Source of the DNA: Terrimicrobiaceae bacterium
GTDB taxonomy: Bacteria; Verrucomicrobiota; Verrucomicrobiia; Chthoniobacterales; Terrimicrobiaceae
Assembly (NCBI GenBank): GCA_018402345.1
Contig: JAGYIV010000010.1
Location: 62,001-126,000 of the forward strand
Direction of reading: 5' to 3'
DNA length: 64,000 nucleotides
Position 1 is the first letter of the stretch. Every line of letters starts with the position of its first letter. This document shows, one piece after another, positions 1-64,000 of the stretch. A program made the position numbers and the translations under genes. The notes beneath the pieces were generated by a model. It did not search any database, was not told the DNA's origin, and saw only the letters and a list, made by a program, of their open reading frames with translations.

Positions 1-1640
1 CATGTCGAGACGACCTTGGCGATATCCTCCTCGGTCACCTCCTCGCGAAGAATCGAAGGCTTGCCCTTGTCGGCAGCAGGCTCGCCGTGGGATTCGATTT
101 TTTGAAGCTCGCGCTCCAACTCGGGGAGTTGTCCGTATTGGATTTCGCTGGCGCGGTGCAGATTTCCCTGGCGCTGGGCCTGCTCGAGTTCGGCACGAAG
201 GGCCTCGATTTTTTCAGCGACCTTCTGGGATTTTCCGATCTCCTCCTTTTCCTTCAACCACTGGGCGCGGAGGGTGGCAGATTGTTCCTTCACTTCGGCA
301 AGTTCGCGCTCGAGTTTCTCCAACCGCTCGCGGCTGGCGGCATCCTTTTCCTTTTTCAACGCTTCGCGCTCCATCTCGAGCTGCATCGTCTCGCGCTCGA
401 GTTGGTCGATCTCCGTGGGCAGGGACTCGAGCTCGATCTTCAGCCGCGAGGCGGCCTCGTCCATGAGGTCGACCGCCTTGTCGGGCAGGAACCGATCACT
501 GATGTAGCGGTCGCTGAGCACGGCGGCGGCGATGATCGCGGCATCCTGGATGCGCACGCCGTGGTGGACTTCGTAGCGTTCTTTCAACCCGCGCAGGATG
601 GCGATCGTATCCTCGACGGTGGGCTCGTTGACCATGACAGGCTGGAAGCGTCGCTCGAGCGCGGCGTCCTTCTCGATGTATTTGCGGTATTCGTCGAGGG
701 TCGTGGCACCGATCGTGCGGAGTTCGCCGCGGGCGAGCTGGGGCTTGAGGAGATTCGAGGCGTCCATCGAGCCCTCGGCGGCACCCGCGCCCACGATGGT
801 GTGAAGTTCGTCGATGAACAGGATCACCTCGCCCTCGCTGGCGGTGACCTCTTTCAAAAACGCCTTCAAGCGGTCCTCGAACTCGCCGCGGAATTTCGCT
901 CCGGCGACCATCGCGCCGATATCCATCGCGATGAGGCGCTTGTTTTTCAACGACTCGGGCACGTCCCCGCTCACGATGCGGCGGGCGAGCCCTTCGACGA
1001 TGGCCGTCTTGCCAACGCCAGGTTCGCCGATAAGGACCGGGTTGTTCTTCGAGCGCCGGGAGAGGACCTGCATGGTGCGCCGAATCTCGTCATCACGCCC
1101 GATCACAGGATCGATCTTGCCTTTCCTCGCCAACGCCGTGAGATCGCGCCCGTATTTTTCGAGTGTCTGGTATTTGCCCTCGGGGTCCTGATCGGTCACC
1201 CGCTGGCTGCCGCGCACCTCGACGAGCGCCTTCATGAGCTTGTCGCGGGTCACGCCACTGTCCTTGAGCAGCTTGGCCGCGGCGGCGTTCGACCCCAGAA
1301 GCGACAGCAGGAAATGCTCGACACTCGTGAACTCGTCCTTGAGCGCGGACATCTGCGACTCGGCCTCGTCGAGAAGCTTGCGGAGTTCCTGCGAAAGGTG
1401 CGGCTGGGCAGCACCGCGCACCTTGGCGAATCCGGCGATCGCGTCATTCAAGCGCGCTTCAAGCGCGGTCACCGACACCCCGAGCTTTTCAAGCAGCGGA
1501 CGCGCAAGTCCGTCGGATTGCTCGAGGAGGACCAACAGGAAATGCTCGGTGGTGATCTCGGGGTTCTCGTTTTTCGAGGCAAGGCTCAGGGCCGAGTTCA
1601 ACGCCTCGCGAAGCTTGATGGTGTATTTTTCGGGGTTCAT
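1..1640 (-). CDS. clpB: ATP-dependent disaggregase ClpB (N-terminal ~546 residues, cut by window edge)
   Basis: Translating the minus strand from the ATG at 1640 ([17 protein letters not shown]) gives an open frame running off the window start. It shows the double Clp-N repeat (residues ~1-145), a first AAA+ domain with Walker A GEPGVGKT and Walker [10 protein letters not shown], the [15 protein letters not shown] segment, and the long coiled-coil middle domain (heptad-rich, ~410-520). The middle domain distinguishes ClpB from ClpA/ClpC. The second AAA+ domain lies outside the window. ClpB is a hexameric cytosolic disaggregase working with DnaK. It diverges from yggS with about 70 AT-rich bases between them. 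I saw no CIRCE element or clear sigma-32 promoter there. Confidence 0.95.
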
Positions 1641-1712
1641 CGGGATTGCAGAAGATTATGAAATCTCATCGCTCGAGACAACCAGCAGATATATGAATAC
1701 GCACATCAACCC

Positions 1713-2411
1713 ATGAGCGACATCGCACGAAACTTGGACCAGATCAGGGAACGCATCGCCCGCGCGGCGGAATCCGCCGGACGCCGCCAGGAGGATATCC
1801 AACTCGTGGCCGTGTCGAAAACGCATCCGCCGGAAACAATTCGCGAGGCGATTGACGCCGGTCAGGCTGTCTTTGGTGAGAACCGTGTGCAGGACGCCCT
1901 CCCGAAAATCGACGCGCTGCCGCCGGAGACCATCTGGCATTTCATCGGCCACCTCCAATCGAACAAGGTGCGCAAGGCTCTCGGCCAGTTCGCGCTGTTC
2001 CATGGCGTGGACAATGTGGATCTCGCCCGCCAGATGGATCGGATCGCCGGCGAGCTTGGCTTCGAGGCGCGGATTCTCCTCGAGGTGAATGTCTCGGGGG
2101 AGGAATCAAAATTCGGCTTCGCTCCGGAGGCGCTGCCTGCCGCGCTGGAGGCGCTCATTGCCCTCCCACGCCTGAGGATCGAGGGCCTCATGACCATGGC
2201 GCCGTATGCGGAAAATCCCGAATCCGCGCGCCCGCATTTTGCCCGGTTGCGCGAACTCCGCGACGCTCTCGCCCGCACCGCCGGCCTGCCGTTGGCGCAA
2301 CTCTCGATGGGTATGAGCGGCGATTTCGAACAGGGCATCGCCGAAGGCGCGACAATTGTGCGCGTGGGCTCGGCCATTTTCGGCGAACGCCCAGCGACCC
2401 CCTCCAACTAA
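1713..2411 (+). CDS. yggS: YggS/PROSC family PLP homeostasis protein
   Basis: A 232-residue single-domain TIM-barrel PLP-binding protein of normal family length. The PLP lysine sits in LVAVSKTHPP (~residue 36). Family motifs FGENRVQDALPK, WHFIGHLQSNKV, GLMTMAPY and LSMGMSGDFEQGIAEGAT are all present. The family has no known enzymatic reaction and buffers pyridoxal phosphate and vitamin B6 homeostasis in the cytosol. It is transcribed divergently from clpB and ends 4 bases before the convergent SPFH gene. Identification is very secure; the exact physiological role is known only at family level. Confidence 0.95.
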   Translation: MSDIARNLDQIRERIARAAESAGRRQEDIQLVAVSKTHPPETIREAIDAGQAVFGENRVQDALPKIDALPPETIWHFIGHLQSNKVRKALGQFALFHGVDNVDLARQMDRIAGELGFEARILLEVNVSGEESKFGFAPEALPAALEALIALPRLRIEGLMTMAPYAENPESARPHFARLRELRDALARTAGLPLAQLSMGMSGDFEQGIAEGATIVRVGSAIFGERPATPSN

Positions 2412-2415
2412 TCGC

Positions 2416-3319
2416 CTACCTCTGCGGTTCGGCGGCGTCCTGCAGTTGCTTGTCGAGATTCAGAAACGGGACCACTCCGCCGCTGGTGATGCGGGGCAGG
2501 ACTCCGTCCCACTTCTCGATCGAGCGCAATTGAATGATCTCGGGGCTTTGCTGAAGCGCTTCGGCTTCGCGACGAATAGCGTCGGCCCGGGCCTTGGATT
2601 GCACCTCGGTGGAAAACGCCTCAGCGGATGCCCCAAGCTTGCGCTCCTCGGCGGCGGCCTCGGCCTGGGTCACGCGCATGAGTTTTTCGTTTTTCGCCTG
2701 TAGGGCCATCTGCTCGGCCTTAACTTTGGCCTCGATCGCGCGGTTGAACTCATCGGAAAAATTGAAATCCGTGATCGCGAGGTTGGCGATATTGATCGAG
2801 TTGAGGAGGTCTTTTTCGCGAAGGGTATTGTTCAGGAAGTTCGTGAGCGCCTCCTGGATTTGCTGCTTCACGAACTCGCGCTTGGTCACAAGCTCCTCGG
2901 CGGTGAATTTGGCGGTCACGCTTTTGACGCATTCCTGGATGCGCCGGTTGCACGAGCGAGGCCGAAACCTTCGGAAGCGTCCCGATTTTTTGATAAATCT
3001 GCGGGGCCAAATCGCCGTTCAGCGAAAACTGGGTCGTGACCTGCGTGGTGACGGTCTGGAGATCCTTGGAAGCGGCGGTGGCCTGTTCCTTGCTTGCGGT
3101 CAGGCGGATGTCCACCTGCTCGACTTGGTCCATGAAGGGTTTCTTGATGTGGAACCCTTCCCTCAAGGCCACCGGTTGCACGGCACCGAGCGTGCGCACG
3201 ACTCCCACGTGCCCGCTTTCGACGATGACTGTCATGCTCCCGATCAGGGCGAAGGCGATGACCAAAAGGACAAGAAGAGGAGTGAGAATGCGGGCGAGGT
3301 TGTTTGCTGGATTGCTCAT
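2416..3319 (-). pseudogene. SPFH/prohibitin-family membrane protein, single frameshift
   Basis: Two overlapping reading frames together make one prohibitin-like protein. The 5' part starts at 3319 with a membrane anchor (ILTPLLVLLVIAFALIGSM) and the SPFH segment (VESGHVGVVRTLG, GFHIKKPF). The 3' part continues from about 2940 with VTAKFTAEELVTKREFVKQQ and an Ala/Glu-rich coiled coil. The frames join if one base near 2941 is removed, reading LVQPAIQECVKS. SPFH proteins form ring assemblies on the membrane and regulate FtsH-type proteases. As written the protein would be cut mid-SPFH domain. I see no slippery heptamer, so I prefer mutation or a sequencing indel over programmed frameshifting. 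Confidence 0.85.
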
Positions 3320-3374
3320 GGCGGGGAGACCCTATACGCCAGATCGCCAACGCCGCAACCGAAAGCGGACGAAG

Positions 3375-5651
3375 TCAAGGCGCGGTCTCGACGCCTGCGA
3401 GCATCTTCTCGAACGACGCGTCGGGAGCGGCTCCGAGCTTTTTTGCAATCTCGTAATGCTTTCGGGCCAACTCGAGCGATGTCGGAGCGGTCCGGGCATG
3501 GGCCACCGCGAGATTGAAGTGCGCATTCTGAAAGTCGCCATCCAGCGCGACACTTTTCTCGAACGCCTCGCGGGCCTCGAGATGCCTCCCCCGTGTCTTG
3601 CCGAGCGCGATGCCGAGGTAGTTGTAGGCGACGGCGTTGTTCGGATCGTTTTTCAGAACCTCCTGCAAAACGCTTGCCGCCTCACCGACATTTCCAAGGC
3701 GTGTTTGGGCATTCGCAAGATTCAACAATGCAGAAACGTCGCCTGGCTTGATCACAAGCACCTTCTTGAGCGTTCCCGTGGCCAGCGTGTTCCTTCCCAA
3801 GGCAAGCTGCGCGATCGCGAGGTTTGTCAGAAGCACCGTGTCCTCGGGCGCGTCGTTCACAAGAGCGCGAAGGATTTTCTCGGCTTCCATGGCGTTCCCT
3901 TCGGCCATCAGACGCTCGGCTTCACCGAGAGAGGGAGGAAGTGACCGTGAATCCTCGGCAGGCTGCGGAGGAACCGGATCCTGTCGCTTGGCAAGCGCGG
4001 GGCGAGCTGGTGCGGGAGTGGAGACTGGAGTTGGCTCGGGAGTGGGCTCAGGCTCAAGAGCAGGCTCAGGTGTCGAGACGGGCTCAGGGCTTGGTGCGGC
4101 TTCCGCAACAGGAGACAAATCGCCTCCGGCGGGGGGTGCCTCCACTTTTTTAACCACGGCGAAGCTCGCATCCGCCTCCTCGACAGGCTCGCTCAACGTG
4201 GCGATATGCGCCGTGAGTTCATTGGACTGCGTCTGAAGGTCGATCAGTCGGCGCTCCAATTCCGAAGCGGATTTCAGCCGGTCGTTTTGCTCGCCGATTC
4301 TTGTCAGGATGATCCCGCGAAGCAACTTGCCTTCCTCAAGGAGGCTTTGTTGCTCGGGCGTAGGCATGGGGTTCAGCCCGAGGCGCGTGATCTCGGAGGT
4401 GGTTTTCTCCAACTGGGCGAACAGCAGGCGTGTCTGAGACTCATCCCCCTCGATATGACCGCGGAGCGCGGCAAGGCGCGCCTGGATTTCGGTCATTTCA
4501 CGTTGAAGCAAGTCGAGCTGGGCTTTTCCGAGCTTCTCCTCGTTCGCAACAGCAAGCGCCTTTTCGGTTTTGTCCAACCGGATGGCCAACTCGCTGTTGA
4601 TGCGTTGGAGTTCGGCCATGCGCTCGAAGTCGGTGGATTGTGCCGCGAGGCGTTTCTCCAGTTCGACCTTGGCTTGCTCAAACTCCGCCTCGAATTCCGC
4701 GCGGGTGAGCTCGAGGGACTTCTTCAACGCCGTATTCTCCTTGCGAAGCGATGCGACCTCCTCGTCGTTGTCCTTGAGTTTTTGAATCCTCGCCAGCGCC
4801 TTGTCGCGCTCCCGGGCCACGGCCTTCCTGTCGTCCAGCACCTTGGCAAGGTTGCTCTCGCTTTCGCGGATGTAGTCCGAGGCGCGACGCAACTTGCCGG
4901 TCAGGCGTTCGCGGTCGTCCTTCAGGAAGGCGTTTTCGGATTCGAGATCGGCGATGCGCGAGGAAAGCTTCAACACCTTTTCGTCGGGCGGAAGGTCCAC
5001 CTTAGCGCGCAGGGTCTCGAGTTCCCTCGACGCGCTGTCGAGCGAGGCCTCGGCCTGCGCAAGACTGGACTTCGCGGCCACCATCTCGGTCTTCACTTTC
5101 TCGACCTCCATCTTGGAACTGCTCAACTCCGCCTTCACGCCGGTCACCTCACCCCTCAGACGCTTGATCTCGGCCCGCGCCTCAGCGAGTTCCCGAACGA
5201 GACCAAGATCGGTTGCCGAAGCGGATGACGGGGCCACGACCTGGGGAGTCGACTGAGAACCAGGTCCAACCCGCGTGGAAATTTGGGGCGCCGGAATGTC
5301 GATTTCGAAACTCTTCTTCGGCATCGGATCGGGAGCGGCGGCTGCAGGCAGCGCCCCCCCCTGCTCGATCGTGGCCTGCAACCGCTCGATTCCCTCTTTG
5401 GCTTTGCGGAGCCTGTATTCGACCACCATCGACTGCCAGTCGGGATCGCTTTGGCGGATTTGTTCGAGAACCTCTTGCGTGGCGGCGTATCTGTTCAAGG
5501 CATCGCGCGTTTGACCATTCCGCTCGCTGGCCTCGCCTGCTTGGAACTCTTGGTATGCCCTTAGAAACAATGTCGACGGGTCCTTCGCGAATACACGGCA
5601 GGGAGTGAGAAAAAGGGCGGATGCAAGGAGCGCCGGAAGGAGTCGTTTCAT
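3375..5651 (-). CDS. Secreted/periplasmic coiled-coil and TPR protein
   Basis: 758 residues. An N-terminal signal peptide (MKRLLPALLASALFLTPCRVFA) is followed by a short helical TPR-like region. A long coiled coil spans ~150-490 (repeated ELAEARAEIKRLRGE-type heptads). A Pro/Glu-rich linker follows (~520-565, with repeated EPTPEP units), then at least three TPR units at the C-terminus (ALVNDAPEDTVLLTNLAIAQ, LVIKPGDVSALLNLANAQ, LKNDPNNAVAYNYLGIALG). Probably a periplasmic scaffold or cell-envelope adaptor; no catalytic motif is visible. It lies downstream of the acyl-CoA synthetase on the same strand with a 59-base gap. The low-complexity linker causes long spurious antisense frames. Confidence 0.8.
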   Translation of the reverse strand: MKRLLPALLASALFLTPCRVFAKDPSTLFLRAYQEFQAGEASERNGQTRDALNRYAATQEVLEQIRQSDPDWQSMVVEYRLRKAKEGIERLQATIEQGGALPAAAAPDPMPKKSFEIDIPAPQISTRVGPGSQSTPQVVAPSSASATDLGLVRELAEARAEIKRLRGEVTGVKAELSSSKMEVEKVKTEMVAAKSSLAQAEASLDSASRELETLRAKVDLPPDEKVLKLSSRIADLESENAFLKDDRERLTGKLRRASDYIRESESNLAKVLDDRKAVARERDKALARIQKLKDNDEEVASLRKENTALKKSLELTRAEFEAEFEQAKVELEKRLAAQSTDFERMAELQRINSELAIRLDKTEKALAVANEEKLGKAQLDLLQREMTEIQARLAALRGHIEGDESQTRLLFAQLEKTTSEITRLGLNPMPTPEQQSLLEEGKLLRGIILTRIGEQNDRLKSASELERRLIDLQTQSNELTAHIATLSEPVEEADASFAVVKKVEAPPAGGDLSPVAEAAPSPEPVSTPEPALEPEPTPEPTPVSTPAPARPALAKRQDPVPPQPAEDSRSLPPSLGEAERLMAEGNAMEAEKILRALVNDAPEDTVLLTNLAIAQLALGRNTLATGTLKKVLVIKPGDVSALLNLANAQTRLGNVGEAASVLQEVLKNDPNNAVAYNYLGIALGKTRGRHLEAREAFEKSVALDGDFQNAHFNLAVAHARTAPTSLELARKHYEIAKKLGAAPDASFEKMLAGVETAP

Positions 5652-5710
5652 GGAAAGGGTGCGCGAATCTGAACGATCGACATGGGCAGATCAACCGGAA
5701 TCCCGGAATG

Positions 5711-7645
5711 TCAATGACCGTGACCGAACATCTCTGAAACCAAGCCAGCATACCGCGCGTCGATCACATGGCGCTTGAGCTTGAATGTGCGCGTCATCTC
5801 ATCACCCGCCTCGAATGCCTTGGGAACAAACCGGAAAACCGCCACGCGCTCAAAGGATTTGAACCCTGTGCCGTGGTTCACCAAGCGCCTGATCTCCGAT
5901 TCGACAAGCGCATGGGCCTCGCTGCTTGCGGCCACCTCCGCAAGCGTGGAAAACCCGAATCCCGCCTGCCGCAGATGCTCCAACGAGGGCACGATCAACG
6001 CACCGAGCATCTTGCAGTCCTGCCCGACCACCATGCACTGATCGATATACGGCGACTCGACCAACCTCCCCTCGATCGGCACAGGTTCGATGTTCTCGCC
6101 GTTGAGTAGAACGATTGTCTCCTTCGAGCGGCCGAGGATTTTCACGCAGTCGTTGAAGGTCACCATGCCGATATCTCCGGTGTTCATCCACCCATCGCGG
6201 AGCACCTTCGCCGTCGCCTCGGGGTCCTTGTAGTAGCCCTTCATCACTTGCGGCCCCCTGACGTGAATCTCACCACGCAAGCCCCGCCCGCCGCCTTTTC
6301 TCGCGCTGTCGGGATAAAGAATCGATCCATCCTGCAAATCCACGATCCGCACCTCGGTGGCGGGATAGACCGGTCCCACCGTGCCAATGACCAGATTGTC
6401 CCATGTCCGCACCGCAAGCACCGGCGATGTCTCGGTCATGCCATAACCCTCGAGCACGGGAATGCCGATGAAGTTGAAAAACTCGTCCACATGCGGTTGC
6501 AGCGCGCCGCCGCCGGAGATCGTGCCGCGGAACTCCCCGCCGACAACCGCCCGCAGCTTCCGCAACACCAGACCGTCGAGCAGCGCGGCGGGAAGAACCG
6601 AGACAGCCCATGCCGCCGCGCGCGCCACAGCAATCGGAAGCGACTCGAGGATCGAGCGCCCGTGGATGTCCAACTCCTGCCCGCGGAAGAAACGCTCGGC
6701 CCGCTTCACATGCCGCGTCGCCCGGTAGGCCAGATGGAACAACGCCCGTCGCACCGGGGGAGCCTGTTTCACATTGCCGAGGATTTTCAAATACAGGTTC
6801 TCCCAGAGCCTCGGGGCGGAGGCCATGACCGTCGGGCGCACCGTTTTCAAATCCTCGGCGAGTGAGCGCAGGCTGGTGTAGTGGGTGCACACGCCACGCG
6901 ACACCGAAAGCATCTCAAATCCCCGTTCGTAGCTGTGCCAGATCGGCAAAATCGACAATGCGCGATCTCCGGAGCGCAAATCCAAGGGCAAATACTCGAT
7001 CTGCGAGCAGGCATTCGCATGGGTCAACTGCACCCCCTTCGGAGTGCCTGTCGTGCCCGAGGTGTAAATGATCGTAAAGAGGTCCTCGGGAAGCACCCCA
7101 GCGGCACGCTCCTCCGCACGGCGGTCCCCCTCCCCGCGCATCGCTGCGCCTCTTGCCATCAAGTCCTCCAACCGCATCACGCCCACGGGCACCTCCTGCC
7201 CTGGAGCCATCACCACGACCCGCTCGACATGCGGCAGATGCTCCCGATGCGCCATCAACCGCCCCAGCATGGCCTTGCTCTCGACGAATACCGTGCGCGA
7301 ATCCGAATGCGTCAGGATATGCAGCATCTCAGCGTCCGTGATATCCGTGCCCCTCGGCACATCGGCCGCACCGGCGAGCAAAATCCCGTAGTCGCTGAGA
7401 ATCCACTCGAGCCGGTTGTCCGCGAGCACCGCCACATGATCACGCGCCCGCACCCCCAGATCGATCAACGCCGTGGCGAGATCCAGCCCCTTCCCGTAGA
7501 CCTCGCGGAACGTGATCGCCTTGTATTCGCCGGCCTTGTCCTTTTGCGCAAACGCAGGAAGATCGGCATACTGCGTGGCCGAACGGCGATACACTTCAAC
7601 CAACGTGGACCCGAACCGCGGGCTTGGTGACATCGAGGGACTCAT
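5711..7645 (-). CDS. AMP-dependent long-chain acyl-CoA synthetase (FadD15-like)
   Basis: ANL-superfamily adenylating enzyme, 644 residues from the ATG at 7645 (MSPSMSPSPRFG). The open frame extends upstream to 7786, but the extra residues do not resemble the family and overlap the WYL gene. Signatures: P-loop YTSGTTGTPKGV, IWHSYERGFE, adenylate-binding GYGMTETSPV, MNTGDIG, and the hinge/A10 region ILGRSKETIVLLNGENIEP. These fit eukaryote-like long-chain fatty acyl-CoA synthetases that activate fatty acids to acyl-AMP then acyl-CoA at the membrane. Substrate length cannot be read from sequence. It may be co-transcribed with the TPR gene downstream. Confidence 0.9.
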   Translation of the reverse strand: MSPSMSPSPRFGSTLVEVYRRSATQYADLPAFAQKDKAGEYKAITFREVYGKGLDLATALIDLGVRARDHVAVLADNRLEWILSDYGILLAGAADVPRGTDITDAEMLHILTHSDSRTVFVESKAMLGRLMAHREHLPHVERVVVMAPGQEVPVGVMRLEDLMARGAAMRGEGDRRAEERAAGVLPEDLFTIIYTSGTTGTPKGVQLTHANACSQIEYLPLDLRSGDRALSILPIWHSYERGFEMLSVSRGVCTHYTSLRSLAEDLKTVRPTVMASAPRLWENLYLKILGNVKQAPPVRRALFHLAYRATRHVKRAERFFRGQELDIHGRSILESLPIAVARAAAWAVSVLPAALLDGLVLRKLRAVVGGEFRGTISGGGALQPHVDEFFNFIGIPVLEGYGMTETSPVLAVRTWDNLVIGTVGPVYPATEVRIVDLQDGSILYPDSARKGGGRGLRGEIHVRGPQVMKGYYKDPEATAKVLRDGWMNTGDIGMVTFNDCVKILGRSKETIVLLNGENIEPVPIEGRLVESPYIDQCMVVGQDCKMLGALIVPSLEHLRQAGFGFSTLAEVAASSEAHALVESEIRRLVNHGTGFKSFERVAVFRFVPKAFEAGDEMTRTFKLKRHVIDARYAGLVSEMFGHGH

Positions 7646-7668
7646 AGCGCCCACATCTCCGCCGATCC

Positions 7669-8693
7669 TCACGGAAACATCAAGCGCTGTAATTCTCGGC
7701 CATGCGGCGCGCAGAGTCGGCAATCGACTCGCGCAACTCCGCTTAGCTCGACCACCTTCACATACGGACCCCAACTCAGAATCCACGGCGCCACCTCCAG
7801 CGTCGAGTTGAGCGGCAGCACAAGGCGGAGACGTCCACCGGGCAATTCCCGCACCTTCTGGTGAGGATGCCAGACCGTTTCCTTGACGCGCTGGGCGGCC
7901 TTCGACTCGAACTCAAGCACGACGTCAAACGCAGGTCCGGTCCCCAGCACACTCCCGAAGCTGTGTTGAAGCAACTCGCGCGGATGTTGCACAGGCTCTT
8001 CCATGAACTTCTGCGGGGTGATTTTCATGCCACTCGCCCTCGCGAATGCGAAGGGGTGAGCTTCCGCGTGCGCGTGTCAGTGCCGTAGAAATACCAGCGC
8101 CCATGATTCATCGCCATGAGATGCGGCTCGATCGACTTGGACTTGGGCGAACTGTTCGCCGGGCTTTTGTATTGAAACTCCACCACGCGGCGGTCGCGAA
8201 TGGCGCGGTGCAGGAGGTTGAAAAGCTTCAGTTCCCTCACCTCCGTCGCCCCGCTGCTCCCCGTCGGAGGCTTGTCGGCAAACCGGAAAAGCACATTTGT
8301 CGTCCAGTTGTTCCAACTTTTTGTTCCCGTAAGAATGCCGAACATCCGCTCGAAGGAAGACAACATATGCCGCCCAAGCTCGCTGCCAGCAAACGGCGCG
8401 AGGCATTGTTGGAAAAACGAAAGCACAAGATAATCCCGATCCTCCAACTCCATCGGAGGGAGGAATTGCGAGTTGCTGTTCACCACATAACTCCTCGCCG
8501 AGGCATCCCACTCCACATCCATCTCAAGCCGGTCCTGAATGAACCGCAAATCCCGAAGCACCGTCGCCCGATCCACCTCGAACTCATTCTGGAGATCGGT
8601 GCAATTCACCTTCCCGCCGTTCTTGGTTTCGTTCTGAAGAAAGGCGACCATGCGGAAAATCCGCTCAATGCCCGTGCGTGTATTTTTGCCCAT
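7669..8693 (-). pseudogene. WYL-domain transcriptional regulator, split by a frameshift
   Basis: The 5' part (ATG at 8693, MGKNTRTGIERI) contains a winged HTH of the DeoR/YafY type (CTDLQNEFEVDRATVLRDLR) and most of a WYL domain (VVEFQYKS, HLMAMNHGRWYFYGTD). At about 8045-8050 the frame breaks after TRKLTP. The neighbouring frame continues FAFARASGMKITPQKF and the C-terminal WCX-like domain to 7669. Restoring one base gives a normal ~340-residue WYL regulator, a one-component sensor that usually controls genes nearby. It is divergent from the secreted protein at 8824. As written, the WCX extension is lost. Confidence 0.8.
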
Positions 8694-8823
8694 GGGGTGG
8701 ATGGTTTCTCGAAAAGTATCGAAATACTCCTCACCAACGCACCACGCAAGGCCAAGCTCATTGATGAAAAAACCCCGCCTTGTTGCAGATGCTGCGACCT
8801 GTTTACCAATAAACTCCGGCAAC

Positions 8824-9150
8824 ATGTCTTCCTTGCTTTCCGCACTTGCAGCCGCTCTGCTCCTCACCTTCTCGCTTCGTTCCGCAAATGCCGAAACTCC
8901 ACGGCCTGCTGTTCCCGCCACAGCAAGCACCCCCGACTCAAGCCCTGCAAACGGCCTTCATGAAGTCGTTGTCACCGGCCGGGGCGTCACCGACGAGGAG
9001 GCCTTGAAAGCCGCGTTCGTCATGGCCCATGCGGATGCGCTCAAAAAGCTCGCCCAAATGGATACCAAGCTCATGAAACATGACGAAGCTCTCCGCGTGA
9101 TCTGGCAGGAACTTCAACCATTGGTTACTCCGGTCAGACTTCCCACATGA
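8824..9150 (+). CDS. Secreted LPP20/FlgT-like protein, probably truncated
   Basis: 108 residues starting with a signal peptide (MSSLLSALAAALLLTFSLRSANA). The mature part has HEVVVTGRGVTDEEALKAAF followed by a helix, matching the beta-strand plus EEAL..A helix signature of LPP20, FlgT and other CsgG-associated envelope proteins. In another frame past the stop (about 9135-9230) the sequence still reads sensibly (GIKISGGLLRKFREFHGLDA), so the gene is probably frameshifted and originally longer. It is followed by TPR and CsgG-like remnants, suggesting one damaged outer-membrane-associated locus. Function beyond this family resemblance is unknown. Confidence 0.5.
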   Translation: MSSLLSALAAALLLTFSLRSANAETPRPAVPATASTPDSSPANGLHEVVVTGRGVTDEEALKAAFVMAHADALKKLAQMDTKLMKHDEALRVIWQELQPLVTPVRLPT

Positions 9151-9330
9151 CAGCGGCATCAAAATCTCCGGGGGCCTTTTGAGGAAATTCCGTGAATTTC
9201 ACGGGCTGGATGCTCTGGACATTCTGCAGCAACTTTGCAACCCGGTTCCCCTAGCCTCCCCACGCTCCCGGAGACGGCGCTTCGCGCCTGAAGATAGGGT
9301 CCGCTGCGGCGAGCCGACCCTTGCTACCCA

Positions 9331-9699
9331 ATGATCGCGAAGATGCGCAACAAGGCGGCGGCACAGATTTTTGAAACCCTCCACCCGAGCGTGCTGAAAA
9401 TCCGGCGCTCGATCGGGGTCACCAAAAGCATCTCCGCCAAACAAGCCGTCCGCCTCGCCAATGCCGGCATCTGGCTTGAAGCCGTCGCAGCCGCCGAACA
9501 AGGCGTGCAAGAATTGCCTGCCAACCCCGAGGCCCGCTACATCCTCGCCATCGTCTACCAAGGCACAGGCCGCTACGCCGACGCCGACAAAACGCTCAAG
9601 CAACTCGTAGGCATGTCCTCAAACGCCAAATACGCAAAAGCCATCCGCGAAAACCAAGCCGTCTGGCAAAACGCCGCCCGCTTCCAACAGCAGATCGTG
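9331..9699 (+). CDS. TPR-containing fragment, partner of the CsgG-like gene
   Basis: Open frame of about 123 residues before the next likely start. It has one or two tetratricopeptide units (QAVRLANAGIWLEAVAAAEQ, NPEARYILAIVYQGTGRYAD). No signal peptide is visible at the ATG used here, which suggests the true start is upstream in a broken frame. The frame runs without a stop into the CsgG-like sequence beginning at 9700. Either two genes have fused by a frameshift, or this is a single multidomain protein. CsgG/LPP20/TPR combinations are common in bacterial envelope systems. Low confidence in boundaries. Confidence 0.45.
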
Positions 9700-10144
9700 A
9701 TGAGCCGCCGATTCGCCCTGCCCTTGATCCTCGCCATCCTAGCGACTATCTCCCCACTCCACGCCGAAGACCCCTCGCTCGCCGTGATCACCGAGGACCT
9801 CAGCGGCGAGATCGGCGATGGCGCGCATCGAAATGGTCGAGTCCCTCGCGGAATCCGGCATCTCGCGCGCTCCCGGCGTCTCGCTCATCAGCCGCCGCCA
9901 CCTCGAGAAGCTCCTCGCCGAGCAAGGCCTCGCCTACAACAACATCGTCAACGACCGCGCCCGCTTGGGCCGCCTCGCCGGAGCGCATGTCCTGCTCATG
10001 GTCAGCATCGGCAACACCCCCATCACCACCGATGTCGAAGAAGGCGTCCGCGACGTCTCGCTCCGCAAGGGCGCTCGCACCCTCTGGAGCAACAGCGTCC
10101 AAATCCTCAAAGAAGCCTGGCTGACTCCGGACCTCAGAGATTAA
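9700..10144 (+). pseudogene. CsgG/LpoB-like envelope protein, frameshifted
   Basis: From the ATG at 9700 a signal peptide (MSRRFALPLILAILATISPLHA) is followed by LAVITEDLSGEIGDG. Around 9817 the meaningful frame shifts by one and continues MVESLAESGISRAPGVSLISR, RRHLEKLLAEQGLAYNNI and LGRLAGAHVLLMVSIGN. That order is the classic CsgG-type arrangement: a strand, a helix selecting 'members', an 'RRHLEKLLAEQ' helix, then a 'GRLAGA..LL.GSI' strand. Such proteins form or regulate outer-membrane secretion channels or act as accessory lipoproteins. The protein stops early at 10144 relative to typical CsgG domains. With the LPP20-like gene it forms one decayed locus. Confidence 0.5.
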
Positions 10145-10505
10145 CCGCGCAGCCAATAAAACAATCGTCACACCTCAGGCCCACGGCTGCTTGATTATGG
10201 TTTTTTTGAACTGTGCGCGGTAGCGCTCGGTCTCGGGGAGTGCGCCGCCCCTCGAGTGCCTTCGGGTGCGCCCCGCGCCCGACATGGAGAGTCTCATGCG
10301 GCCACTGGCCGGAGTTTCCGAATCCCCCCGCGTGGCGGTGCCCCCGAGTCAACTTGCGCTCCCCGAGACCCATCGAATCGAAGTCATCCGAAAACCCAAT
10401 CCATTGGAGACTTCGGCATCATGACTTCCCCCAGAGCACGAAGGCTGACAATCTTGCCACTCCATGATCTCTGGGAATATCGAGCGGCACGGCGACAAGC
10501 CACCC
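10145..10505. other. Intergenic stretch without a recognisable gene
   Basis: About 360 bases between the CsgG-like remnant and the EamA start. Both strands contain short open frames, but none shows a recognisable domain, start context or coding bias that I would trust. It may be the eroded 3' part of the CsgG-like gene or residue of another lost gene. Confidence 0.4.
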
Positions 10506-11391
10506 ATGTGGCGGATCCTTCTGGCGTTCGGCATCGTCTATATCGGCTACGGACTGAACTTCCTGGCGATCAAGGCAGGCGTGGAATCCATGCCGGCATT
10601 TCTCTTCGCCGCCTCGCACATCCTCGGCGCGGGGGGAATCCTCATGGCTTGGACAGCGGCCCGCGGACGCCGGATCCTCATGCCCGCCGCAAACCTCGGC
10701 CGTGGCGGCATTCGCCGCATTGTTTCTCTTTGTCGGCGGCGTCGGCCTCGTCACGCAGGGGGAAAAACTCGGCGTTCCCTCTGGAGTTGCGGCGATCATC
10801 AAAGCCTCGGTGCCGCTTTGGGTGGCGTTGTTCGAGTTCCTCCGCCCGAAGGGCGAAAAGCCGGGTCTCGCCGTCCTTGCGGGCCTGCTCACCGGCGCGG
10901 CGGGCGTCGTGACATTGGTCCTGCCGCGATTGTCCTCCACGGCGGACTCCACACAACCCCTCGGCATGGGCCTTCTGATCCTCTCCGCACTCCTCTTCGC
11001 CATCGGCTCGATCCTCGTGCGGCACCATGCGCCGGATACCGATATCGTGCGAAGCTCGATGTGGATGATGATCTTCGGCGGCTCCTATCTCGTTATGCTC
11101 GGAACAGTGCTGGGCGAATTCGGCGACCTCGATAGCGCAGACTTCGGCTGGAGGACGATCAGCGCGTTTCTCTTTCTCCTCTTCGTTCACTCTCTCGCCG
11201 CATTCACCGCGATGAACTGGCTCCTCAGCCATCTGCCCGCATCCATCGTCACCACCAAGTTCTTCGTCTCACCGGCGATCGCCGTGCTTGCGGGCTGGCT
11301 GGTCATGGGCGAGCAGGTCGGCTTGCCCACCCTGGCAAGTCTCTTCCTGATCCTCGCTGGCGTTGGGGTGGTCTTCGCGCGCAAAACCTGA
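10506..11391 (+). pseudogene. EamA/DMT-family transporter, single frameshift
   Basis: Starts MWRILLAFGIVYIGYGLNFL and shows the first two or three membrane helices and the EamA motif region. At about 10700 the frame slips and continues VAAFAALFLFVGGVGLVTQG through the remaining helices to 11391 (IFGGSYLVML, SIVTTKFFVSPAIAVLAGWL). The two halves equal a normal ten-helix drug/metabolite transporter of about 295 residues if one base is removed near 10700. Substrate unknown. It precedes the AraC regulator by 15 bases on the same strand, so it could have belonged to the same regulon as the oxygenase locus. Confidence 0.8.
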
Positions 11392-11406
11392 TCAAATCCG
11401 ACCCCA

Positions 11407-12309
11407 GTGTCCCTCATGATCGAAGACCTCAAGCTCCGTGAAAAGTATGACGGCTTTTTGTTTCTTGCGGATGCCTCCCGCGGCGTTCCGTGGTTGCAAA
11501 CCCACCAGCATGTGGAACTCGAACTCAACCTCGTTGCGCGTGGCTCCGTGACCTATGTCGTGGGAAAAAACCGCTACACGTTCTCCCAAGGCGAATGCCT
11601 TTGGCTGTTCCCCGGTCAACCGCACCGCTTGATCGATCGCACGACGGACGCCCTCTACTACGTCGCGGTCTTCAAACCGGCCCTCATCGAACGCTGCTGC
11701 CATCAAGAGGAAACCGCCGTCCTAAAAAAAAACCGCCCCCCGAAAAATGCAGTTCTCCACTCGGTGCTGCCGCTCCCCATGCTGGAGTTGATCCGTCGCA
11801 CCATGGACTCGCTCATCGAAGGAAATCCTGATTCCGACACGCTGAACCGCGAGGCGGGCTTCGGACTCTCCCCCGGCTTCCGCTACGAGCACTCGAACCC
11901 CGACCTCTTGAATTCCGGCCTCGCGCACATCCTCCAACTGGCCTGGCATTGCCAACTCAACTCGGCCTCCGAACGCCTCGCCGCACCATTGCATCCGGCG
12001 GTCCTCAAAGCCCTCGACCTCCTGAAAATGGAATCCGGATCCTCATGCCTCGCCGCACTGGCGAAAAAATGCGGAGTCAGCGAGGCCTACCTTAGCAGAA
12101 CCTTCAACAAGCAGGTCGGCGTGCCGATCAGCCGCTACCGGAACACCATGCGCCTCGAGCGCTTTTGGATCATCAGACACTCTTCCACCCGCCACATGAC
12201 GCTCTCCGAAGCTGTTTACGAGGCGGGATTCGGCAGCTACGCCCAGTTCTCAAAAGTCTACCGCTCTGCCTTCGGCCGCGCTCCGCGGGAGAACGACAAG
12301 CTCCTCTGA
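11407..12309 (+). CDS. AraC/XylS-family transcriptional regulator
   Basis: About 300 residues. The N-terminal cupin-like ligand-binding domain (HQHVELELNLVARGSVTYVV, FSQGECLWLFPGQPHRL) is followed by a C-terminal double HTH (LAALAKKCGVSEAYLSRTFN and LSEAVYEAGFGSYAQFSKVY, ending FGRAPRE). The GTG at 11407 gives 300 residues; the ATG at 11416 is an equally plausible start, and neither has a strong Shine-Dalgarno. AraC proteins with a cupin sensor usually respond to sugars or related small molecules. It lies 160 bases upstream of the oxygenase fusion and is probably its activator (inference from position). Confidence 0.88.
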   Translation: MSLMIEDLKLREKYDGFLFLADASRGVPWLQTHQHVELELNLVARGSVTYVVGKNRYTFSQGECLWLFPGQPHRLIDRTTDALYYVAVFKPALIERCCHQEETAVLKKNRPPKNAVLHSVLPLPMLELIRRTMDSLIEGNPDSDTLNREAGFGLSPGFRYEHSNPDLLNSGLAHILQLAWHCQLNSASERLAAPLHPAVLKALDLLKMESGSSCLAALAKKCGVSEAYLSRTFNKQVGVPISRYRNTMRLERFWIIRHSSTRHMTLSEAVYEAGFGSYAQFSKVYRSAFGRAPRENDKLL

Positions 12310-12414
12310 CCAAGAGTCAACACGTCCCCTCAACACCACTCAATCTCTCCGGATGAGCTTTCACGGAAATCACCGGACTGGACAAAAAACGAGCAGTTTT
12401 TGACATGCCGGGAG

Positions 12415-12445
12415 AAGACGCCACGCGGGACGTCTTTTATCGTTT
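12415..12445 (+). promoter_or_regulatory. Hairpin followed by T-rich run in the leader of the oxygenase fusion gene
   Basis: AAGACG at 12415-12420 pairs with CGTCTT at 12431-12436 around a GC-rich interior, and TTTTATCGTTTTATC follows. The shape is that of an intrinsic terminator. It ends about 25 bases before the ATG of the fusion gene and follows the AraC stop by about 105 bases. It may terminate the AraC transcript, or act as an attenuator of the oxygenase mRNA. Confidence 0.5.
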
Positions 12446-12469
12446 TATCCGCCAACCAACCTCCACGCC

Positions 12470-14758
12470 ATGAACGACGACCACAACACCGCAACCCTCC
12501 TCAGACCCCCCACAAAGCTCGACTACAGCCTCTCCGGAGAGGAATCCAAGCGCGCCATCGAGCGCGGCCTCGCCGAGGCAGACTGGTATCAATGCCCCGT
12601 CCCGCGTGCGACGATGCGAAAGCTCCTCGAGCGAAAAGACGGCCCGGCACTGCGCGACACCATCATCTGGTTCGGCCTCATCATCGGCCTCGGCGCCGTC
12701 ACATGGTCTCTTTGGCCGTCCTGGTGGGCGGCATTGCCCTACTTCCTCTACGCCACCCTCTATGCCTCGTCCTCCGACTCGCGCTGGCACGAGTCAAGCC
12801 ATGGCACGGCGTTCAAGACGGATTGGATGAACAACCTCCTCTACGAGATTGCGTCGTTCATGGTCATGCGCGAATCGGTCGTCTGGCGCTGGAGCCACAC
12901 CCGCCACCACAGCGACACCATCATCGTGGGACGCGATCCCGAGATCGTCGCTCCCCGCCCGCCGGACATCAAAGGACTCGCCCTCGGGTTCATCAACTAC
13001 GGGGTGTATCCAAAATATTTCAAACACATCCTCATGCACTCGTTCGGCAAAATGGACGACGAGGAAAAAACCTACATTCCCGAAAGCGAGTTCCCGCAAA
13101 TCTTCTCCCGCGCCCGCATCTATGTCCTGATCTACGCAGGCGTCATCGCACTATCCATCGCCACGGGCAGCATCCTGCCGATTCTCTTGATCGGTGGCTG
13201 CAACCTTTTTGGCACATGGCTCATGCCGATCTACGGCTACACCCAGCACGCAGGCCTCGCCGAGAATGTCCTCGACCACAGGCTCAACTGCCGCACGGTC
13301 CACATGAACCCAATCAACCGGTTTCTCTACTGGAACATGAATTACCATGTGGAACACCACATGTTCCCGCTCGTGCCCTACCACAACCTGCCGAAGCTCC
13401 ACGAGGCGGTGAAGGATGACATGCCGACGCCCTATCCGAGCCTCTGGGCGGCATGGAAGGAAATCATCCCCGCCCTCTTCCGCCAGGTCAAAGACCCAGC
13501 CTACTATGTGAAACGCCGCCTGCCGGAGCCCAAGGAACGCCTCTCCGAGGGCACACATCGCTCGGACGCCTCAGCAGACAAGGAGGGCTGGCTGGAAATC
13601 TGCGCCGCCGCCGATCTTGGCTCGGAGGATGTCATCCGCTTCGACCATGGCAGCAAGACCTTTGCCCTCATCCGCGATGACGAAGGCGTCCTCCACGCGA
13701 CCGATGGCATCTGCACCCACGGCAACACCCACCTCTCCGACGGCCTAGTGAAAGGCAAAATCGTGGAGTGTCCGAAACACAACGGCCGCTTCAACTTGGC
13801 GGATGGCTCACCCGCCCGCGCCCCGATCTGCCGCGGCCTGGCCACCTATCCGATCGAGGAACGCAATGGCCGCATCTGGCTTAATATCGTGCGCGCCGGT
13901 GGCGATGGCGCACGCCACCAAAAGACATTCACCCTCCGCGTGCTGAGCAATAAAAGCGTCTCGACCTTTATCAAGGAACTCGTGCTGGAGCCGGTGGATG
14001 GTGAAAAAATCTCCTTCACGCCTGGCGACTACATGCAAATCGACATCCCGGCCTTCGAAGAGATCCGCTTCCGCGATTTCGACATCCCCGAGCCCTATGC
14101 CACCGTGTGGGAACGCCAGCATGTCTTCGACCTCGTGGCGAACAATCCCGAAGGCGGCGAACGCCGGAACAACTACTCAGTCGCCAGCAACGCCTCCACC
14201 GATCGCACCCTCACCTTCAATGTCCGCATCGCCACCCCGCCCCCCGGGCAGGATTGCCCTCCGGGCATCGGCTCGAGCTACATCTTCAGCCTCAAGCCGG
14301 GCGACACGGTCACCGCGATAGGGTCGTTCGGAGACTTCCACATCAAGCCGACCCAAAAGGAAATGGTCTACATCGGCGGCGGTGCCGGCATGGCCCCTAT
14401 GCGCGCCCACATATCCCACATGCTCGAATCCAAAAAGACCTCGCGCAGGATGAGCTTTTGGTATGGGGCGCGCTCGCGTCAGGAAATCTTCTACGACGAT
14501 TACTTCGAAAAACTCGCCGCCAGGCACCCGAACTTCTCGTTCCACCTCGCCCTCTCGAACCCGCTCGACGAGGACAGCTGGAACGGCCTCTCGGGCTTCA
14601 TCCACGAAGTCGCCCAGATCAACTACCTCGAGAACCACCCGAACCTCAAAGCCGTCGAATTCTATCTCTGCGGCCCGCCCATGATGATCAAGGCCTGCAA
14701 CAAAATGCTCGCCGACCTCGGCGTGCAGCCCAGCCAGATCTCGTTCGACGCATTTTAA
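12470..14758 (+). CDS. Fused diiron oxygenase (MocD-like) - Rieske ferredoxin (MocE-like) - NADH reductase (NqrF-like)
   Basis: 762 residues with three domains. Residues ~1-350: membrane fatty-acid-desaturase/alkane-hydroxylase fold with histidine boxes H107ESSH111, H143TRHH147 and H293VEHH297, plus QHAGLAEN (~259-266). Residues ~370-475: Rieske 2Fe-2S domain with C415TH417 and C434PKH437. Residues ~480-762: FAD/NAD reductase with RNNYS (~566-570), GGGAGMAPMR (~636-645), CGPPMM (~734-739) and the NqrF-like tail ISFDAF. The NqrF ferredoxin and membrane helix are absent; the Rieske domain replaces them. In rhizobia, MocD, MocE and MocF are separate proteins used on the O-methyl inosamine rhizopine. 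This polypeptide should therefore carry electrons from NADH to its own diiron site. A hydroxylation or O-demethylation substrate is inferred from family and context, not shown. Confidence 0.9.
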   Translation: MNDDHNTATLLRPPTKLDYSLSGEESKRAIERGLAEADWYQCPVPRATMRKLLERKDGPALRDTIIWFGLIIGLGAVTWSLWPSWWAALPYFLYATLYASSSDSRWHESSHGTAFKTDWMNNLLYEIASFMVMRESVVWRWSHTRHHSDTIIVGRDPEIVAPRPPDIKGLALGFINYGVYPKYFKHILMHSFGKMDDEEKTYIPESEFPQIFSRARIYVLIYAGVIALSIATGSILPILLIGGCNLFGTWLMPIYGYTQHAGLAENVLDHRLNCRTVHMNPINRFLYWNMNYHVEHHMFPLVPYHNLPKLHEAVKDDMPTPYPSLWAAWKEIIPALFRQVKDPAYYVKRRLPEPKERLSEGTHRSDASADKEGWLEICAAADLGSEDVIRFDHGSKTFALIRDDEGVLHATDGICTHGNTHLSDGLVKGKIVECPKHNGRFNLADGSPARAPICRGLATYPIEERNGRIWLNIVRAGGDGARHQKTFTLRVLSNKSVSTFIKELVLEPVDGEKISFTPGDYMQIDIPAFEEIRFRDFDIPEPYATVWERQHVFDLVANNPEGGERRNNYSVASNASTDRTLTFNVRIATPPPGQDCPPGIGSSYIFSLKPGDTVTAIGSFGDFHIKPTQKEMVYIGGGAGMAPMRAHISHMLESKKTSRRMSFWYGARSRQEIFYDDYFEKLAARHPNFSFHLALSNPLDEDSWNGLSGFIHEVAQINYLENHPNLKAVEFYLCGPPMMIKACNKMLADLGVQPSQISFDAF

Positions 14759-14762
14759 GAAT

Positions 14763-15575
14763 ATGAAATTGTTGTTCCTTTGTCCCCGATGGGGAAGCGA
14801 GTCCTTGTCACCCCTTGAGTTCATCAGAAAGGCACGGGAAATCGGCTACAATGGTGTGGAAATTGGATTGGCCGACGGGGACAAGCTGGCTGAAGAAACC
14901 GCCGCGATCGCGAAAAGCGAAGGGCTTGTGCTGGTGACCCAGCACTACTTGACGCTCGAGACCAATGTTGACAGGCATCTGGAAGCCTTCGAAAAACGCC
15001 TGCGACACGCCGCATCGCTAGCTCCACTCTTCGTGAACAGCCACACTGGACGAGACCTTTTTGATCTTAGAGCAAACCTTCGCGTCTTCGACATCGCCGA
15101 CCGCGTCGCTGCCGACACCGGCGTGCCTGTTTACCACGAAACACACAGGGGCCGCTGTCTTCACTCCCCTTGGCGCACAGCAGAATTGCTCGCTGCACGC
15201 CCCAAAACACATCTCGTCTTCGACATGTCCCACTGGTGCAATGTCTGCGAGTCCCTATGCGAGGATCAGTCTGAAACAATCGAACGCATTCTCCCCGCCG
15301 TTCGCCATATTCATGCCCGCGTGGGACATGCCCAAGGCCCCCAAGTCTCCGATCCTCGCGCGCCGGAATGGCAACATGCGCTCGAGGCACATCAGGCTTG
15401 GTGGAAGCACATATTCGCACTTAGGAAGAGTGCGGGAGCACGCGAATTGACCATCACTCCGGAATTCGGCCCGCCACCCTACATGCCAACATTGCCATTC
15501 ACTCAAATACCAGTGGCAAGCCAGTGGGAAATCAATGTCCACATGATGCATCGCCTGAAAGAAGCATGGGAGTGA
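14763..15575 (+). CDS. Sugar phosphate isomerase/epimerase family (AP-endonuclease-2 TIM barrel)
   Basis: 270 residues with the xylose-isomerase-like TIM barrel: EIGYNGVEIGLADGDKL, HYLTLETN, NSHTGRDLF, VYHETHRGR, LVFDMSHWCNV, HIHARVGHAQGP and ELTITPEFGPPPY. The conserved His/Glu/Asp set fits a divalent-metal site. Members isomerise, epimerise or dehydrate sugars and inositols (IolE, IolI and relatives). It starts 4 bases after the oxygenase stop codon with no good Shine-Dalgarno, implying translational coupling. Together they probably process one cyclitol or sugar. The precise reaction is unknown. Confidence 0.85.
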   Translation: MKLLFLCPRWGSESLSPLEFIRKAREIGYNGVEIGLADGDKLAEETAAIAKSEGLVLVTQHYLTLETNVDRHLEAFEKRLRHAASLAPLFVNSHTGRDLFDLRANLRVFDIADRVAADTGVPVYHETHRGRCLHSPWRTAELLAARPKTHLVFDMSHWCNVCESLCEDQSETIERILPAVRHIHARVGHAQGPQVSDPRAPEWQHALEAHQAWWKHIFALRKSAGARELTITPEFGPPPYMPTLPFTQIPVASQWEINVHMMHRLKEAWE

Positions 15576-15664
15576 CGCGGATAGCTTACTGCACACCATG
15601 CGCCATTCCAAAAATGGAACACTTCCTGTGTTGCAGACCATTCTCCTGATCCGACCACCCCGAC

Positions 15665-18187
15665 TCAGCGCCACTCGTGCTTCGGATACCGACGCTGAAG
15701 CTGGTTTTTAAGCTCGGGATACGTGTCGGACCAAAATGTCCTCAAGCTTCGCGTGACCTGCACCGGACGCTGGTTTGGAGCAAGCACGTGGAGCGTGAGC
15801 GCATGCCTTCCCATGGCGATTTTGATGTCGTCCTCGACATCGTAGAGGTCCTGGATACGAGCCGAGAAATGTGGTTCGGCGGAATCACTGTAAACCACCT
15901 TGGCCCTCCGCCCGCCGGGCAACTCGATCCTCTCCGGCGCATGCTTTTCGACGGCGTGAATCTGGTGCGGCTCCAGAAGACTGCGGGCATGCGGTAACAC
16001 AGGCGCGTCCTTGATATCGCGGTAACACACCGCCCCCTCACAAACCAGAAGCAGGATATGGTTCCTCTCGTCTTCGCCGAGCGCGGGCAAGCCCAACTCG
16101 GGACACAATCGGCACAAAAAGTTCACCCGGTGGATCCATTGCTCCACCTCATCGACCCAACCGTTCAATCTCAACTCGCCGGCTACCACCCTGCCCGCAA
16201 GGCACATCGCCGCCTGGGGCCCAGCCACGGCATCTCGGTCTTTGCTTTCAAGCACAAGATCGCGAAAGATCTTCTCGCGCCGCACCACCACCCTGTTCTG
16301 GCTCTTGTCGAAAAAATGCTCGGTCCGCTCGGCGAAATCCCCTGGAAACAACTCCCTCAACCACTCCTCCTCGATCCCAGTGGCGAGGCTGAGCAACACT
16401 TTTGCATCCCCATCCCTCCCCTCGACCTCGGAAATCTCGGCGGCCACAAGGAACCGCGCCCCGGAGGCCACACTCTGACGCGACAACGTGCCACGACGCC
16501 CGTGCACCAGATCGCAAACCAGCGTGCCTGCGCTTTTCCGCACAGCCACCTGGTCCGCAAAGCCCGCCAACACACACTTCCCGAGCACATCACCTGCCGC
16601 CTCGATACCATCCTCGATCTCCAACGCCTCACTGTGCGCGATATCCAGAAACTGCTCGTAAAGCTTCGCAACCTGCCGCGCGGAATCAGCATGAATCCCG
16701 AGCGTGCGGCACTCGCTCATCCGAAACCCGTTCCTCCTTGCCCAGTCGAAGGCCCGCATCAGGACCAGAAAATCCGAGGTGCCTCCACCGAAAACCTCCA
16801 TGCGCTCGTCCTCCGTCCGCTTGTCGACACGCAACAGCATCGATCGCGTCTGCGTGATCGCCGCCACCAGCGCCGCCGCCCTCACGCATCCCAGCTCGCC
16901 TGCGGCCAAAAACATGCGCGCATACCTCGGATGCACCGGATACTGCAACATCCGCCGCCCTGTCTCGGTGATAGCTCCTGCGCCATCCAACGCCCCGAGA
17001 TCCCTCAATAACAATCCCGCGCGATCGATGGCCTTTTCATCAGGACCTTCGATCCAGCGGAACGCCTTCAAATCCCCCACCCCGGCGGCCTTGAGCGTCA
17101 ACAGCGTCTCGGCCAAATCCAACCGCTTGATCTCGGCAGCCTCCCTCAACGGACGCCTCGCATGGTCTCGCTCGGTCCAAAGCCTCACGCACACGCCGGG
17201 AGCCGTTCTCCCCGCCCGACCGGCTCGCTGGGCGGCGGAGGCGGCGCTGATTTTCTCGATATAGAGCGTGTTTATCCCTCGATTCGCATCATACCGCGCG
17301 ATGCGGGCCAACCCACTGTCGACCACTAGCGTCACCCCGTCGATCGTCAGCGAAGTCTCGGCGACATTCGTGGAAACAATCACCTTCCGCTGCGCGGAAC
17401 CGCCCACCGCCTTGTCCTGCTCGGCCGCAGGCAATTCACCATGCAGCGGCAACACCGCCACCCCTCCACCGAGCCGTGCTTCGAGTTCGCGGATCGTGCG
17501 CTGGATCTCATAAGCCCCGGGCATGAACACCAGCACATCACCCTCAGTGCGGTCGATCCGCTGCATCACGGCATCCGCCGCCAACTCCCACACCGGATCG
17601 TCCTTCGGCTCGTGTGGCGAAAACTCAATCTCGACGGGAAACACGCGCCCCTCGGAACGCAACCCCACCGCAGGGGCCATGTAATCGGCGAGCCCAGCCC
17701 CATCGAGCGTGGCACTCATCACCACGATCTTCAAATCGGGCCGATGCGTCTCCTGCAACTCCAGCGCCCGCGCCAGCGTCACATCACCATACAAGTGCCG
17801 CTCGTGGAACTCGTCGAACACCACGGCGGAGACCCCGCCCAACAGCGGATCGGCAAGCATCCGCCGCAACAAAATCCCCTCGGTCACATACAAAATGCGC
17901 GTCTCGCGCGAGGACACGTCATCCAATCGAATCCGATACCCGACCTCGCCACCGAGCCTTGCCCCGCGCTCCTCGGCGACCCGCTTGGCGAGCATGCGTG
18001 CGGCCAACCGCCGCGGTTGCAACACCACGCACATCCCGTCGCCAAGCACCCCGCCATCGAGAAGAATCTGCGGCACCTGCGTCGATTTTCCCGAGCCCGT
18101 GGGCGCCTCGAGAATCAACCGGTTGCCATCCCTCAGAGCACAAACAATCTCTTCGTCGAGATCATAGATCGGCAGCGCCTCGCCCAT
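15665..18187 (-). CDS. hrpB: ATP-dependent RNA helicase HrpB
   Basis: 840 residues, the usual length for HrpB. DEAH-box features: Walker A EAPTGSGKSTQVPQ, DEFHER (motif II, HrpB-type DEFH), VVMSATLDG, HGELPAAEQ, STNVAETSLTIDGV and QRAGRAGRTAPGVC. The C-terminus holds the HrpB-specific domain (APNQRPVQVTRSLRTFW, YPELKNQLQRRYPKHEWR). Its cellular role is poorly defined even in model bacteria. The start abuts the photolyase stop codon directly, so the two are likely co-transcribed (photolyase first). Confidence 0.95.
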   Translation of the reverse strand: MGEALPIYDLDEEIVCALRDGNRLILEAPTGSGKSTQVPQILLDGGVLGDGMCVVLQPRRLAARMLAKRVAEERGARLGGEVGYRIRLDDVSSRETRILYVTEGILLRRMLADPLLGGVSAVVFDEFHERHLYGDVTLARALELQETHRPDLKIVVMSATLDGAGLADYMAPAVGLRSEGRVFPVEIEFSPHEPKDDPVWELAADAVMQRIDRTEGDVLVFMPGAYEIQRTIRELEARLGGGVAVLPLHGELPAAEQDKAVGGSAQRKVIVSTNVAETSLTIDGVTLVVDSGLARIARYDANRGINTLYIEKISAASAAQRAGRAGRTAPGVCVRLWTERDHARRPLREAAEIKRLDLAETLLTLKAAGVGDLKAFRWIEGPDEKAIDRAGLLLRDLGALDGAGAITETGRRMLQYPVHPRYARMFLAAGELGCVRAAALVAAITQTRSMLLRVDKRTEDERMEVFGGGTSDFLVLMRAFDWARRNGFRMSECRTLGIHADSARQVAKLYEQFLDIAHSEALEIEDGIEAAGDVLGKCVLAGFADQVAVRKSAGTLVCDLVHGRRGTLSRQSVASGARFLVAAEISEVEGRDGDAKVLLSLATGIEEEWLRELFPGDFAERTEHFFDKSQNRVVVRREKIFRDLVLESKDRDAVAGPQAAMCLAGRVVAGELRLNGWVDEVEQWIHRVNFLCRLCPELGLPALGEDERNHILLLVCEGAVCYRDIKDAPVLPHARSLLEPHQIHAVEKHAPERIELPGGRRAKVVYSDSAEPHFSARIQDLYDVEDDIKIAMGRHALTLHVLAPNQRPVQVTRSLRTFWSDTYPELKNQLQRRYPKHEWR

Positions 18188-19597
18188 TCACTTTCCTCCC
18201 CCGCCAAGCGCGGCCTTGAACAAATCAAGCGTCACATCGCGCGCGGAGGCATGATCCACCATCGGCGCCGGATACTTCGGCGAGAGCCGCATGCCGGGTG
18301 CGGGGGCCTCGAGGAATTTCGCAGGATCGACATCCCGCAACTCGGGAATCCATTTTTTGATATACACCCCGTCCGCCGCATACCGCTTGGTCTGGCTCCA
18401 TGGGTTCTGAATCCTGAAATACGGCGCGGCATCGGCCCCAGTCCCGGCGCTCCATTGCCACCCACCGTTGTTGCTGGCGATCTCGCCGTCGACAAGCTGC
18501 CGCATGAACCACGACTCGCCGAGACGCCAGTCCAAGTGCAGGTCCTTGGTCAAAAACATCGCCGTGATCATGCGCGTGCGGTTGTGCATGAACCCCGTTT
18601 CGAGCAACTCGCGCATGGCGGCATCGACGATCGGAAATCCCGTCTCGCCGGCCTTCCATCGCTCAAACGCCTCGGGCTTGCCGGGCCATGCCATGCCCCG
18701 GTATTTCGCATTGAACTCCACCTCGAGCACCTCGGGGAAATTCCAGAGAATCTGCATGTAAAACTCCCGCCACACCAACTCGGCGACATACTTCACCGCA
18801 CTCGCCCGCCCACCAGCATCCAGCATCTCGGCTTTTTTCATGCACGCCGCATGCAACTCGCGGATCGATAGCAACCCGTATCGCAAATCCTGCGACAGCC
18901 TCGACGTGGCGGGAGCCGAGGGCACATCCCTCAGATCGCCGTAACGGGCAATGCCGCCATCCAAGAACGACGCCATCCTCGCGCGCGCGGCCTTTTCCCC
19001 TCCGCCAATCACTCCACCAGCCGCTGGCCCAAGCCCCCAATGCCCGATATCGGGCAGCGGCAACGAGGAAATCCCCTCGGGGACCACCAGTGCCTTCACT
19101 CGCCCCCCCACCGCGGGCTTGGGCAATTTCGCCCACGCCTTGGAATACGGCGTGAACACCCGAAACGTCTCGCCCACGCCGGTCAGCACTTCGTCGCGCT
19201 CATGAATCGCCACGTCCTTGTGCGCCACCGCCACGATCCCCGCCTCGCGGCACGCGGCATCCAATCGCTCTTCGACCGCCCGTCCAAACGGGTCTGGATC
19301 CCTGTTGAAATGAATCTCCACCGCCCCTGCCTCGCGGGCCAGACGCATCAACTCCCCAACCGCTTCGCCGCAACGCACCACAAGACGGCCACCGACACTC
19401 CGAAGGTTTCCGTCGAGCGAAGCCAACGACTCGCAGAGAAAATGCTGACGGTTCGACCCGGTCCAAGGATGCCCATTTTTCCAATCACTCAAGATATACA
19501 CCGGCACAACAGCCTCACCGGCGGCGACTGCGGCGTTCAACGACGTGTTATCCGTGACCCGCAAATCGCGGCGGAACCAATGAATGACAGTTTTCAA
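18188..19597 (-). CDS. phrB: Deoxyribodipyrimidine photolyase (cryptochrome/photolyase family)
   Basis: 469 residues. N-terminal antenna domain IHWFRRDLRVTDNTSLNAA. C-terminal FAD domain with WREFYMQILW, GFPIVDAAMRELLETGFMHN, LGESWFMRQLVDGEIASNNG and GTGADAAPYFRIQNPWSQ. The tryptophan-rich catalytic region and the NNGGWQW segment match class I CPD photolyases, which use blue light and FADH- to repair pyrimidine dimers. It is followed immediately by hrpB and faces mnmA across 96 bases. Class I versus 6-4 specificity is inferred from motif resemblance only. Confidence 0.93.
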   Translation of the reverse strand: MKTVIHWFRRDLRVTDNTSLNAAVAAGEAVVPVYILSDWKNGHPWTGSNRQHFLCESLASLDGNLRSVGGRLVVRCGEAVGELMRLAREAGAVEIHFNRDPDPFGRAVEERLDAACREAGIVAVAHKDVAIHERDEVLTGVGETFRVFTPYSKAWAKLPKPAVGGRVKALVVPEGISSLPLPDIGHWGLGPAAGGVIGGGEKAARARMASFLDGGIARYGDLRDVPSAPATSRLSQDLRYGLLSIRELHAACMKKAEMLDAGGRASAVKYVAELVWREFYMQILWNFPEVLEVEFNAKYRGMAWPGKPEAFERWKAGETGFPIVDAAMRELLETGFMHNRTRMITAMFLTKDLHLDWRLGESWFMRQLVDGEIASNNGGWQWSAGTGADAAPYFRIQNPWSQTKRYAADGVYIKKWIPELRDVDPAKFLEAPAPGMRLSPKYPAPMVDHASARDVTLDLFKAALGGGGK

Positions 19598-19693
19598 AAC
19601 GCCCCCACGCTATCACGCGCCGCCGCCGCGTGGCAAAAGACAACCTCGCCTTTGCAAAGTTGATCTTCGCCGCCGCATTCCTATACTCGCCCC

Positions 19694-20791
19694 ATGAAAG
19701 GCAACGGCAGAAGGGTCGTCCTCGGCATGAGCGGCGGTGTGGATTCCAGTGTGGCGGCGTCGCTCCTCCAGCGGGACGGATGGGATGTCATCGGCGTGAC
19801 CATGAAGGTCTGGCCGCAGGATTGCATCTCGCGCGCGGAGGACAAATGCTGCGGTCCATCGGCCATCGCAGACGCACGAGGTGTCGCCCACAAACTCGGC
19901 ATTCCTCACTACGTCGTGGATGAGGCGGACAATTTCGAAAAAATCGTCATCGACTACTTTGCCGAGGAATACCGCAAGGGCCGCACGCCGAACCCCTGCG
20001 TCATGTGCAACGAGCACCTGAAATTCGGCAACCTACGACGCAAGGCGAAAGCGCTCGGCGCGGATTTCATCGCCACCGGCCACTACGCGATCATCGAGCA
20101 CCACGAGTCCCATGCCGTCCTGCGCAAGGGCCGCGATGCGCGCAAGGACCAGTCGTATTTCCTCTTCAGCCTCGGCCAAGACCAACTCCAACACGCCCTC
20201 ACTCCCCTCGGCGGCATGGAAAAAAGCGAGATTCGCGACATCGCCCGCGGGCTTGGCCTCAAGGTTGCCGACAAGGTGGACAGCCAGGAAATCTGCTTCG
20301 TGCCGGGCAACGACTACAAGGCGTTCCTGCGGGGCCATCTCGGCGAAAAGGAATTCCACCGCGGTGGCATCTACGACACCGAGGGCAACTTCATCGCAGA
20401 CCACGAGGGGATCGAGATGTTCACCATCGGCCAACGCAAGGGCCTGCCGGGCGGCTCTCCGAAACCCCGCTACGTCATCGACATCGATCCTGCCACGAAC
20501 AGCGTCATCGTGGGCGACGAGGAGGAACTCGTGCGCGAGGGATTCGAAGTCGATCGCGTGAATTGGCTGGAGGGTGAACCCGAGGGCTTCCGCCGCATCT
20601 CAGTCAAAATCCGCTACGCCCACCCCGGTGCCGCAGCCAGTATCCAGACCGTTCCCGGCGGCAAGGCGCGCATTCTCCTCGACACGCCTCAGCGTGCCAT
20701 CACCCCGGGGCAGGCAGCCGTCTTCTACGATGGTGACAAGGTCGTTGGCGGTGGCTGGATCGTGCGCCAACCAGCACCTGTGCCAGCGTGA
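19694..20791 (+). CDS. mnmA: tRNA-specific 2-thiouridylase MnmA
   Basis: 365 residues with the PP-loop GMSGGVDSSVAASLL near the N-terminus and catalytic cysteines in NPCVMCNEHLKF and SQEICFVPGNDY. The family's substrate-binding segments DQSYFLFSL and GQRKGLP follow, then a C-terminal beta-barrel. It catalyses ATP-dependent 2-thiolation of U34 in tRNA-Lys, -Glu and -Gln. The start at 19694 (MKGNGRRVVLGMSGGVDSS) leaves only a few residues before the PP-loop, as expected. Its stop overlaps the GTG start of cutA by four bases. Confidence 0.97.
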   Translation: MKGNGRRVVLGMSGGVDSSVAASLLQRDGWDVIGVTMKVWPQDCISRAEDKCCGPSAIADARGVAHKLGIPHYVVDEADNFEKIVIDYFAEEYRKGRTPNPCVMCNEHLKFGNLRRKAKALGADFIATGHYAIIEHHESHAVLRKGRDARKDQSYFLFSLGQDQLQHALTPLGGMEKSEIRDIARGLGLKVADKVDSQEICFVPGNDYKAFLRGHLGEKEFHRGGIYDTEGNFIADHEGIEMFTIGQRKGLPGGSPKPRYVIDIDPATNSVIVGDEEELVREGFEVDRVNWLEGEPEGFRRISVKIRYAHPGAAASIQTVPGGKARILLDTPQRAITPGQAAVFYDGDKVVGGGWIVRQPAPVPA

Positions 20792-21108
20792 TCCGGTTCG
20801 CCATCACCACATTCCCGGACCAAACGGTCGCCGAGCGTGTTATCAGCGACCTCGTCGAGGCCCGACTCGCCGCCTGCGGCACACTCCTCCCAGCCCACTC
20901 GATCTACCACTGGGATGGCGCGGTCCAGCGTGACACTGAGATCCTCGCCATTTTCAAACTCCCGGCGGAAAACTACGCCCGCTTCGAGCAAGCGCTCTTG
21001 GAGCGCCACCCCTACGACACCCCAGAAATCGCCGCCTTCGATCCCGCACACGTCTCTGCCGCCTACGCGCAGTGGGTCATGGCCACTTGTGAATCCGCCG
21101 CCTCTTAG
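20788..21108 (+). CDS. cutA: CutA-family divalent cation tolerance protein
   Basis: 106 residues, typical for CutA. Starts at GTG within the mnmA stop (GTGA overlap). Shows ITTFPDQTVAERVISDLVEARLAAC, the family signature SIYHWDGAVQRDTEILAIFK and HPYDTPEIAAFD. CutA forms very stable trimers and is linked to copper and divalent metal tolerance, though its biochemical role is unclear. Translational coupling to mnmA suggests co-expression. It ends convergently with the alkaline phosphatase gene, overlapping it by four bases. Confidence 0.93.
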   Translation: MIRFAITTFPDQTVAERVISDLVEARLAACGTLLPAHSIYHWDGAVQRDTEILAIFKLPAENYARFEQALLERHPYDTPEIAAFDPAHVSAAYAQWVMATCESAAS

Positions 21109-22361
21109 TCGTCAAACAACGTGTCGCGCATGAGCGAATAAATGCGCGTGTTGTCGAAACTCCCAGAGACTTCGGACGCATTCTTCCCCATCGCCCGCAC
21201 GAGAATCCCGCCGGAGGTGTCGTGCCTTGTCCCCCAGACCAGCACAAACGGATGCCGCTTCCCTGCCTTGTCGGGCTGAGACAAAAACGGCTTCCCATCA
21301 GGATCCAGGCTGTATGGCGCCCCATTCGCATCGCGCCCGGCCACGGCGAGCACCATCCGCTCGGGCGTTGGCACAAACCCGAGCACATCCATCGCCCCAG
21401 CGGAGCTGTCGGCCGTGGTGACAAGAAGCGTGTCGGGGTGTTTCTCGACAAACCCCATCGCGACCCCGAGCGCCTCGTCGGCACGCTTCAACGCATCCAA
21501 TGTGCCTTGGCCGTTGTTGTAGTTCGCAAAATTGTCGCTCCCTTCCTCCTCGACCACGAGCAGGAACGGACCTGGGGCCAGAAAGCGCAGGGCGGCGGAT
21601 GTCATTTCACCCACCGTTGGAGCCACCGCCAAATACGTAGGTAATCCCGCCGTGCGCATCTCGGCCTCACCCATGTCGTGGAACGTGTGCTCATTGGCAA
21701 AAATCCCCAGCACCCGCCGCGTGCCCTCGGGCAGTGCCTCCAACTCCTCGCGTGTGTAAACGACAGCGTAGCCGTTCTCGCGGGCCCAATCCGCGAGATT
21801 TCGTCCATCAGCGCGCCGCCCCTCGCCGCCATGCCTGCCTTTTGTTCCGACAGGCAAAAACCACTCCTCGCCGCCGCTTAAAATGACATCCACCCCCGAC
21901 TCGACAACCTGGCGCGTGATCTCCTCGCCCTTTTTTCTGTTCTCGGCACTCGCCACAAAACACGCCGTGCCCGGCTCGATGATCGATCCCGAATTCACCA
22001 AGCCAGTCCGAATCCCCTGCTCCATCGCCTCATGCATGATGCTTTGCCTTTTCCCAGATGCCGACATCGCCGGCCCAGCCGACACGCCATCGGTTCCGAA
22101 GACTCCCGCAGGCACCTTCACACCATACGCGTGCGATGTTGCCCCGCCGTTCGATGTCGCCGACAGCGCATCAGCCATGTGCCCACGATAGACCGCGATG
22201 TGGGGCAAACGGTCCCAGTTCAACTCTGCATCCGGCCCTGCCAAATAAAATCTCGCCGCCTGCCAGTGCGATATCCCTGCCCCGTCGGGATGCACAAAAA
22301 TCACATTCGCCCCAAATCCCCACGCGACCGACGACATCAGAAAAAACAACATCCATTTCAT
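21105..22361 (-). CDS. Secreted alkaline phosphatase
   Basis: 418 residues with a signal peptide (MKWMLFFLMSSVAWGFG). The metal-site segment is IFVHPDGAGISHWQ, the nucleophile region SATSNGGATSHAYG, and further ligands lie in LLVVEEEGSDNFANYN, LLVTTADSSAG and VWGTRHDTSGGI. These match the alkaline phosphatase superfamily (PhoA type, Zn/Mg), acting in the periplasm on phosphomonoesters. It is slightly shorter than E. coli PhoA. I saw no Pho-box that I could defend upstream. Confidence 0.92.
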   Translation of the reverse strand: MKWMLFFLMSSVAWGFGANVIFVHPDGAGISHWQAARFYLAGPDAELNWDRLPHIAVYRGHMADALSATSNGGATSHAYGVKVPAGVFGTDGVSAGPAMSASGKRQSIMHEAMEQGIRTGLVNSGSIIEPGTACFVASAENRKKGEEITRQVVESGVDVILSGGEEWFLPVGTKGRHGGEGRRADGRNLADWARENGYAVVYTREELEALPEGTRRVLGIFANEHTFHDMGEAEMRTAGLPTYLAVAPTVGEMTSAALRFLAPGPFLLVVEEEGSDNFANYNNGQGTLDALKRADEALGVAMGFVEKHPDTLLVTTADSSAGAMDVLGFVPTPERMVLAVAGRDANGAPYSLDPDGKPFLSQPDKAGKRHPFVLVWGTRHDTSGGILVRAMGKNASEVSGSFDNTRIYSLMRDTLFDD

Positions 22362-22461
22362 TCAGCCACATTGCCCGCATCCGCCTCCGCGCCGCAACAA
22401 ACGTTTTAGTTACCCATTCCGGCTTGCCGCAGGCAGTGCCACACGCCACCCTCAGCTCTCT

Positions 22462-22833
22462 ATGCCTACTATCTCCATCGTCTTTGGAATCCTTCTCAGC
22501 GCCCTCGGTCTCGGAGCCTACGTCGGCACCGGCTCAGAGAGCGTCACCGCCCTCATTCCAGCCTTCCTCGGAGCCCCCATTCTTCTCTGCGGAATCATCG
22601 CCGGCATCTTCTCGAAGGCCCGCATGCACGTCATGCACGTTGCCGCACTCCTCGGACTGCTCGGAACCGCCCCCCTCGCCATGGCTCTTCCAAAAGTCGG
22701 CACCCTCATCGCTGGCACAGCCGAGCGCCCATTCGCCACCACGATGCAGCTCGCTATGGGCACGATCTCCGTGGTCTTCCTCGCGTTCTGCGTCAAATCC
22801 TTCATCGACGCACGCCGCGCCAGAAAATCCTAA
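22462..22833 (+). CDS. Small integral membrane protein of unknown function
   Basis: 123 residues with four hydrophobic segments (roughly 5-25, 32-50, 55-75, 92-115), including ILLSALGLGAYVGTGSESVT. No catalytic motif. Such four-helix 'TMEM14-like' small proteins are common in Verrucomicrobia and marine bacteria. It is followed by a pseudogene of a four-helix-bundle protein. Function unknown; coding status is supported by amino-acid composition and clean boundaries. Confidence 0.7.
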   Translation: MPTISIVFGILLSALGLGAYVGTGSESVTALIPAFLGAPILLCGIIAGIFSKARMHVMHVAALLGLLGTAPLAMALPKVGTLIAGTAERPFATTMQLAMGTISVVFLAFCVKSFIDARRARKS

Positions 22834-22841
22834 CTCCCGCC

Positions 22842-23078
22842 AAGCCCGGCTTCATCCCGCCGCACGGCGGCTACGAACAGCTCCGCGCCTACCAAAAATC
22901 CCAGATCATCTACGACGCGACTGTCTTCTTCTGAGACAATTTCATCAGCAAGTGACGCCGCCCCCATGACCAGTTGGTCCAAGCCGCCCACAGCGGAAAC
23001 AAAAACCTCGCCGAAGGCGGCCTCCGCGAACGCATGACCCGAGCTCGCCTCGAAGCGCTCAGAAAAAGAGAGCGCTGA
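22842..23078 (+). pseudogene. Remnant of a four-helix-bundle (23S rRNA intervening-sequence/S23-type) protein with two in-frame stops
   Basis: Reading from 22842, the frame encodes KPGFIPPHGGYEQLRAYQKS followed by QIIYDATVFF, a TGA, DNFISK, a second TGA, then a stretch including VQAAHSGNKNLAEGGLRE. This is the N-terminal half of the four-helix bundle suffix-domain family. Such proteins normally read 'AYQ.S..I...T..F' and 'QMVQAARSGKQNIAEG'. The frame ends at 23078, where the intact family would continue for about 100 residues. No start codon is obvious. Two stops plus truncation mean it is dead. It sits just after the small membrane protein. Confidence 0.75.
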
Positions 23079-23109
23079 CCACGCGGCAATCCATAGGGCC
23101 CATAAGTCC

Positions 23110-23754
23110 CTAAAACTCCCGCTCCACCCCCGGCTTCCGATAAAACCGCAACGCCTCCACCGGCGCCGGAAAGTCACTCAATCGCGTGAGCCCACGCTCC
23201 CCCCCTTCTCCAGGATCCCGCACCAAATACTCTGAACCGTCCTTCCCGCAGACCACCACAAAGTGCGTGACCCCGCTTGGATACCGCACCCGCACGATGA
23301 GCGGATTCCCGCGCATCAGGTTCCAGTCGATCAGAAAAAACGAGGGTAGGTCCTCATAGTGCGGCAGCAACGCAGTGGTGAGATCTGGAGCGATCTCCGC
23401 GGCCTTTTCCCAGTAAATCCAGCCCTCGGGCGTGTATCCCCCAGGCACGCCTCGAAGAAAAGAATTCAACCGGCCTGGATCCAGCGGAATACCATAGCCT
23501 CCGAGAACCATCGCAGCAGAAGCCACAGCGCACCCGGCATCACCGAGCGTTTCGGGCGTTTCCGCCAGCAAATCGCTCGCCCAACGGGCGTCGCCTTGCA
23601 AAAAGTGCGGGCCCGAAATCTCAAACCGCACCGGACTAAACACCCCCCCGCTCGTGGGCAGAGGACGCGGGCGCACCCAGTCGACCACCCAGTGCGTCGC
23701 GGCACCGAGAATCAACAGGCAAAAGACAATGATCAAAAAGCGTCTTGCAGACAT
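23110..23754 (-). CDS. Membrane-anchored C39-like cysteine peptidase
   Basis: 214 residues from the ATG at 23754; longer upstream frame is rejected because the hydrophobic anchor RFLIIVFCLLILGAATHWVV begins here. The papain-like domain has the Cys in GDAGCAVASAAMVLGGYG, His in GVTHFVVVCG and Asp in YLVRDPGEGG, the usual C39/NlpC-related triad. The family includes bacteriocin leader peptidases and many uncharacterised secreted hydrolases; there is no ABC transporter here, so a bacteriocin role is unlikely. It is divergent from another secreted cysteine hydrolase at 23780, only 25 bases away. Confidence 0.85.
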   Translation of the reverse strand: MSARRFLIIVFCLLILGAATHWVVDWVRPRPLPTSGGVFSPVRFEISGPHFLQGDARWASDLLAETPETLGDAGCAVASAAMVLGGYGIPLDPGRLNSFLRGVPGGYTPEGWIYWEKAAEIAPDLTTALLPHYEDLPSFFLIDWNLMRGNPLIVRVRYPSGVTHFVVVCGKDGSEYLVRDPGEGGERGLTRLSDFPAPVEALRFYRKPGVEREF

Positions 23755-23779
23755 GGGAGAAATGGCGTTCTGACAGGGC

Positions 23780-24550
23780 ATGAAGATTTCCCTCCTCATT
23801 GCCGCGCTGGCGCAAACCCTCTCGCTCCACGCGCTCGATTTCAATGCCATTGTGCTCGAGCAGATCAACCGCATGCCCGAAGGCGGCGGGTATGCCGTGA
23901 CCCGCGAGGCGCTCACCGCACTCGTCAGTGCCGCTCGACCCGCGGGCGACACCGTCGAGATTTCGGCGGAGGCGGCCTTCCCGAGTTATTGCTCGGGGGC
24001 GACCTACCTTGTTTTTCTGAAAACCCTCAAGGCCGCCGAGACACAGCGCCACATGCCCCCCTTGGGCAAGACATGGGATTCCCTCCTCCCCCGCCCCGCA
24101 CAGGATGGCGCGGGCATTTGGGGACGCTGGAACGCCAATGGCCCGGGGGCCTCTCGCTTGTTCCACGAACTCCAACTCGGCCGCAACTTCACCTCGTTCG
24201 ACGACGCGAAGCCGGGCGATTTCCTCAAAATCTTCTGGACTGATGCCGTGGGCAAAAAAGAACGCGGCCACCTCGTTGTCTATCTCGGAAGGGAAATGAA
24301 GGACGGCGTCGAGCATGTGCGCTTCTGGTCGAGTAACAAACCCGCCGGCTACGGCGAAAAAAGCGTGCCTCGCTCGAAAATCGCCCGCGCGATTTTCTCG
24401 CGCCTCGAGACACCGGAAAACATCCGCAGCGCCCCGTCGCTTCCGAAAAAAGACGCCTACCTCGCCAGCCTGCTCACCACCGAGTCGTCCTACGCCGAGG
24501 CCTTGGAAAAAAGCGGCGTGCGCCCGACGCAAGGCGACGGCTCCCTATAA
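23780..24550 (+). CDS. Secreted NlpC/CHAP-like hydrolase
   Basis: 256 residues with a signal peptide (MKISLLIAALAQTLSLHALD). Candidate catalytic Cys in FPSYCSGATYLVFL and His in RGHLVVYLGREM, preceded by DDAKPGDFLKIFW, the 'PGD' beta-turn typical of NlpC/P60 and CHAP enzymes. It probably cleaves peptidoglycan peptides or acts as an amidase in the periplasm. Divergent from the C39-like gene, so they may share a regulatory region. Its 3' end overlaps the convergent GT39 gene by a few bases. The exact subfamily is uncertain. Confidence 0.7.
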   Translation: MKISLLIAALAQTLSLHALDFNAIVLEQINRMPEGGGYAVTREALTALVSAARPAGDTVEISAEAAFPSYCSGATYLVFLKTLKAAETQRHMPPLGKTWDSLLPRPAQDGAGIWGRWNANGPGASRLFHELQLGRNFTSFDDAKPGDFLKIFWTDAVGKKERGHLVVYLGREMKDGVEHVRFWSSNKPAGYGEKSVPRSKIARAIFSRLETPENIRSAPSLPKKDAYLASLLTTESSYAEALEKSGVRPTQGDGSL

Positions 24551-26008
24551 CGGCAACGTCTGGTAATCGATGCACAGGTGGATCGTCAGCGAGCGCCTGT
24601 CGGGAAGATGGATCTTTCGGATCGGTCGCACCTCTGCGAACGCCCCTTTAATTGTCTGCGGCAAATCCGTGCCGACATACAAGGCGTTCCTGCCGACAAA
24701 GGGATTGAATCCCTTCTGCTCGGTGAAAAATTCATCCACCACCTCGTCGGACTCGATAAAATCTGCGTAGGAGGGCCAGATGCCGAACTGGCTCACCAGC
24801 GCGGGCGACTCGGGCACGAAGACCGGCGGATACGCTGTCGGCTTGCTGGATTTGAAATATCTCGCAAGGACAGCCGCTTGGTCGGCGGTCTCGGCGATCA
24901 GAAATCCCCCACCTTCGCTGGCGGGCATCTCGCGAGTGGCGGCGTGGATTTCCGTGGCGATCGCGGCCCACATGCCGCGCTCACTCGCATCCCGGCGCAA
25001 CTCAATCACCGCAGGAATCAAAGCCAGCACTACCAGAGCGGATCCAGCGACAGGCAACCACCGGCGACGGATTGCGAGCGAAAACAAAAAAGCCAGCACC
25101 GGCACGGCAGCAACCCATGCGGCGGTGGAGAGAGGACGCCCGATCAGGAATTGATACCATGCCCACAGCACCGCCAGCCCCCCAGCCCAGGCATATAAAC
25201 GCACTCCGCCAACCCCGGAGCCGAGCAAACTCCCAAGCATGAACAACCCACCGAACGCGAGCACCAACCCGCACGGAAAGGAAAAATCTCCGAAATACGC
25301 AAGCGCCTCGGTGGACCACCCGCCGGGCTCCGGACGCCAATACGTCTGCAGCGTGCGGCCGAACAACGGAATCCAATCAAGCTGTGCATTCCATGCCAGC
25401 GCCGGCCAGAGGCTGAGCGAGGGAACCGCCGTCAACGCCCCAATCGCCAACCAATCCAAACGGCCGCTGGATTTGATCAAGACCAGCCGGGAGATCACAA
25501 TCCCAGCGGGAACGAGCACCGCCTCGTAGCGGAACAGACTCGCAATCGCAAAAAGACACCCGGCGGCCAACCAGTCCGCGCGCCTCCCCTCCTCGGCGGA
25601 CTGAACGAAATACAATCCGCCCAACACACAAGCCAACGCAGGCATCCACGGCCCGACGGTTACGCTGTGCGCGTTGAACACCGGAAGAGCGTTCAACACC
25701 GCCACCGTCCATGCCGCCACTGCCGCACCGGAGACCGCACGCACCAGCAACCAGGCCAGCCAAGAGGCGAGAAAGCCGAACAACGGCCACGCCATGCGCA
25801 CCGCGTCGAGCGAGCCGCCAAATACTACTCCAAGCGCACGCGCGAGCAATGCCGCCCCCGGCGGTCCGTCGTAGAACGCCGCGGCTAGACGCTCGCCACA
25901 CATCATGTAGTAGGCCTCCTGCGGAGAAGCCCCCTGGATCGCGACCCAGACGATGCGAAGCACCGATAGGACGCCGAGAAAACCCAACACGTGTCTGGAG
26001 TTGATCAT
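24545..26008 (-). CDS. GT39/ArnT-like membrane glycosyltransferase
   Basis: 487 residues with about ten hydrophobic helices. The N-terminal segment SPQEAYYMMCGERLAAAFYDGPPG matches the 'DEAYYW..s..l..gYfDhPP' signature of GT39/ArnT/PMT-type enzymes, here with Gln-Glu in place of Asp-Glu. A C-terminal soluble part (FLIAETADQAAVLARYFKSS) resembles other polyprenyl-phosphate-sugar transferases. Presumed to transfer a sugar from a polyprenyl phosphate donor to lipid or protein at the periplasmic face. It overlaps the upstream PAP2 gene by four bases; PAP2 enzymes recycle polyprenyl phosphates, which fits. Confidence 0.85.
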   Translation of the reverse strand: MINSRHVLGFLGVLSVLRIVWVAIQGASPQEAYYMMCGERLAAAFYDGPPGAALLARALGVVFGGSLDAVRMAWPLFGFLASWLAWLLVRAVSGAAVAAWTVAVLNALPVFNAHSVTVGPWMPALACVLGGLYFVQSAEEGRRADWLAAGCLFAIASLFRYEAVLVPAGIVISRLVLIKSSGRLDWLAIGALTAVPSLSLWPALAWNAQLDWIPLFGRTLQTYWRPEPGGWSTEALAYFGDFSFPCGLVLAFGGLFMLGSLLGSGVGGVRLYAWAGGLAVLWAWYQFLIGRPLSTAAWVAAVPVLAFLFSLAIRRRWLPVAGSALVVLALIPAVIELRRDASERGMWAAIATEIHAATREMPASEGGGFLIAETADQAAVLARYFKSSKPTAYPPVFVPESPALVSQFGIWPSYADFIESDEVVDEFFTEQKGFNPFVGRNALYVGTDLPQTIKGAFAEVRPIRKIHLPDRRSLTIHLCIDYQTLPL

Positions 26009-26688
26009 GCGAGAAAATCCGAATGCTTCTTATAAAACTCGCTGGCGACCTTGGGGCCGGCAAGTCTCCAACCGAACCGCAGGGCATACGGCACCAGCGC
26101 CCCGCAAAGAATCCCGATCGCCACCCCCGCCAACACATCCGAGGGCCAATGAACCCCCACATAAAGCCTGCTAAAGGCCACCAGCGCCGCCGGAACGAAT
26201 GCAAGCCATCCCCACCGGCGGTGGAACACAAACACGACCGTCGCCAGCGCAAAGCAATTCGCCGCATGGGACGACGGGAACGAGCGCCCGCGCACCGCCG
26301 GCTTCTCGACCGAGGAAATTTTTTCACGCAGGGGCAGAAATACCGCAAGCACCCTCGGCGTGGATTTTGCCAAGTCGATCGTGCGAATGCCCGACATCGT
26401 CTCGTGCGGCCTCGGCCTATCGGCGAATTTCTTCAGGTTCCGGCACACAATCCCGTCGCAAATCCCCACTGCCAACCCGGCGGCCAAAACCAGCGCCCAT
26501 CCGCGAAATCCCCCAAACGCCAGACACACCACCCCCGCAAGAACAGCCAGCGGCCACCACACCGCCCAACTCGACAACGCCGCCATCGGCACATCGAGAA
26601 ACGGATTCGCGACATGTGTGCTGATGTATTGAAAAACTTGGAGATCCATCGTGACCGAAAAAGCGAGGTGCCCCATGACATGGGCCAT
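26005..26688 (-). CDS. PAP2-family membrane phosphatase
   Basis: 227 residues, about six membrane helices. All three PAP2 motifs are present: KKFADRPRP, SFPSSHAANCFALA and SRLYVGVHWPSDVLAG. Probable substrates are undecaprenyl pyrophosphate or lipid phosphates. The ATG at 26688 has a GGAGG Shine-Dalgarno about 6 bases upstream; the ATG at 26649 (MDLQVFQYIS) is an alternative lacking one. Its stop overlaps the start of the GT39 gene. A 7-bp tandem repeat lies 36-70 bases upstream of the start and could modulate expression by copy-number change (inference). Confidence 0.9.
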   Translation of the reverse strand: MAHVMGHLAFSVTMDLQVFQYISTHVANPFLDVPMAALSSWAVWWPLAVLAGVVCLAFGGFRGWALVLAAGLAVGICDGIVCRNLKKFADRPRPHETMSGIRTIDLAKSTPRVLAVFLPLREKISSVEKPAVRGRSFPSSHAANCFALATVVFVFHRRWGWLAFVPAALVAFSRLYVGVHWPSDVLAGVAIGILCGALVPYALRFGWRLAGPKVASEFYKKHSDFLA

Positions 26689-26723
26689 TCCAGCCTCCGA
26701 CGCAAGACCGCATCATGAGTCCA

Positions 26724-26758
26724 CCTCCATCCTCCATCCTCCATCCTCCATCCTCCAT
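26724..26758. repeat. Five perfect copies of the heptamer CCTCCAT
   Basis: CCTCCAT is repeated five times without mismatch from 26724 to 26758, followed by CC. It lies between the IS left end (26767) and the PAP2 start. In the minus-strand direction it reads as repeated ATGGAGG, resembling a series of Shine-Dalgarno-plus-ATG units. A 7-bp unit is prone to slippage. Confidence 0.95.
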
Positions 26759-26766
26759 CCTTTAAC

Positions 26767-26783
26767 CTAAATCCGGCAGTTGA
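26767..26783 (+). repeat. IS left terminal inverted repeat
   Basis: CTAAATCCGGCAGTTGA, the exact reverse complement of the right repeat at 27970-27986. All 17 positions match. The IS interior starts immediately after, with an AT-richer non-coding stretch before the transposase remnant. Confidence 0.92.
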
Positions 26784-26899
26784 ACGACTGCGGCAGGCGC
26801 GGAAGTTGTTTTCGGGTTTTATGATGGATTCGATTTCCCTATCCGAGTCAGCTCTCCTTGCGGGTGAGGCAAAATTCACACTCCCGCCTCCGGAAAAAA

Positions 26900-27951
26900 G
26901 TTGCCTCCATAGACCCCTCGATGCCCGTTGACACAGAAGGCGGGCGCTAGGAGGACTTTGCCGTGAGGCACCCTTCGGCTTCACGAGCCCCAACGCCCCA
27001 ATCAACGAGGATGTGCTCGGATCGATGCTTCTCTCCATTTTATGCGGGCACACGCTACGCCCATGCCAACGCCCTGCGCTTCGACACGGTCACGCCGCCG
27101 ATGCTCAGCATGCGCAAGGTCGTCAGTGAGGACAGTGCCCGGCGCAAACTCAAGAAGCTCGATCAAATCGGAGCGCGGCGCTGGCAGGGCAAGCATCTGC
27201 GCGCCACATGGGAGCGCTTGTTGCGGCATCCCTGGATGCTGGACATCGACACCACGGTCAAGACGGTCTTCGGCAGATTGGATCGCGCGCCTGCGCTTGT
27301 GCTTGGATGTCGAGGTGCGCCCAGGCAACCAAAGTTCCGCATGCCACGGCATGCCCGGGCTGTGGGAACTCATCGACTCGCTGCCCGCCGAATGCGAAGC
27401 CCGCGGCATTCCGTATTTGTTCAAGCTGTGCCAAACGTCCAAGGTCAATACATCGTGCTGGCCGCACTCTCCCCTGCAAAGCGCCCGCGCTGGTCGCCCT
27501 TTACCTCGAACGAGGCGATGCCGAAACCCCCTTTGACGAACTCAAAAACCAGTGGGGCTGGGCCGGGTTCACCACACAAGACCTCAACCGTTGCCAGATG
27601 ACCTCCCGACTCATTGCACAAATCTATAACTGGTGGAGCCTCTACGCCCGGCTCGTCGACCGGGAGAGGCACCGCGAGGCGGAGACCACCCAACCCGAAC
27701 TCCTTGAGGGAGTCGCCCACCAAACCCGCCACGCCGGGCAAACGCGAATCAGCGTCAATCACAACCACGCCAAGGGCAACAAAATCAAAACCCAACTCGC
27801 CGAGGCCAGCGCGTTTTCACAAAGGCTACTGACAAGTGCGGAGCAGTTGAGCAACGCCCAGCGCTGGGAGCGCATCCTGATTCGGATTTTCGAGAAGTCT
27901 ATGCCACAAAAACTCCTCACCTGTGGCAAACCGATTCCAGCCACGGGGTGA
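26900..27951 (+). pseudogene. Transposase remnant (IS4/IS1380-like), multiple frameshifts and deletions
   Basis: Pieces in several frames align in order to one DDE transposase: SPNAPINEDVLGSMLLSILC, RYAHANALRFDT, ARRWQGKHLRATWERLLRHP, LDIDTTVKTVFG (first catalytic Asp region), then LDVEVRPGNQSSACHGMPGL, ARGIPYLFKLCQTSKVN, and ALYLERGDAETPFDELKNQW (catalytic Glu region) through GWAGFTTQDLNRC and the C-terminus ending at 27951. Segments between the first Asp and the 'VEVRPG' block, and before 'ARGIPYLFK', are missing. At least four lesions are present, so the enzyme is inactive. Confidence 0.85.
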
Positions 27952-27969
27952 AAGCGTCATTTTCAACCC

Positions 27970-27986
27970 TCAACTGCCGGATTTAG
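27970..27986 (-). repeat. IS right terminal inverted repeat
   Basis: TCAACTGCCGGATTTAG on the plus strand, perfectly complementary to the left end. Perfect conservation of both ends contrasts with the ruined transposase, so the element could still be mobilised in trans by a related transposase. Confidence 0.92.
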
Positions 27987-28035
27987 ATTGAATCATCTAA
28001 CGATACGAGGATGACCTAAAAAACACTAAGCTCTA

Positions 28036-28902
28036 CTACTCTAATCGCTTCAATGCGGACAAGGGAACACACTCCTTGACTACCATTTGAGGAGATCTTT
28101 TTGAAGAACTACACGAGCCGCATTTGTCTTCAGCGGGGCCAGTGTAAATGGTGCTTGTTCTGGATACCATACCCACCACAGCTCCACTGTCATCAAGCAC
28201 AGGGCAACCGGAACTTCCCACGGCATAATCCGCTGTAACATTCATCCACACCGGTTGTCCCTCTTCCCCTCCGCGTGAAAATCGCGATACAATTCCCTGA
28301 CTGATATACCACAAACGCCCTCCCGGGTGGCTCAAAACTGAAATATCCTCCCCGGGCTTTACGTTCTCGGCAAGTCGCAGAAATGGCAACCTCTCTCCTG
28401 CTGGATCTATTTTAAGCACCGCAATGTCCGAGATTTTGTCACTGAAACACTGGGCTTTGACGGGGTATACGTTGCCTTCCGAGGTCATGATGCCAAGGTG
28501 CTCACCGCTTTTTTTCTCAACGACATGTTCATTGGTGACAATGTGTCCCTCTGGCGAAGCAATCCACCCTCCTGCAAATCCGCCATGGTGCCATTTCGAA
28601 CATTCACCGCATTGATAAATCCTTCCCACAAGAACAACTGCAGGAAGGCAGAGCTCATAGATATCAAGCTTGGATGAACGGATAGCTCCTTCAGCGGAAG
28701 GAAATCTGAACCCCTCTGGGCATCCATGGTGAGCATCGCTGGAACCAGAGAGGTTGTCCTGAGAAACAATCGCGCTCATTTTATTAATGAAAAGATTAAC
28801 AAAATCCGCGTCGTCGACCACGCGATCTGCTTCTGCCTGAGGGAAAGTTCCCACAAAACAGATTGCTCCGATTACCCAACAAACTGGCAGGCGTGGAACC
28901 AT
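28036..28902 (-). CDS. Secreted trypsin-like (S1/HtrA-type) serine protease
   Basis: 288 residues from the ATG at 28902, which overlaps the FAH stop codon by one base (TGATG). Signal peptide MVPRLPVCWVIGAICFVG ending near QAEA. Catalytic triad: His in HIVTNEHVV, Asp in SDIAVLKID, Ser in AVGSSGCPVLDD. There is no PDZ domain. Two Cys clusters (CGEC near the middle, CGSC near the C-terminus) could form disulfides or bind metal. Its base composition is visibly AT-richer than the adjoining operon genes, so it may be a newcomer added to the operon's 3' end beside the IS. Substrate unknown. Confidence 0.85.
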   Translation of the reverse strand: MVPRLPVCWVIGAICFVGTFPQAEADRVVDDADFVNLFINKMSAIVSQDNLSGSSDAHHGCPEGFRFPSAEGAIRSSKLDIYELCLPAVVLVGRIYQCGECSKWHHGGFAGGWIASPEGHIVTNEHVVEKKSGEHLGIMTSEGNVYPVKAQCFSDKISDIAVLKIDPAGERLPFLRLAENVKPGEDISVLSHPGGRLWYISQGIVSRFSRGGEEGQPVWMNVTADYAVGSSGCPVLDDSGAVVGMVSRTSTIYTGPAEDKCGSCSSSKRSPQMVVKECVPLSALKRLE

Positions 28903-29720
28903 CAGGCTGCCCCGGCGTTTTTCTCCAACACGACTGGATTGGTCAGGGAACCGATCCCGTCGATGTCGATCGTGACAGAATCCCCGGGCTTGAGCCACAC
29001 GGGGGGATTTGCGGCCATGCCGACGCCATGGGGCGTGCCGGTGAGGATCACCGTGCCGGGCAGCAATGTCGTGCTACCGCTGAGGAACTCGATGATCGAC
29101 GGCACGTCGAAAATCATGTCACCGGTATTCCAATCCTGCACCGCCCGTCCGTTCAGGATGGTGCGGATGCCGAGGTTGTTGGGATCGGGAATCTCATCGG
29201 CTGTGACGAGGCAGGGCCCGAGCGGCGCGAAGGTGTCGAACGTCTTGCCGCGGCACCATTGACTGCCCCCCCACTTGATTTGCCAATCACGCGCACTGAC
29301 ATCGTTCGCGCACGTGTAGCCAAGGACATGCTCGAGCGCATTTTCCCGGGAAACGTTCTTGCACTTCTTGCCAATCACAATTGCCAACTCGCACTCGTAG
29401 TCCACCTCGTAACTGGCAAGGCGGGTGGGGATTTCAATCGGATCGCCTGGATTCTGCACCGTGGAAGGCGCCTTCATGAATAGGATCGGCCGCTCGGGGA
29501 TTTTCGCGCCCGTCTCCTCGGCGTGCCTGCGGTAGTTGAGGCCGATGCAATAGATTGCCACAGGGTTGATTGGCGCGAGGAGTTTCGCCACATCGGCGAC
29601 CTCACCGCTCGGTGTCGGGTGTTCAAAGACGCACCCATCGAGCCTCTCGAAGCGCCCGTCGGCGTGCTGAATGGCATAGTAGATGGCGTGGTGCTTGTCG
29701 GAGTAGCGGATGATTTTCAT
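28902..29720 (-). CDS. Fumarylacetoacetate hydrolase (FAH) family protein
   Basis: 272 residues from the ATG at 29720 (MKIIRYSDKHHA). FAH-fold features: YCIGLNYRRHAEETG, PILFMKAPSTV, metal-binding Glu/Asp set in VDYECELAIVIGK, GYTCANDVSARDWQ and VILTGTPHGVG. Members hydrolyse diketo acids or act as hydratases/decarboxylases. In the non-phosphorylative L-fucose-type pathway a member cleaves 2,4-diketo-3-deoxy-L-fuconate. That is the best guess here because a sugar-acid dehydratase and SDRs lie in the same operon. It overlaps the upstream isomerase gene by four bases. Confidence 0.9.
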   Translation of the reverse strand: MKIIRYSDKHHAIYYAIQHADGRFERLDGCVFEHPTPSGEVADVAKLLAPINPVAIYCIGLNYRRHAEETGAKIPERPILFMKAPSTVQNPGDPIEIPTRLASYEVDYECELAIVIGKKCKNVSRENALEHVLGYTCANDVSARDWQIKWGGSQWCRGKTFDTFAPLGPCLVTADEIPDPNNLGIRTILNGRAVQDWNTGDMIFDVPSIIEFLSGSTTLLPGTVILTGTPHGVGMAANPPVWLKPGDSVTIDIDGIGSLTNPVVLEKNAGAA

Positions 29721-30553
29721 GTGTTTTGGAAAAGGGATTTGAGGAGGAGCGTTTCGGAGACGTTGTCGCAACGGTTGCAACCCTCCCAATCGATCCACAC
29801 ATATTCAAGGCAGATCCAGCCATCGTAACCGCGCGTGGCGAGCCGTTCGTTCACGGCAAGAAAGTCGATCACGTTCTCCGAGACCGGCGCCTGCAACCGT
29901 CCCTTTGCGGCACCCCGCGCGTGGAAATGCCCGGCGTGGTCGAGCAGTGGGTGGATCTCTTGATTTGAAAAACCGGCATAGACGAAATGCCCGTAGTCGA
30001 GAGTGAGCGTTATATCTCCCGCGAGCTTCACAAACTCGAGCGCCTTGTCCGGCGTCGGGGCGATCGATCCGACATGGGGCTCGACCGAGTAGCACAGCCC
30101 CGCCTCCCCTGCCAATGCGGCGCGGCGAGAGGATTCCTCCGCCGCACGCTGGAGTGAATCGCCATCGGCAACCCCCTCGAAGGAAACGCCAGGCAAACCG
30201 CTGAGATGCCTCGACCCGCAGGCAACAGCAAAATCAACAGCCCGCCGGAACATCTCGAATCCAGCCTCGCGTTCGGATTTCTCCGGATGATTCACAGCCC
30301 GCTGGCCGTGCGTGGTGCCGGTTTGCAAAAAGACATCGGAGGCAACGAGTCCAAGGTCGCCGAGGCGCGTTTTCAATATCGCACCCTCCTCGCTCTCTCG
30401 CCCGTGGACATCCTCCGGACGGAGATGGCTCCGGCCGTTGAAAAATCCGATGTCCACCCCCTGGACACCAAGCATGGAAATCAAACGGCACGAGTCCTCG
30501 TGCTTGAGCAGCGGGAACGTGAAATCGGCACAGGAGAGCGGAATGGACTTCAT
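29717..30553 (-). CDS. Sugar phosphate isomerase/epimerase family (TIM barrel)
   Basis: 278 residues from the ATG at 30553 (MKSIPLSCADFTF). Xylose-isomerase-like barrel with GVQGVDIGFFNG, HLSGLPGVSFEG, CYSVEPHVGSIAPT, ITLTLDYGHFVY, HFHARGAAKG and GWICLEYVW; Glu, Asp, His and Glu at the expected metal-ligand positions. Probably interconverts keto sugars or keto acids in the operon's pathway. Overlaps the 2-hydroxyacid dehydrogenase stop by four bases (ATGA-type coupling). Substrate not determinable from sequence. Confidence 0.87.
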   Translation of the reverse strand: MKSIPLSCADFTFPLLKHEDSCRLISMLGVQGVDIGFFNGRSHLRPEDVHGRESEEGAILKTRLGDLGLVASDVFLQTGTTHGQRAVNHPEKSEREAGFEMFRRAVDFAVACGSRHLSGLPGVSFEGVADGDSLQRAAEESSRRAALAGEAGLCYSVEPHVGSIAPTPDKALEFVKLAGDITLTLDYGHFVYAGFSNQEIHPLLDHAGHFHARGAAKGRLQAPVSENVIDFLAVNERLATRGYDGWICLEYVWIDWEGCNRCDNVSETLLLKSLFQNT

Positions 30554-31515
30554 GTGATGGAAACAGTGTTTTTGAAGTCTTCGCCACGGAGGCGCCGTGA
30601 CGCCTCCTCGGCGGCCAGGCGCTGGAGTTCGCCCACACTGTCGGCGCTGAACCACGCGGTGTGCGAGGTCAGCAAGGCGTTCGGGGCGGTGCGGAGCGGA
30701 TGGCCCGTTTCAAGAGGTTCGCTCTCGAACACATCCAATCCAGCGGCAAACGGCCGTCCCTTGGCCAGTGCGGCGGCGAGTGCGTGGGTGTCCGCAAGAC
30801 CACCCCGGGCGGTGTTGACGAGCACCGCATGGGATTTCATGAGTCCCAACCGAGCGGCGTTCGCAAAGTGTCGCGTCTCTTTTGTGAGCGGCAGGTTCAG
30901 CGAAAGAACGTCGGACTCGGAAAACAACTCCTCGACATCGAGACGCCGGACTCCCGCCTTCTCAAAGACCTCCGCTGGAACATAGGGATCGTAGGCGGCG
31001 GGGGCGCATCCGAAGGCGGCGGCGCGGGCCAGCACCGCTCGTGCGATGCGTCCGAACCCCGCCGTGGCAAAGGTCATCCGGCGAAGCGCGGGCATCGATT
31101 TCAAGGGCGGCGTGATCGCCCACTCACCGGCCCGCACCCGGGCATCGGTGCTCCCCAACTGGCGAACAAGCGCCAGCGCCAGCGCAAGCGTGTGGTCGGC
31201 GACATCGTCGATACAGTAGTCGGGCACATTCGCCACGGGAATGCCTGCAGCGGCGGCGGCAGCAAGATCGATGTTGTCCACGCCAATACCGTATCGAACG
31301 AGCCCCTTGCAGCGCTCCAGCCCCGCGATCACCGCCGCGTCAAGCGGCGCCCACTGGGCAATGACCACATCCGCCTCGCGGCAGAATTCAAGAACCTCAG
31401 CGGAGGTCTTGCACTGGCCGGCGCGAAGCTCGCCCCCGGCGGCCTCGACGATCCGGCGCTCGGTGTCGATAGTTGAAAATCCGTAATCGGTGATGCAAAC
31501 AACTGGTTTTTTCAT
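30550..31515 (-). CDS. D-2-hydroxyacid dehydrogenase (phosphoglycerate-dehydrogenase-like)
   Basis: 321 residues from the ATG at 31515 (MKKPVVCITDYGF); a longer upstream frame has no family resemblance. Nucleotide-binding loop ATAGFGRIARAVL, catalytic Arg in VNTARGGLAD, Glu in GLDVFESEPLETGHP and His in LLTSHTAWFS. The family reduces 2-keto acids or oxidises 2-hydroxyacids with NAD(P). Called C-terminal-binding-protein-like in annotation because of the YGIGVDNIDL segment. It overlaps both the ADC-like gene upstream and the isomerase downstream by four bases. Confidence 0.92.
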   Translation of the reverse strand: MKKPVVCITDYGFSTIDTERRIVEAAGGELRAGQCKTSAEVLEFCREADVVIAQWAPLDAAVIAGLERCKGLVRYGIGVDNIDLAAAAAAGIPVANVPDYCIDDVADHTLALALALVRQLGSTDARVRAGEWAITPPLKSMPALRRMTFATAGFGRIARAVLARAAAFGCAPAAYDPYVPAEVFEKAGVRRLDVEELFSESDVLSLNLPLTKETRHFANAARLGLMKSHAVLVNTARGGLADTHALAAALAKGRPFAAGLDVFESEPLETGHPLRTAPNALLTSHTAWFSADSVGELQRLAAEEASRRLRGEDFKNTVSIT

Positions 31516-32243
31516 GCGAGGTAGTCGTGAAGGATTTCGCCGGGAACGAGGGTGAATTCGGCCTTCCAATAGTAGCCCTCGAGTTCCTCGACCACCGGCA
31601 AGTGGTGGAGCGGAGCTTGGGCGTTGGGGAGAAGATCCACGGTGCACGGCCCGCGCCAGCATTCGTGGATTTTCACATCGGCCAACCGGCGGCTGGTGAT
31701 CTGGCGCACAGCGCATTCGCCGCTGATGTGTTGAAGCACCTTGTAATTCAGGTTCAGCGAAAAATCGAATGCGCTCCGCTTGAGGTCCTCGATCGATCCG
31801 CGTTGCTGCTTGTAGGCCATCGTGCCCGTGCAGCAATCGATACCGTTGCGCTCGAGGATGCCGACAATCAGGTCGCTCCGGTATTCAATGCGCGGGTTTC
31901 CCCACTTTTTTGGCTGACCGTGCACCTCCCTCCCCTGCGTGAGCCCGCCGTCGCTGTTGAGAAAAAGAAACGGTGAAAATCCCCCGACCGCCTTTCCAGG
32001 CAGTTCCGCCCCGAGCATGACATTGCACTCGCCGTAGCGGCCGAGCCAATCGACATCCCCCATGTTGTAAATGTGCACCAGCACCTGGTCGCTGACCGCG
32101 CGGAGCGGCTCGGGAAGCATGCGTTGCACTGCCTCTGGCGTGGTTCGGTAAACAAGCGTGAGCACCTCGACATCGCGGAAGGTGAAGGGAAAGGGTGTCA
32201 CGAGCGGCGCTTCCGTGGGGGTGGACCAGTGGTTGGGTTTCAT
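31512..32243 (-). CDS. Acetoacetate decarboxylase (ADC) superfamily protein
   Basis: 243 residues from the ATG at 32243 (MKPNHWSTPTEAP). ADC-fold segments: LTLVYRTTPEAVQRMLPEPL, YGECNVMLG, GGFSPFLFLNSD and GREVHGQPKKWGNPRIEY. The last matches the family's PKK motif containing the Schiff-base lysine. ADC-like enzymes include decarboxylases and unrelated aldolase-dehydratases. A member inside a sugar-acid operon is unusual; it may act on a diketo or lactone intermediate. Overlaps the dehydrogenase downstream by four bases. Confidence 0.87.
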   Translation of the reverse strand: MKPNHWSTPTEAPLVTPFPFTFRDVEVLTLVYRTTPEAVQRMLPEPLRAVSDQVLVHIYNMGDVDWLGRYGECNVMLGAELPGKAVGGFSPFLFLNSDGGLTQGREVHGQPKKWGNPRIEYRSDLIVGILERNGIDCCTGTMAYKQQRGSIEDLKRSAFDFSLNLNYKVLQHISGECAVRQITSRRLADVKIHECWRGPCTVDLLPNAQAPLHHLPVVEELEGYYWKAEFTLVPGEILHDYLA

Positions 32244-32248
32244 AAAAA

Positions 32249-33040
32249 TCAGCAGGTGTGCATGAACCCGCCGCACACGTTAATGTGTTGGCCGGTGATG
32301 AATGCGGCTTTCGGTCCGGCAAGAAAGACGATCAGGTTCGCGATATCCTCGGGCGCGCCAAGCCGGCGGAGCGGGGTCTGGGCCGTCCAAGCCTCGGTGA
32401 GTTGTTCGGGTGTCTTGCCGGTGAGCGTCGCCAGTTCAGCGAAATTTTGCTTCCACATATCGGTGACCACCACAGCGGGGCTCACAGTGTTCACCCGAAT
32501 TCCAGCCGGCCCGTAAGCGAGCGCGAGGGATTCGGTGACACTGACCACGCCGGCCTTCGCGGCGGCATAGTGGGCCGAGAGAGCGCGCCCCTTGCGGGCG
32601 GCATTCGAGGCAAGGTTGACAATCGCCCCGCCCCGCCCCCCAGCCTTCATCGCCTCGGCGGCCGCCACGCCGATGAAAAACAGAGACCTCAGATCGATCT
32701 CGAGCACCTCGTCCCATTCCTCGGCGGCAATCGTGTTGATGGAGTTGAAATGGCACACGCCTGCGGAACTCACGAGGATATCGATCCCTCCAGCCTTCTC
32801 CACGGCTTCGTTGACCACGGATTTCGCCGCATCCGCCGGGCGCAGGTCGCGAACAATCGCGAAATGCGCGGCGCCGCAAGGGGACTCGAGCGAGGCGATC
32901 GTCTCGCGGGACCGTTGCTCCTGACGGTCGACCGCCACAATCCGCGCGCCGAGGGCAGCGAATTGCTTGGCACATTGCAGTCCGAATCCGCTGCCGGCTC
33001 CGGTGACCAGGATGGTTTTGTTTTCGAATTCCATAATCAT
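32249..33040 (-). CDS. SDR-family NAD(P)-dependent oxidoreductase (first of two)
   Basis: 263 residues. Classical SDR: TGAGSGFG cofactor loop, NNAG-equivalent SSAG, catalytic Ser-Tyr-Lys in ASNAARKGRALSAHYAAAKAG and C-terminal TGQHINVCGGF. Atypical is the SSAG in place of NNAG. Starts at 33040 (MIMEFENK) or 33034 (MEFENK), overlapping the dehydratase stop by four bases. By pathway analogy one SDR would oxidise the sugar and the other a 2-keto-3-deoxy acid, but which does which is not clear. Confidence 0.9.
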   Translation of the reverse strand: MIMEFENKTILVTGAGSGFGLQCAKQFAALGARIVAVDRQEQRSRETIASLESPCGAAHFAIVRDLRPADAAKSVVNEAVEKAGGIDILVSSAGVCHFNSINTIAAEEWDEVLEIDLRSLFFIGVAAAEAMKAGGRGGAIVNLASNAARKGRALSAHYAAAKAGVVSVTESLALAYGPAGIRVNTVSPAVVVTDMWKQNFAELATLTGKTPEQLTEAWTAQTPLRRLGAPEDIANLIVFLAGPKAAFITGQHINVCGGFMHTC

Positions 33041-34167
33041 GAAAGGGTGTATTTGCGGACGATCTCCTCGCGAACGGCAACACCAAGGCCTCCGGTCTCA
33101 CGCACCTCGAGCAAGCCGCCCTTTTGTTCCCACGGGTCCTCGACCAACTCGTGTTGCATGGGAGACGGGTGCGGCTTGAAATCCATCGCCGCTCCGCACG
33201 GAAAGGCGGCAAGCAGATGCACCCCTACGGCGGTGTTCACCGCGCTGCTCCAGGTGTGGGTGGAAAACCTCAGATGGTTGAGTTCGACCATCGAGGCAGC
33301 TTTCAGGCACCCGGTCACACCGAGACAACGCCCCGGATCCACCTGAATGACATCCGCCGCCCCCGCGGCAATGAGCCTCCTGTAGCCCTCGGGAGTCCAC
33401 TCCTGCTCCCCTGTCCCGATCGGCACGGCCACGGCGGCACGTAGGGCGGCATGGGCCTCGTAGTCCCATGGCGGCAGCGGCTCCTCGATCCACAGGGGCC
33501 TCAGCGGTTCCATCTCGCGAATACGGCGGATTGCCGTGGGCAAATCCCAACGCGTCCGCGCCGCGAGGATATCCAACACAAAATTTCCCTCCGCTCCCAT
33601 GATCTCCCGGATTCCCGTGGCGAGCCTCATGTCGAGATCCCGCCGTTCGCCAAGCACAGGCCCAGGCCGCACTCCCCAGCCTCCTTTGACAATCGTGTAG
33701 CCCCAGTCGCGAAATGCCTCGAACTCCCGCAGGCACCACTCAATGTCATCCATGTTCAAGTGGATGCATGCCATCACAGGAATCGCCTCGCGTTTCCTCG
33801 CTCCGAACAATCTGCAAAGCGGCTGCCCAAGCATCTTTCCCTTCAAATCCCAAATCGCCGTGTCGAGCGCGCTGATCGCCATCGCGGCCACCCCCTCCCG
33901 GCCATACCACCAGACATGCCCCACCATTTTGTCCCAAAGACGCTCGGCATCGAGGGGGGACTCGCCGATCAACAGGGGAGCCAGCCCGTTCTCCCCAATG
34001 GTTTTCACGGCCATCGAGCACTCGGGCCACATGGTGATCGCCTCACCCCATCCCAACGTGCCGTCGGACAACTCGATGCGGGCCACGGCAATGTGGCGCA
34101 TCCGGTTGTGGTCATGCGGTTCGGGATAGGTGAGCGGGGTGATGCTGATTGATCGAATGACACTCAT
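33037..34167 (-). CDS. Enolase-superfamily sugar-acid dehydratase (mandelate racemase subgroup)
   Basis: 376 residues. N-terminal capping domain, then barrel motifs: a Lys in YTIVKGGWGVRPG, metal ligands Asp in FVLDILAARTRW, Glu in LWIEEPLPPWD and Glu in IGTGEQEWT, the Asp of VIQVDPGRCLG and the His of FSTHTWSS, which form the His-Asp dyad typical of the MR subgroup. Members dehydrate aldonates such as fuconate, rhamnonate, galactonate or gluconate to 2-keto-3-deoxy acids. Nine bases after the second SDR. Substrate unassigned; a 6-deoxy sugar acid is plausible from the operon. Confidence 0.92.
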   Translation of the reverse strand: MSVIRSISITPLTYPEPHDHNRMRHIAVARIELSDGTLGWGEAITMWPECSMAVKTIGENGLAPLLIGESPLDAERLWDKMVGHVWWYGREGVAAMAISALDTAIWDLKGKMLGQPLCRLFGARKREAIPVMACIHLNMDDIEWCLREFEAFRDWGYTIVKGGWGVRPGPVLGERRDLDMRLATGIREIMGAEGNFVLDILAARTRWDLPTAIRRIREMEPLRPLWIEEPLPPWDYEAHAALRAAVAVPIGTGEQEWTPEGYRRLIAAGAADVIQVDPGRCLGVTGCLKAASMVELNHLRFSTHTWSSAVNTAVGVHLLAAFPCGAAMDFKPHPSPMQHELVEDPWEQKGGLLEVRETGGLGVAVREEIVRKYTLS

Positions 34168-34176
34168 AAAAAATCC

Positions 34177-34944
34177 TTAAAGTTGGGCGAGCCACCCGCC
34201 GTCCACCGTGATCGTCGACCCGTTGACATACGCGCTCTCCTTGGAGCCCAGAAACACATAGGCCCCCTTCAAATCCTCCGGATCGCCGAAGCGCCCCAGC
34301 GCGCAACGGCCCTGTAAAAATGGATCCGCGATCCCCGGTGTGGTCGAGGCCTCGTCGTTGATCTCGGTGTGGATCCAACCCGGCGCCACGGCGTTCACAT
34401 TGATGCCCAGCCTGCCGAGTTCCAGGGCCATGCCCTGCATGAGCACATGCAAACCGCCCTTTGTCGTGCAGTAGTGGGTCTGTGTCGGATTCGAGCGCAC
34501 CGCCCCCACGCTAGTGGTGAAAACGATCCTTCCCCCACGCCCCTGCGCGACCATGATTTTTGCCGCCTCCTGCGACACGTAAAACGCACCGTCGAGATTA
34601 ATGCCCACATGCCGTTTCCAATCCTCGTCGCAAAGTTCGAGGAACGGCTTGAAGTCGCAGATGCCGGCATTGCACACAACGATGTCGAGCCCACCCAGAA
34701 GCTCCGTGGCCCGTCGTGTCATGGCGCGTGCCTGCGATGGATCGGAGACATCCGCCTCCACAGCGAACGCCCGCACCTTGCATCGATCAGCAATCGCCTT
34801 GGCCGCCGCCTGTAGGCGCCCGGCATCGCCGAAACTGTTGATCACGACATCGCATCCGGCCTCCGCAAAGGCCTCGGCTGCGGCAAGGCCGATTCCACGG
34901 CTCGCGCCGGTGACAAGGACATGGTTTCCAATCGGTGTGTTCAT
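34177..34944 (-). CDS. SDR-family NAD(P)-dependent oxidoreductase (second of two)
   Basis: 255 residues from the ATG at 34944 (MNTPIGNHVLVTG). Motifs: TGASRGIGLAAAEAF, VCNAG, the catalytic Ser-Tyr-Lys set TSVGAVRSNPTQTHYCTTKG, PGWIHTEIN and VNGSTITVDGGWLAQL. The NSFGDAGR segment after beta-2 lacks an acidic residue at the usual NAD-selecting position, which may indicate NADP use. First catabolic gene after the IclR gene (11 bases), so probably the entry dehydrogenase of the pathway (inference). Confidence 0.92.
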   Translation of the reverse strand: MNTPIGNHVLVTGASRGIGLAAAEAFAEAGCDVVINSFGDAGRLQAAAKAIADRCKVRAFAVEADVSDPSQARAMTRRATELLGGLDIVVCNAGICDFKPFLELCDEDWKRHVGINLDGAFYVSQEAAKIMVAQGRGGRIVFTTSVGAVRSNPTQTHYCTTKGGLHVLMQGMALELGRLGINVNAVAPGWIHTEINDEASTTPGIADPFLQGRCALGRFGDPEDLKGAYVFLGSKESAYVNGSTITVDGGWLAQL

Positions 34945-34955
34945 GGTTGTGGGAT

Positions 34956-35660
34956 TCAAAGGGGTTCGAAGGATTCCGAGATGTGTCGTGCGCACGCCTC
35001 GAGGGCAGGGAGGAGTTTTTTCACGGTTTTAACCTTCCCGCTCGCCGGATCCAGCCACGAGGTCGCGATGGCGGCGATCGCCGTTCCATCTCGTGCCAGC
35101 ACAGGAACCGCAAGGTCGTTCACCCCCCGGAACAAATGACTCTGGGAATACTCGTGGCCACTCTCGCGGATCGCGCCATACCGCTTTTCCGCGCCGCCGC
35201 CAAACGCCATAAGAACCCTGCCGGAGACCGTCTCCACAGGCTTGTGCGACGACCCCACACGCACACCGATCTTCAAATACCCCGTCCCCGGCGCGTCGGC
35301 CAAAATCAACAGGTCCCCGTCGTCCAATACGCTCAAATGAATCCCTTCGCCGGTCCCGGCCGCATAGTCGCCCAGCGGCCCCATCGCATTCGCGACCAGA
35401 TCGCGATAGGGCGGATTGTGATTGCCGATGCGGAACAACTTCGAACTCCTCCTGTAAAGCCCCCGTGAATCCCTGACGAAATACCCCCGTTGCGCCAAAT
35501 ACGGCACCACCCGCTGCATCTCGGACACCGAGCGCCCGCACGATCGCGCAATCTCCGTGAGGCTCATCGCCCCGGCTCCGCGGTGAACAAGCTCCAAGGC
35601 ATCCAAGCCTTTTTCCAAGGCTGGCACATTAAAGTTCCCATTTGCGGGATCGTTTCCCAT
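34956..35660 (-). CDS. IclR-family transcriptional regulator
   Basis: 234 residues from the ATG at 35660 (MGNDPANGNFNVPA); an upstream in-frame start at 35720 is less likely. N-terminal winged HTH (LTEIARSCGRSVSEMQRVVP) and C-terminal GAF-like ligand domain (ETVSGRVLMAFGGG, DLAVPVLARDGTAIAAIA). IclR proteins usually repress or activate adjacent catabolic operons in response to an intermediate. It is the first gene of the minus-strand operon, so autoregulation with the pathway is probable. It diverges from the pseudopilin at 35777 across about 115 bases. Confidence 0.92.
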   Translation of the reverse strand: MGNDPANGNFNVPALEKGLDALELVHRGAGAMSLTEIARSCGRSVSEMQRVVPYLAQRGYFVRDSRGLYRRSSKLFRIGNHNPPYRDLVANAMGPLGDYAAGTGEGIHLSVLDDGDLLILADAPGTGYLKIGVRVGSSHKPVETVSGRVLMAFGGGAEKRYGAIRESGHEYSQSHLFRGVNDLAVPVLARDGTAIAAIATSWLDPASGKVKTVKKLLPALEACARHISESFEPL

Positions 35661-35776
35661 TTGAGAAAGAATCCATGACCGATCCGTTCTTGCCAACATT
35701 TTTTTCCAGTGAACACCCACCCCCGACGAGAGCGGTATTGTGCAGGGAACGATTCCCGCGTATTCGTCACACCACG

Positions 35777-36253
35777 ATGAACCATTCCAGCCCCCGAAAC
35801 CGCCAGGCGTTCACCCTGATCGAACTTCTCGTCGTCATCACCGTGATCGCGATCCTCGCCGGCCTCGTCCTGAATACGGCGGGATATGTTCAGAAGAAGT
35901 CAGCCCGCAGCCGCGCAGAGGCAGAGGTGGCCGCCCTCTCCGCGGCGATCGAAAGCTACAAACTGGACTATGGAGCATACCCCACCGCATCGGCGAACGG
36001 CTCTGTCGTGCTCTACCAATCACTTGTCACCAACGGCACTCTCAATCCCTCGGGAAAAATCTATTTCGAGCCGAACAACAGCATGGTGAGCGGGACCGGA
36101 AATTCCACATCCCTCATCGATCCCTTCGGCATCGCCTACAACTATATTTATCCAGGAAATGCGTCACGTTCCGGCACCAACTTTTTCGACCTCTGGTCGA
36201 CCGCTGGAGCAACCCCTGCCTCCGACACCAACCAGTGGATCAAAAATTGGTGA
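35777..36253 (+). CDS. Type II secretion/type IV pilus-like pseudopilin
   Basis: 158 residues. Short leader NRQA ending in the prepilin peptidase site followed by FTLIELLVVITVIAILAGLV, the classic N-methylated helix (Glu5 present). C-terminal GspG-like body (RAEAEVAALSAAIESYKLDY, GAYPTASANGSVV, LIDPFGIAYNYIYPG). Verrucomicrobia encode very many such proteins of unclear purpose, often as isolated genes, as here. The start at 35777 is chosen because the leader then has normal length. Confidence 0.92.
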   Translation: MNHSSPRNRQAFTLIELLVVITVIAILAGLVLNTAGYVQKKSARSRAEAEVAALSAAIESYKLDYGAYPTASANGSVVLYQSLVTNGTLNPSGKIYFEPNNSMVSGTGNSTSLIDPFGIAYNYIYPGNASRSGTNFFDLWSTAGATPASDTNQWIKNW

Positions 36254-36443
36254 CCACCAAAATCTCAGTAGGTTAATCACCTGAGGGCATAGAAATTGCC
36301 AGCCCACTGGAGTTCAGCGGCATTCTAGTGCAGGGAGAAAGTGCTCTTATTCCAGTTTATTGGATTGCCATCGTGGGAAATCACCCTATGGTCTACAACT
36401 TTCCTTGCCCGACATGGGCAGTCGATTTGATTGCATTTTACTG

Positions 36444-37004
36444 ATGAGAAAAGCTTTGTGTTTTATTGTTTTTTGCGGAGTTCTGGCGAACGGCACCCCC
36501 GCCCAAGCGTCAAGGAACACGACATTGCGCCTTCCGGAGCCGGGGTTTGCGAGTCAGTCTCCTGAGAAAAAGCAGAAGCCCGGCCTTTTCCCGCTGATTT
36601 TAAAACAAAACAGCTTGTCCGCACCCGGGCTCGAGATCGACGAGCGCATGGGCGACGCCATCCGCATCGCCGAGAACGCAGCCCGCTCCCGCTCGATCAA
36701 GCGGTGCTGGCGCTATGTGAAGCGCGCGCTGCAACTGTCGAATGTCATCGCTTGCTACCCCCGCACCCGCCTCGCCAAGCAGGCGGCGGTGGAACTCCCG
36801 CAGCGATACGGTTTCAAGCAAATTCCCGTTGAGAATCCCTTCGAGGCTCCAGTGGGCGCAGTGTTGGTCTACGGCGGGCGAGGTGCGGGCCATGTCGAAA
36901 TCCGCACCGAGAGTGGATTCGTGAGCGACTTCTCCTCGCCCGATCCCTCACCGCGTCCCCTAATCGGCGTGTTTATCAAGCCCCCGCAAAAGTCCGAACT
37001 TTAA
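36444..37004 (+). CDS. Secreted CHAP/NlpC-like amidase-type protein
   Basis: 186 residues from the ATG at 36444, with signal peptide RKALCFIVFCGVLANGTPAQA. A Cys in IKRCWRYVKRALQLSN (start of a helix, as in papain-like CHAP enzymes) and His in GAGHVEIRTESGFVSDF, preceded by PVGAVLVYGGRG. This is the usual Cys-His arrangement of CHAP and NlpC amidases. Likely acts on peptidoglycan. A preceding region of about 190 bases is AT-richer and without a gene. Same general class as the protein at 23780 but not close in sequence. Confidence 0.7.
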   Translation: MRKALCFIVFCGVLANGTPAQASRNTTLRLPEPGFASQSPEKKQKPGLFPLILKQNSLSAPGLEIDERMGDAIRIAENAARSRSIKRCWRYVKRALQLSNVIACYPRTRLAKQAAVELPQRYGFKQIPVENPFEAPVGAVLVYGGRGAGHVEIRTESGFVSDFSSPDPSPRPLIGVFIKPPQKSEL

Positions 37005-37023
37005 AAAAGGCCGGAGAACGGCG

Positions 37024-37053
37024 TTGACAAATCGCCACAGAAAAGGATGGTAT
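37024..37053 (+). promoter_or_regulatory. Sigma-70-type promoter for tRNA-His
   Basis: A perfect TTGACA at 37024-37029 is followed after 18 bases by TGGTAT at 37048-37053, an acceptable -10 box. Predicted transcription start near 37060 is about 30 bases before the tRNA. It lies just after the stop of the secreted hydrolase gene. Confidence 0.55.
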
Positions 37054-37089
37054 TCCACTCGTGCGCGGTCACTCGGCAGCGCTTCAAAT

Positions 37090-37165
37090 GGTGGTCGTAG
37101 CTCAATGGCAGAGCTCCAGGTTGTGGTCCTGGCTGTTGCGGGTTCGAGTCCCGTCGATCACCCCA
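37090..37165 (+). tRNA. tRNA-His (anticodon GTG)
   Basis: Acceptor stem GTGGTCG (37091-37097) pairs with CGATCAC (37155-37161), with one G-U pair. The D-loop has AGCTCAATGGCAGAGCT, the anticodon arm is CCAGGTTGTGGTCCTGG with GTG, and the T arm is GCGGGTTCGAGTCCCGT. The base before the stem is G (37090) and the discriminator is C (37162), giving the G-1:C73 pair specific to tRNA-His. CCA is encoded at 37163-37165. It lies 7 bases from the convergent DASS transporter stop. Confidence 0.97.
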
Positions 37166-37172
37166 CCCTCAC

Positions 37173-38561
37173 TCAAAAAACCAACACCTTGACCCTGATC
37201 AGCAGCGGCAGAAGGGTGAACACAAGAACCAAGCCCAATGCCCCAACCACCACCGCAGGCACGGCGCCATCCCTCACAGTCAACCCTCCCCTCGCATAGG
37301 CAAGGGCGTTCGGCGGCGTGCTGATCGGCAACGCAAATCCCAGACAGGCGGCCAGTGCGAGGCTGATCGCAGCTTGATCCACGGCGAGATTGCCGGAGAT
37401 CGACGTGGCCGAAACCCCGATCGGCAAAAGCAGGTTCGCCGCAGCAGTATTCGACATGAACGTGCTGAGCGCGGCAGTGAACACGGCGATCAGCACGACC
37501 AATCCCATGCCTCCGAAGGGCAGCCCCCCCAACCAACCCGCGATCACCTTGTCGAGTCCACTCATTTGCATCCCCGCCCCGAGCGAAATCCCGCCGGCAA
37601 TCAAAATCAGCACGTCCCATTCGATCGATTTCAAGTCCTCGGAATCAAGGATACCGGACGTGGTGAACACAATCACCGGCAAGAGTGCAACAACAGAGGC
37701 AGGCAGGCCGGTCATGCGGTCCGATAGCCAGAGCGCCACCGTCAGAAAAAACACGCAGATCACCATCCAACCCTGCCGCGAGGGCCTCGCACCGTCGATC
37801 GAGAGATCAAGCGGCGCGGTGCCGGGCTTGAACCAGCTCACCAAAAACCACCACGCGAACCCGAGCAGCAGGGCGGCCACCGGCAGGGCGAGGAACATCC
37901 ACTCGAGAAAATCCACAGGCGTGCCCGCATGCTCGAGATACCCGATCGCCACAAGGTTCGGCGGACTGCCGATCGGCGTCCCCATGCCGCCGAGATTGGC
38001 GGCGAAGGCCACCCCGAGGAGCAGGGCTTTGCGGAGCGGGCTGGCATAATCGAGCGTGATCAGCAACGGCCCGAGCACAGCAAGCATCATGGCGGCGGTC
38101 GCCGTGTTGCTCATCCACATCGAAAAGACCGCCGTCACGAGCATAACCCCGAAGAGCACCGTTCGGGGCTTCTTTCCAAAGGGACGGAGAAAGACCACCG
38201 AGAGTGTGCGGTCGACGCGGGTTTTCTCGGCGGCCTTGGCCAGCAGGAATCCCCCGAAAAACAAAAACAACACGGGATCGGCGGCAGCGGCGGTGATCGC
38301 CACGTAATTCGGAGCCTTTCCGGACTCGAACCCAAGGAAGGACCATCCTCCGGGATTCGCCAACAACAACACCTGCAGGCCGAACACAAGGATCGCCGTG
38401 GCGAACAGCGGAATCGCCTCGGTGCACCACAGAATCGCCGCGAGCACAAAGATGCCGCCCATCGCGGCGACTTCCCGGGGACACCCTCCGGCATCCGCCA
38501 AACTCCACGACGCAGCAAGCGCGGCGAGAACGGCGAGGAGGAAGTGGATGGATTGCTTCAT
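37173..38561 (-). CDS. DASS/SLC13-family sodium:dicarboxylate (or sulfate) symporter
   Basis: 462 residues with about 11-12 membrane helices. Family signatures: LFLFFGGFLLAKAAEKTRVD, the SNT motif in WMSNTATAAMMLAVLGPL and the second in FMSNTAAANLLLPIG, plus GMGTPIGSPPNLVAIGYL. The two SNT motifs line the substrate and Na+ site. Members move C4-dicarboxylates, citrate or sulfate. Its ATG overlaps the stop of the 1146-residue gene upstream (four bases). If that gene is PPi-PEPCK, oxaloacetate-related dicarboxylate transport is a sensible partner. Confidence 0.9.
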   Translation of the reverse strand: MKQSIHFLLAVLAALAASWSLADAGGCPREVAAMGGIFVLAAILWCTEAIPLFATAILVFGLQVLLLANPGGWSFLGFESGKAPNYVAITAAAADPVLFLFFGGFLLAKAAEKTRVDRTLSVVFLRPFGKKPRTVLFGVMLVTAVFSMWMSNTATAAMMLAVLGPLLITLDYASPLRKALLLGVAFAANLGGMGTPIGSPPNLVAIGYLEHAGTPVDFLEWMFLALPVAALLLGFAWWFLVSWFKPGTAPLDLSIDGARPSRQGWMVICVFFLTVALWLSDRMTGLPASVVALLPVIVFTTSGILDSEDLKSIEWDVLILIAGGISLGAGMQMSGLDKVIAGWLGGLPFGGMGLVVLIAVFTAALSTFMSNTAAANLLLPIGVSATSISGNLAVDQAAISLALAACLGFALPISTPPNALAYARGGLTVRDGAVPAVVVGALGLVLVFTLLPLLIRVKVLVF

Positions 38562-41500
38562 GCAGAAATCGGCTGTCGGCCGATTGTTCCACTCAGCGAG
38601 CGGGCATAGTCCGGTTGCTCGATGCGCTGAAGCTCGGCGGTTGCCGCATCAAACCGCGCGGGAATCCCGAGTTCCGCGGCGAGCGACTCGTTGCGGGGAC
38701 GGTGCAGAAAAGTTCCCAGCGTTTTCACATGCCGTAGCCAGAGGACACGGTCAGCCGCGGCCATGGACTCGAGCCGCTGACGATACCAGTCGCTTGCAAG
38801 CACGCTCTCACGGGTGAAGAGGGCGCGCACAGAGGGATCGGAGAGCGTCCTCCCTCCCCAGTGCCCATCGCGCATGATATGGAGGAGCGCTTGGATCGGA
38901 GGACACGCCATGTCGACCCCACCATCCCGGAAATACGACTCGGCGACGGATTTTTGTGTGGTGGCAATATTGTCCATGCCGTCAGCGAAGGACTCCATGC
39001 ACTGCAATTCGGGACGCAACATTTCCAAAGTGAAGACGCGGTGGGGGTAATTGAAGACACGGCCGAAAAACATGCGGACGAACACCTCGTTGATCCGCCA
39101 CCCCAGCCGGCTTGATGCCAGCATCCGCCCGCCATGCTCGAGATCAGGAACGCGCTCGAGGCATCCATTGGCGATCAGGAATTCCGGCGTGCGCTCTTCG
39201 GGCGTCATCCGGGACCACACCTCGGGCACTAGGAGGCTGATGTCATGATCCACCCTCGCCTGCGGACCGACATGGCCCGCAGCGGTGATGTAAACCCCCT
39301 GTCCAGTGAGCACGTAGCCGACAAGCGCGGCATTCAGATCGTAGACGGGAGGGAGGGCATTAAACGGGCCTTTCGTGAGCGCCCCCTCGCTCCCCGCACC
39401 AGTGGTCGACGGGGACTTCCCGGTCAGCGAGCAGATGTATTCCATGAACAACTCGGGAAGCTCGAGATGGTGGATCGGATTGAACACCGCGAGCGAGCGG
39501 ACGCCCTTCTCCGCCGGGTTGTTCCGCCGCCCGGGAAGAATCGCGGTGACCGGCGTGTGGAGGGGCTTGTCCGTGGGAATACGCAACAGCAGGCGCCTCG
39601 TCGTTTCCGCAAGATACGCGTCACGGGGGTGGACCAAATCCTGGCGCGTCTGGAGATAGCGGGGGTTTTTCGAAGGCTTGCCATCGACGATCCTCGGAGA
39701 CGCGTTGCAGACGAAAAACGCCGGGCCGGAATCCACATCGAGCGCGGCGCGGATCGTCCGCTGCATCGGTTCGGTGAATTTCGAGAAACGCACGGCATCC
39801 TCCGCAAGATCGAGCAGGTCGCGGCGGACCAGCGGTTGGTAGTTGGAAAAAAAGTTCCCGGGCCTCGAGAAATCCAGCTCCGTCTGCTTGTCGTAGCCGG
39901 GATTAATGGCATCGTCGGGCCTCTGGAACAGGCGGTATTCGCAGTTTTGCGCGAACTTTAGGGAAAACTCCCCGCCCGGCGGGTGGTCGATCTTATCTGG
40001 CGGCACAATCACCGAGGCGGTGATGTCGTCCTCCATCTGAAGCTTCACCGCGGGATGGAAATCCTGCCTCAGGCTGAAGACGCGCCATGATCCATCGGTC
40101 TCGTAACCCACGCGGAGGAAGTTCGCGGAGACATGCCTGTCGTGGAATTTGAGTTCATGACCCGCGAACCCGTTGACGATATCGACGCCGAATCCCGCCC
40201 GCCAATCGGGCCCGCTCGAGGGGTCGTAAAAGCGCTTCACCACGAAGACGAGTTCCTTCACATGCTGCGGAATCGAGGCGAGCCACTCGTTGTAGGTGTC
40301 CGAGTAGTCCACGGGCGACGGCGTGAGCAGCTTGATCACCGAACCGAGCGAGCGGTTGGCATCAAGAACCGCCCGGCGGTCACTGGCGTGCTTGGCGGCA
40401 TCGCGGAACCTGTCGGAGTAGTCCTTTTCAATCAGCTCCCCCACCCGCTCGAAGTCCTTCTGGAAATCGGCAACAAAAACAGGCCCCCGGATGATCGCGT
40501 CCGAGATCGATTTTGAGATCTCGGATTTTCCACCGCCGGAGACCGTGCACGGCTTGTGGCAGAACGTCGCATCCGCACGCGTGCCAACCAATTTCCACTG
40601 CCCCCCGCCACCGGAGCGCTCCAGCGTGATGCGATACCCCGACGGGCGCACATAGACATGCCCGGGAAGCAATTTGATCGAAACCGGCGATCCGTCCGGC
40701 GCCTTCCAAGACAACGTGAGACGCGGCAGGTTAGCCACGACATTCTCCGGCACATAGGTGATCCCGGGAAAGTTCCTGTCGACGGCGTATCCGCCCGATT
40801 GCGGTTCCATGATGTCGGGGAAAAGGCACAGCGCCTCCTGCATCGAGTGGCCGCGGCTTTTGACATGGGTCTCGCAATTGAATTCCTCGCCAAGGTCGTA
40901 ACTCGGAAACACCAGTGCCCCGCCGGCATGCTCCTCTTCCGCCAGTCCGAGCAAGTTCGCCGCGAAGCCGATCTGGGTCTTTACCTCCTTTTTGCAATAC
41001 CCGAAATAGTTGTCCGCGATAAGCGTGACGATCACTCCCGAGGCGCTTCTCGCGGTGAGCTTGAACGCCGACCCGTCGTTGTAGGCCTCCCCCTCCTCCC
41101 GCCAACACATGCCGTCGCGGCGCTGTCGCTCGGTGGCATGATCCCAGTGCGGCAGGCCCACCGAGGCCTTGGTTACGGACGTCAGGTGCGGCGCGAGGAT
41201 CACGCATCCCGTGTGGCCGCTCCAATGTTCGGGATCGAGCCCCGCGTCGTTCTGCGGCAAATATGGATCGCCGGCGTTTCCAAAAATACTCTCAACGAAG
41301 TCCAGATTACTCACCAAATTCCCCGGCGCAAAAAATCGGATCTCCATGCGCTTCCCGCTGGTGAATCCCTCCACCGCCGGACAGACCAGCGGACGCAGGA
41401 GCAGCGAAACAAAACACTCTGCCTCGCTCTCTTGGCCGGAGGTGAAGGGTAACCGCATGAGTTCCCCTGGCGGCTTGAACGCCTCCTCAAGCATGCGACT

Positions 41501-41998
41501 GAATGTCGCCAACGGCACCGATTTCTTGTCATCTGGAATCGGTAATCCGCCCTCCGCGACATGGAACACCCCCTGCGTCGTGCGGCGGTCCTTCGCGGGA
41601 TTATGCAACACCCCTTGGGCGACACGGTAACTGCGGATGATTCCCGACACGAATTCATCGGACGCGCTTGGAAGCGACAACGCCCGCGCCAAGCCGTGAC
41701 GATCGAGCACAAAGGTCTGCGAGGGCAGGCGCGGGATGTTTCCCGTCGCGTAAAGGAACTCCTCGAGAAACCGCTGGATGCGCCAATCCGCCGGACACTG
41801 ATAATCGCTCAGCAACCGCGATGTCTCTCGGCTGTGCGCCAGCATCGACTCGGCAAGACCAGCGAAGCCATTGTCCTCGGCCAATGCCGCCGTGGGACAT
41901 CCGATCGCCGCCAACTTCAGGTTTAAATACGTCTGGAGCTTCGCTCCCGTGAGTTCCCCCTCGGGGGACAGTCCAATGCTCGATGCTATTTTGTCCAT
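38558..41998 (-). CDS. 1146-residue conserved protein, probable PPi-type phosphoenolpyruvate carboxykinase
   Basis: A single intact 1146-residue cytosolic frame with no signal peptide or membrane helix. Length and conserved-looking blocks, SGHTGCVILAPHLTSVTKAS (~260-279), DNYFGYCKKEVKTQIGFAAN (~329-348) and EEEHAGGALVFPSYDLGEEF (~354-373), match my recollection of the pyrophosphate-dependent PEPCK described from Entamoeba and Propionibacterium. That enzyme is unrelated in length to ATP/GTP-PEPCK and is reported in Verrucomicrobia. It converts oxaloacetate and PPi to PEP, CO2 and phosphate, or the reverse. The overlap with a DASS transporter supports C4 metabolism. I am moderately sure of the family, not of activity. 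Confidence 0.6.
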   Translation of the reverse strand: MDKIASSIGLSPEGELTGAKLQTYLNLKLAAIGCPTAALAEDNGFAGLAESMLAHSRETSRLLSDYQCPADWRIQRFLEEFLYATGNIPRLPSQTFVLDRHGLARALSLPSASDEFVSGIIRSYRVAQGVLHNPAKDRRTTQGVFHVAEGGLPIPDDKKSVPLATFSRMLEEAFKPPGELMRLPFTSGQESEAECFVSLLLRPLVCPAVEGFTSGKRMEIRFFAPGNLVSNLDFVESIFGNAGDPYLPQNDAGLDPEHWSGHTGCVILAPHLTSVTKASVGLPHWDHATERQRRDGMCWREEGEAYNDGSAFKLTARSASGVIVTLIADNYFGYCKKEVKTQIGFAANLLGLAEEEHAGGALVFPSYDLGEEFNCETHVKSRGHSMQEALCLFPDIMEPQSGGYAVDRNFPGITYVPENVVANLPRLTLSWKAPDGSPVSIKLLPGHVYVRPSGYRITLERSGGGGQWKLVGTRADATFCHKPCTVSGGGKSEISKSISDAIIRGPVFVADFQKDFERVGELIEKDYSDRFRDAAKHASDRRAVLDANRSLGSVIKLLTPSPVDYSDTYNEWLASIPQHVKELVFVVKRFYDPSSGPDWRAGFGVDIVNGFAGHELKFHDRHVSANFLRVGYETDGSWRVFSLRQDFHPAVKLQMEDDITASVIVPPDKIDHPPGGEFSLKFAQNCEYRLFQRPDDAINPGYDKQTELDFSRPGNFFSNYQPLVRRDLLDLAEDAVRFSKFTEPMQRTIRAALDVDSGPAFFVCNASPRIVDGKPSKNPRYLQTRQDLVHPRDAYLAETTRRLLLRIPTDKPLHTPVTAILPGRRNNPAEKGVRSLAVFNPIHHLELPELFMEYICSLTGKSPSTTGAGSEGALTKGPFNALPPVYDLNAALVGYVLTGQGVYITAAGHVGPQARVDHDISLLVPEVWSRMTPEERTPEFLIANGCLERVPDLEHGGRMLASSRLGWRINEVFVRMFFGRVFNYPHRVFTLEMLRPELQCMESFADGMDNIATTQKSVAESYFRDGGVDMACPPIQALLHIMRDGHWGGRTLSDPSVRALFTRESVLASDWYRQRLESMAAADRVLWLRHVKTLGTFLHRPRNESLAAELGIPARFDAATAELQRIEQPDYARSLSGTIGRQPISA

Positions 41999-42162
41999 GA
42001 TGATCTGCCGTTGAAAAATCCCGACCTGTCAACCCTTGGGGAATGACCTTCACTGGTCAAGTGCCGGATGCCGACGATGCGCCCCCTGGCGAAAAGCCTT
42101 AACATCTACTCCGTGTTTGCCCGCAGCCACGTCCTCGTGCAGGGTTTGCCTCCGTTCATTCC

Positions 42163-42741
42163 ATGAGCCTACTCCGCATTCCACGCCTCTCGCTCGCTGC
42201 CGCCGCGCTCCTCGCCGCCGGCTGCGCCTCGGACACCCGCCACCAATTGATCGTCAGCGCGGCAGACCAGCGCATGGTCCTGCTCCGCGACAACAAGCCG
42301 GTGAAAACCTACCCCGTCTCGACCTCCAAATTCGGCCTCGGCGACACCCCCGGATCCTACGGCACCCCGCTTGGGAAAATGCGCATCAAGGAAAAGATTG
42401 GCCACAATATGCCCCACGGCGCCGTGTTCAAAAGCCGGATTCCCACCGGCGAAGTCCTTCCTGTCGACGCCCCCGGCCGCGATCCCATTGTCACGCGTAT
42501 CCTCTGGCTCGAGGGCCTCGAACCCCGCAACCGCAACGCCTCCGACCGCTATATCTACATCCACGGCACCCCGGAGGAGCGAAATATCGGCCTCCCCGTC
42601 AGCTACGGCTGCATCCGCATGCGCTCGAGGGATGTCATCGAACTCTTCGACACCGTCGGAAAAAACGCACTCGTCTTCGTATCTCCAAACCCACTCCCCC
42701 AACACCTCGCCATGGGTGACACCCCGGCACTGCAGCGCTGA
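42163..42741 (+). CDS. L,D-transpeptidase (YkuD) lipoprotein
   Basis: 192 residues. Lipobox signal: SLAAAALLAAGCAS with Cys21 as likely lipidated residue. YkuD domain with IYIHGTPEERN and catalytic SYGCIRMRSRDV (His and Cys). These enzymes make 3-3 peptidoglycan crosslinks or attach lipoproteins. It lies 160 bases after the divergent 1146-residue gene and is followed by the A/T-rich repeat discussed at 42742. Confidence 0.93.
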   Translation: MSLLRIPRLSLAAAALLAAGCASDTRHQLIVSAADQRMVLLRDNKPVKTYPVSTSKFGLGDTPGSYGTPLGKMRIKEKIGHNMPHGAVFKSRIPTGEVLPVDAPGRDPIVTRILWLEGLEPRNRNASDRYIYIHGTPEERNIGLPVSYGCIRMRSRDVIELFDTVGKNALVFVSPNPLPQHLAMGDTPALQR

Positions 42742-42805
42742 GAGGAGTTTTAAGTTTGTAAGTTTCAAGGGCCGATCATGGAGTGTGGCAGGTCGATCTT
42801 TCTCC
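42742..42805 (+). repeat. Intergenic repeat, copy A, directly after a stop codon
   Basis: Begins immediately after the L,D-transpeptidase stop: GAGGAGTTTTAAGTTTGTAA, then a segment containing GGGCCGATCATGGAGTG and GGCAGGTCGA. It shares an ordered series of blocks with 45534-45590, and its TTTTAAG-type start with 48785-48837. The remainder of the gap to 42988 has no gene. Confidence 0.6.
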
Positions 42806-42988
42806 CTCGGCAAGGTGCGATTTTTCAGTTTTCAGGGAGTCGAGCCCCCGCCACCAGCAACCAACATCCAAAGAACATTCCCTCCTGTTTAAAATACCAT
42901 CCCTCTCGCACATCACATTTCCCATTTCGAATACTTCCAAAAAATGATTTATTCCAAACATCGAGTCGTGCCACGATCCAATCCCTAA

Positions 42989-43657
42989 TTGTCCTTGAAA
43001 CTCCAACCCGGCAGCAAACTGCTCTTCATCGGCGACTCCATCACCAGCGGAGCACGCAATTTCAACCTCCCCGGCGAAGGCCGCACCGACGATGCCTACG
43101 GCTCCGGCTATGTCCTGCTCGTGAAGTCGCTCCTCGAGGTCACTCACCCCGCACTGCGGTTTCGAGTGGTGAACAAGGGCATCGGAGGCCACACCGTGCG
43201 CGACCTCGCCGCGCGCTGGCAGACCGATGTCCTCGATCTCCAGCCCGAGTGGGTTTCCGTGATGATCGGGATCAACGATGTCTGGCGGCAGTTCGATTCG
43301 CCACTGCAAACCGAATCGCATGTCGGACTCGAGGAATACACAACCACCCTGCGCGCGCTGCTGGCGACTGTTCGTCCGTCCCTCAAGGGACTTGTTGTCT
43401 GCTCACCCTACGTGATCGACGCAAATCCCACAGACCCCATGCGCGCCGCCATGGACCGCTACGGCGCGGCCTCCCGCGCGATCGCTGAGGAACTCGACGC
43501 GCTCTTCGTCGACACACAGAAACCCTTCGACACCTACCTGCGACACCACCACCCCAACCAGCTCTGCTGGGACCGAATCCACCCCTCCGCCACCGGCCAC
43601 ATGCTCATCGCCAAGGCGTGGCTCGACGCCGTGGGCTTCGAATGGACAGCCACTTGA
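42989..43657 (+). CDS. SGNH/GDSL-family hydrolase
   Basis: 222 residues starting at TTG 42989 (MSLKLQPGSKLLFIGDS). SGNH blocks: GDSIT (Ser), GYVLLVKSLL, NKGIGGHTVRDLAARW (Gly), GINDVW (Asn) and CWDRIHPSATGHMLIA (Asp-His). No signal peptide. Such cytosolic SGNH enzymes are often deacetylases or esterases of acetylated sugars. It is the first of three closely spaced sugar-related genes (SGNH, ThuA-like, Gfo/Idh), gap of 26 bases to the next. Confidence 0.9.
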   Translation: MSLKLQPGSKLLFIGDSITSGARNFNLPGEGRTDDAYGSGYVLLVKSLLEVTHPALRFRVVNKGIGGHTVRDLAARWQTDVLDLQPEWVSVMIGINDVWRQFDSPLQTESHVGLEEYTTTLRALLATVRPSLKGLVVCSPYVIDANPTDPMRAAMDRYGAASRAIAEELDALFVDTQKPFDTYLRHHHPNQLCWDRIHPSATGHMLIAKAWLDAVGFEWTAT

Positions 43658-43683
43658 ATTTCCAATTTACCCAATATTAACCC

Positions 43684-44455
43684 ATGACCGAAAAAACCCG
43701 TATCCTCGTGTGGGGTGAATACCGCCACGAAAAGAAGAACCCAAAAGTCGCCGCGATCTATCCCGACGGCATGCACGAAGCCATCGCCGCCCCGCTGCGG
43801 CGCGACCCGCTTCTCGAGGTCTCCACCGCCTGGCTCGACCAGCCCAGCCACGGCCTCTCCAAGGAAATCCTCGACGCCACCGATGTGCTCGTGTGGTGGG
43901 GCCACATTGCTGCACAGCGAGGTATCCGACGAGATCGTTCACGAGGCCAAGCGCCGCGTGCTTGAGGGCATGGGCCTCATCGTCCTCCACTCCGGCCACT
44001 ACTCGAAACTCTTCAAGGCCCTCATGGGCACAACCTGCTCGCTGAATTGGCGCGAGTCGACGGACAAGGAGCGCGTATGGACCGTGGCTCCGGGGCATCC
44101 TGTCGCAGCCGGTCTGCCTCCCCACTTCGAGATTCCCATGGAGGAGATGTATGGAGAGCCCTTCGGCATTCCCGAGCCCGAAGAACTGGTCTTCATCTCG
44201 TGGTTCACCGGCGGCGAAGTCTTCCGCAGCGGTGCCGCGTGGAAACGCGGGAACGGCCGCGTGTTCTACTTCCGCCCGGGCCACGAGACCTACCCAACCT
44301 ACCACCAGCCAGAGGTCCAGCGCGTCATTTCAAACGCCGTCCACTGGGCACGCCCCACCGTGCGCATCCCCGATACCTGCCCGAACATGCCGCCGCTCGA
44401 ACCACTCCCCCCCGATCCCGAGGCCGCCGAACGCCCAACCATCGGCCACCGTTGA
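43684..44455 (+). pseudogene. ThuA-like (trehalose utilisation) protein, single frameshift
   Basis: Starts [20 protein letters not shown] and breaks after VWWGHIA at about 43912. The next frame continues [20 protein letters not shown] through [20 protein letters not shown] and ends at 44455. Removing one G near 43912 gives the family pattern WWGHIAHSEV and a full-length ~256-residue class-I-glutamine-amidotransferase-like protein. ThuA proteins take part in disaccharide oxidation or isomerisation with Gfo/Idh partners such as the next gene. Because the rest is perfectly conserved, an assembly error is a real possibility. Confidence 0.87.
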
Positions 44456-44462
44456 TCCTTTC

Positions 44463-45533
44463 ATGAAAAAATCACCACCCAAAAAAATCCGCATCGGCAT
44501 CGTCGGCACGGGAGGCATGGCCAACGCCCACGCCTTGGAATTCAACAAAATCCCCGGCGTCTCCATCGCCGCCGTATGTGATATCGACCCAGCCCGCGCG
44601 CAGGAATTCTCCGCGAAGCACACGAAAGGCCGCGCCACCGCCTTCTCTGACCACCGCGACATGATCGCCCGCGGTGACATCGATGCGATTTCCAATGTCA
44701 CCCCCGACGCACTCCACGCCCCAATCTCGCTCGACGCGATCTCCGCCGGGCTGCCGGTCTTCTGCGAGAAACCCCTCGCCACCTGCCACGCCGACGCCGT
44801 CAAGATGGTCAAGGCTGCGCACAAGGCCGGCGTCGTCAACATGGTCAACTTCAGCTACCGCAACTGCCCCGCCATCCAACTCGCCCGCGACCTAGCCGCC
44901 TCCGGGCGCCTTGGCGACATCGTCCACATCGAGGCCTCCTACCTGCAAAGCTGGCTCGTCTCGAAACACTGGGGCGATTGGCGCACCTCGCCGGGTTGGC
45001 TGTGGCGTCTCTCAACCAAGCACGGCAGCAAGGGCGTGCTCGGTGACGTCGGCGTCCATATCCTCGACTTCGCCTCCATGCCGGTCGGCCCTATCCGCGC
45101 GGTGAACGCCAAGCTCAAAGCCTTCCAGAACCTCAAAGGCCGCCGCCAAGGCAACTACACGCTCGATGCCAACGACTCGGCCGTCCTGCAAGTCGAGTTC
45201 GCAAACGGTGCGCTGGGAGCCATCCACACCACTCGCTGGGCCACCGGCAAGGTCAACTCCCTCGCCCTCGCTATCCACGGCACCAAAGGCGCTGTCCGTA
45301 TCGACCTCGACAAATCCGCGGACACCCTTGAGGCCTGCCTCGGCGGCGACATCGAACTCAGCAACTGGAAACCCCTCAAAGCCAAACCCACCCGCTGCAC
45401 CTACCGCCGCTTCATCGACGCCATCCGCACAGGCACCCCCGGCGAACCCGACTTCGCCCGCGGTGCCGAAATCCAAAAAGCCCTCGACGCCTGCTTCACC
45501 TCGAACGCGAAGGGCGCCTGGGTGCGGGTTTGA
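44463..45533 (+). CDS. Gfo/Idh/MocA-family oxidoreductase
   Basis: 356 residues from ATG 44463. Rossmann loop IGIVGTGGMANAHALEF, catalytic CEKPLATCHADAVKM (EKP motif), then a C-terminal alpha/beta domain with YLQSWLVSKHWGDWRT and GVLGDVGVHILDFASM. The DVGVHILD is the family's C-terminal catalytic region with His. NAD(P)-dependent oxidation or reduction of sugars or inositols. Follows ThuA by 7 bases; ThuA-Gfo/Idh pairs are typical of disaccharide catabolism. Confidence 0.93.
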   Translation: MKKSPPKKIRIGIVGTGGMANAHALEFNKIPGVSIAAVCDIDPARAQEFSAKHTKGRATAFSDHRDMIARGDIDAISNVTPDALHAPISLDAISAGLPVFCEKPLATCHADAVKMVKAAHKAGVVNMVNFSYRNCPAIQLARDLAASGRLGDIVHIEASYLQSWLVSKHWGDWRTSPGWLWRLSTKHGSKGVLGDVGVHILDFASMPVGPIRAVNAKLKAFQNLKGRRQGNYTLDANDSAVLQVEFANGALGAIHTTRWATGKVNSLALAIHGTKGAVRIDLDKSADTLEACLGGDIELSNWKPLKAKPTRCTYRRFIDAIRTGTPGEPDFARGAEIQKALDACFTSNAKGAWVRV

Positions 45534-45590
45534 GCAACAAGGAGTTTGTAAGGTTTAAAAGCCGATTCCAGTGCTTGGCACGTCGACTTG
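45534..45590 (+). repeat. Intergenic repeat, copy B, directly after a stop codon
   Basis: Starts right after the Gfo/Idh stop: AAGGAGTTTGTAAGG, TTTAAAAGCCGATTCCAG, then GGCACGTCGACTT. Aligns with copy A at 42742 over about 50 bases with small gaps. The rest of the gap to 45754 is without a gene. Confidence 0.6.
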
Positions 45591-45615
45591 CGTCGCACGT
45601 GATTCGCATCAACGT

Positions 45616-45653
45616 GAGCCTCCCTGTCATGCGCGCCAACAAAACGGAGGCTC
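45616..45653. terminator. Inverted repeat between convergent genes
   Basis: GAGCCTCC (45616-45623) pairs perfectly with GGAGGCTC (45646-45653) across a 22-base loop. It lies between the convergent Gfo/Idh and cysN genes. There is no U-tract on either strand, so it is only a candidate bidirectional terminator. Confidence 0.35.
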
Positions 45654-45754
45654 GGGAATTTCACGGTAAATTTCGGCATTTCAGCCAAACACGAATTCCC
45701 GCCCGCCATGTTAGGCGAGCCTCTCGCATCCAGAGGACTGGAAGAGGATCAGGA

Positions 45755-47002
45755 TCAGACGACCATGCCCGCGGCGACCGTCTCGTGCGTGCCGGGGTCG
45801 ATCAGAACGAACGAACCCGTGGAGCGGTTGCGGCGGTAGGAATCATGGAACAACGGACTGGCCGTGCGCAGAGAGATGCGGCCGATTTCATTCATAGCCA
45901 GCGAGGCCACGCCTTCCTTTTTGTGGAGAGTCTCGATATCCACCTGATAGCGGAGTTCCTGCACGATCGCCTTCGCCTCTTTCGTCGTGTGGCGCACGAG
46001 ATATTTGCCGCGGGCCTCCATGGGCTTGGTTGAAAACCAGCATACCATCGCTTCGATATCTTGGCTGGACTGCGGCGGATTGTTCGCCTTCACGAGCATG
46101 TCGCCGCGGGAAATGTCGATCTCGTTCTCGAGCGTCATCACCACCGACTGCGGCGGGAATGCCTCGTGGATTTCCTTCCCACCAGGCAGGTAAATCTTCC
46201 TCACCCTCGTAGTGAAACCAGAAGGCAGCACCGTTACGGCATCGCCGGGCTTGAACACCCCGCCGGCCACACGACCGGCATAGCCGCGGAAGTCATGCCA
46301 ATCGTTCGAGAGCGGCCTGATGATCCACTGCACCGGAAAGCGGGCATCCACATGGTTCGCGGTGCCGCCAGTGTAGACGGTTTCCAGATGGTAAAGCAGG
46401 GACGATCCCTCATACCACGGCATCGCGGAGGATTTTTCCACCACGTTGTCGCCGTTCAGCGCGGATAGTGGAATCGCCGTGATATCGGCGACATTGTCCA
46501 ACCGCGACGCGAATTCATGAAATTGCGCAACGATGTTGTTGAACACCTCCTCGCTGAAATCCACGAGATCCATCTTGTTCACCGCAAGCACCAGATGCCG
46601 AATACGGAGGAGATTCGAGACGAAGGCGTGACGCTTCGTCTGCTCGATCACCCCCTTGCGGGCATCGACCAAAATGATCGCCAGATCCGCGGTGGAGGCC
46701 CCCGTGACCATGTTGCGCGTGTATTGGATATGGCCGGGCGTGTCGGCGATGATAAATTTCCTGCGCGGCGTGGCGAAGTAGCGGTAGGCCACATCGATCG
46801 TGATCCCCTGCTCGCGCTCTGCCTTGAGCCCGTCGGTGAGCAGCGCGAGATTCACCACGCCGTCGCCGCGGCGGCGGGAGCTTTCCTCGACGGCCAGCAA
46901 CTGGTCCTCGAAGATGCTCTTCGAATCATAAAGCAGACGTCCGATGAGAGTAGACTTGCCGTCATCGACGGAACCGGCGGTGGCAAAGCGAAGAAGATCC
47001 AT
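45755..47002 (-). CDS. cysN: Sulfate adenylyltransferase subunit 1 (CysN)
   Basis: 415 residues from ATG 47002 (MDLLRFATAGSVDDGKSTL); upstream frame is non-homologous. GTPase motifs: GSVDDGKSTLIGRLL, IIADTPGHIQYTRNMVTGAS and VNKMDLV. The catalytic GTPase of ATP sulfurylase, coupled with CysD to form adenosine 5'-phosphosulfate. No fused APS kinase; cysC is a separate gene. Order cysC-cysD-cysN on the minus strand, 129 bases after cysD. Confidence 0.96.
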   Translation of the reverse strand: MDLLRFATAGSVDDGKSTLIGRLLYDSKSIFEDQLLAVEESSRRRGDGVVNLALLTDGLKAEREQGITIDVAYRYFATPRRKFIIADTPGHIQYTRNMVTGASTADLAIILVDARKGVIEQTKRHAFVSNLLRIRHLVLAVNKMDLVDFSEEVFNNIVAQFHEFASRLDNVADITAIPLSALNGDNVVEKSSAMPWYEGSSLLYHLETVYTGGTANHVDARFPVQWIIRPLSNDWHDFRGYAGRVAGGVFKPGDAVTVLPSGFTTRVRKIYLPGGKEIHEAFPPQSVVMTLENEIDISRGDMLVKANNPPQSSQDIEAMVCWFSTKPMEARGKYLVRHTTKEAKAIVQELRYQVDIETLHKKEGVASLAMNEIGRISLRTASPLFHDSYRRNRSTGSFVLIDPGTHETVAAGMVV

Positions 47003-47131
47003 TTTAAGAAATTTTTTAAGCCTCTGAGGGCACTGAGGAGGGTTTGGAAGTCGGGGCGGGAAAATTCGAAAGCATGGAAATAAACCCCGCATTCATGTCT
47101 CCGTGACCTCTGTGTTCACTGTGGTCAATCA

Positions 47132-48037
47132 TCAGAAATACCCCTCGCGCTTGCGGTCTTCCATCGCGGTCTCGGAACGCTTGTCGTCGGAGCGCGTGCC
47201 ACGCTCGGTCTGGCGCGCCGCAGCGACCTCGGCAATCACCTCGTCGAGGGTCGATGCGGAGGATTCCACCGCACCGGTGCACGTAATGTCACCGATCGTG
47301 CGGAACCGCACCGTCTTGCGCTCCGCCTGCTCGGTATCGAGCATCGGCACGAATTCCGACACGGCCAGATACGATCCATTCCGGGCGAAAACCTCTCTCT
47401 CGTGAGCGAAATAGAGCGAGGGCAACTCGATCTCCTCGCGCTTGATATACATCCACACATCCATCTCGGTGAAGTTCGAGAGCGGAAACACCCGGAAATG
47501 CTCACCGGGATGGTATTTTCCATTGAAGAGGTTCCACAGCTCCGGACGCTGATTCTTGGGATCCCACTGACCGAAGTCATCGCGGTGGGAAAAGAACCGC
47601 TCCTTGGCACGCGCCTTCTCCTCATCACGGCGTCCCCCGCCGAGGCAAGCGTCGTATTGTTGCTCCTCGATCGTATCGAGGAGCGTGACGGTCTGCAATT
47701 TGTTGCGCGAGGCGAAAGGCCCCTTCTCCTCCTTCACGCGCCCCTTGTCGATCGAGTCCTGCACGAGTCCCACCACAAGCCTCGCCCCGAGCTTCTCCAC
47801 AAACGCATCACGATACTGAAGCGTCTCGGCGAAGTTGTGCCCGGTGTCGACGTGCAACAACGGAAAGGGAATCTTCGCCGGCCAGAACGCCTTCGCCGCC
47901 AGATGGGCCATGACGATCGAATCCTTCCCGCCGGAGAACAACAAAGCGGGGTTTTGAAATTGGGCTGCTGTCTCGCGGAGGATGTAAATAGCCTCCGCTT
48001 CGATCTGGTCCAGATGGTCGAGTGAGTATTGTGGCAT
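47132..48037 (-). CDS. cysD: Sulfate adenylyltransferase subunit 2 (CysD)
   Basis: 301 residues from ATG 48037 (MPQYSLDHLDQIEAEAIYIL). ATP-PPi pyrophosphatase motif LFSGGKDSIVMAHLA, HVDTGHNFAETLQYRD, GGGRRDEEKARAKERFFSHR and WNLFNGKYHPGEHFRVFPLS. Catalyses ATP-dependent activation of sulfate. The tail RSDDKRSETAMEDRKREGYF is the normal CysD C-terminus. Followed by cysN, preceded by cysC with 44 bases between. Confidence 0.97.
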   Translation of the reverse strand: MPQYSLDHLDQIEAEAIYILRETAAQFQNPALLFSGGKDSIVMAHLAAKAFWPAKIPFPLLHVDTGHNFAETLQYRDAFVEKLGARLVVGLVQDSIDKGRVKEEKGPFASRNKLQTVTLLDTIEEQQYDACLGGGRRDEEKARAKERFFSHRDDFGQWDPKNQRPELWNLFNGKYHPGEHFRVFPLSNFTEMDVWMYIKREEIELPSLYFAHEREVFARNGSYLAVSEFVPMLDTEQAERKTVRFRTIGDITCTGAVESSASTLDEVIAEVAAARQTERGTRSDDKRSETAMEDRKREGYF

Positions 48038-48081
48038 GTCTCTGAGTGTGCGCTTCGCAAAAAACGTCCCGCGCAACAAAG

Positions 48082-48699
48082 TCAGTTGGCGCTCCCGGAA
48101 TCCATGATCCGGCGGAGGTGCTCCCGCAAAAGCAGGGCACATTCCTCTGCCGAAGCCACCTCCGTGTCAAGAGTCAGGCACCCGTTTTCAGGTTCCTCGA
48201 ATCCGCTGTCCTTTCCGGTGAACTGCTTCACCGCGCCGTCCCTCGCCTTGGCGTAGAGCCCCTTCGGATCCCGCTCGGCGCAGGTCTCGAAGGCCGCGCG
48301 CACATACACCTCGTGGAAGTCCGCGCCCACGATCCGGCCGGCCAACTCCCGCAGCGAGCGCCTGGGCGTGATCACCGACACCAACACGATGACTCCCAGC
48401 CCCGCCAGTAGCTTGGCGGTTTCCGCCACCCGCCGCACATTCTCGGCGCGGTCCTCGTCGGAAAATCCCAGGTTCGCATTCAACCCCGCGCGCAGATTGT
48501 CTCCATCCAAAATCGCGGTGAACCGCCCCTCCCCATGCATCTCGCGCTCGAGCAAATTCGCGATCGTCGACTTCCCCGAGCCCGACAACCCATACATCCA
48601 CACCACCACCCCGCGCTGCCCGAGCAACGATTCCTTCTCCACACGCCCCAGAAACCGCTTCGTCTCGGGATAAATATTTCTCTCCGTCAAATCCTGCAT
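48082..48699 (-). CDS. cysC: Adenylylsulfate kinase (CysC)
   Basis: 205 residues. P-loop YGLSGSGKSTIANLLE, LDGDNLRAGLNANLGF, GVIVLVSVITPRRSLREL and DPKGLYAKARDGAVKQFTG. Phosphorylates APS to PAPS. With cysDN it gives a complete sulfate activation module. No PAPS or APS reductase lies in the window, so the PAPS could serve assimilation or sulfation. Preceded by a repeat-rich gap after PhoH. Confidence 0.96.
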   Translation of the reverse strand: MQDLTERNIYPETKRFLGRVEKESLLGQRGVVVWMYGLSGSGKSTIANLLEREMHGEGRFTAILDGDNLRAGLNANLGFSDEDRAENVRRVAETAKLLAGLGVIVLVSVITPRRSLRELAGRIVGADFHEVYVRAAFETCAERDPKGLYAKARDGAVKQFTGKDSGFEEPENGCLTLDTEVASAEECALLLREHLRRIMDSGSAN

Positions 48700-48784
48700 G
48701 AACCCGACTCTCTCAATCAGAAATCCAACTTAAAACTTAATTGATGAAAAATTTCACCTTTCGGGCTGCCGTTGGCAGACTTTC

Positions 48785-48837
48785 TCCGCTGCGCACCGAT
48801 TCTTAAAACTTAATTCTTAAAACTTAAAACTCCCCTC
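48785..48837 (-). repeat. A/T-rich direct repeats just after the phoH stop (copy C)
   Basis: In the minus-strand direction, right after the phoH stop, reads GGGGAGTTTTAAGTTTTAAG, then AATTAAGTTTTAAGAATCGG. AAGTTTTAAG recurs, and another TTAAGTTTTAAG copy lies near 48731-48742. Between them CTGCCGTTGGCAG (48760-48772) is a small hairpin. It resembles the start of copies A and B. Confidence 0.55.
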
Positions 48838-50352
48838 TCACATCCTCCGCGCGCCGATCTCCGCGAGCGGGCTGCGCTCGCCCTTCGTCAGGCAAATATG
48901 GGCCGCGAGCGATTGTCCCCGCAGCCTGTTCCGCGTGTAGACAAGCCCGTTCGAGCGGCTGTCGACATATGGATTGTCGATCTGCGCCGGGTCTCCGACC
49001 ATCACGAGCTTGGATCCGCGCGACATGCGCGTCACCACCGTCTTAGCCTCGAGCGGCGTCAGTTGCTGCGCCTCGTCGAGGACGAAGAACCTGTTGGGAA
49101 TCGAACGTCCTCGGATGTAGCACAGCGCCTCGATTTCCAGCAGTCCTCGCTCAATGAGCTGCTCGTAGGGCTTCACCACCGGGTGGTGCCCCGCGCCCTG
49201 CGCATCCCCCGCGGCGAACGCGCCTTCCTTTTTCGACGCCCCTTTGTTTTTGCCGCCGGCCGGCTTGTGAAGCGGCATGAGCACCTCGCAGGCGTCGTAG
49301 ATCGACTGCAGCCACGGATGCATCTTCTCGTTCAGCGTGCCCGGCAGGAACCCCAGCGTGTCGCCCATCGCCACCACCGGACGGCTCACCGTCAGCCCGT
49401 TGAATTCATGCCTGCCCAGCTGGTGCAGCCCCGCTGCCACCGCCAGGAGCGTCTTACCTGTTCCTGCCTGGCCGAAACACGTCACCAGCGAAATCTCCGG
49501 GTCCAGCAACGCATCCAGGAAACACTGCTGCCCCGCATTTGCCGCCCGCAACTCGATGCCCTTCGGGATTTGCAATTGATGCGGGATGTTCAGCCGTGAC
49601 AGCTCGCCGTTGCCACGATGCCGGGCAGGGAGCATTTTGTGTTCGGAGACCTGCAACAGGATGTATTCGTTCAGCTCCAGCGGCCCGGTGCGCGCCGCGC
49701 CCAGCGTGATCGTGCCCGCGCTGCCAAACCGCTGCAACTCGTGCGGCTCGACCGCCACCGAGCGCAACTCGCCACCTTCGGCATCGCGCTCAGCCACCTT
49801 GTCGCTCAGGTAATCCTCGCACTCCAACCCGATCGCCATGGCGCGGAGCTGCATGTTCAGATCCTTCGTCACCAGGATCGTCGGCGCGGCATCACGCTCC
49901 TTTAGTCCAAGGCACGCGCGCATGATGCGGTGGTCCATGCGGTCGTCCTCGGGAAACACCATCTGGAACCGCTTCATCGCCCGAGTGGCTTTTACCTTCT
50001 CCGAGGCGTCGTTCACAAGAATCCGCACCGTCCCGCCGCCCACCGTCTCCGCCCCGCCGGTCACGCTGCCCGCATTCCTTCCGAAAATCTGGCTCAAAAA
50101 CCGGTGGGCCGCCCGCGCGTTCGCCCCGCGCTCGCTCTGCTCGTTCTTGAAATTGTCCAACTCCGTGAGCACCTCCACCGGGATGTGAACATGGTTGTTC
50201 TGAAACCGGTTCAGACAATGCGGATCGTGCAGCAGCACATTCGTGTCCAGGACAAAATTCTTCACCATCCCCGCCGTGCGCGCGCGCTCGGCGAGTTCGG
50301 GAAAAAACACTCCCTGGGTTTCGTTCGTTTCGAGCGGGGCGGGTCTATGCAT
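48838..50352 (-). CDS. PIN-domain plus PhoH-like ATPase
   Basis: 504 residues from ATG 50352 (MHRPAPLETNETQ); a start at the internal MVKNFVLDTNVL is possible. N-terminal PIN RNase domain: KNFVLDTNVLLHDP, ILVNDASEKV and LVTKDLNMQLRAMAIG. C-terminal PhoH ATPase: LVTCFGQAGTGKTLLAVAAG, RPVVAMGDTLGFLPGTL, FFVLDEAQQLTP and MVGDPAQIDNPY. These PIN-PhoH fusions (PhoH2 family) couple RNA unwinding with cleavage. An Ala/Gly-Lys-rich insert (~AGGKNKGASKKEG) sits before the last motifs. Confidence 0.93.
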   Translation of the reverse strand: MHRPAPLETNETQGVFFPELAERARTAGMVKNFVLDTNVLLHDPHCLNRFQNNHVHIPVEVLTELDNFKNEQSERGANARAAHRFLSQIFGRNAGSVTGGAETVGGGTVRILVNDASEKVKATRAMKRFQMVFPEDDRMDHRIMRACLGLKERDAAPTILVTKDLNMQLRAMAIGLECEDYLSDKVAERDAEGGELRSVAVEPHELQRFGSAGTITLGAARTGPLELNEYILLQVSEHKMLPARHRGNGELSRLNIPHQLQIPKGIELRAANAGQQCFLDALLDPEISLVTCFGQAGTGKTLLAVAAGLHQLGRHEFNGLTVSRPVVAMGDTLGFLPGTLNEKMHPWLQSIYDACEVLMPLHKPAGGKNKGASKKEGAFAAGDAQGAGHHPVVKPYEQLIERGLLEIEALCYIRGRSIPNRFFVLDEAQQLTPLEAKTVVTRMSRGSKLVMVGDPAQIDNPYVDSRSNGLVYTRNRLRGQSLAAHICLTKGERSPLAEIGARRM

Positions 50353-50393
50353 AAAGGGGTTTTGCAGGTTGGGTTGGGGAGAATTCCGACACA

Positions 50394-50405
50394 CCGGTGC
50401 ACCGG
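50394..50405. repeat. Perfect 12-bp palindrome
   Basis: CCGGTGCACCGG, located 42 bases upstream of the phoH start (minus strand). A short perfect palindrome could be an operator or chance in a GC-rich intergenic stretch. Confidence 0.35.
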
Positions 50406-50552
50406 ATAAAAACGGGGGCGAAAGAGGGTTTCCTCGGAACCGGGGAAACATGACACACATCGAACGAAGTGATCGACCCTCTCAAAGCGAGGACATCATG
50501 GAAGCCCCCGCCCCCGTCAGACAAGCACAAATTGTGTGCCGACTTCGTGACA

Positions 50553-50567
50553 ACCACAACCTGTGGT
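50553..50567 (-). terminator. Hairpin downstream of the repeat lipoprotein
   Basis: ACCACA (50553-50558) and TGTGGT (50562-50567) form a perfect 6-bp stem with a 3-base loop, about 18 bases after the lipoprotein stop in the minus direction. A second weaker hairpin, CACAAATTGTG, lies at 50526-50536. Neither is followed by a T-run, so terminator function is uncertain. Confidence 0.35.
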
Positions 50568-50584
50568 GGTGAGGCACCCCCGCC

Positions 50585-51700
50585 TCAGTCGCCGTCGGAA
50601 TCCCGCACCGACAATGCGATCTCGCGCGCCGCATGGGAGGGATGCGACTCCAACCAGTAATCCAACGCCGCGGGAGCCTCGGCATCCAACGCCACAAACG
50701 CACCCTCCAACGCAGCCTCGCGCACCTCCGGATCCTGAATGCCGTTCGCCCAATCGATTGAATCGGCCGCTTCGTTCAGAACCCAGTTCATCACCACCAT
50801 GTCGACAAAAATCCCGCGGGCCTCGGCATCCGTCTCCTGCATCGCCCAATTTGCGGCGGCGCGTGGATCGACCATCGCCCAGGCGTCCGCCAACTCCCCG
50901 CCTGCCTCGATATACCCCGCCGCGTTGCGTTGCCCAGCGAGCCACTGCGCGGCATCCCTCGGCGAGGCCGCCCCCCAGTTCGCCATGAGTTCGACCGTTG
51001 CATTTGCGCGCTCGTCGCCATTCAAATTCGAGGTGATCCACGCCGCGCATGCTTTGGGATTTTCCTCCGACCATGCGCTGCCCAACGCGGCCAGCGCCGT
51101 CTCGCGTTCATACGGATTCGACAGCGCGAGGGCCCAGGAGGCCACACGCTCGGGGGATTCCGCGACACCCGACGACACGATCGACTCGATCACGATACCC
51201 CTCGGGATCGGTTCGGCGACCAACGCCAACGCGGCCGATGCCGCCTCCGGCGAATCCTCCGCCATGGCCTCGGCCACAGAAGCCGCCGCCAGCGTGCGAT
51301 CCATGCCGCGCAATGTTCCCCGGATGAAATTCACCGCCGCCGTTGCATCCGACCCGCCCCAGCCATAGAACACCGTCTCGAGGCACATGTCGCGATCAGC
51401 CCCCGGGGGCAACGTCACCGCCCACGCCGCTGCCGCCGCAGGATCGCTCTCCACCACCTCCTCCAACATCTCCAACCCCTCGTCGCTCAAGCGCCCCAAG
51501 GACATCATCTCAGAAAGCTCCTTCAGCCCGCCACCCCCAGCGGAAACCTTCTCCACCACCGCGGGAGCTGGGGCGGATGGTTCTACAACAATCGTCGCGT
51601 TCTTTTCGGGTTTCGCCGCGGCGTCCTCCTGTCGGTCACAACCCACACCGAGAACCACCACTGCACCAAAAGCCAACACACTTGAAAATCGAATCTTCAT
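50585..51700 (-). CDS. Lipoprotein with Ala/Trp-rich helical repeats
   Basis: 371 residues from ATG 51700 (MKIRFSSVLAFGAVVVLGVG, Cys follows: lipobox VLGVGC). After an Ala/Pro-rich linker, the mature part is helical repeats of about 30 residues, each with a pattern like 'AA.WA..L..P..R..AL..': ASWALALSNPYERETALAAL, CAAWITSNLNGDERANATVE, AAQWLAGQRNAAGY, AANWAMQETDAEARGIFVDM. Such Trp-marked repeats are a feature of Verrucomicrobial surface lipoproteins; function unknown, probably binding. No enzymatic motif. Confidence 0.8.
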   Translation of the reverse strand: MKIRFSSVLAFGAVVVLGVGCDRQEDAAAKPEKNATIVVEPSAPAPAVVEKVSAGGGGLKELSEMMSLGRLSDEGLEMLEEVVESDPAAAAAWAVTLPPGADRDMCLETVFYGWGGSDATAAVNFIRGTLRGMDRTLAAASVAEAMAEDSPEAASAALALVAEPIPRGIVIESIVSSGVAESPERVASWALALSNPYERETALAALGSAWSEENPKACAAWITSNLNGDERANATVELMANWGAASPRDAAQWLAGQRNAAGYIEAGGELADAWAMVDPRAAANWAMQETDAEARGIFVDMVVMNWVLNEAADSIDWANGIQDPEVREAALEGAFVALDAEAPAALDYWLESHPSHAAREIALSVRDSDGD

Positions 51701-51811
51701 AATCCTTTGTCTTGCCTGCCAAACCGGAAAACGCAATGCGAAATTCCGCTCGTTTGGGAAGTCCGCGCCGGTGCGCGGACGTTTCACCCAAATGCGGCCC
51801 GGTCGTAACAG

Positions 51812-52285
51812 TCAATCCTCGTCGCCACACAAAATCGGCGCTTGCGTGGCATAAGGATTGTTCGGGCTCATCGGCGAATACGGGCTTCCGTATTGGCTGT
51901 AGGGGTTGTTGATGCTCGTCGGGCTGTAGGGACTGCCGTATTTGCCGTAGGGATTCGACACAGAGTCGGGATCGTAGGGATTCGCGCTCAGGCGGCCGAG
52001 GTATTGTCCGTCGGCGGCGATGATTTTCGGCGCGGCGGTCGCGTAGGGATTCGCCACACTCGTGGGCGAATAGGCGCTGCCGTAGGGACTGTAGGGATTC
52101 TCGATACTGGTCGAGGAATAGGCACTCCCATACGTGCCGAACGCGTTCGCTGTGGAATCCGGCTGGTAGGGGTTCGAACTCAGTCGGCCGAGAAAGACGC
52201 CGTCTCCACAGGATTGCGCGGAGGCCGTGGATTGGATGAACGGCAACGCGAGCGCCGCCGCAAGGAGGATGGTTTTTTGTTTCAT
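51812..52285 (-). CDS. Secreted protein with duplicated NPY/YGS repeats
   Basis: 157 residues from ATG 52285 with signal peptide MKQKTILLAAALALPFIQST. The mature part consists of two modules, each with LGRLS(S/A)NPY, PDS, 'YGSAYS/YGSPYS' units and a closing NPYAT.AP: GVFLGRLSSNPYQPDS... and GQYLGRLSANPYDPDS.... Each module contains internal 'NPYS.YGS.YSP.S' repeats of about 16 residues. Similar single-module secreted proteins exist in many bacteria and are of unknown function. Follows the HDAC pseudogene by about 30 bases on the same strand. Confidence 0.85.
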   Translation of the reverse strand: MKQKTILLAAALALPFIQSTASAQSCGDGVFLGRLSSNPYQPDSTANAFGTYGSAYSSTSIENPYSPYGSAYSPTSVANPYATAAPKIIAADGQYLGRLSANPYDPDSVSNPYGKYGSPYSPTSINNPYSQYGSPYSPMSPNNPYATQAPILCGDED

Positions 52286-52316
52286 AGCTTCTTTGTTGGT
52301 TGGGTGTTTCTGAGAG

Positions 52317-53246
52317 TCATTGATCGCGGGCGGCTTCTTTGAGGAGGCGATGATTGATCCGCGAGGCGATCTCGAATGTCCGCACATGGAGGGGCACAAG
52401 TTTTTCCTCCATGGGCTCCTGGTAACCGCCCGCGAGCACGAAGAAAAACGGGATTCCGAGCTCGAGCGCGAGGGATTCCATGACGAGTTCGTCTCGCCGG
52501 GCGAGGAACTCCCCAGACATTTTCGAACACGACAGCGGATCGTCGCGGTGCGGATCCATGCCTGCCTGGTAGATCACGAGGCCGGGGCGCTTTTCCTTGA
52601 TCAAGCTCAATGCCTCCTCGAGGAAAATAGAACGCCTGCGGTTCATCGCACGCCCGAACCTTGCGCACGATGGATCGCGGCCCCTGGAGGGCTCCCATGC
52701 CCGTGCCGCAAATCGAAAAGTTGAAAAGATTCGGGAGGGTTTTGGTGAATTCAGCCGTGCCGTCCCCGCCGTGCTCGTCGCAATCCAAGCACGAAGACAT
52801 CCAGCCCCGGATGCATACGCGGCCACCAACGCGAAGGCCGTTGAAAGTGCAGTAACCGCCTCCATTGGACGGCGCGGCGTGGTGGAAGCCCTGCGCCACA
52901 TTCGCGGCGATGCCGGACTCCAACGCCATGCGCGTGGCAAGCAGATTGCCGCCGTTGATCGCCAGCACACCGTCACGGTAGTCCTCGCTCCAAAAGCCGA
53001 ACGCGCATTTGCTCAACACCCCCTCCCCGTGAGAATGGCTTCGACATAGGCCGGATCGTGAATCCTCATCCAACTCGGCCCGGGTGACCGGTGGAGGCTC
53101 GACGAGTTCGGCGAAGCCCGCCACCGCGGCCTCGCCAGCGCCACAAGCGGCAACTTCCGCATCGATGGAGTGCGGGTGTTTGAAAAATACGACGCGCTGA
53201 ACGCGGTGCGAACGGGCGTTGTGTGTGAATGGTGCGGCAGGTTCAT
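52317..53246 (-). pseudogene. Histone-deacetylase-family (acetylpolyamine amidohydrolase-like) gene, many frameshifts
   Basis: Alternating frames rebuild one HDAC-like enzyme. In order: AVAGFAELVEPPPVTRAEL, RIHDPAYVEAILTG, CAFGFWSEDYRDGVLAINGG, GFHHAAPSNGGGYCTFNG (catalytic HH), ALVAAYAS, LDCDEHGGDGTAEF (Asp-X-His), LVIYQAGMDPHRDDPL (metal Asp) and FFFVLAGGYQEPMEEKLVPL. The frame changes at least five times, at roughly 53085, 53025, 52845, 52800 and 52630. Every catalytic motif remains, so loss is recent or the sequence has indel errors. Bacterial members deacetylate acetylpolyamines or acetoin-related substrates. Confidence 0.82.
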
Positions 53247-53449
53247 CGAATGCGAATCCTCGATGTGCGGGACCCTTCGAAAAGGCAGGTGCGGGTCATC
53301 GTTCCACCCGAAACAAGCGGGCGCTTTTCAGGAACAAACAAAAACTCGCTCTGCCACTCGAAGCGCCTCTGAAAGCGGCTGCCGGGCCGCATGGGTGCTC
53401 GTTGCAGATGGAAGAACCGGGCGAACAGGGACAGGAATTTTTCGATCAT
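53243..53449 (-). CDS. Small uncharacterised ORF coupled to the HDAC remnant
   Basis: 68 residues (MIEKFLSLFARFFHLQRAPM ...) with a plausible Shine-Dalgarno (AAGGTGG) 8 bases before its ATG. Its TGA overlaps the first ATG of the HDAC pseudogene (ATGA), the hallmark of coupled translation. It has no recognised domain and is basic and aromatic. It could be a real small gene or the eroded N-terminus of something larger. Confidence 0.3.
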   Translation of the reverse strand: MIEKFLSLFARFFHLQRAPMRPGSRFQRRFEWQSEFLFVPEKRPLVSGGTMTRTCLFEGSRTSRIRIR

Positions 53450-53682
53450 TTCGGGACCACCTTAAAACAACAGGTAGGACATCCGCTGGGGGAGCAGTTT
53501 GCTTTTTTAAGAAAACAGAAAAGGGATGCACCTGACTTGGCGTGTTTCCACCAACCGTTGACGGCAATCTTTCCAAACCTCCATGCACCCCGCGAGGGCA
53601 AGCATGGGACATTCAATGGATGCCGACGCGCCAGCGCGACTCGCCGCCCGCCGCCAGTCCGTTTACTCGGGAGAAACCGGAA
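53450..53682. other. Intergenic, no gene recognised
   Basis: About 230 bases between the small ORF and the clpC stop. I see no RNA gene, strong hairpin with T-run or coding signature on either strand. It includes mixed-AT stretches with CTTAAAA-type runs, and it is where the long clpC operon transcript must end. Confidence 0.4.
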
Positions 53683-56175
53683 TTACCCGGCCGCCGTTTC
53701 GCTTTCGGCCTCCTCTTTCGAGTGGACCACCACGAAACCGAGCTTGTCGCCATCTTTTTGGACAGTGACCGAGTCGCCGGGTTTGATATTCCCTTTCAGC
53801 ACCTCTTCGGCCATGGGATCCTCGATATAACGCTCCACGGCGCGGCGCATCGGACGCGCTCCGTAGGTTGGGTCATAGCCCTTCTCGATGAGGAATTCCT
53901 GAGCGGTCCCGTCGAGCGTGAGGTGGATCTCCTTGGTCTTAATGCGGTCGACCACCTTGGCAAGCTCGAGTTCGACGATCTTGATCAAGTCGGGCTTTCC
54001 GAGCGTGTGGAAGACAATGATGTCGTCCAATCTGTTCAGGAACTCGGGTTTGAACACGCGCTTGGACTCTTCGAGAATCTTGTCGCGCATCACATCGTAA
54101 TTATCCGTGCCGGCCGCTGGTGCACCGAAGCCCATGGTCGTCTGCTTCTTGATCAGTTCAGCCCCGACATTCGAGGTCATGATGATGATCGTGTTGCGGA
54201 AATCGATCTTGCGTCCGAGCGAGTCGGTGATTTTTCCCTCCTCGAGGATTTGCAACAGGAGGTGCATCACATCCGGGTGCGCCTTCTCGATCTCGTCGAA
54301 AAGAACCACGGAATACGGCTTGCGGCGCACGGCTTCGCTGAGTTGCCCGCCCTCCTCGTATCCGATATAGCCGGGAGGGGAGCCGATCAGGCGCGAGGCG
54401 CTGAACTTCTCCATGTATTCGCTCATGTCGATCTGGATGAGCGAATCCGCGGAGCCAAACATGAACTCGGCAAGCGTGCGGGCTAGGAAGGTTTTGCCCA
54501 CCCCGGTGGGGCCCAAGAAAATAAACGAACCGATCGGACGCCGAGGATCCTTCAAATCCGCACGCGAGCGCCGGAGTGCCTTGCTGATCGCAACAACCGC
54601 CTCGTTCTGGCCGATGACCTTGTCCTCGAGCTCACCCTCCATCGCGAGCAGTTTCGCGGTCTCCTGCTGCTCCATGCGGGACAGCGGAACACCAGTCCAC
54701 TTGGAGAGCACCTGCATGATCTCGTCGGAGGTCACAACGACCTCCTTCTCGTCCTTGTGGGCACGCCACTCGGAGAGGATCGCCTCGAGCTTGTCCTTGG
54801 TCTGCTTCTCGCTGTCGCGCAGCGCGGCAGCCTTCTCGAAATCCTGCGACTTGATCGCCGCCTCCTTGTCGAGGCGGATCGTCTCGATCTCTGCCTCGAT
54901 ATCCTTCACGTTCGGCGGACGCGTCATCGCGGCGATGCGCGCGCGGGACCCGGCCTCGTCGACAAGATCGATCGCCTTGTCGGGCAGAAACCGCCCAGTG
55001 AGATAACGGTCGGAAAGCTTCGCGGCAGACTCCAACGCCTCGTCGAGGAACTTCGCCTTGTGGTGCGCCTCGTATTTGGGACGGATGCCCTTCAAAATCA
55101 AAATCGTCTGGTCGACACTCGGGGCCTCGACCTTTACCTGCTGGAAGCGGCGCTCGAGCGCGGCATCCTTCTCGATGTATTTGCGGTATTCGTTCAGCGT
55201 GGTCGCGCCGACACATTGCAACTCACCGCGGCTCAACGCAGGCTTGATAATGTTCGAGGCGTCCATCGCCCCCTCGGCGGACCCCGCCCCGACCAGCGTG
55301 TGCAACTCGTCGATGAAAAGAATCACGTTCTTCGTCTTGCGAATCTCGTCCATCACCGCCTTGATCCGCTCCTCGAACTGGCCACGGTATTTCGTGCCGG
55401 CGACCATGAGGGCGAGATCGAGCGTGATCACGCGCTTGTCGATCAGGATTTCCGGCACGTTTCCAGCGACGATCTCCTGTGCGAGCCCCTCGGCGATCGC
55501 TGTTTTGCCCACGCCGGCTTCGCCGATCAGGACCGGGTTGTTCTTTGTGCGGCGGCAGAGGATTTGAATGATCCGCTCGATCTCGTCGGCGCGCCCGATG
55601 ACTGGGTCCAACTCGCCCTTGCGGGCCTGCTCGGTGAGGTCGCGGCCGTAGGCCTTGAGCGCGGGCGTCTTGCTGTCGCGCTTGCTTCCGCCACCGGCCT
55701 CGGCAGGCACGGAGTCCCCTTCGTCAGATGGAGCGAAATTCGGGTCTAGTTCCTTTAAAATCTCGTTGCGCGTGCGCTCGATATCCACCTCGAGATTCTT
55801 GAGCACACGGGCGGCCACCCCCTCCCCCTCGCGGAGCAATCCGAGCAATATGTGCTCCGTGCCGACATACGAGTGCTGCAGGCTTTTCGCCTCCTTGCCG
55901 GCCAACGCCAACACCTTCTTCACCCGCGGCGTGTAGGGGATGTTCCCGGCCATCTTGTTTTCAGGACCAGATCCCACCTGCTTCTCGACCTCCATGCGCA
56001 CGGTCTCGAGATCGAGCCCCATTTTTTGAAGGACATTCACCGCGACTCCCTGGCCGAGCTTGATCAAGCCAAGAAGCAAATGTTCGGTGCCAACATAGTT
56101 GTGATTGAACCTGTCGGCTTCCTTGCGTGCGAGGGCCAGCACTTGCTGCGCCCGGGGTGTGAAGTTGTTCATCAT
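53683..56175 (-). CDS. clpC: ATP-dependent Clp protease ATP-binding subunit ClpC
   Basis: 830 residues. Double Clp-N repeat (~1-145), AAA1 with [16 protein letters not shown] and [18 protein letters not shown]-type middle segment ([20 protein letters not shown]), and AAA2 with [17 protein letters not shown] and [14 protein letters not shown]. The UVR motif is what identifies ClpC rather than ClpA/ClpB. Unfoldase for ClpP; phosphoarginine-marked proteins are its substrates in bacteria with McsB. Its start (ATG 56175) overlaps the mcsB stop by four bases. No CtsR gene accompanies it. Confidence 0.96.
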
Positions 56176-57284
56176 GTTGTTTCAGGTGGCTCGTGGGTGG
56201 AAATCGTCAGTCGTGAAATGTCGGGTTGTGGAACCTGTGCCAACTTTGACCGAATCAGGTCCGCGCGCAAGGAGTCCCTTTCCTCGGAGGTCATTTTTTG
56301 AAGCTGCGCGCCTTTCTGCAAATGCGCGGGCTGCGTCTCGATAAACAACTCGTCCACAGGAAACCGGTGCGCGTCCGGAAACACCGCAAGATCGATGCCG
56401 AGCTTGATGATTGACAACAGGTTCAACGCCTCCTTCGAGCTGATCGAATACGCGTGGCTCAGCAATCCATAAGCCCGGCCAATCTGGTCGTGGAGCGTGA
56501 TCGCTTTGCGCTGCGCGAGCAATGCTCGGGCATTCTGCTCATGGTCGATGATCTGCTCGATGACCCGGTTGAGCCGGCCGATGATCTCACCCTCGGTCTC
56601 GCCAAGTGTGGTCTGGTTCGACACCTGGAAAAGATTCCCCATCGCCTCGGTCCCCTCGCCATGCAATCCGCGCACAGCCAACCCGATTTTGTTTACCGAG
56701 TTGATGATCTTGTTGATCTGGTCGCTCATCACGAGCCCGGGCAGGTGGAGCATGGCAGAGGCGCGCATGCCGGTGCCGACATTCGACGGACAGGCGGTCA
56801 GGTAGCCGAGCGTGTCGTCGAACGCGATCTCGAGCTGACCGTCGAGTTCGGTGTCCACCCGGTCGATCATCTTGTGGACGTTTTCGAGCTGCAATCCGCA
56901 ACAGATCGCCTGCATCCGGAGGTGGTCCTCCTCGTTGATCATCACACTGAGCGACTGCGGCGTATTCATCACCACCGCGCTTCCCACGCCTTTGGCCGCA
57001 TGCTCGCGGCTGATCAGGTGGCGCTCCACCAGCACCTGCTTCTCGAGCGGGGACAACGCCTCGAGGTTCTCTGAAAAGGAATCCTCCATCTCGGGCAAAC
57101 GGCTCACAGCCTCTTTCACGGCGGTCATCACCTCGAGACGCTCGGCTTTTTTCGCCCAGCCGGGAAACGGCTTGTTGCGGAGATTCCGCGCGAGCCGCAC
57201 ACGGCTGGAGACCACAATCTGCCTGTTCGGCCCCTCGCCGGAGAGCCACTCTCCGGTGTTGGCGATGATGCGCGAGAATTTCAT
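56172..57284 (-). CDS. mcsB: Protein arginine kinase McsB
   Basis: 370 residues from ATG 57284 (MKFSRIIANTGEWLSGEGPN). Guanidino-kinase domain: VVSSRVRLARNLRNKPFPGW, active-site Cys in GYLTACPSNVGTGMRAS, ARALLAQRKAITLHDQI, and the RAYGLLSHAYSISSKEALNL segment of the phosphoarginine-binding part. It phosphorylates arginines on unfolded proteins to mark them for ClpCP. Overlaps mcsA and clpC by four bases each. The family is best known from Firmicutes; its presence in a Gram-negative-like genome is notable. Confidence 0.95.
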   Translation of the reverse strand: MKFSRIIANTGEWLSGEGPNRQIVVSSRVRLARNLRNKPFPGWAKKAERLEVMTAVKEAVSRLPEMEDSFSENLEALSPLEKQVLVERHLISREHAAKGVGSAVVMNTPQSLSVMINEEDHLRMQAICCGLQLENVHKMIDRVDTELDGQLEIAFDDTLGYLTACPSNVGTGMRASAMLHLPGLVMSDQINKIINSVNKIGLAVRGLHGEGTEAMGNLFQVSNQTTLGETEGEIIGRLNRVIEQIIDHEQNARALLAQRKAITLHDQIGRAYGLLSHAYSISSKEALNLLSIIKLGIDLAVFPDAHRFPVDELFIETQPAHLQKGAQLQKMTSEERDSLRADLIRSKLAQVPQPDISRLTISTHEPPETT

Positions 57285-57772
57285 TTCGCGAGCTCGGCCT
57301 CCACTTGCCTGATCCGGTCGCGCAGGTCGGCGGCAAGCTCGAACTCCTCGTCGGCGATCGCTTTGTCGAGGCTTTCCTGGAGCGACTTCATCTTCTCGCT
57401 GCGCTCGCGTTGTTCCGCATGCACGGCGGGCACCTTCCCGGTGTGGCGCGTTCCCTTGTGCATGTTTTTCAGCATCGGCAGGATTCCCTCGGCAAACACC
57501 GAGTAGCAATTGCTGCAGCCCAGCCGGCCGGTCTTCTTGAAATCCGCTTGCGTGAACCCGCACACAGGGCACTTGTTCGAGGCTGCTGTCTTTTCAATCT
57601 GCTGCGAATCCCCCAGCCCGAGTAACAAATCGGCCAGAGCGAACCCCGTCGGGTCGTTCACCCCCTTCTCCTTGGAGCACCCCTCGCACAGGTTCACCTT
57701 CTGCATTTTCCCATCGACGATCTGCGTCAGGAAAACAGTGGCCTCCTTGGACTGGCAAACATCACATTGCAT
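57281..57772 (-). CDS. mcsA: McsA-like zinc-finger activator with UVR domain
   Basis: 163 residues. Four CXXC pairs: CDVC at the N-terminus, CEGC, CPVC and CSNC, as in McsA zinc-binding modules. C-terminal UVR motif KAIADEEFELAADLRDRIRQ. McsA stimulates McsB autophosphorylation and recruits it. Start (57772) follows ilvE by 3 bases; stop overlaps mcsB start (ATGA). Confidence 0.94.
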   Translation of the reverse strand: MQCDVCQSKEATVFLTQIVDGKMQKVNLCEGCSKEKGVNDPTGFALADLLLGLGDSQQIEKTAASNKCPVCGFTQADFKKTGRLGCSNCYSVFAEGILPMLKNMHKGTRHTGKVPAVHAEQRERSEKMKSLQESLDKAIADEEFELAADLRDRIRQVEAELAK

Positions 57773-57775
57773 GAA

Positions 57776-58648
57776 TCACGTATAAATCGACTCGCCTTCG
57801 CTGGCTGTCAACTCGCGGAAACGCGCTATCAAGCGCCGTGTCAACGGCCCGGGCTCGCCACTCCCGATCGGGCGCGTGTCGAGCCTCACCGCTGGAATGA
57901 TCTCAGCGGCCGTGCCGGTAAGGAAACACTCGTCTGCGGTGTAAATGTCGTAGCGCGTCATCAATGGCTCGTGGATCGGGATGCCGGCCTCGGCGGCCAT
58001 CTCAAAGACCACCGCACGAGTCACCCCGGCCAGCGCCCCGGAAGACACCGGCGGCGTGGAGATCACTCCGTTCTTCACCACGAAAATGTTGTCGCCCGTG
58101 CACTCGGAGACATACCCCTGCTCGTTCAACATCAACCCCTCGCCCGCACCGGCCTGCTGCGCCTCGATCTTGGCTAGCACGTTGTTGAGGTAGTTCAGCG
58201 ACTTGACCATCGGACTCAGCGCGCCGTGCGGGATACGACGGGTCGAGCATGTCACCACATCCAGCCCCTTCTCGTATTTCTCCTGCGGATACAGCGTGAT
58301 CTTCGAGGCGATCACAATCACCGTGGCCCTCGGGCACAGCATCGGATTCAAGCCAAGATCGCCGTCTCCACGGGTCACCACCAGCCTCACATAGCCGTCC
58401 TGCAACTGGTTAATGCGAATCGTTTCCAACACCGCCTTGGTCATCGCCTCCTTGTCCATCCCGACATCCAGGCAAATCGCCCGCGCGGAGTCATATAGGC
58501 GGTCGATGTGCTCCTTCAGGCGGAATACCCGCCCGCCGTAAAACCGGATACCTTCGAATACTCCGTCCCCATAGAGCAGCCCGTGATCGAAGACCGAAAT
58601 CTTCGCGTTCGCTTTGTCATAAAATTCGCCGTCGATAAAAATTTTCAT
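57776..58648 (-). CDS. ilvE: Branched-chain amino acid aminotransferase (class IV)
   Basis: 290 residues. Class-IV PLP enzyme: GLLYGDGVFEGIRFYGGRVF (Arg and Glu lining the pocket), PLP lysine in PMVKSLNYLNNVLAKI, EQGYVSECTGDNIFVV (Glu) and CFLTGTAAEIIPA. Normal length for IlvE; converts Leu/Ile/Val to keto acids. Preceded by folC (45 bases) and followed within 3 bases by mcsA, so part of the same long transcript. Confidence 0.93.
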   Translation of the reverse strand: MKIFIDGEFYDKANAKISVFDHGLLYGDGVFEGIRFYGGRVFRLKEHIDRLYDSARAICLDVGMDKEAMTKAVLETIRINQLQDGYVRLVVTRGDGDLGLNPMLCPRATVIVIASKITLYPQEKYEKGLDVVTCSTRRIPHGALSPMVKSLNYLNNVLAKIEAQQAGAGEGLMLNEQGYVSECTGDNIFVVKNGVISTPPVSSGALAGVTRAVVFEMAAEAGIPIHEPLMTRYDIYTADECFLTGTAAEIIPAVRLDTRPIGSGEPGPLTRRLIARFRELTASEGESIYT

Positions 58649-58693
58649 GGATTGAAATACAAACCCCGAAGTGCCCGGGGAGGGACGCTGATA

Positions 58694-59923
58694 CTACGCT
58701 TTGGATGACCGACCACAAGCCTCCAGCGGGGGTTTTTGTTCCTCCATTCCCCTGCCCCTCGCCCATTCGAGAAAACTCCCGGCCAAATACAACGAACCCG
58801 CGACCAGCACCATTCCATCCCCCTCCAACGCCGCCCCCATCGCCTCTTCGAGCGAGGAAAAGACCCTTCCGGGCACCTCCGTCATCGCGGGCAAATCCGA
58901 TGGTTTGGCCGACCTGGGGCTCCCCACCGGAACAAACAAAAACTCGGACGCCAAAGGTGCCAACTCGTTCAGAATCCCAGCGGGTAGCTTGTCATCCAGC
59001 GCGCCGAAGACCACCCTCGCCTTCGCTCCGCCGAACTCCCGCCGCCACGTCGCCGCGAGGCTCCGGGCGGAATGCGCGTTGTGCGCCCCGTCGACCACCA
59101 TCCGCTCCCCCACCCGCTGGAACCTCCCGGGCCACCGCACTCGGGCGATCCCGGCATCGATGGCCTCGGGCGGGCAGTTCAATCCGGAGGCCCCCAGCGC
59201 GTCCACGGCCAATGCGGCATTCCACGCCTGGTGCTCCCCGGACAACCCGACCTCGCCGACCCAAGGCGCATCGACAAAGGACAAGGCCGATCCCGTTTCC
59301 TGCGCCCGGCTCAAGAGCACCCGCTCCGCTTCTCGGCATTGCGGCGCGGACACCGCCGGCACCCCCTCTTTCAAAATCCCGGCCTTCTCACCGGCGATCG
59401 CCGCGATCGTCTCGCCAAGCCACTCCATGTGGTCCATCGCGATCGGTGTGATCACGGACACCAGCGGGCTCACCACATTCGTGGAATCAAACCGCCCGCC
59501 CATCCCGGTCTCCAGCACCACAACATCGCATCCGCTTCGCGCGAACCAATCCATCGCGAGCACCGTGCCGATCTCGAAATACGTGGGCGCGTGATCCCAG
59601 CCCGCGACCGCCTCGCGCAACAGCGTCAACCCCTCCGCCACCCCGTCGCGGCTGATCATTTCCCCATCGACCCGGATTCTCTCCCGGAAGTCGATCAGAT
59701 GCGGCGATGTGTAAAGCCCAGTCCGATACCCCGCCGCCCGAAGCACGGCGTCAAGCATCGCGCACACGGATCCCTTGCCGTTCGTCCCGGCCACATGCAG
59801 GAATCGCAATCCACTCTCGGGATTTCCCACCGCACCAAGCAACCGGCGGGTGTTTTCAAGGCCGAGCTTGATCCCCTTGGTCTGCGATCCGTCCAGCCAC
59901 CCGATCGCCTCGCGATACGTCAC
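58694..59923 (-). CDS. folC: Bifunctional folylpolyglutamate/dihydrofolate synthase
   Basis: 409 residues. ATP-binding loop FLHVAGTNGKGSVCAMLDAV, TSPHLIDFRERIRVDG, VLETGMGGRFDSTNVV, MDHMEWLGETIAAIAGEKAG and VVDGAHNAHSARSLAATWRR. Adds glutamates to folates. Its ATG overlaps the accD stop by four bases, an arrangement (accD-folC) common in many bacteria. Confidence 0.95.
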   Translation of the reverse strand: MTYREAIGWLDGSQTKGIKLGLENTRRLLGAVGNPESGLRFLHVAGTNGKGSVCAMLDAVLRAAGYRTGLYTSPHLIDFRERIRVDGEMISRDGVAEGLTLLREAVAGWDHAPTYFEIGTVLAMDWFARSGCDVVVLETGMGGRFDSTNVVSPLVSVITPIAMDHMEWLGETIAAIAGEKAGILKEGVPAVSAPQCREAERVLLSRAQETGSALSFVDAPWVGEVGLSGEHQAWNAALAVDALGASGLNCPPEAIDAGIARVRWPGRFQRVGERMVVDGAHNAHSARSLAATWRREFGGAKARVVFGALDDKLPAGILNELAPLASEFLFVPVGSPRSAKPSDLPAMTEVPGRVFSSLEEAMGAALEGDGMVLVAGSLYLAGSFLEWARGRGMEEQKPPLEACGRSSKA

Positions 59924-60762
59924 TTGGAGGCGAAATATCCCAGCAACTCGATCAATGTCTCTCGCATCTTGGATCGCGTCACAATCAGATCGACCAACCC
60001 GTGCTTCTCCAAAAATTCGGCGGTTTGAAAATCCGCAGGCAAGGTCTGGTGCGTCGTCTCGCGGATCACCCGCGGACCGGCGAAACCGATCATCGCTTTC
60101 GGTTCGGCGATGATAATATCTCCGAGCGAGGCGTAACTCGCCATCACCCCGGCGGTCGTGGGGTTTGTCAGGATCGTGATGTAGGGCAACCTCGCCTCGG
60201 CATGCCGCGCGAGCGCGCCGCTCGTCTTGGCCATCTGCATCAAGCTCAGCATCCCCTCATACATCCGCGCGCCGCCGGAGGCGCACACGAGGATCACCGG
60301 CACTCCGGCTTTGGTCGAGGCCTCGATGATGCGCGTGATCTTCTCGCCCACCACGGACCCCATCGTCGCCGCGAGGAAATTGAAATCCATCACCCCGAGA
60401 CCCGCTTTGTTCCCCCCGATCGCGCCAAACCCCGTCGTCACCGCGTCGACAAGCCCGGTCTTCTTCCGGTAGGTCTCAAGCCGATTGGCATAGGTCGTCA
60501 CCCCCTTGAATTCGAGCGGGTCCACGGAGGACATCCCTGCGTCGTGCTCCTCGAAGGTCTCCGCATCCACCAAGCTCTCGATCCGTTCGCGGGACCCGAG
60601 CGTGAAATGGTGAGCGCACTTCGGACACACCTGCAAATTTTCGGACAACGCGAGGTTGTGGATCATCTCGGAGCAGGATGGGCACTTGGTCCAGAGACCG
60701 GTCGGCATTTCGCGCGATTTGCCCCCGAGGGCTCGCAGGATGGGTTTTTTGAAAATGGCCAT
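59920..60762 (-). CDS. accD: Acetyl-CoA carboxylase carboxyltransferase subunit beta
   Basis: 280 residues. N-terminal zinc ribbon CPSCSEMIHN and CPKCAHHFTL (C4). Carboxyltransferase core: GAIGGNKAGLGVMDF, VPVILVCASGGARMYEGMLS, TNPTTAGVMASYASLGD and GFAGPRVIRETTHQTLP. First step of fatty acid synthesis with AccA. Second gene after comF in the operon (20 bases), overlapping folC. Confidence 0.96.
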   Translation of the reverse strand: MAIFKKPILRALGGKSREMPTGLWTKCPSCSEMIHNLALSENLQVCPKCAHHFTLGSRERIESLVDAETFEEHDAGMSSVDPLEFKGVTTYANRLETYRKKTGLVDAVTTGFGAIGGNKAGLGVMDFNFLAATMGSVVGEKITRIIEASTKAGVPVILVCASGGARMYEGMLSLMQMAKTSGALARHAEARLPYITILTNPTTAGVMASYASLGDIIIAEPKAMIGFAGPRVIRETTHQTLPADFQTAEFLEKHGLVDLIVTRSKMRETLIELLGYFASK

Positions 60763-60782
60763 GGATTTGTTTCTCTATTGCT

Positions 60783-61514
60783 TCAACCGCGCGCCACCGT
60801 GAGCGCGCAGACGGATGCCGCCCCATGTTCCAGCAGAACGGACGCGCACGCGTCAAGGGTCGACCCGGTGGTCAACACATCGTCCAGAAGCACGAGGGAC
60901 TTGTCTTTCACGTCGGCATTCTTGCGCAGCGCAAACGCATTCCGCAAGTTTTGCATACGATGCCGCCGGTCAAGCCGCGTCTGCGTGCCCGTGGGCCGCA
61001 CCCGCTTGATGATATCGGCCACGGGAATGCCTGACCGCTTGGACACATGCCCCGCCATCACCGCGGCCTGGTTGAACTCCCGCTCGCGCATCCTCACCGG
61101 GTGCAGCGGCACGGGCACCAGAGCGTCAATCGTCCGCCCCTCGAACCTCGAGTCCTCCAACCCCTCGAGCATCAACTCCCCAAGCACCCTCCCGATCCAC
61201 ACCTCGCGCCCGTATTTCAACCGGTGTAACAATTCGCGCACTGGCCCGCGGCTCCGGACCACGCACACCGCGAACTCGAACGCAAACTGCTCCCCGGCGC
61301 AATTCGGACACTCGAACTCATCGATTATTCCATGAAAAGGCTGGGAACAAACACCGCACGCAGGGGCCCGCACCCGCTCAATCGCCCGCTCGCACCCGCC
61401 GCAAAAATCCGCCTCCCCGCGAACCGCCATCCCACAATGCGCGCAGTGGGCCGGGAAAAACAGCGACCGCACCGAGGCAACAACCTCACCGACTATCACG
61501 CGCGCGCCTTGCAT
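60783..61514 (-). CDS. comF: ComF-family phosphoribosyltransferase-like protein
   Basis: 243 residues from ATG 61514. Two zinc-knuckle-like pairs (CAHCG, CGGC, CGVC, CPNC) near the N-terminus, then LLHRLKYGREVWIG, LVPVPLHPVRMREREFNQAA and the PRPP loop LVLLDDVLTTGSTLDA. The family is linked to competence and, less well, other DNA uptake functions; no other com genes are visible here. It overlaps the CPBP gene by 29 bases. Confidence 0.92.
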   Translation of the reverse strand: MQGARVIVGEVVASVRSLFFPAHCAHCGMAVRGEADFCGGCERAIERVRAPACGVCSQPFHGIIDEFECPNCAGEQFAFEFAVCVVRSRGPVRELLHRLKYGREVWIGRVLGELMLEGLEDSRFEGRTIDALVPVPLHPVRMREREFNQAAVMAGHVSKRSGIPVADIIKRVRPTGTQTRLDRRHRMQNLRNAFALRKNADVKDKSLVLLDDVLTTGSTLDACASVLLEHGAASVCALTVARG

Positions 61515-62415
61515 ACATCCACACGATGAACGCCGTCCCCCCCAGCACGGCCAACGGCACCAGGCCCGTCGGCACCGCTCCGCTCACCACATTCGGCCCG
61601 ACCCACGGCAATAAAAACTCCGGCGCCTTCCCTTGGTATTTGGAGATCAATTGCAACCCCTGCTGCCCGAAAATCCACCCGGCATGCAACCCGGCGGCAA
61701 GGAACAACGACCGCGTCCGCACCGCCGCATACGCCAGCAACATCCCGGCAGCGAACAACGACACCGCCCCCCATCCGATCAACGGCCACTCGGGCGCTCC
61801 GGAAAAAAGCAATGGCACCTGACCGAACCCGCTCATCCATGTCACCGGTCCATCGAGCGGTGCCTTCGATCCCCTCAGGAAATGAACCGCTGCAAACACC
61901 GCGGAGGACACCACTGCGGCACGCCACGGTCCCATCGCCCTCAGGCACAGCCCCAGCAACACCCCGCGAAACAAAACCTCTTCGATCGTGGAGACCGCCA
62001 CTGCCGTGCCGGCGATCCTCACAAACCCGGATCCCTCCCACGCGCTGCGCATCTCGTGGACGCCCGTCCACAAATACCCGGCAGACAACACGGCAAGCGG
62101 CACCAGCGCCATCAGGAACCCCGCCGCGACATCCTTTTTCCACAGCTCATTGGGCCGAATGCCAAGCTCGCCCATCCGCCGGATTCCCACCCACCGGAAC
62201 GCGGGCCAAAGCATCAACAACGCGGAGATTTGCATGCTCCGGCTGAAATACCGGTGGAAAGGAAACCCCTTCACCACTGGCAACACCCCGGCCTCCGCGA
62301 GCCATGTTCCGGTCCAATAAAGCGGCGGCGACATCACGCACCCGAGTAGCACGATGCCGCCGAGACAGACGGCAAGGCGCAACAATGTGCGGGGCGCGGC
62401 AGGATTGGCGTTCAC
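61486..62415 (-). CDS. CPBP-family intramembrane metalloprotease
   Basis: 309 residues from a GTG at 62415. About eight membrane helices. Catalytic motifs: STIEEVLFRGVLLGLCLR (EExxxR), FAAVHFLRGS (His) and GWIFGQQGLQLISK. Such Abi/CAAX proteases cleave within membranes; substrates are unknown. It begins the long operon with comF, accD and others, diverging from bioA with 32 bases between. Confidence 0.9.
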   Translation of the reverse strand: MNANPAAPRTLLRLAVCLGGIVLLGCVMSPPLYWTGTWLAEAGVLPVVKGFPFHRYFSRSMQISALLMLWPAFRWVGIRRMGELGIRPNELWKKDVAAGFLMALVPLAVLSAGYLWTGVHEMRSAWEGSGFVRIAGTAVAVSTIEEVLFRGVLLGLCLRAMGPWRAAVVSSAVFAAVHFLRGSKAPLDGPVTWMSGFGQVPLLFSGAPEWPLIGWGAVSLFAAGMLLAYAAVRTRSLFLAAGLHAGWIFGQQGLQLISKYQGKAPEFLLPWVGPNVVSGAVPTGLVPLAVLGGTAFIVWMYARRARDSR

Positions 62416-62447
62416 TGACTCACGTCTATGCGGTAAAACCCATCTCC

Positions 62448-63743
62448 ATGCGAGATGTTTGGAACACAGCCGCCCTCGCGCGGATGGACAAGGCCCACCT
62501 CTGGCACCCGTTCACGCCCATGCTGGACTGGTGTGCGGAGGACCACCAACCCCTCGTCCTCGTCCGTGGCGAAGGAGCATGGCTTGAGGACAGCGAGGGT
62601 CGCCGCTACCTCGACGGAAATTCCTCGATCTGGACAAACATCCACGGCCACAACCACCCGGCGATCACCCGCGCGATCCGGGAGCAACTCGACCGCGTGG
62701 CCCATGTCTCGTTTCTCGGCGCCACCAACCCCCCGGCCATCGCCCTCGCGGACCGCCTTGTGTCGCACTTCCCCCCCGACACCCTCACCCGCGTCTTCCT
62801 CAGTGACGACGGATCGACCGCCGTGGAGGCGGCGATGCGCATGGCCATCCAATTCCGCCAACTCCAGGGCGAACCCACTCGCACTGGCTTCATCGCCTTT
62901 GAAAACGCCTACCACGGCGACACCCTCGGCGCGGCGAGCATTGGCGGCATCGGGGCCTTCCACAGACCCGTGGCGGGCCACACGTTTCCCGTCACACGCA
63001 TCACCGATCCGGACGACCTCGGTCCCATGAACCATGTCACCGCCGTGGTCATCGAACCCCTCATCCAAGGTGCCGCCGGCATGCGTCCCTGGCCGCCGGG
63101 CCTCCTCCGCCGCCTTCGCGAAAAATGCGACGCGGCGGGTGTTTTTCTCATCCTCGACGAGGTCATGACCGGCTTCGGCCGCACAGGCACACTCTTCGCC
63201 TGCGAGCAGGAAAACGTCGTGCCAGACTTTCTCTGCCTCGCCAAGGGACTCACCGGCGGCACACTTCCACTCGCGGCCACACTCACCACCGAGCATGTCT
63301 TCCGCGCCTTCCTCGGCCCGTTCGAGGCGGGCCGCACGTTCTACTACGGCCACAGCTACTCGGGAAATCCCCTGGGCTGCGCGGCGGCCGTCGCCTCGTT
63401 CGACATCTTCCGCGACGAACGCGTCCTCGAGTCCCTCCCGCCAAAAATCTCCCGCCTCCGCGACCTCCTCGCCTCGCTCTCCTCCCTCCCGTTCGTCCAC
63501 GAGACCCGCCAGTGCGGCCTCATCGCGGGCATCGAGGTCCGCCGCCCTGACGGATCACCCTTCCCGTGGCACGAGCGCACCGGGCACGCGATCTGCCTCG
63601 CCGCCCGCCGCCACGGCCTCCTCACCCGCCCGGTGCTGGACACCATCGTCTTCATGCCGCCGCTCTGCACCTCCGAAGAGGAACTGGATTTCGGCATCGC
63701 AGCCATCGCGGCGGCCATCGGGGACACCCTCCCGGCCTGCTAA
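62448..63743 (+). CDS. bioA: Adenosylmethionine-8-amino-7-oxononanoate aminotransferase
   Basis: About 431 residues from ATG 62448 (MRDVWNTAALARMDKAHLWH). Class-III PLP enzyme: HLWHPFTPMLDW, LDGNSSIWTNIHGHNHPAI, FIAFENAYHGDTLGAASIGG, LILDEVMTGFGRTGTL and PLP lysine in CLAKGLTGGTLPLAATLTT. Makes 7,8-diaminopelargonate in biotin synthesis. No bioB, D or F is visible in the window. Its stop overlaps the stop of the convergent CFA gene by 4 bases. Confidence 0.95.
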   Translation: MRDVWNTAALARMDKAHLWHPFTPMLDWCAEDHQPLVLVRGEGAWLEDSEGRRYLDGNSSIWTNIHGHNHPAITRAIREQLDRVAHVSFLGATNPPAIALADRLVSHFPPDTLTRVFLSDDGSTAVEAAMRMAIQFRQLQGEPTRTGFIAFENAYHGDTLGAASIGGIGAFHRPVAGHTFPVTRITDPDDLGPMNHVTAVVIEPLIQGAAGMRPWPPGLLRRLREKCDAAGVFLILDEVMTGFGRTGTLFACEQENVVPDFLCLAKGLTGGTLPLAATLTTEHVFRAFLGPFEAGRTFYYGHSYSGNPLGCAAAVASFDIFRDERVLESLPPKISRLRDLLASLSSLPFVHETRQCGLIAGIEVRRPDGSPFPWHERTGHAICLAARRHGLLTRPVLDTIVFMPPLCTSEEELDFGIAAIAAAIGDTLPAC

Positions 63744-64000
63744 CAGATCCTTACCGGTTCGGGCGTCTCGAGCCCGCCGCGCGAAAACAGGAACTGGATC
63801 ACCTGCAGGCTCCTTGCCCGGAACGCCCCGGAGCAACTCAACAGGTAAAACCTCCACATCCTCACGAACTGCTCGCCATACTCGATCCGGAAATCGTCGC
63901 GCGACCTCATGAATCCTGCCTCCCACGCCCTCAACGTGGGCACATAGTAGGGCCCGAGATTGTGCATGTCCTCGTTGACGAAGTATCCCTCAGCTGCCTG
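63740..64000 (-). CDS. Cyclopropane-fatty-acyl-phospholipid-synthase-like methyltransferase (3' part)
   Basis: The last 86 residues of a larger gene whose start lies beyond the window. YFVNEDMHNLGPYYVPTLRA, DDFRIEYGEQFVRMWRFYLL and SCSGAFRARSLQVIQFLFSR match the C-terminal SAM-methyltransferase part of cyclopropane/mycolate-type synthases (usual: HN.GP.Y..TL..W, YG..F.RMW.YYL, FR.R..Q). Adds methylene to membrane lipid acyl chains. Its stop overlaps the bioA stop. Confidence 0.85.
   Translation of the reverse strand, partial: QAAEGYFVNEDMHNLGPYYVPTLRAWEAGFMRSRDDFRIEYGEQFVRMWRFYLLSCSGAFRARSLQVIQFLFSRGGLETPEPVRIC

Follow-up and report, generated by a model that had tools for sequence, protein, structure and literature searches.

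A separate branch of the acetoacetate decarboxylase family, found in operons of sugar-acid type, that probably does not decarboxylate acetoacetate

An operon of sugar-acid type in a Terrimicrobiaceae genome (the window analysed here is a stretch of 64,000 nucleotides) includes a gene for a protein with the acetoacetate decarboxylase (ADC) fold; judged by its sequence, this protein is a member of a separate monophyletic branch of the ADC family. With Arg29 and Glu61 of the classical enzymes lost and with sugar-acid genes as neighbours, it is probably no acetoacetate decarboxylase, and would rather form an imine with a 2-keto-3-deoxy or 2,4-diketo-3-deoxy sugar acid. We see about an even chance that the branch is a distinct ADC-like one serving non-phosphorylative sugar-acid breakdown, where an imine at Lys112 would lead to dehydration or aldol chemistry and not to loss of CO2.

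The operon runs in the order IclR, SDR2, MR, SDR1, ADC, 2-hydroxyacid dehydrogenase, TIM barrel, FAH:

34956..35720, minus strand: IclR-type regulator, first gene of the operon (Pfam/NCBIfam)
34177..34944, minus strand: SDR2, starting at the ATG at 34944; nearest NCBIfam model L-rhamnose 1-dehydrogenase Lra1, below cut-off
33037..34167, minus strand: MR, enolase-superfamily protein of mandelate racemase type, candidate sugar-acid dehydratase by family content
32249..33040, minus strand: SDR1, candidate dehydrogenase of a sugar or of a 2-keto-3-deoxy acid, by family content
31512..32243, minus strand: ADC-fold protein (PF06314) of 243 aa, from the ATG at 32243 to the end at 31512; Lys112 is the predicted imine lysine
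30550..31515, minus strand: D-2-hydroxyacid dehydrogenase, CtBP / hydroxypyruvate-reductase like, overlapping ADC by 4 nt
29717..30553, minus strand: xylose-isomerase-like TIM barrel, overlapping the dehydrogenase by 4 nt
28902..29720, minus strand: FAH-family hydrolase with an HxxE pair (H66, E69), candidate 2,4-diketo-3-deoxy acid hydrolase by family content

The designation as a sugar operon, made in the initial annotation, is borne out by this family content and by the rhamnose-type transporters and mutarotases that lie beside relatives of the ADC gene. Among the NCBIfam models listed, no equivalog cut-off was reached by any enzyme of the operon (FAH scored 211 against 500, SDR2 244 against 400 and MR 147 against 500; for the two SDRs the best 25 of 233 and the best 25 of 231 models were covered), which rules out naming the operon's sugar. 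The TIM barrel bears a weak likeness to hydroxypyruvate isomerase and inosose dehydratase; a sequence search of the PDB at 1e-5 gave no match for it. The HxxE pair is named for diketo-acid hydrolysis in PMC6336799. No sugar-lactone hydrolase was recognised among the eight operon genes; an MBL-like lactonase candidate is present at five other loci (L007-L009, L011 and L016). A transposase remnant suspected by eye near 27.0-27.9 kb had no Pfam match, and the idea was given up.

That the protein is ADC-like, as first proposed, is supported by its Pfam match to PF06314 (1.7e-50; 172 bits, where the cut-off is 29.8; 229 residues covered) and by matches of 1.7e-34 to 1e-26 to three ADCs of known structure (3bgt, 3bh2 and 3c8w). 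Its score with NCBIfam PRK02265 (acetoacetate decarboxylase, a model of kind 'subfamily') was 164.1, above the cut-off of 150, and with the MppR model TIGR04460 25.3, below the cut-off of 380; by sequence it is closer to ADCs than to aldolase-dehydratases. The PRK02265 score and this closeness count against the reading given above. Structure prediction, suggested along with the initial annotation, returned the ADC fold: the AlphaFold2 model (pLDDT 92.3, pTM 0.89; input alignment of 40 sequences) found 24 PDB chains below 1e-3 in Foldseek, every one ADC-like. Ranking with VIA-align 2 put 3bgt on top (Z 32.1, 240 residues, rmsd 2.0), then the ADCs 3c8w (Z 31.8) and 3bh2 (Z 30.8), followed by the Streptomyces aldolase-dehydratase (26.9), Swit_4259 (26.5), MppR (about 26) and 3cmb (24.7); the entry below 3cmb drops to Z 7.0.

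A tree of 58 rows separated 37 rows, 52-88% identical to the window protein (thus at least 52%), from 19 classical rows, 3bh2 and 3bgt included, with support 100/100. Two intermediates, at 45% and 40% identity, group with the 37 rows and not with the classical ones; the second of them, at 40%, forms a long branch and its placement is unsure.

Residue columns were taken from 57 rows aligned with MAFFT, among them 3bh2, whose numbering we use; the classical rows of this alignment are the 17 having a locus, a subset of the classical Hyphomicrobiales matches. Arg29, Glu61, Glu76 and Lys115 line the ADC active site. Lys115, Lys116 and Glu76 are retained in 37/37 branch rows, and such retention of both lysines argues that the PKK motif is not there by chance; the motif HGQPKKWGNP with its lysine pair, pointed out at the start, holds up, with K112 and K113 aligning with K115 and K116 of 3bh2. 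Four other positions are changed throughout the branch (37/37 each): Glu61 to His, so that Glu61 itself occurs in 0/37, position 113 (Tyr in 3bh2) to Gln, Met63 to Tyr and Leu93 to Ser. The full signature H61/E76/Q113/K115/K116 is present in all 37 rows. The column of Arg29 is occupied by Val (16), Ala (11), Cys (5), Thr (3) and Leu (1), with one gap in a truncated sequence; arginine occurs in none of the 36 rows that have a residue there. Classical rows, in contrast, carry Arg29, Glu61 and Phe113 in 17/17 cases, Glu76 and Lys115 in 15/17 each, and R29, E61, E76 and K115 together in 15/17; both exceptions (L061, L066) are tandem copies without Lys115 and Glu76. The 45% intermediate has the complete signature; in the 40% relative (L005), position 61 is Gln and position 116 is Arg. 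Measured against the residues of a true ADC, the window protein has Glu76, Lys115 and Lys116 (E72, K112, K113) but V25 and H57 at the places of Arg29 and Glu61; Q110, S90 and Y59 fill the other changed positions. The loss of Arg29 and Glu61 fits aldol or dehydration chemistry, which the initial annotation had brought up, rather than decarboxylation.

The branch has members in Verrucomicrobiota, Hyphomicrobiales and Deinococcota, and one MAG that bears the label Phycisphaerales. The collection of named genomes gave 11 loci (54-88% identity) with the labels Verrucomicrobiota, Phycisphaerales, Hyphomicrobiales, Deinococcota and, once, Betaproteobacteria. Twenty of 297 Hyphomicrobiales genomes have a match at 56-63%, the others reaching at most 35% among the matches listed (E <= 1e-20); matches at 46-64% were found in 7 of 111 genomes from the phylum of the Deinococcota MAG. 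Seventy plasmid records match, and among the 40 listed two belong to the branch (57.9 and 59.5%), the next best being at 34.6%. The window's own class yielded 5 genomes with a match out of 286, a number that includes the window's genome and another whose match is at 41%; four congeners sampled among the 286 had no ADC match. In the 15 other genomes searched from the genus the operon's MR is unmatched at E <= 1e-80; 8 of these fall below 90% completeness or for another reason do not count as good-quality. Among good-quality genomes of the genus it is present in 1 of 8, the window's own. Since congeners lack a match to ADC and genomes of the genus lack one to MR, the operon seems to be an accessory one in this lineage.

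We compared genes within 6 kb of ADC at 37 branch loci and at 23 classical loci (20 Hyphomicrobiales genome stretches and three plasmids); the branch set excludes both intermediates (L096 and L101) and a group of duplicates (L102-L105). Several of the 37 loci are closely related, so that counts and p-values are not independent; also, the query library was drawn from loci of the branch itself and is thus biased towards families present there, and the classical set represents one order. Read in that light, several families were seen at branch loci and at 0/23 classical ones: MR (23/37, some matches being only 22-35% identical), 2-hydroxyacid dehydrogenase (21/37), GntR (20/37), Gfo/Idh/MocA (12/37), TIM (11/37), the rhamnose-type mutarotase RhaM (11/37, directly adjoining ADC in seven), rhamnose-type solute-binding protein (8/37) and FAH (7/37). 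A sugar ABC ATPase occurs in 18/37 versus 2/23 loci. Differences did not reach p < 0.05 in Fisher's test for C13, an unnamed Cys-rich protein family near branch ADCs (6/37 versus 0/23), MBL-like proteins (5/37 versus 0/23), IclR (3/37 versus 0/23) and any SDR (34/37 versus 18/23). Either MR or C13 is found in 28/37 loci, C13 being present in 5 of the 14 loci without MR; both are absent within 6 kb from nine, L010 being cut by a contig end.

Shinella sp. PSBB067 has MR, ADC and dehydrogenase in a row, each with a 4-nt overlap, and downstream a rhamnose-type ABC transporter, GntR, Gfo/Idh/MocA, TIM and rhamnose mutarotase; the row in Chelativorans sp. AA-79 comprises ADC, dehydrogenase, FAH, Gfo/Idh/MocA, TIM, SDR and mutarotase.

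The initial annotation had read the tight overlap between ADC and the dehydrogenase (the TGA stop of the former overlaps the ATG of the latter, 4 nt) as a sign that the second enzyme uses the product of the first. Junctions from SDR2 to FAH measure +9, -4, +5, -4, -4 and -4 nt; as four of the six (MR/SDR1, ADC/dehydrogenase, dehydrogenase/TIM and TIM/FAH) share the 4-nt overlap, taken alone it gives no reason to prefer the dehydrogenase as partner, and this part of the argument is weak. The pairing itself stands: the CtBP-like dehydrogenase is near ADC at 21/37 loci as against 0/23 classical ones, touches it (< 60 nt, same strand) at 13, and the pairing recurs in distant bacteria, across phyla. 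That it uses the ADC product is not supported, given the 16/37 loci without a nearby dehydrogenase and the distribution of its relatives. One at E <= 1e-50 is encoded in 18/24 branch genomes (at 58% identity or more in six) and none at that threshold in the other six (G288, G292, G346, G396, G540, G557); in G287 and G289 the relative sits in another gene neighbourhood. An SDR lies beside it there, and Pfam, applied to G287, showed a zinc alcohol dehydrogenase as well. The idea that ADC is tied to one fixed dehydrogenase is weakened by these genomes. With 16/37 loci lacking the dehydrogenase, 9/37 lacking both MR and C13 and 6/24 genomes lacking a relative, context does not fix the order of steps.

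We also considered that ADC replaces FAH in the short operons L007-L009 and L011, and rejected it: all four genomes (G287, G288, G289, G291) have no FAH at the ADC locus and a 64-70% relative on another contig, in fragmented assemblies, with just 28 kb for the contig that carries ADC in L008. A relative of FAH, a wide family, was found at E <= 1e-30 in 23/24 genomes, G286 having none.

Setting the window protein beside the solved enzymes, we find it like acetoacetate decarboxylase (3bh2, 3bgt, 3c8w) in fold (Z 30.8-32.1), in Lys115, Lys116 and Glu76 and in length. It is unlike them in that its branch has neither Arg29 nor Glu61, has Gln for Tyr/Phe113 and Tyr for Met/Ile63, and has sugar-acid neighbours, where the three classical plasmid loci have instead an SDR annotated as 3-hydroxybutyrate dehydrogenase and a patatin. 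The aldolase-dehydratases Sbi00515 (4zbo, 4zbt, 6eej) and Swit_4259 (5upb) share the fold at Z 26.5-26.9 but only 18-20% identity. In a profile alignment 6eej has Glu at Glu72, PKK at PKK and neither Arg29 nor Glu61 (a gap at Val25, Met at His57); it differs in having Phe before PKK, where the window protein has Gln110. MppR of enduracididine biosynthesis (4jm3, 4jmc, 4jmd, 4jme; Z about 26), whose active-site lysine cyclises an alpha-keto acid according to PMC10367076, is a further relative by fold, but no natural-product genes were recognised in the window operon.

As a whole the operon resembles the Route III deoxyhexose/pentose pathway, as described in PMC6336799, in its 1-dehydrogenase, dehydratase, SDR and FAH families; it differs by the addition of ADC, 2-hydroxyacid dehydrogenase and TIM barrel and in that no lactonase was recognised. 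In the same paper, the dehydrogenase and hydrolase of the Herbaspirillum Route III gave glycolate or lactate, the 2,4-diketo intermediate being inferred and not directly identified (PMC6336799). That the window operon already has a near-complete Route III set counts against our reading, as it leaves no evident step to ADC.

One could picture the pathway as follows. The product of MR, a candidate dehydratase by family, would be a 2-keto-3-deoxy sugar acid, of the 4-hydroxy-2-oxo type; oxidation by SDR1 or by another SDR may convert it into a 2,4-diketo acid. Lys112 would form an imine with a ketone of one of these acids; Glu72 and His57 could serve as proton shuttles, and Gln110, Ser90 and Tyr59 would make the pocket more polar. 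ADC would then shift protons and break or make a C-O or C-C bond in a reaction of dehydration or aldol type, with no loss of CO2. The 2-hydroxyacid dehydrogenase may subsequently handle the ADC product or the hydroxy- or ketoacid end product of the pathway, and the FAH hydrolase would serve the pyruvate-releasing branch. Acids of the 4-hydroxy-2-oxo type are made and dehydrated by the aldolase-dehydratases of the ADC fold, whose PDB titles name a Schiff base with pyruvate and a dienone product. We favour dehydration or aldol chemistry at Lys112 because both candidate acids are natural partners of a lysine imine and because of this aldolase-dehydratase chemistry.

Alternatively, the enzyme could still be a decarboxylase, whose substrate would be a beta-keto acid (a 3-keto sugar acid formed by an SDR or a Gfo/Idh/MocA dehydrogenase) and whose product a shorter ketose. 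PKK and Glu76 in 37/37 rows, nearest solved relatives that are decarboxylases, and Gfo/Idh/MocA (12/37) or a xylose-isomerase-like partner (11/37) at the loci speak for such a reaction, which is conceivable above all at Gfo/Idh/MocA and TIM loci without MR; however, the branch is missing Arg29 and Glu61, kept in 17/17 classical rows, and the adjoining MR, if it is a dehydratase, would yield no beta-keto acid. On balance we regard it as rather unlikely. We also think it unlikely that the protein is a class I aldolase splitting a 2-keto-3-deoxy acid into pyruvate and an aldehyde, as in Route I. Pyruvate aldolases do exist in the ADC fold (the title of 4zbt names the Schiff base with pyruvate), and MR lies directly upstream of ADC at several loci; on the other side, a FAH hydrolase route is available, encoded either within the operon or at another place in the genome, and a plain retro-aldol reaction is made less likely by the finding that no aldehyde dehydrogenase (PF00171) was seen within 20 kb of ADC in 12/12 genomes or records, 6 of the 12 contigs ending inside that distance.

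A role as a helper that, through an imine, opens or tautomerises cyclic hemiketal or enol forms of 2-keto or 2,4-diketo acids, with no bond-breaking step, would suit the RhaM-type mutarotases adjoining ADC at 7/37 loci and the availability of FAH as the cleaving enzyme; as some operons already have a mutarotase and we know of no precedent in the ADC fold, we find it quite improbable. A non-catalytic binding or regulatory protein, suggested by the two missing active-site residues, is very improbable indeed, given the invariance of K112, K113 and E72 (37/37) and the apparently decayed classical tandem copies L061 and L066, which lose exactly the lysine and Glu76.

Returning to dehydration or aldol chemistry at Lys112, a more specific proposal can be added, which we hold to be possible and somewhat short of an even chance: that this lysine-imine enzyme of the ADC fold carries out an undescribed step on 2-keto-3-deoxy or 2,4-diketo-3-deoxy sugar acids coupled to the D-2-hydroxyacid dehydrogenase, that this makes up one more non-phosphorylative route of sugar breakdown, that the route has been shared horizontally among Verrucomicrobiota, Hyphomicrobiales and Deinococcota, and that C13 may take the place of MR. 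C13 had no match in Pfam or NCBIfam, and the C13 protein of L016 none in the PDB by sequence; with a model of it (pLDDT 82.9) Foldseek matched nothing below 1e-3, and the best VIA hits of the model were a TRAPP subunit (Z 6.9) and phenol-sensor domains of PoxR/DmpR type (about 5). These fold matches are too weak to call, and C13 as a known family was rejected.

A search of titles and abstract openings in open-licence PMC found no ADC-like enzyme in a sugar-acid operon, which is weak evidence of novelty. For annotation the consequences are practical: automatically assigned as acetoacetate decarboxylases, proteins of this branch would mislead models of acetone and ketone-body metabolism, and H61 and Q113 together with the absence of R29 offer a clean signature for re-annotating them. 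The defined set of operons gives a place to seek an imine-dependent sugar-acid reaction. A new reaction, should this be one, would add a further kind of chemistry to the ADC fold, which is the textbook example of a shifted lysine pKa.

Among the 111 genomes of the phylum Deinococcota, four carried a gene of C13, a Cys-rich protein family that can stand where the enolase-superfamily dehydratase is missing, and in all four this gene was directly upstream of the gene of the ADC branch, i.e. the ADC-fold proteins of sugar-acid operons. Members were located in the following loci (DNA stretches around ADC-type or related genes), with further ones in L015, L097, L098 and L078:

L016:7228-7980, C13 gene
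L014:7216-7968, C13 gene

The C13 proteins are ∼250 aa long; the motifs PCxSGG and YCxHC, as well as a later Cys, were invariant across 11 aligned sequences, and the two members scanned had no match in Pfam or NCBIfam. C13 matches were also present in 9 of 297 Hyphomicrobiales genomes (two of the nine weak). In L137 and L138 the match was confined to the C-terminal portion of a larger protein; by eye, a glutamine-synthetase-like frame adjoins this protein.

Other proteins were encoded in ADC neighbourhoods:

L016:5612-6430, lactonase-like protein
L007:5076-5999, lactonase-like protein (also in L008, L009 and L011)
L012:12280-13743, FAD-linked oxidase (matching gene in L013)
L015:3095-4549, L-arabinose/L-fucose isomerase-like protein (Pfam)
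L078:11241-12683, L-arabinose/L-fucose isomerase-like protein (Pfam match slightly under the cut-off)

The lactonase-like protein occupies the position expected of a sugar lactonase and bears a weak likeness to N-acyl homoserine lactonases (NCBIfam AiiA, 2.3e-6 for L016). By eye, the HxHxDH metal motif seemingly became TPLTAYATGG in L016, with TPLTSYATGG as its L007 counterpart. The L012 oxidase has the Pfam domains FAD_binding_4 and FAD-oxidase_C, which we take to indicate the D-lactate/glycolate oxidase type. The NAD-dependent 2-hydroxyacid dehydrogenase was absent from both L012 and L013; the oxidase near ADC is a possible stand-in for it.

CAJCIA010000079.1 (L010), titled Betaproteobacteria, is apparently the same contig as that of genome G163, which belongs to the class of the window genome; the title looks wrong.

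Two loci of classical ADC, the acetoacetate decarboxylase type outside the sugar-acid branch, contained tandem pairs, with these first copies:

L061:700-1419, first classical ADC copy
L066:692-1405, first classical ADC copy

In both, Lys115 is replaced by Gln and Glu76 by Gly (3bh2 numbering); we predict a dead copy retained next to an intact one.

Near the window operon we found:

37173-38561, operon's strand, DASS-type sodium-coupled anion symporter (NCBIfam score 264, exceeding the cut-off of 198.6)
37091-37165, tRNA-His

Other frames and the tRNA separate the symporter from the operon. The tRNA-His, ∼1.4 kb upstream of the IclR regulator gene, could be an integration landmark for this apparently accessory operon.
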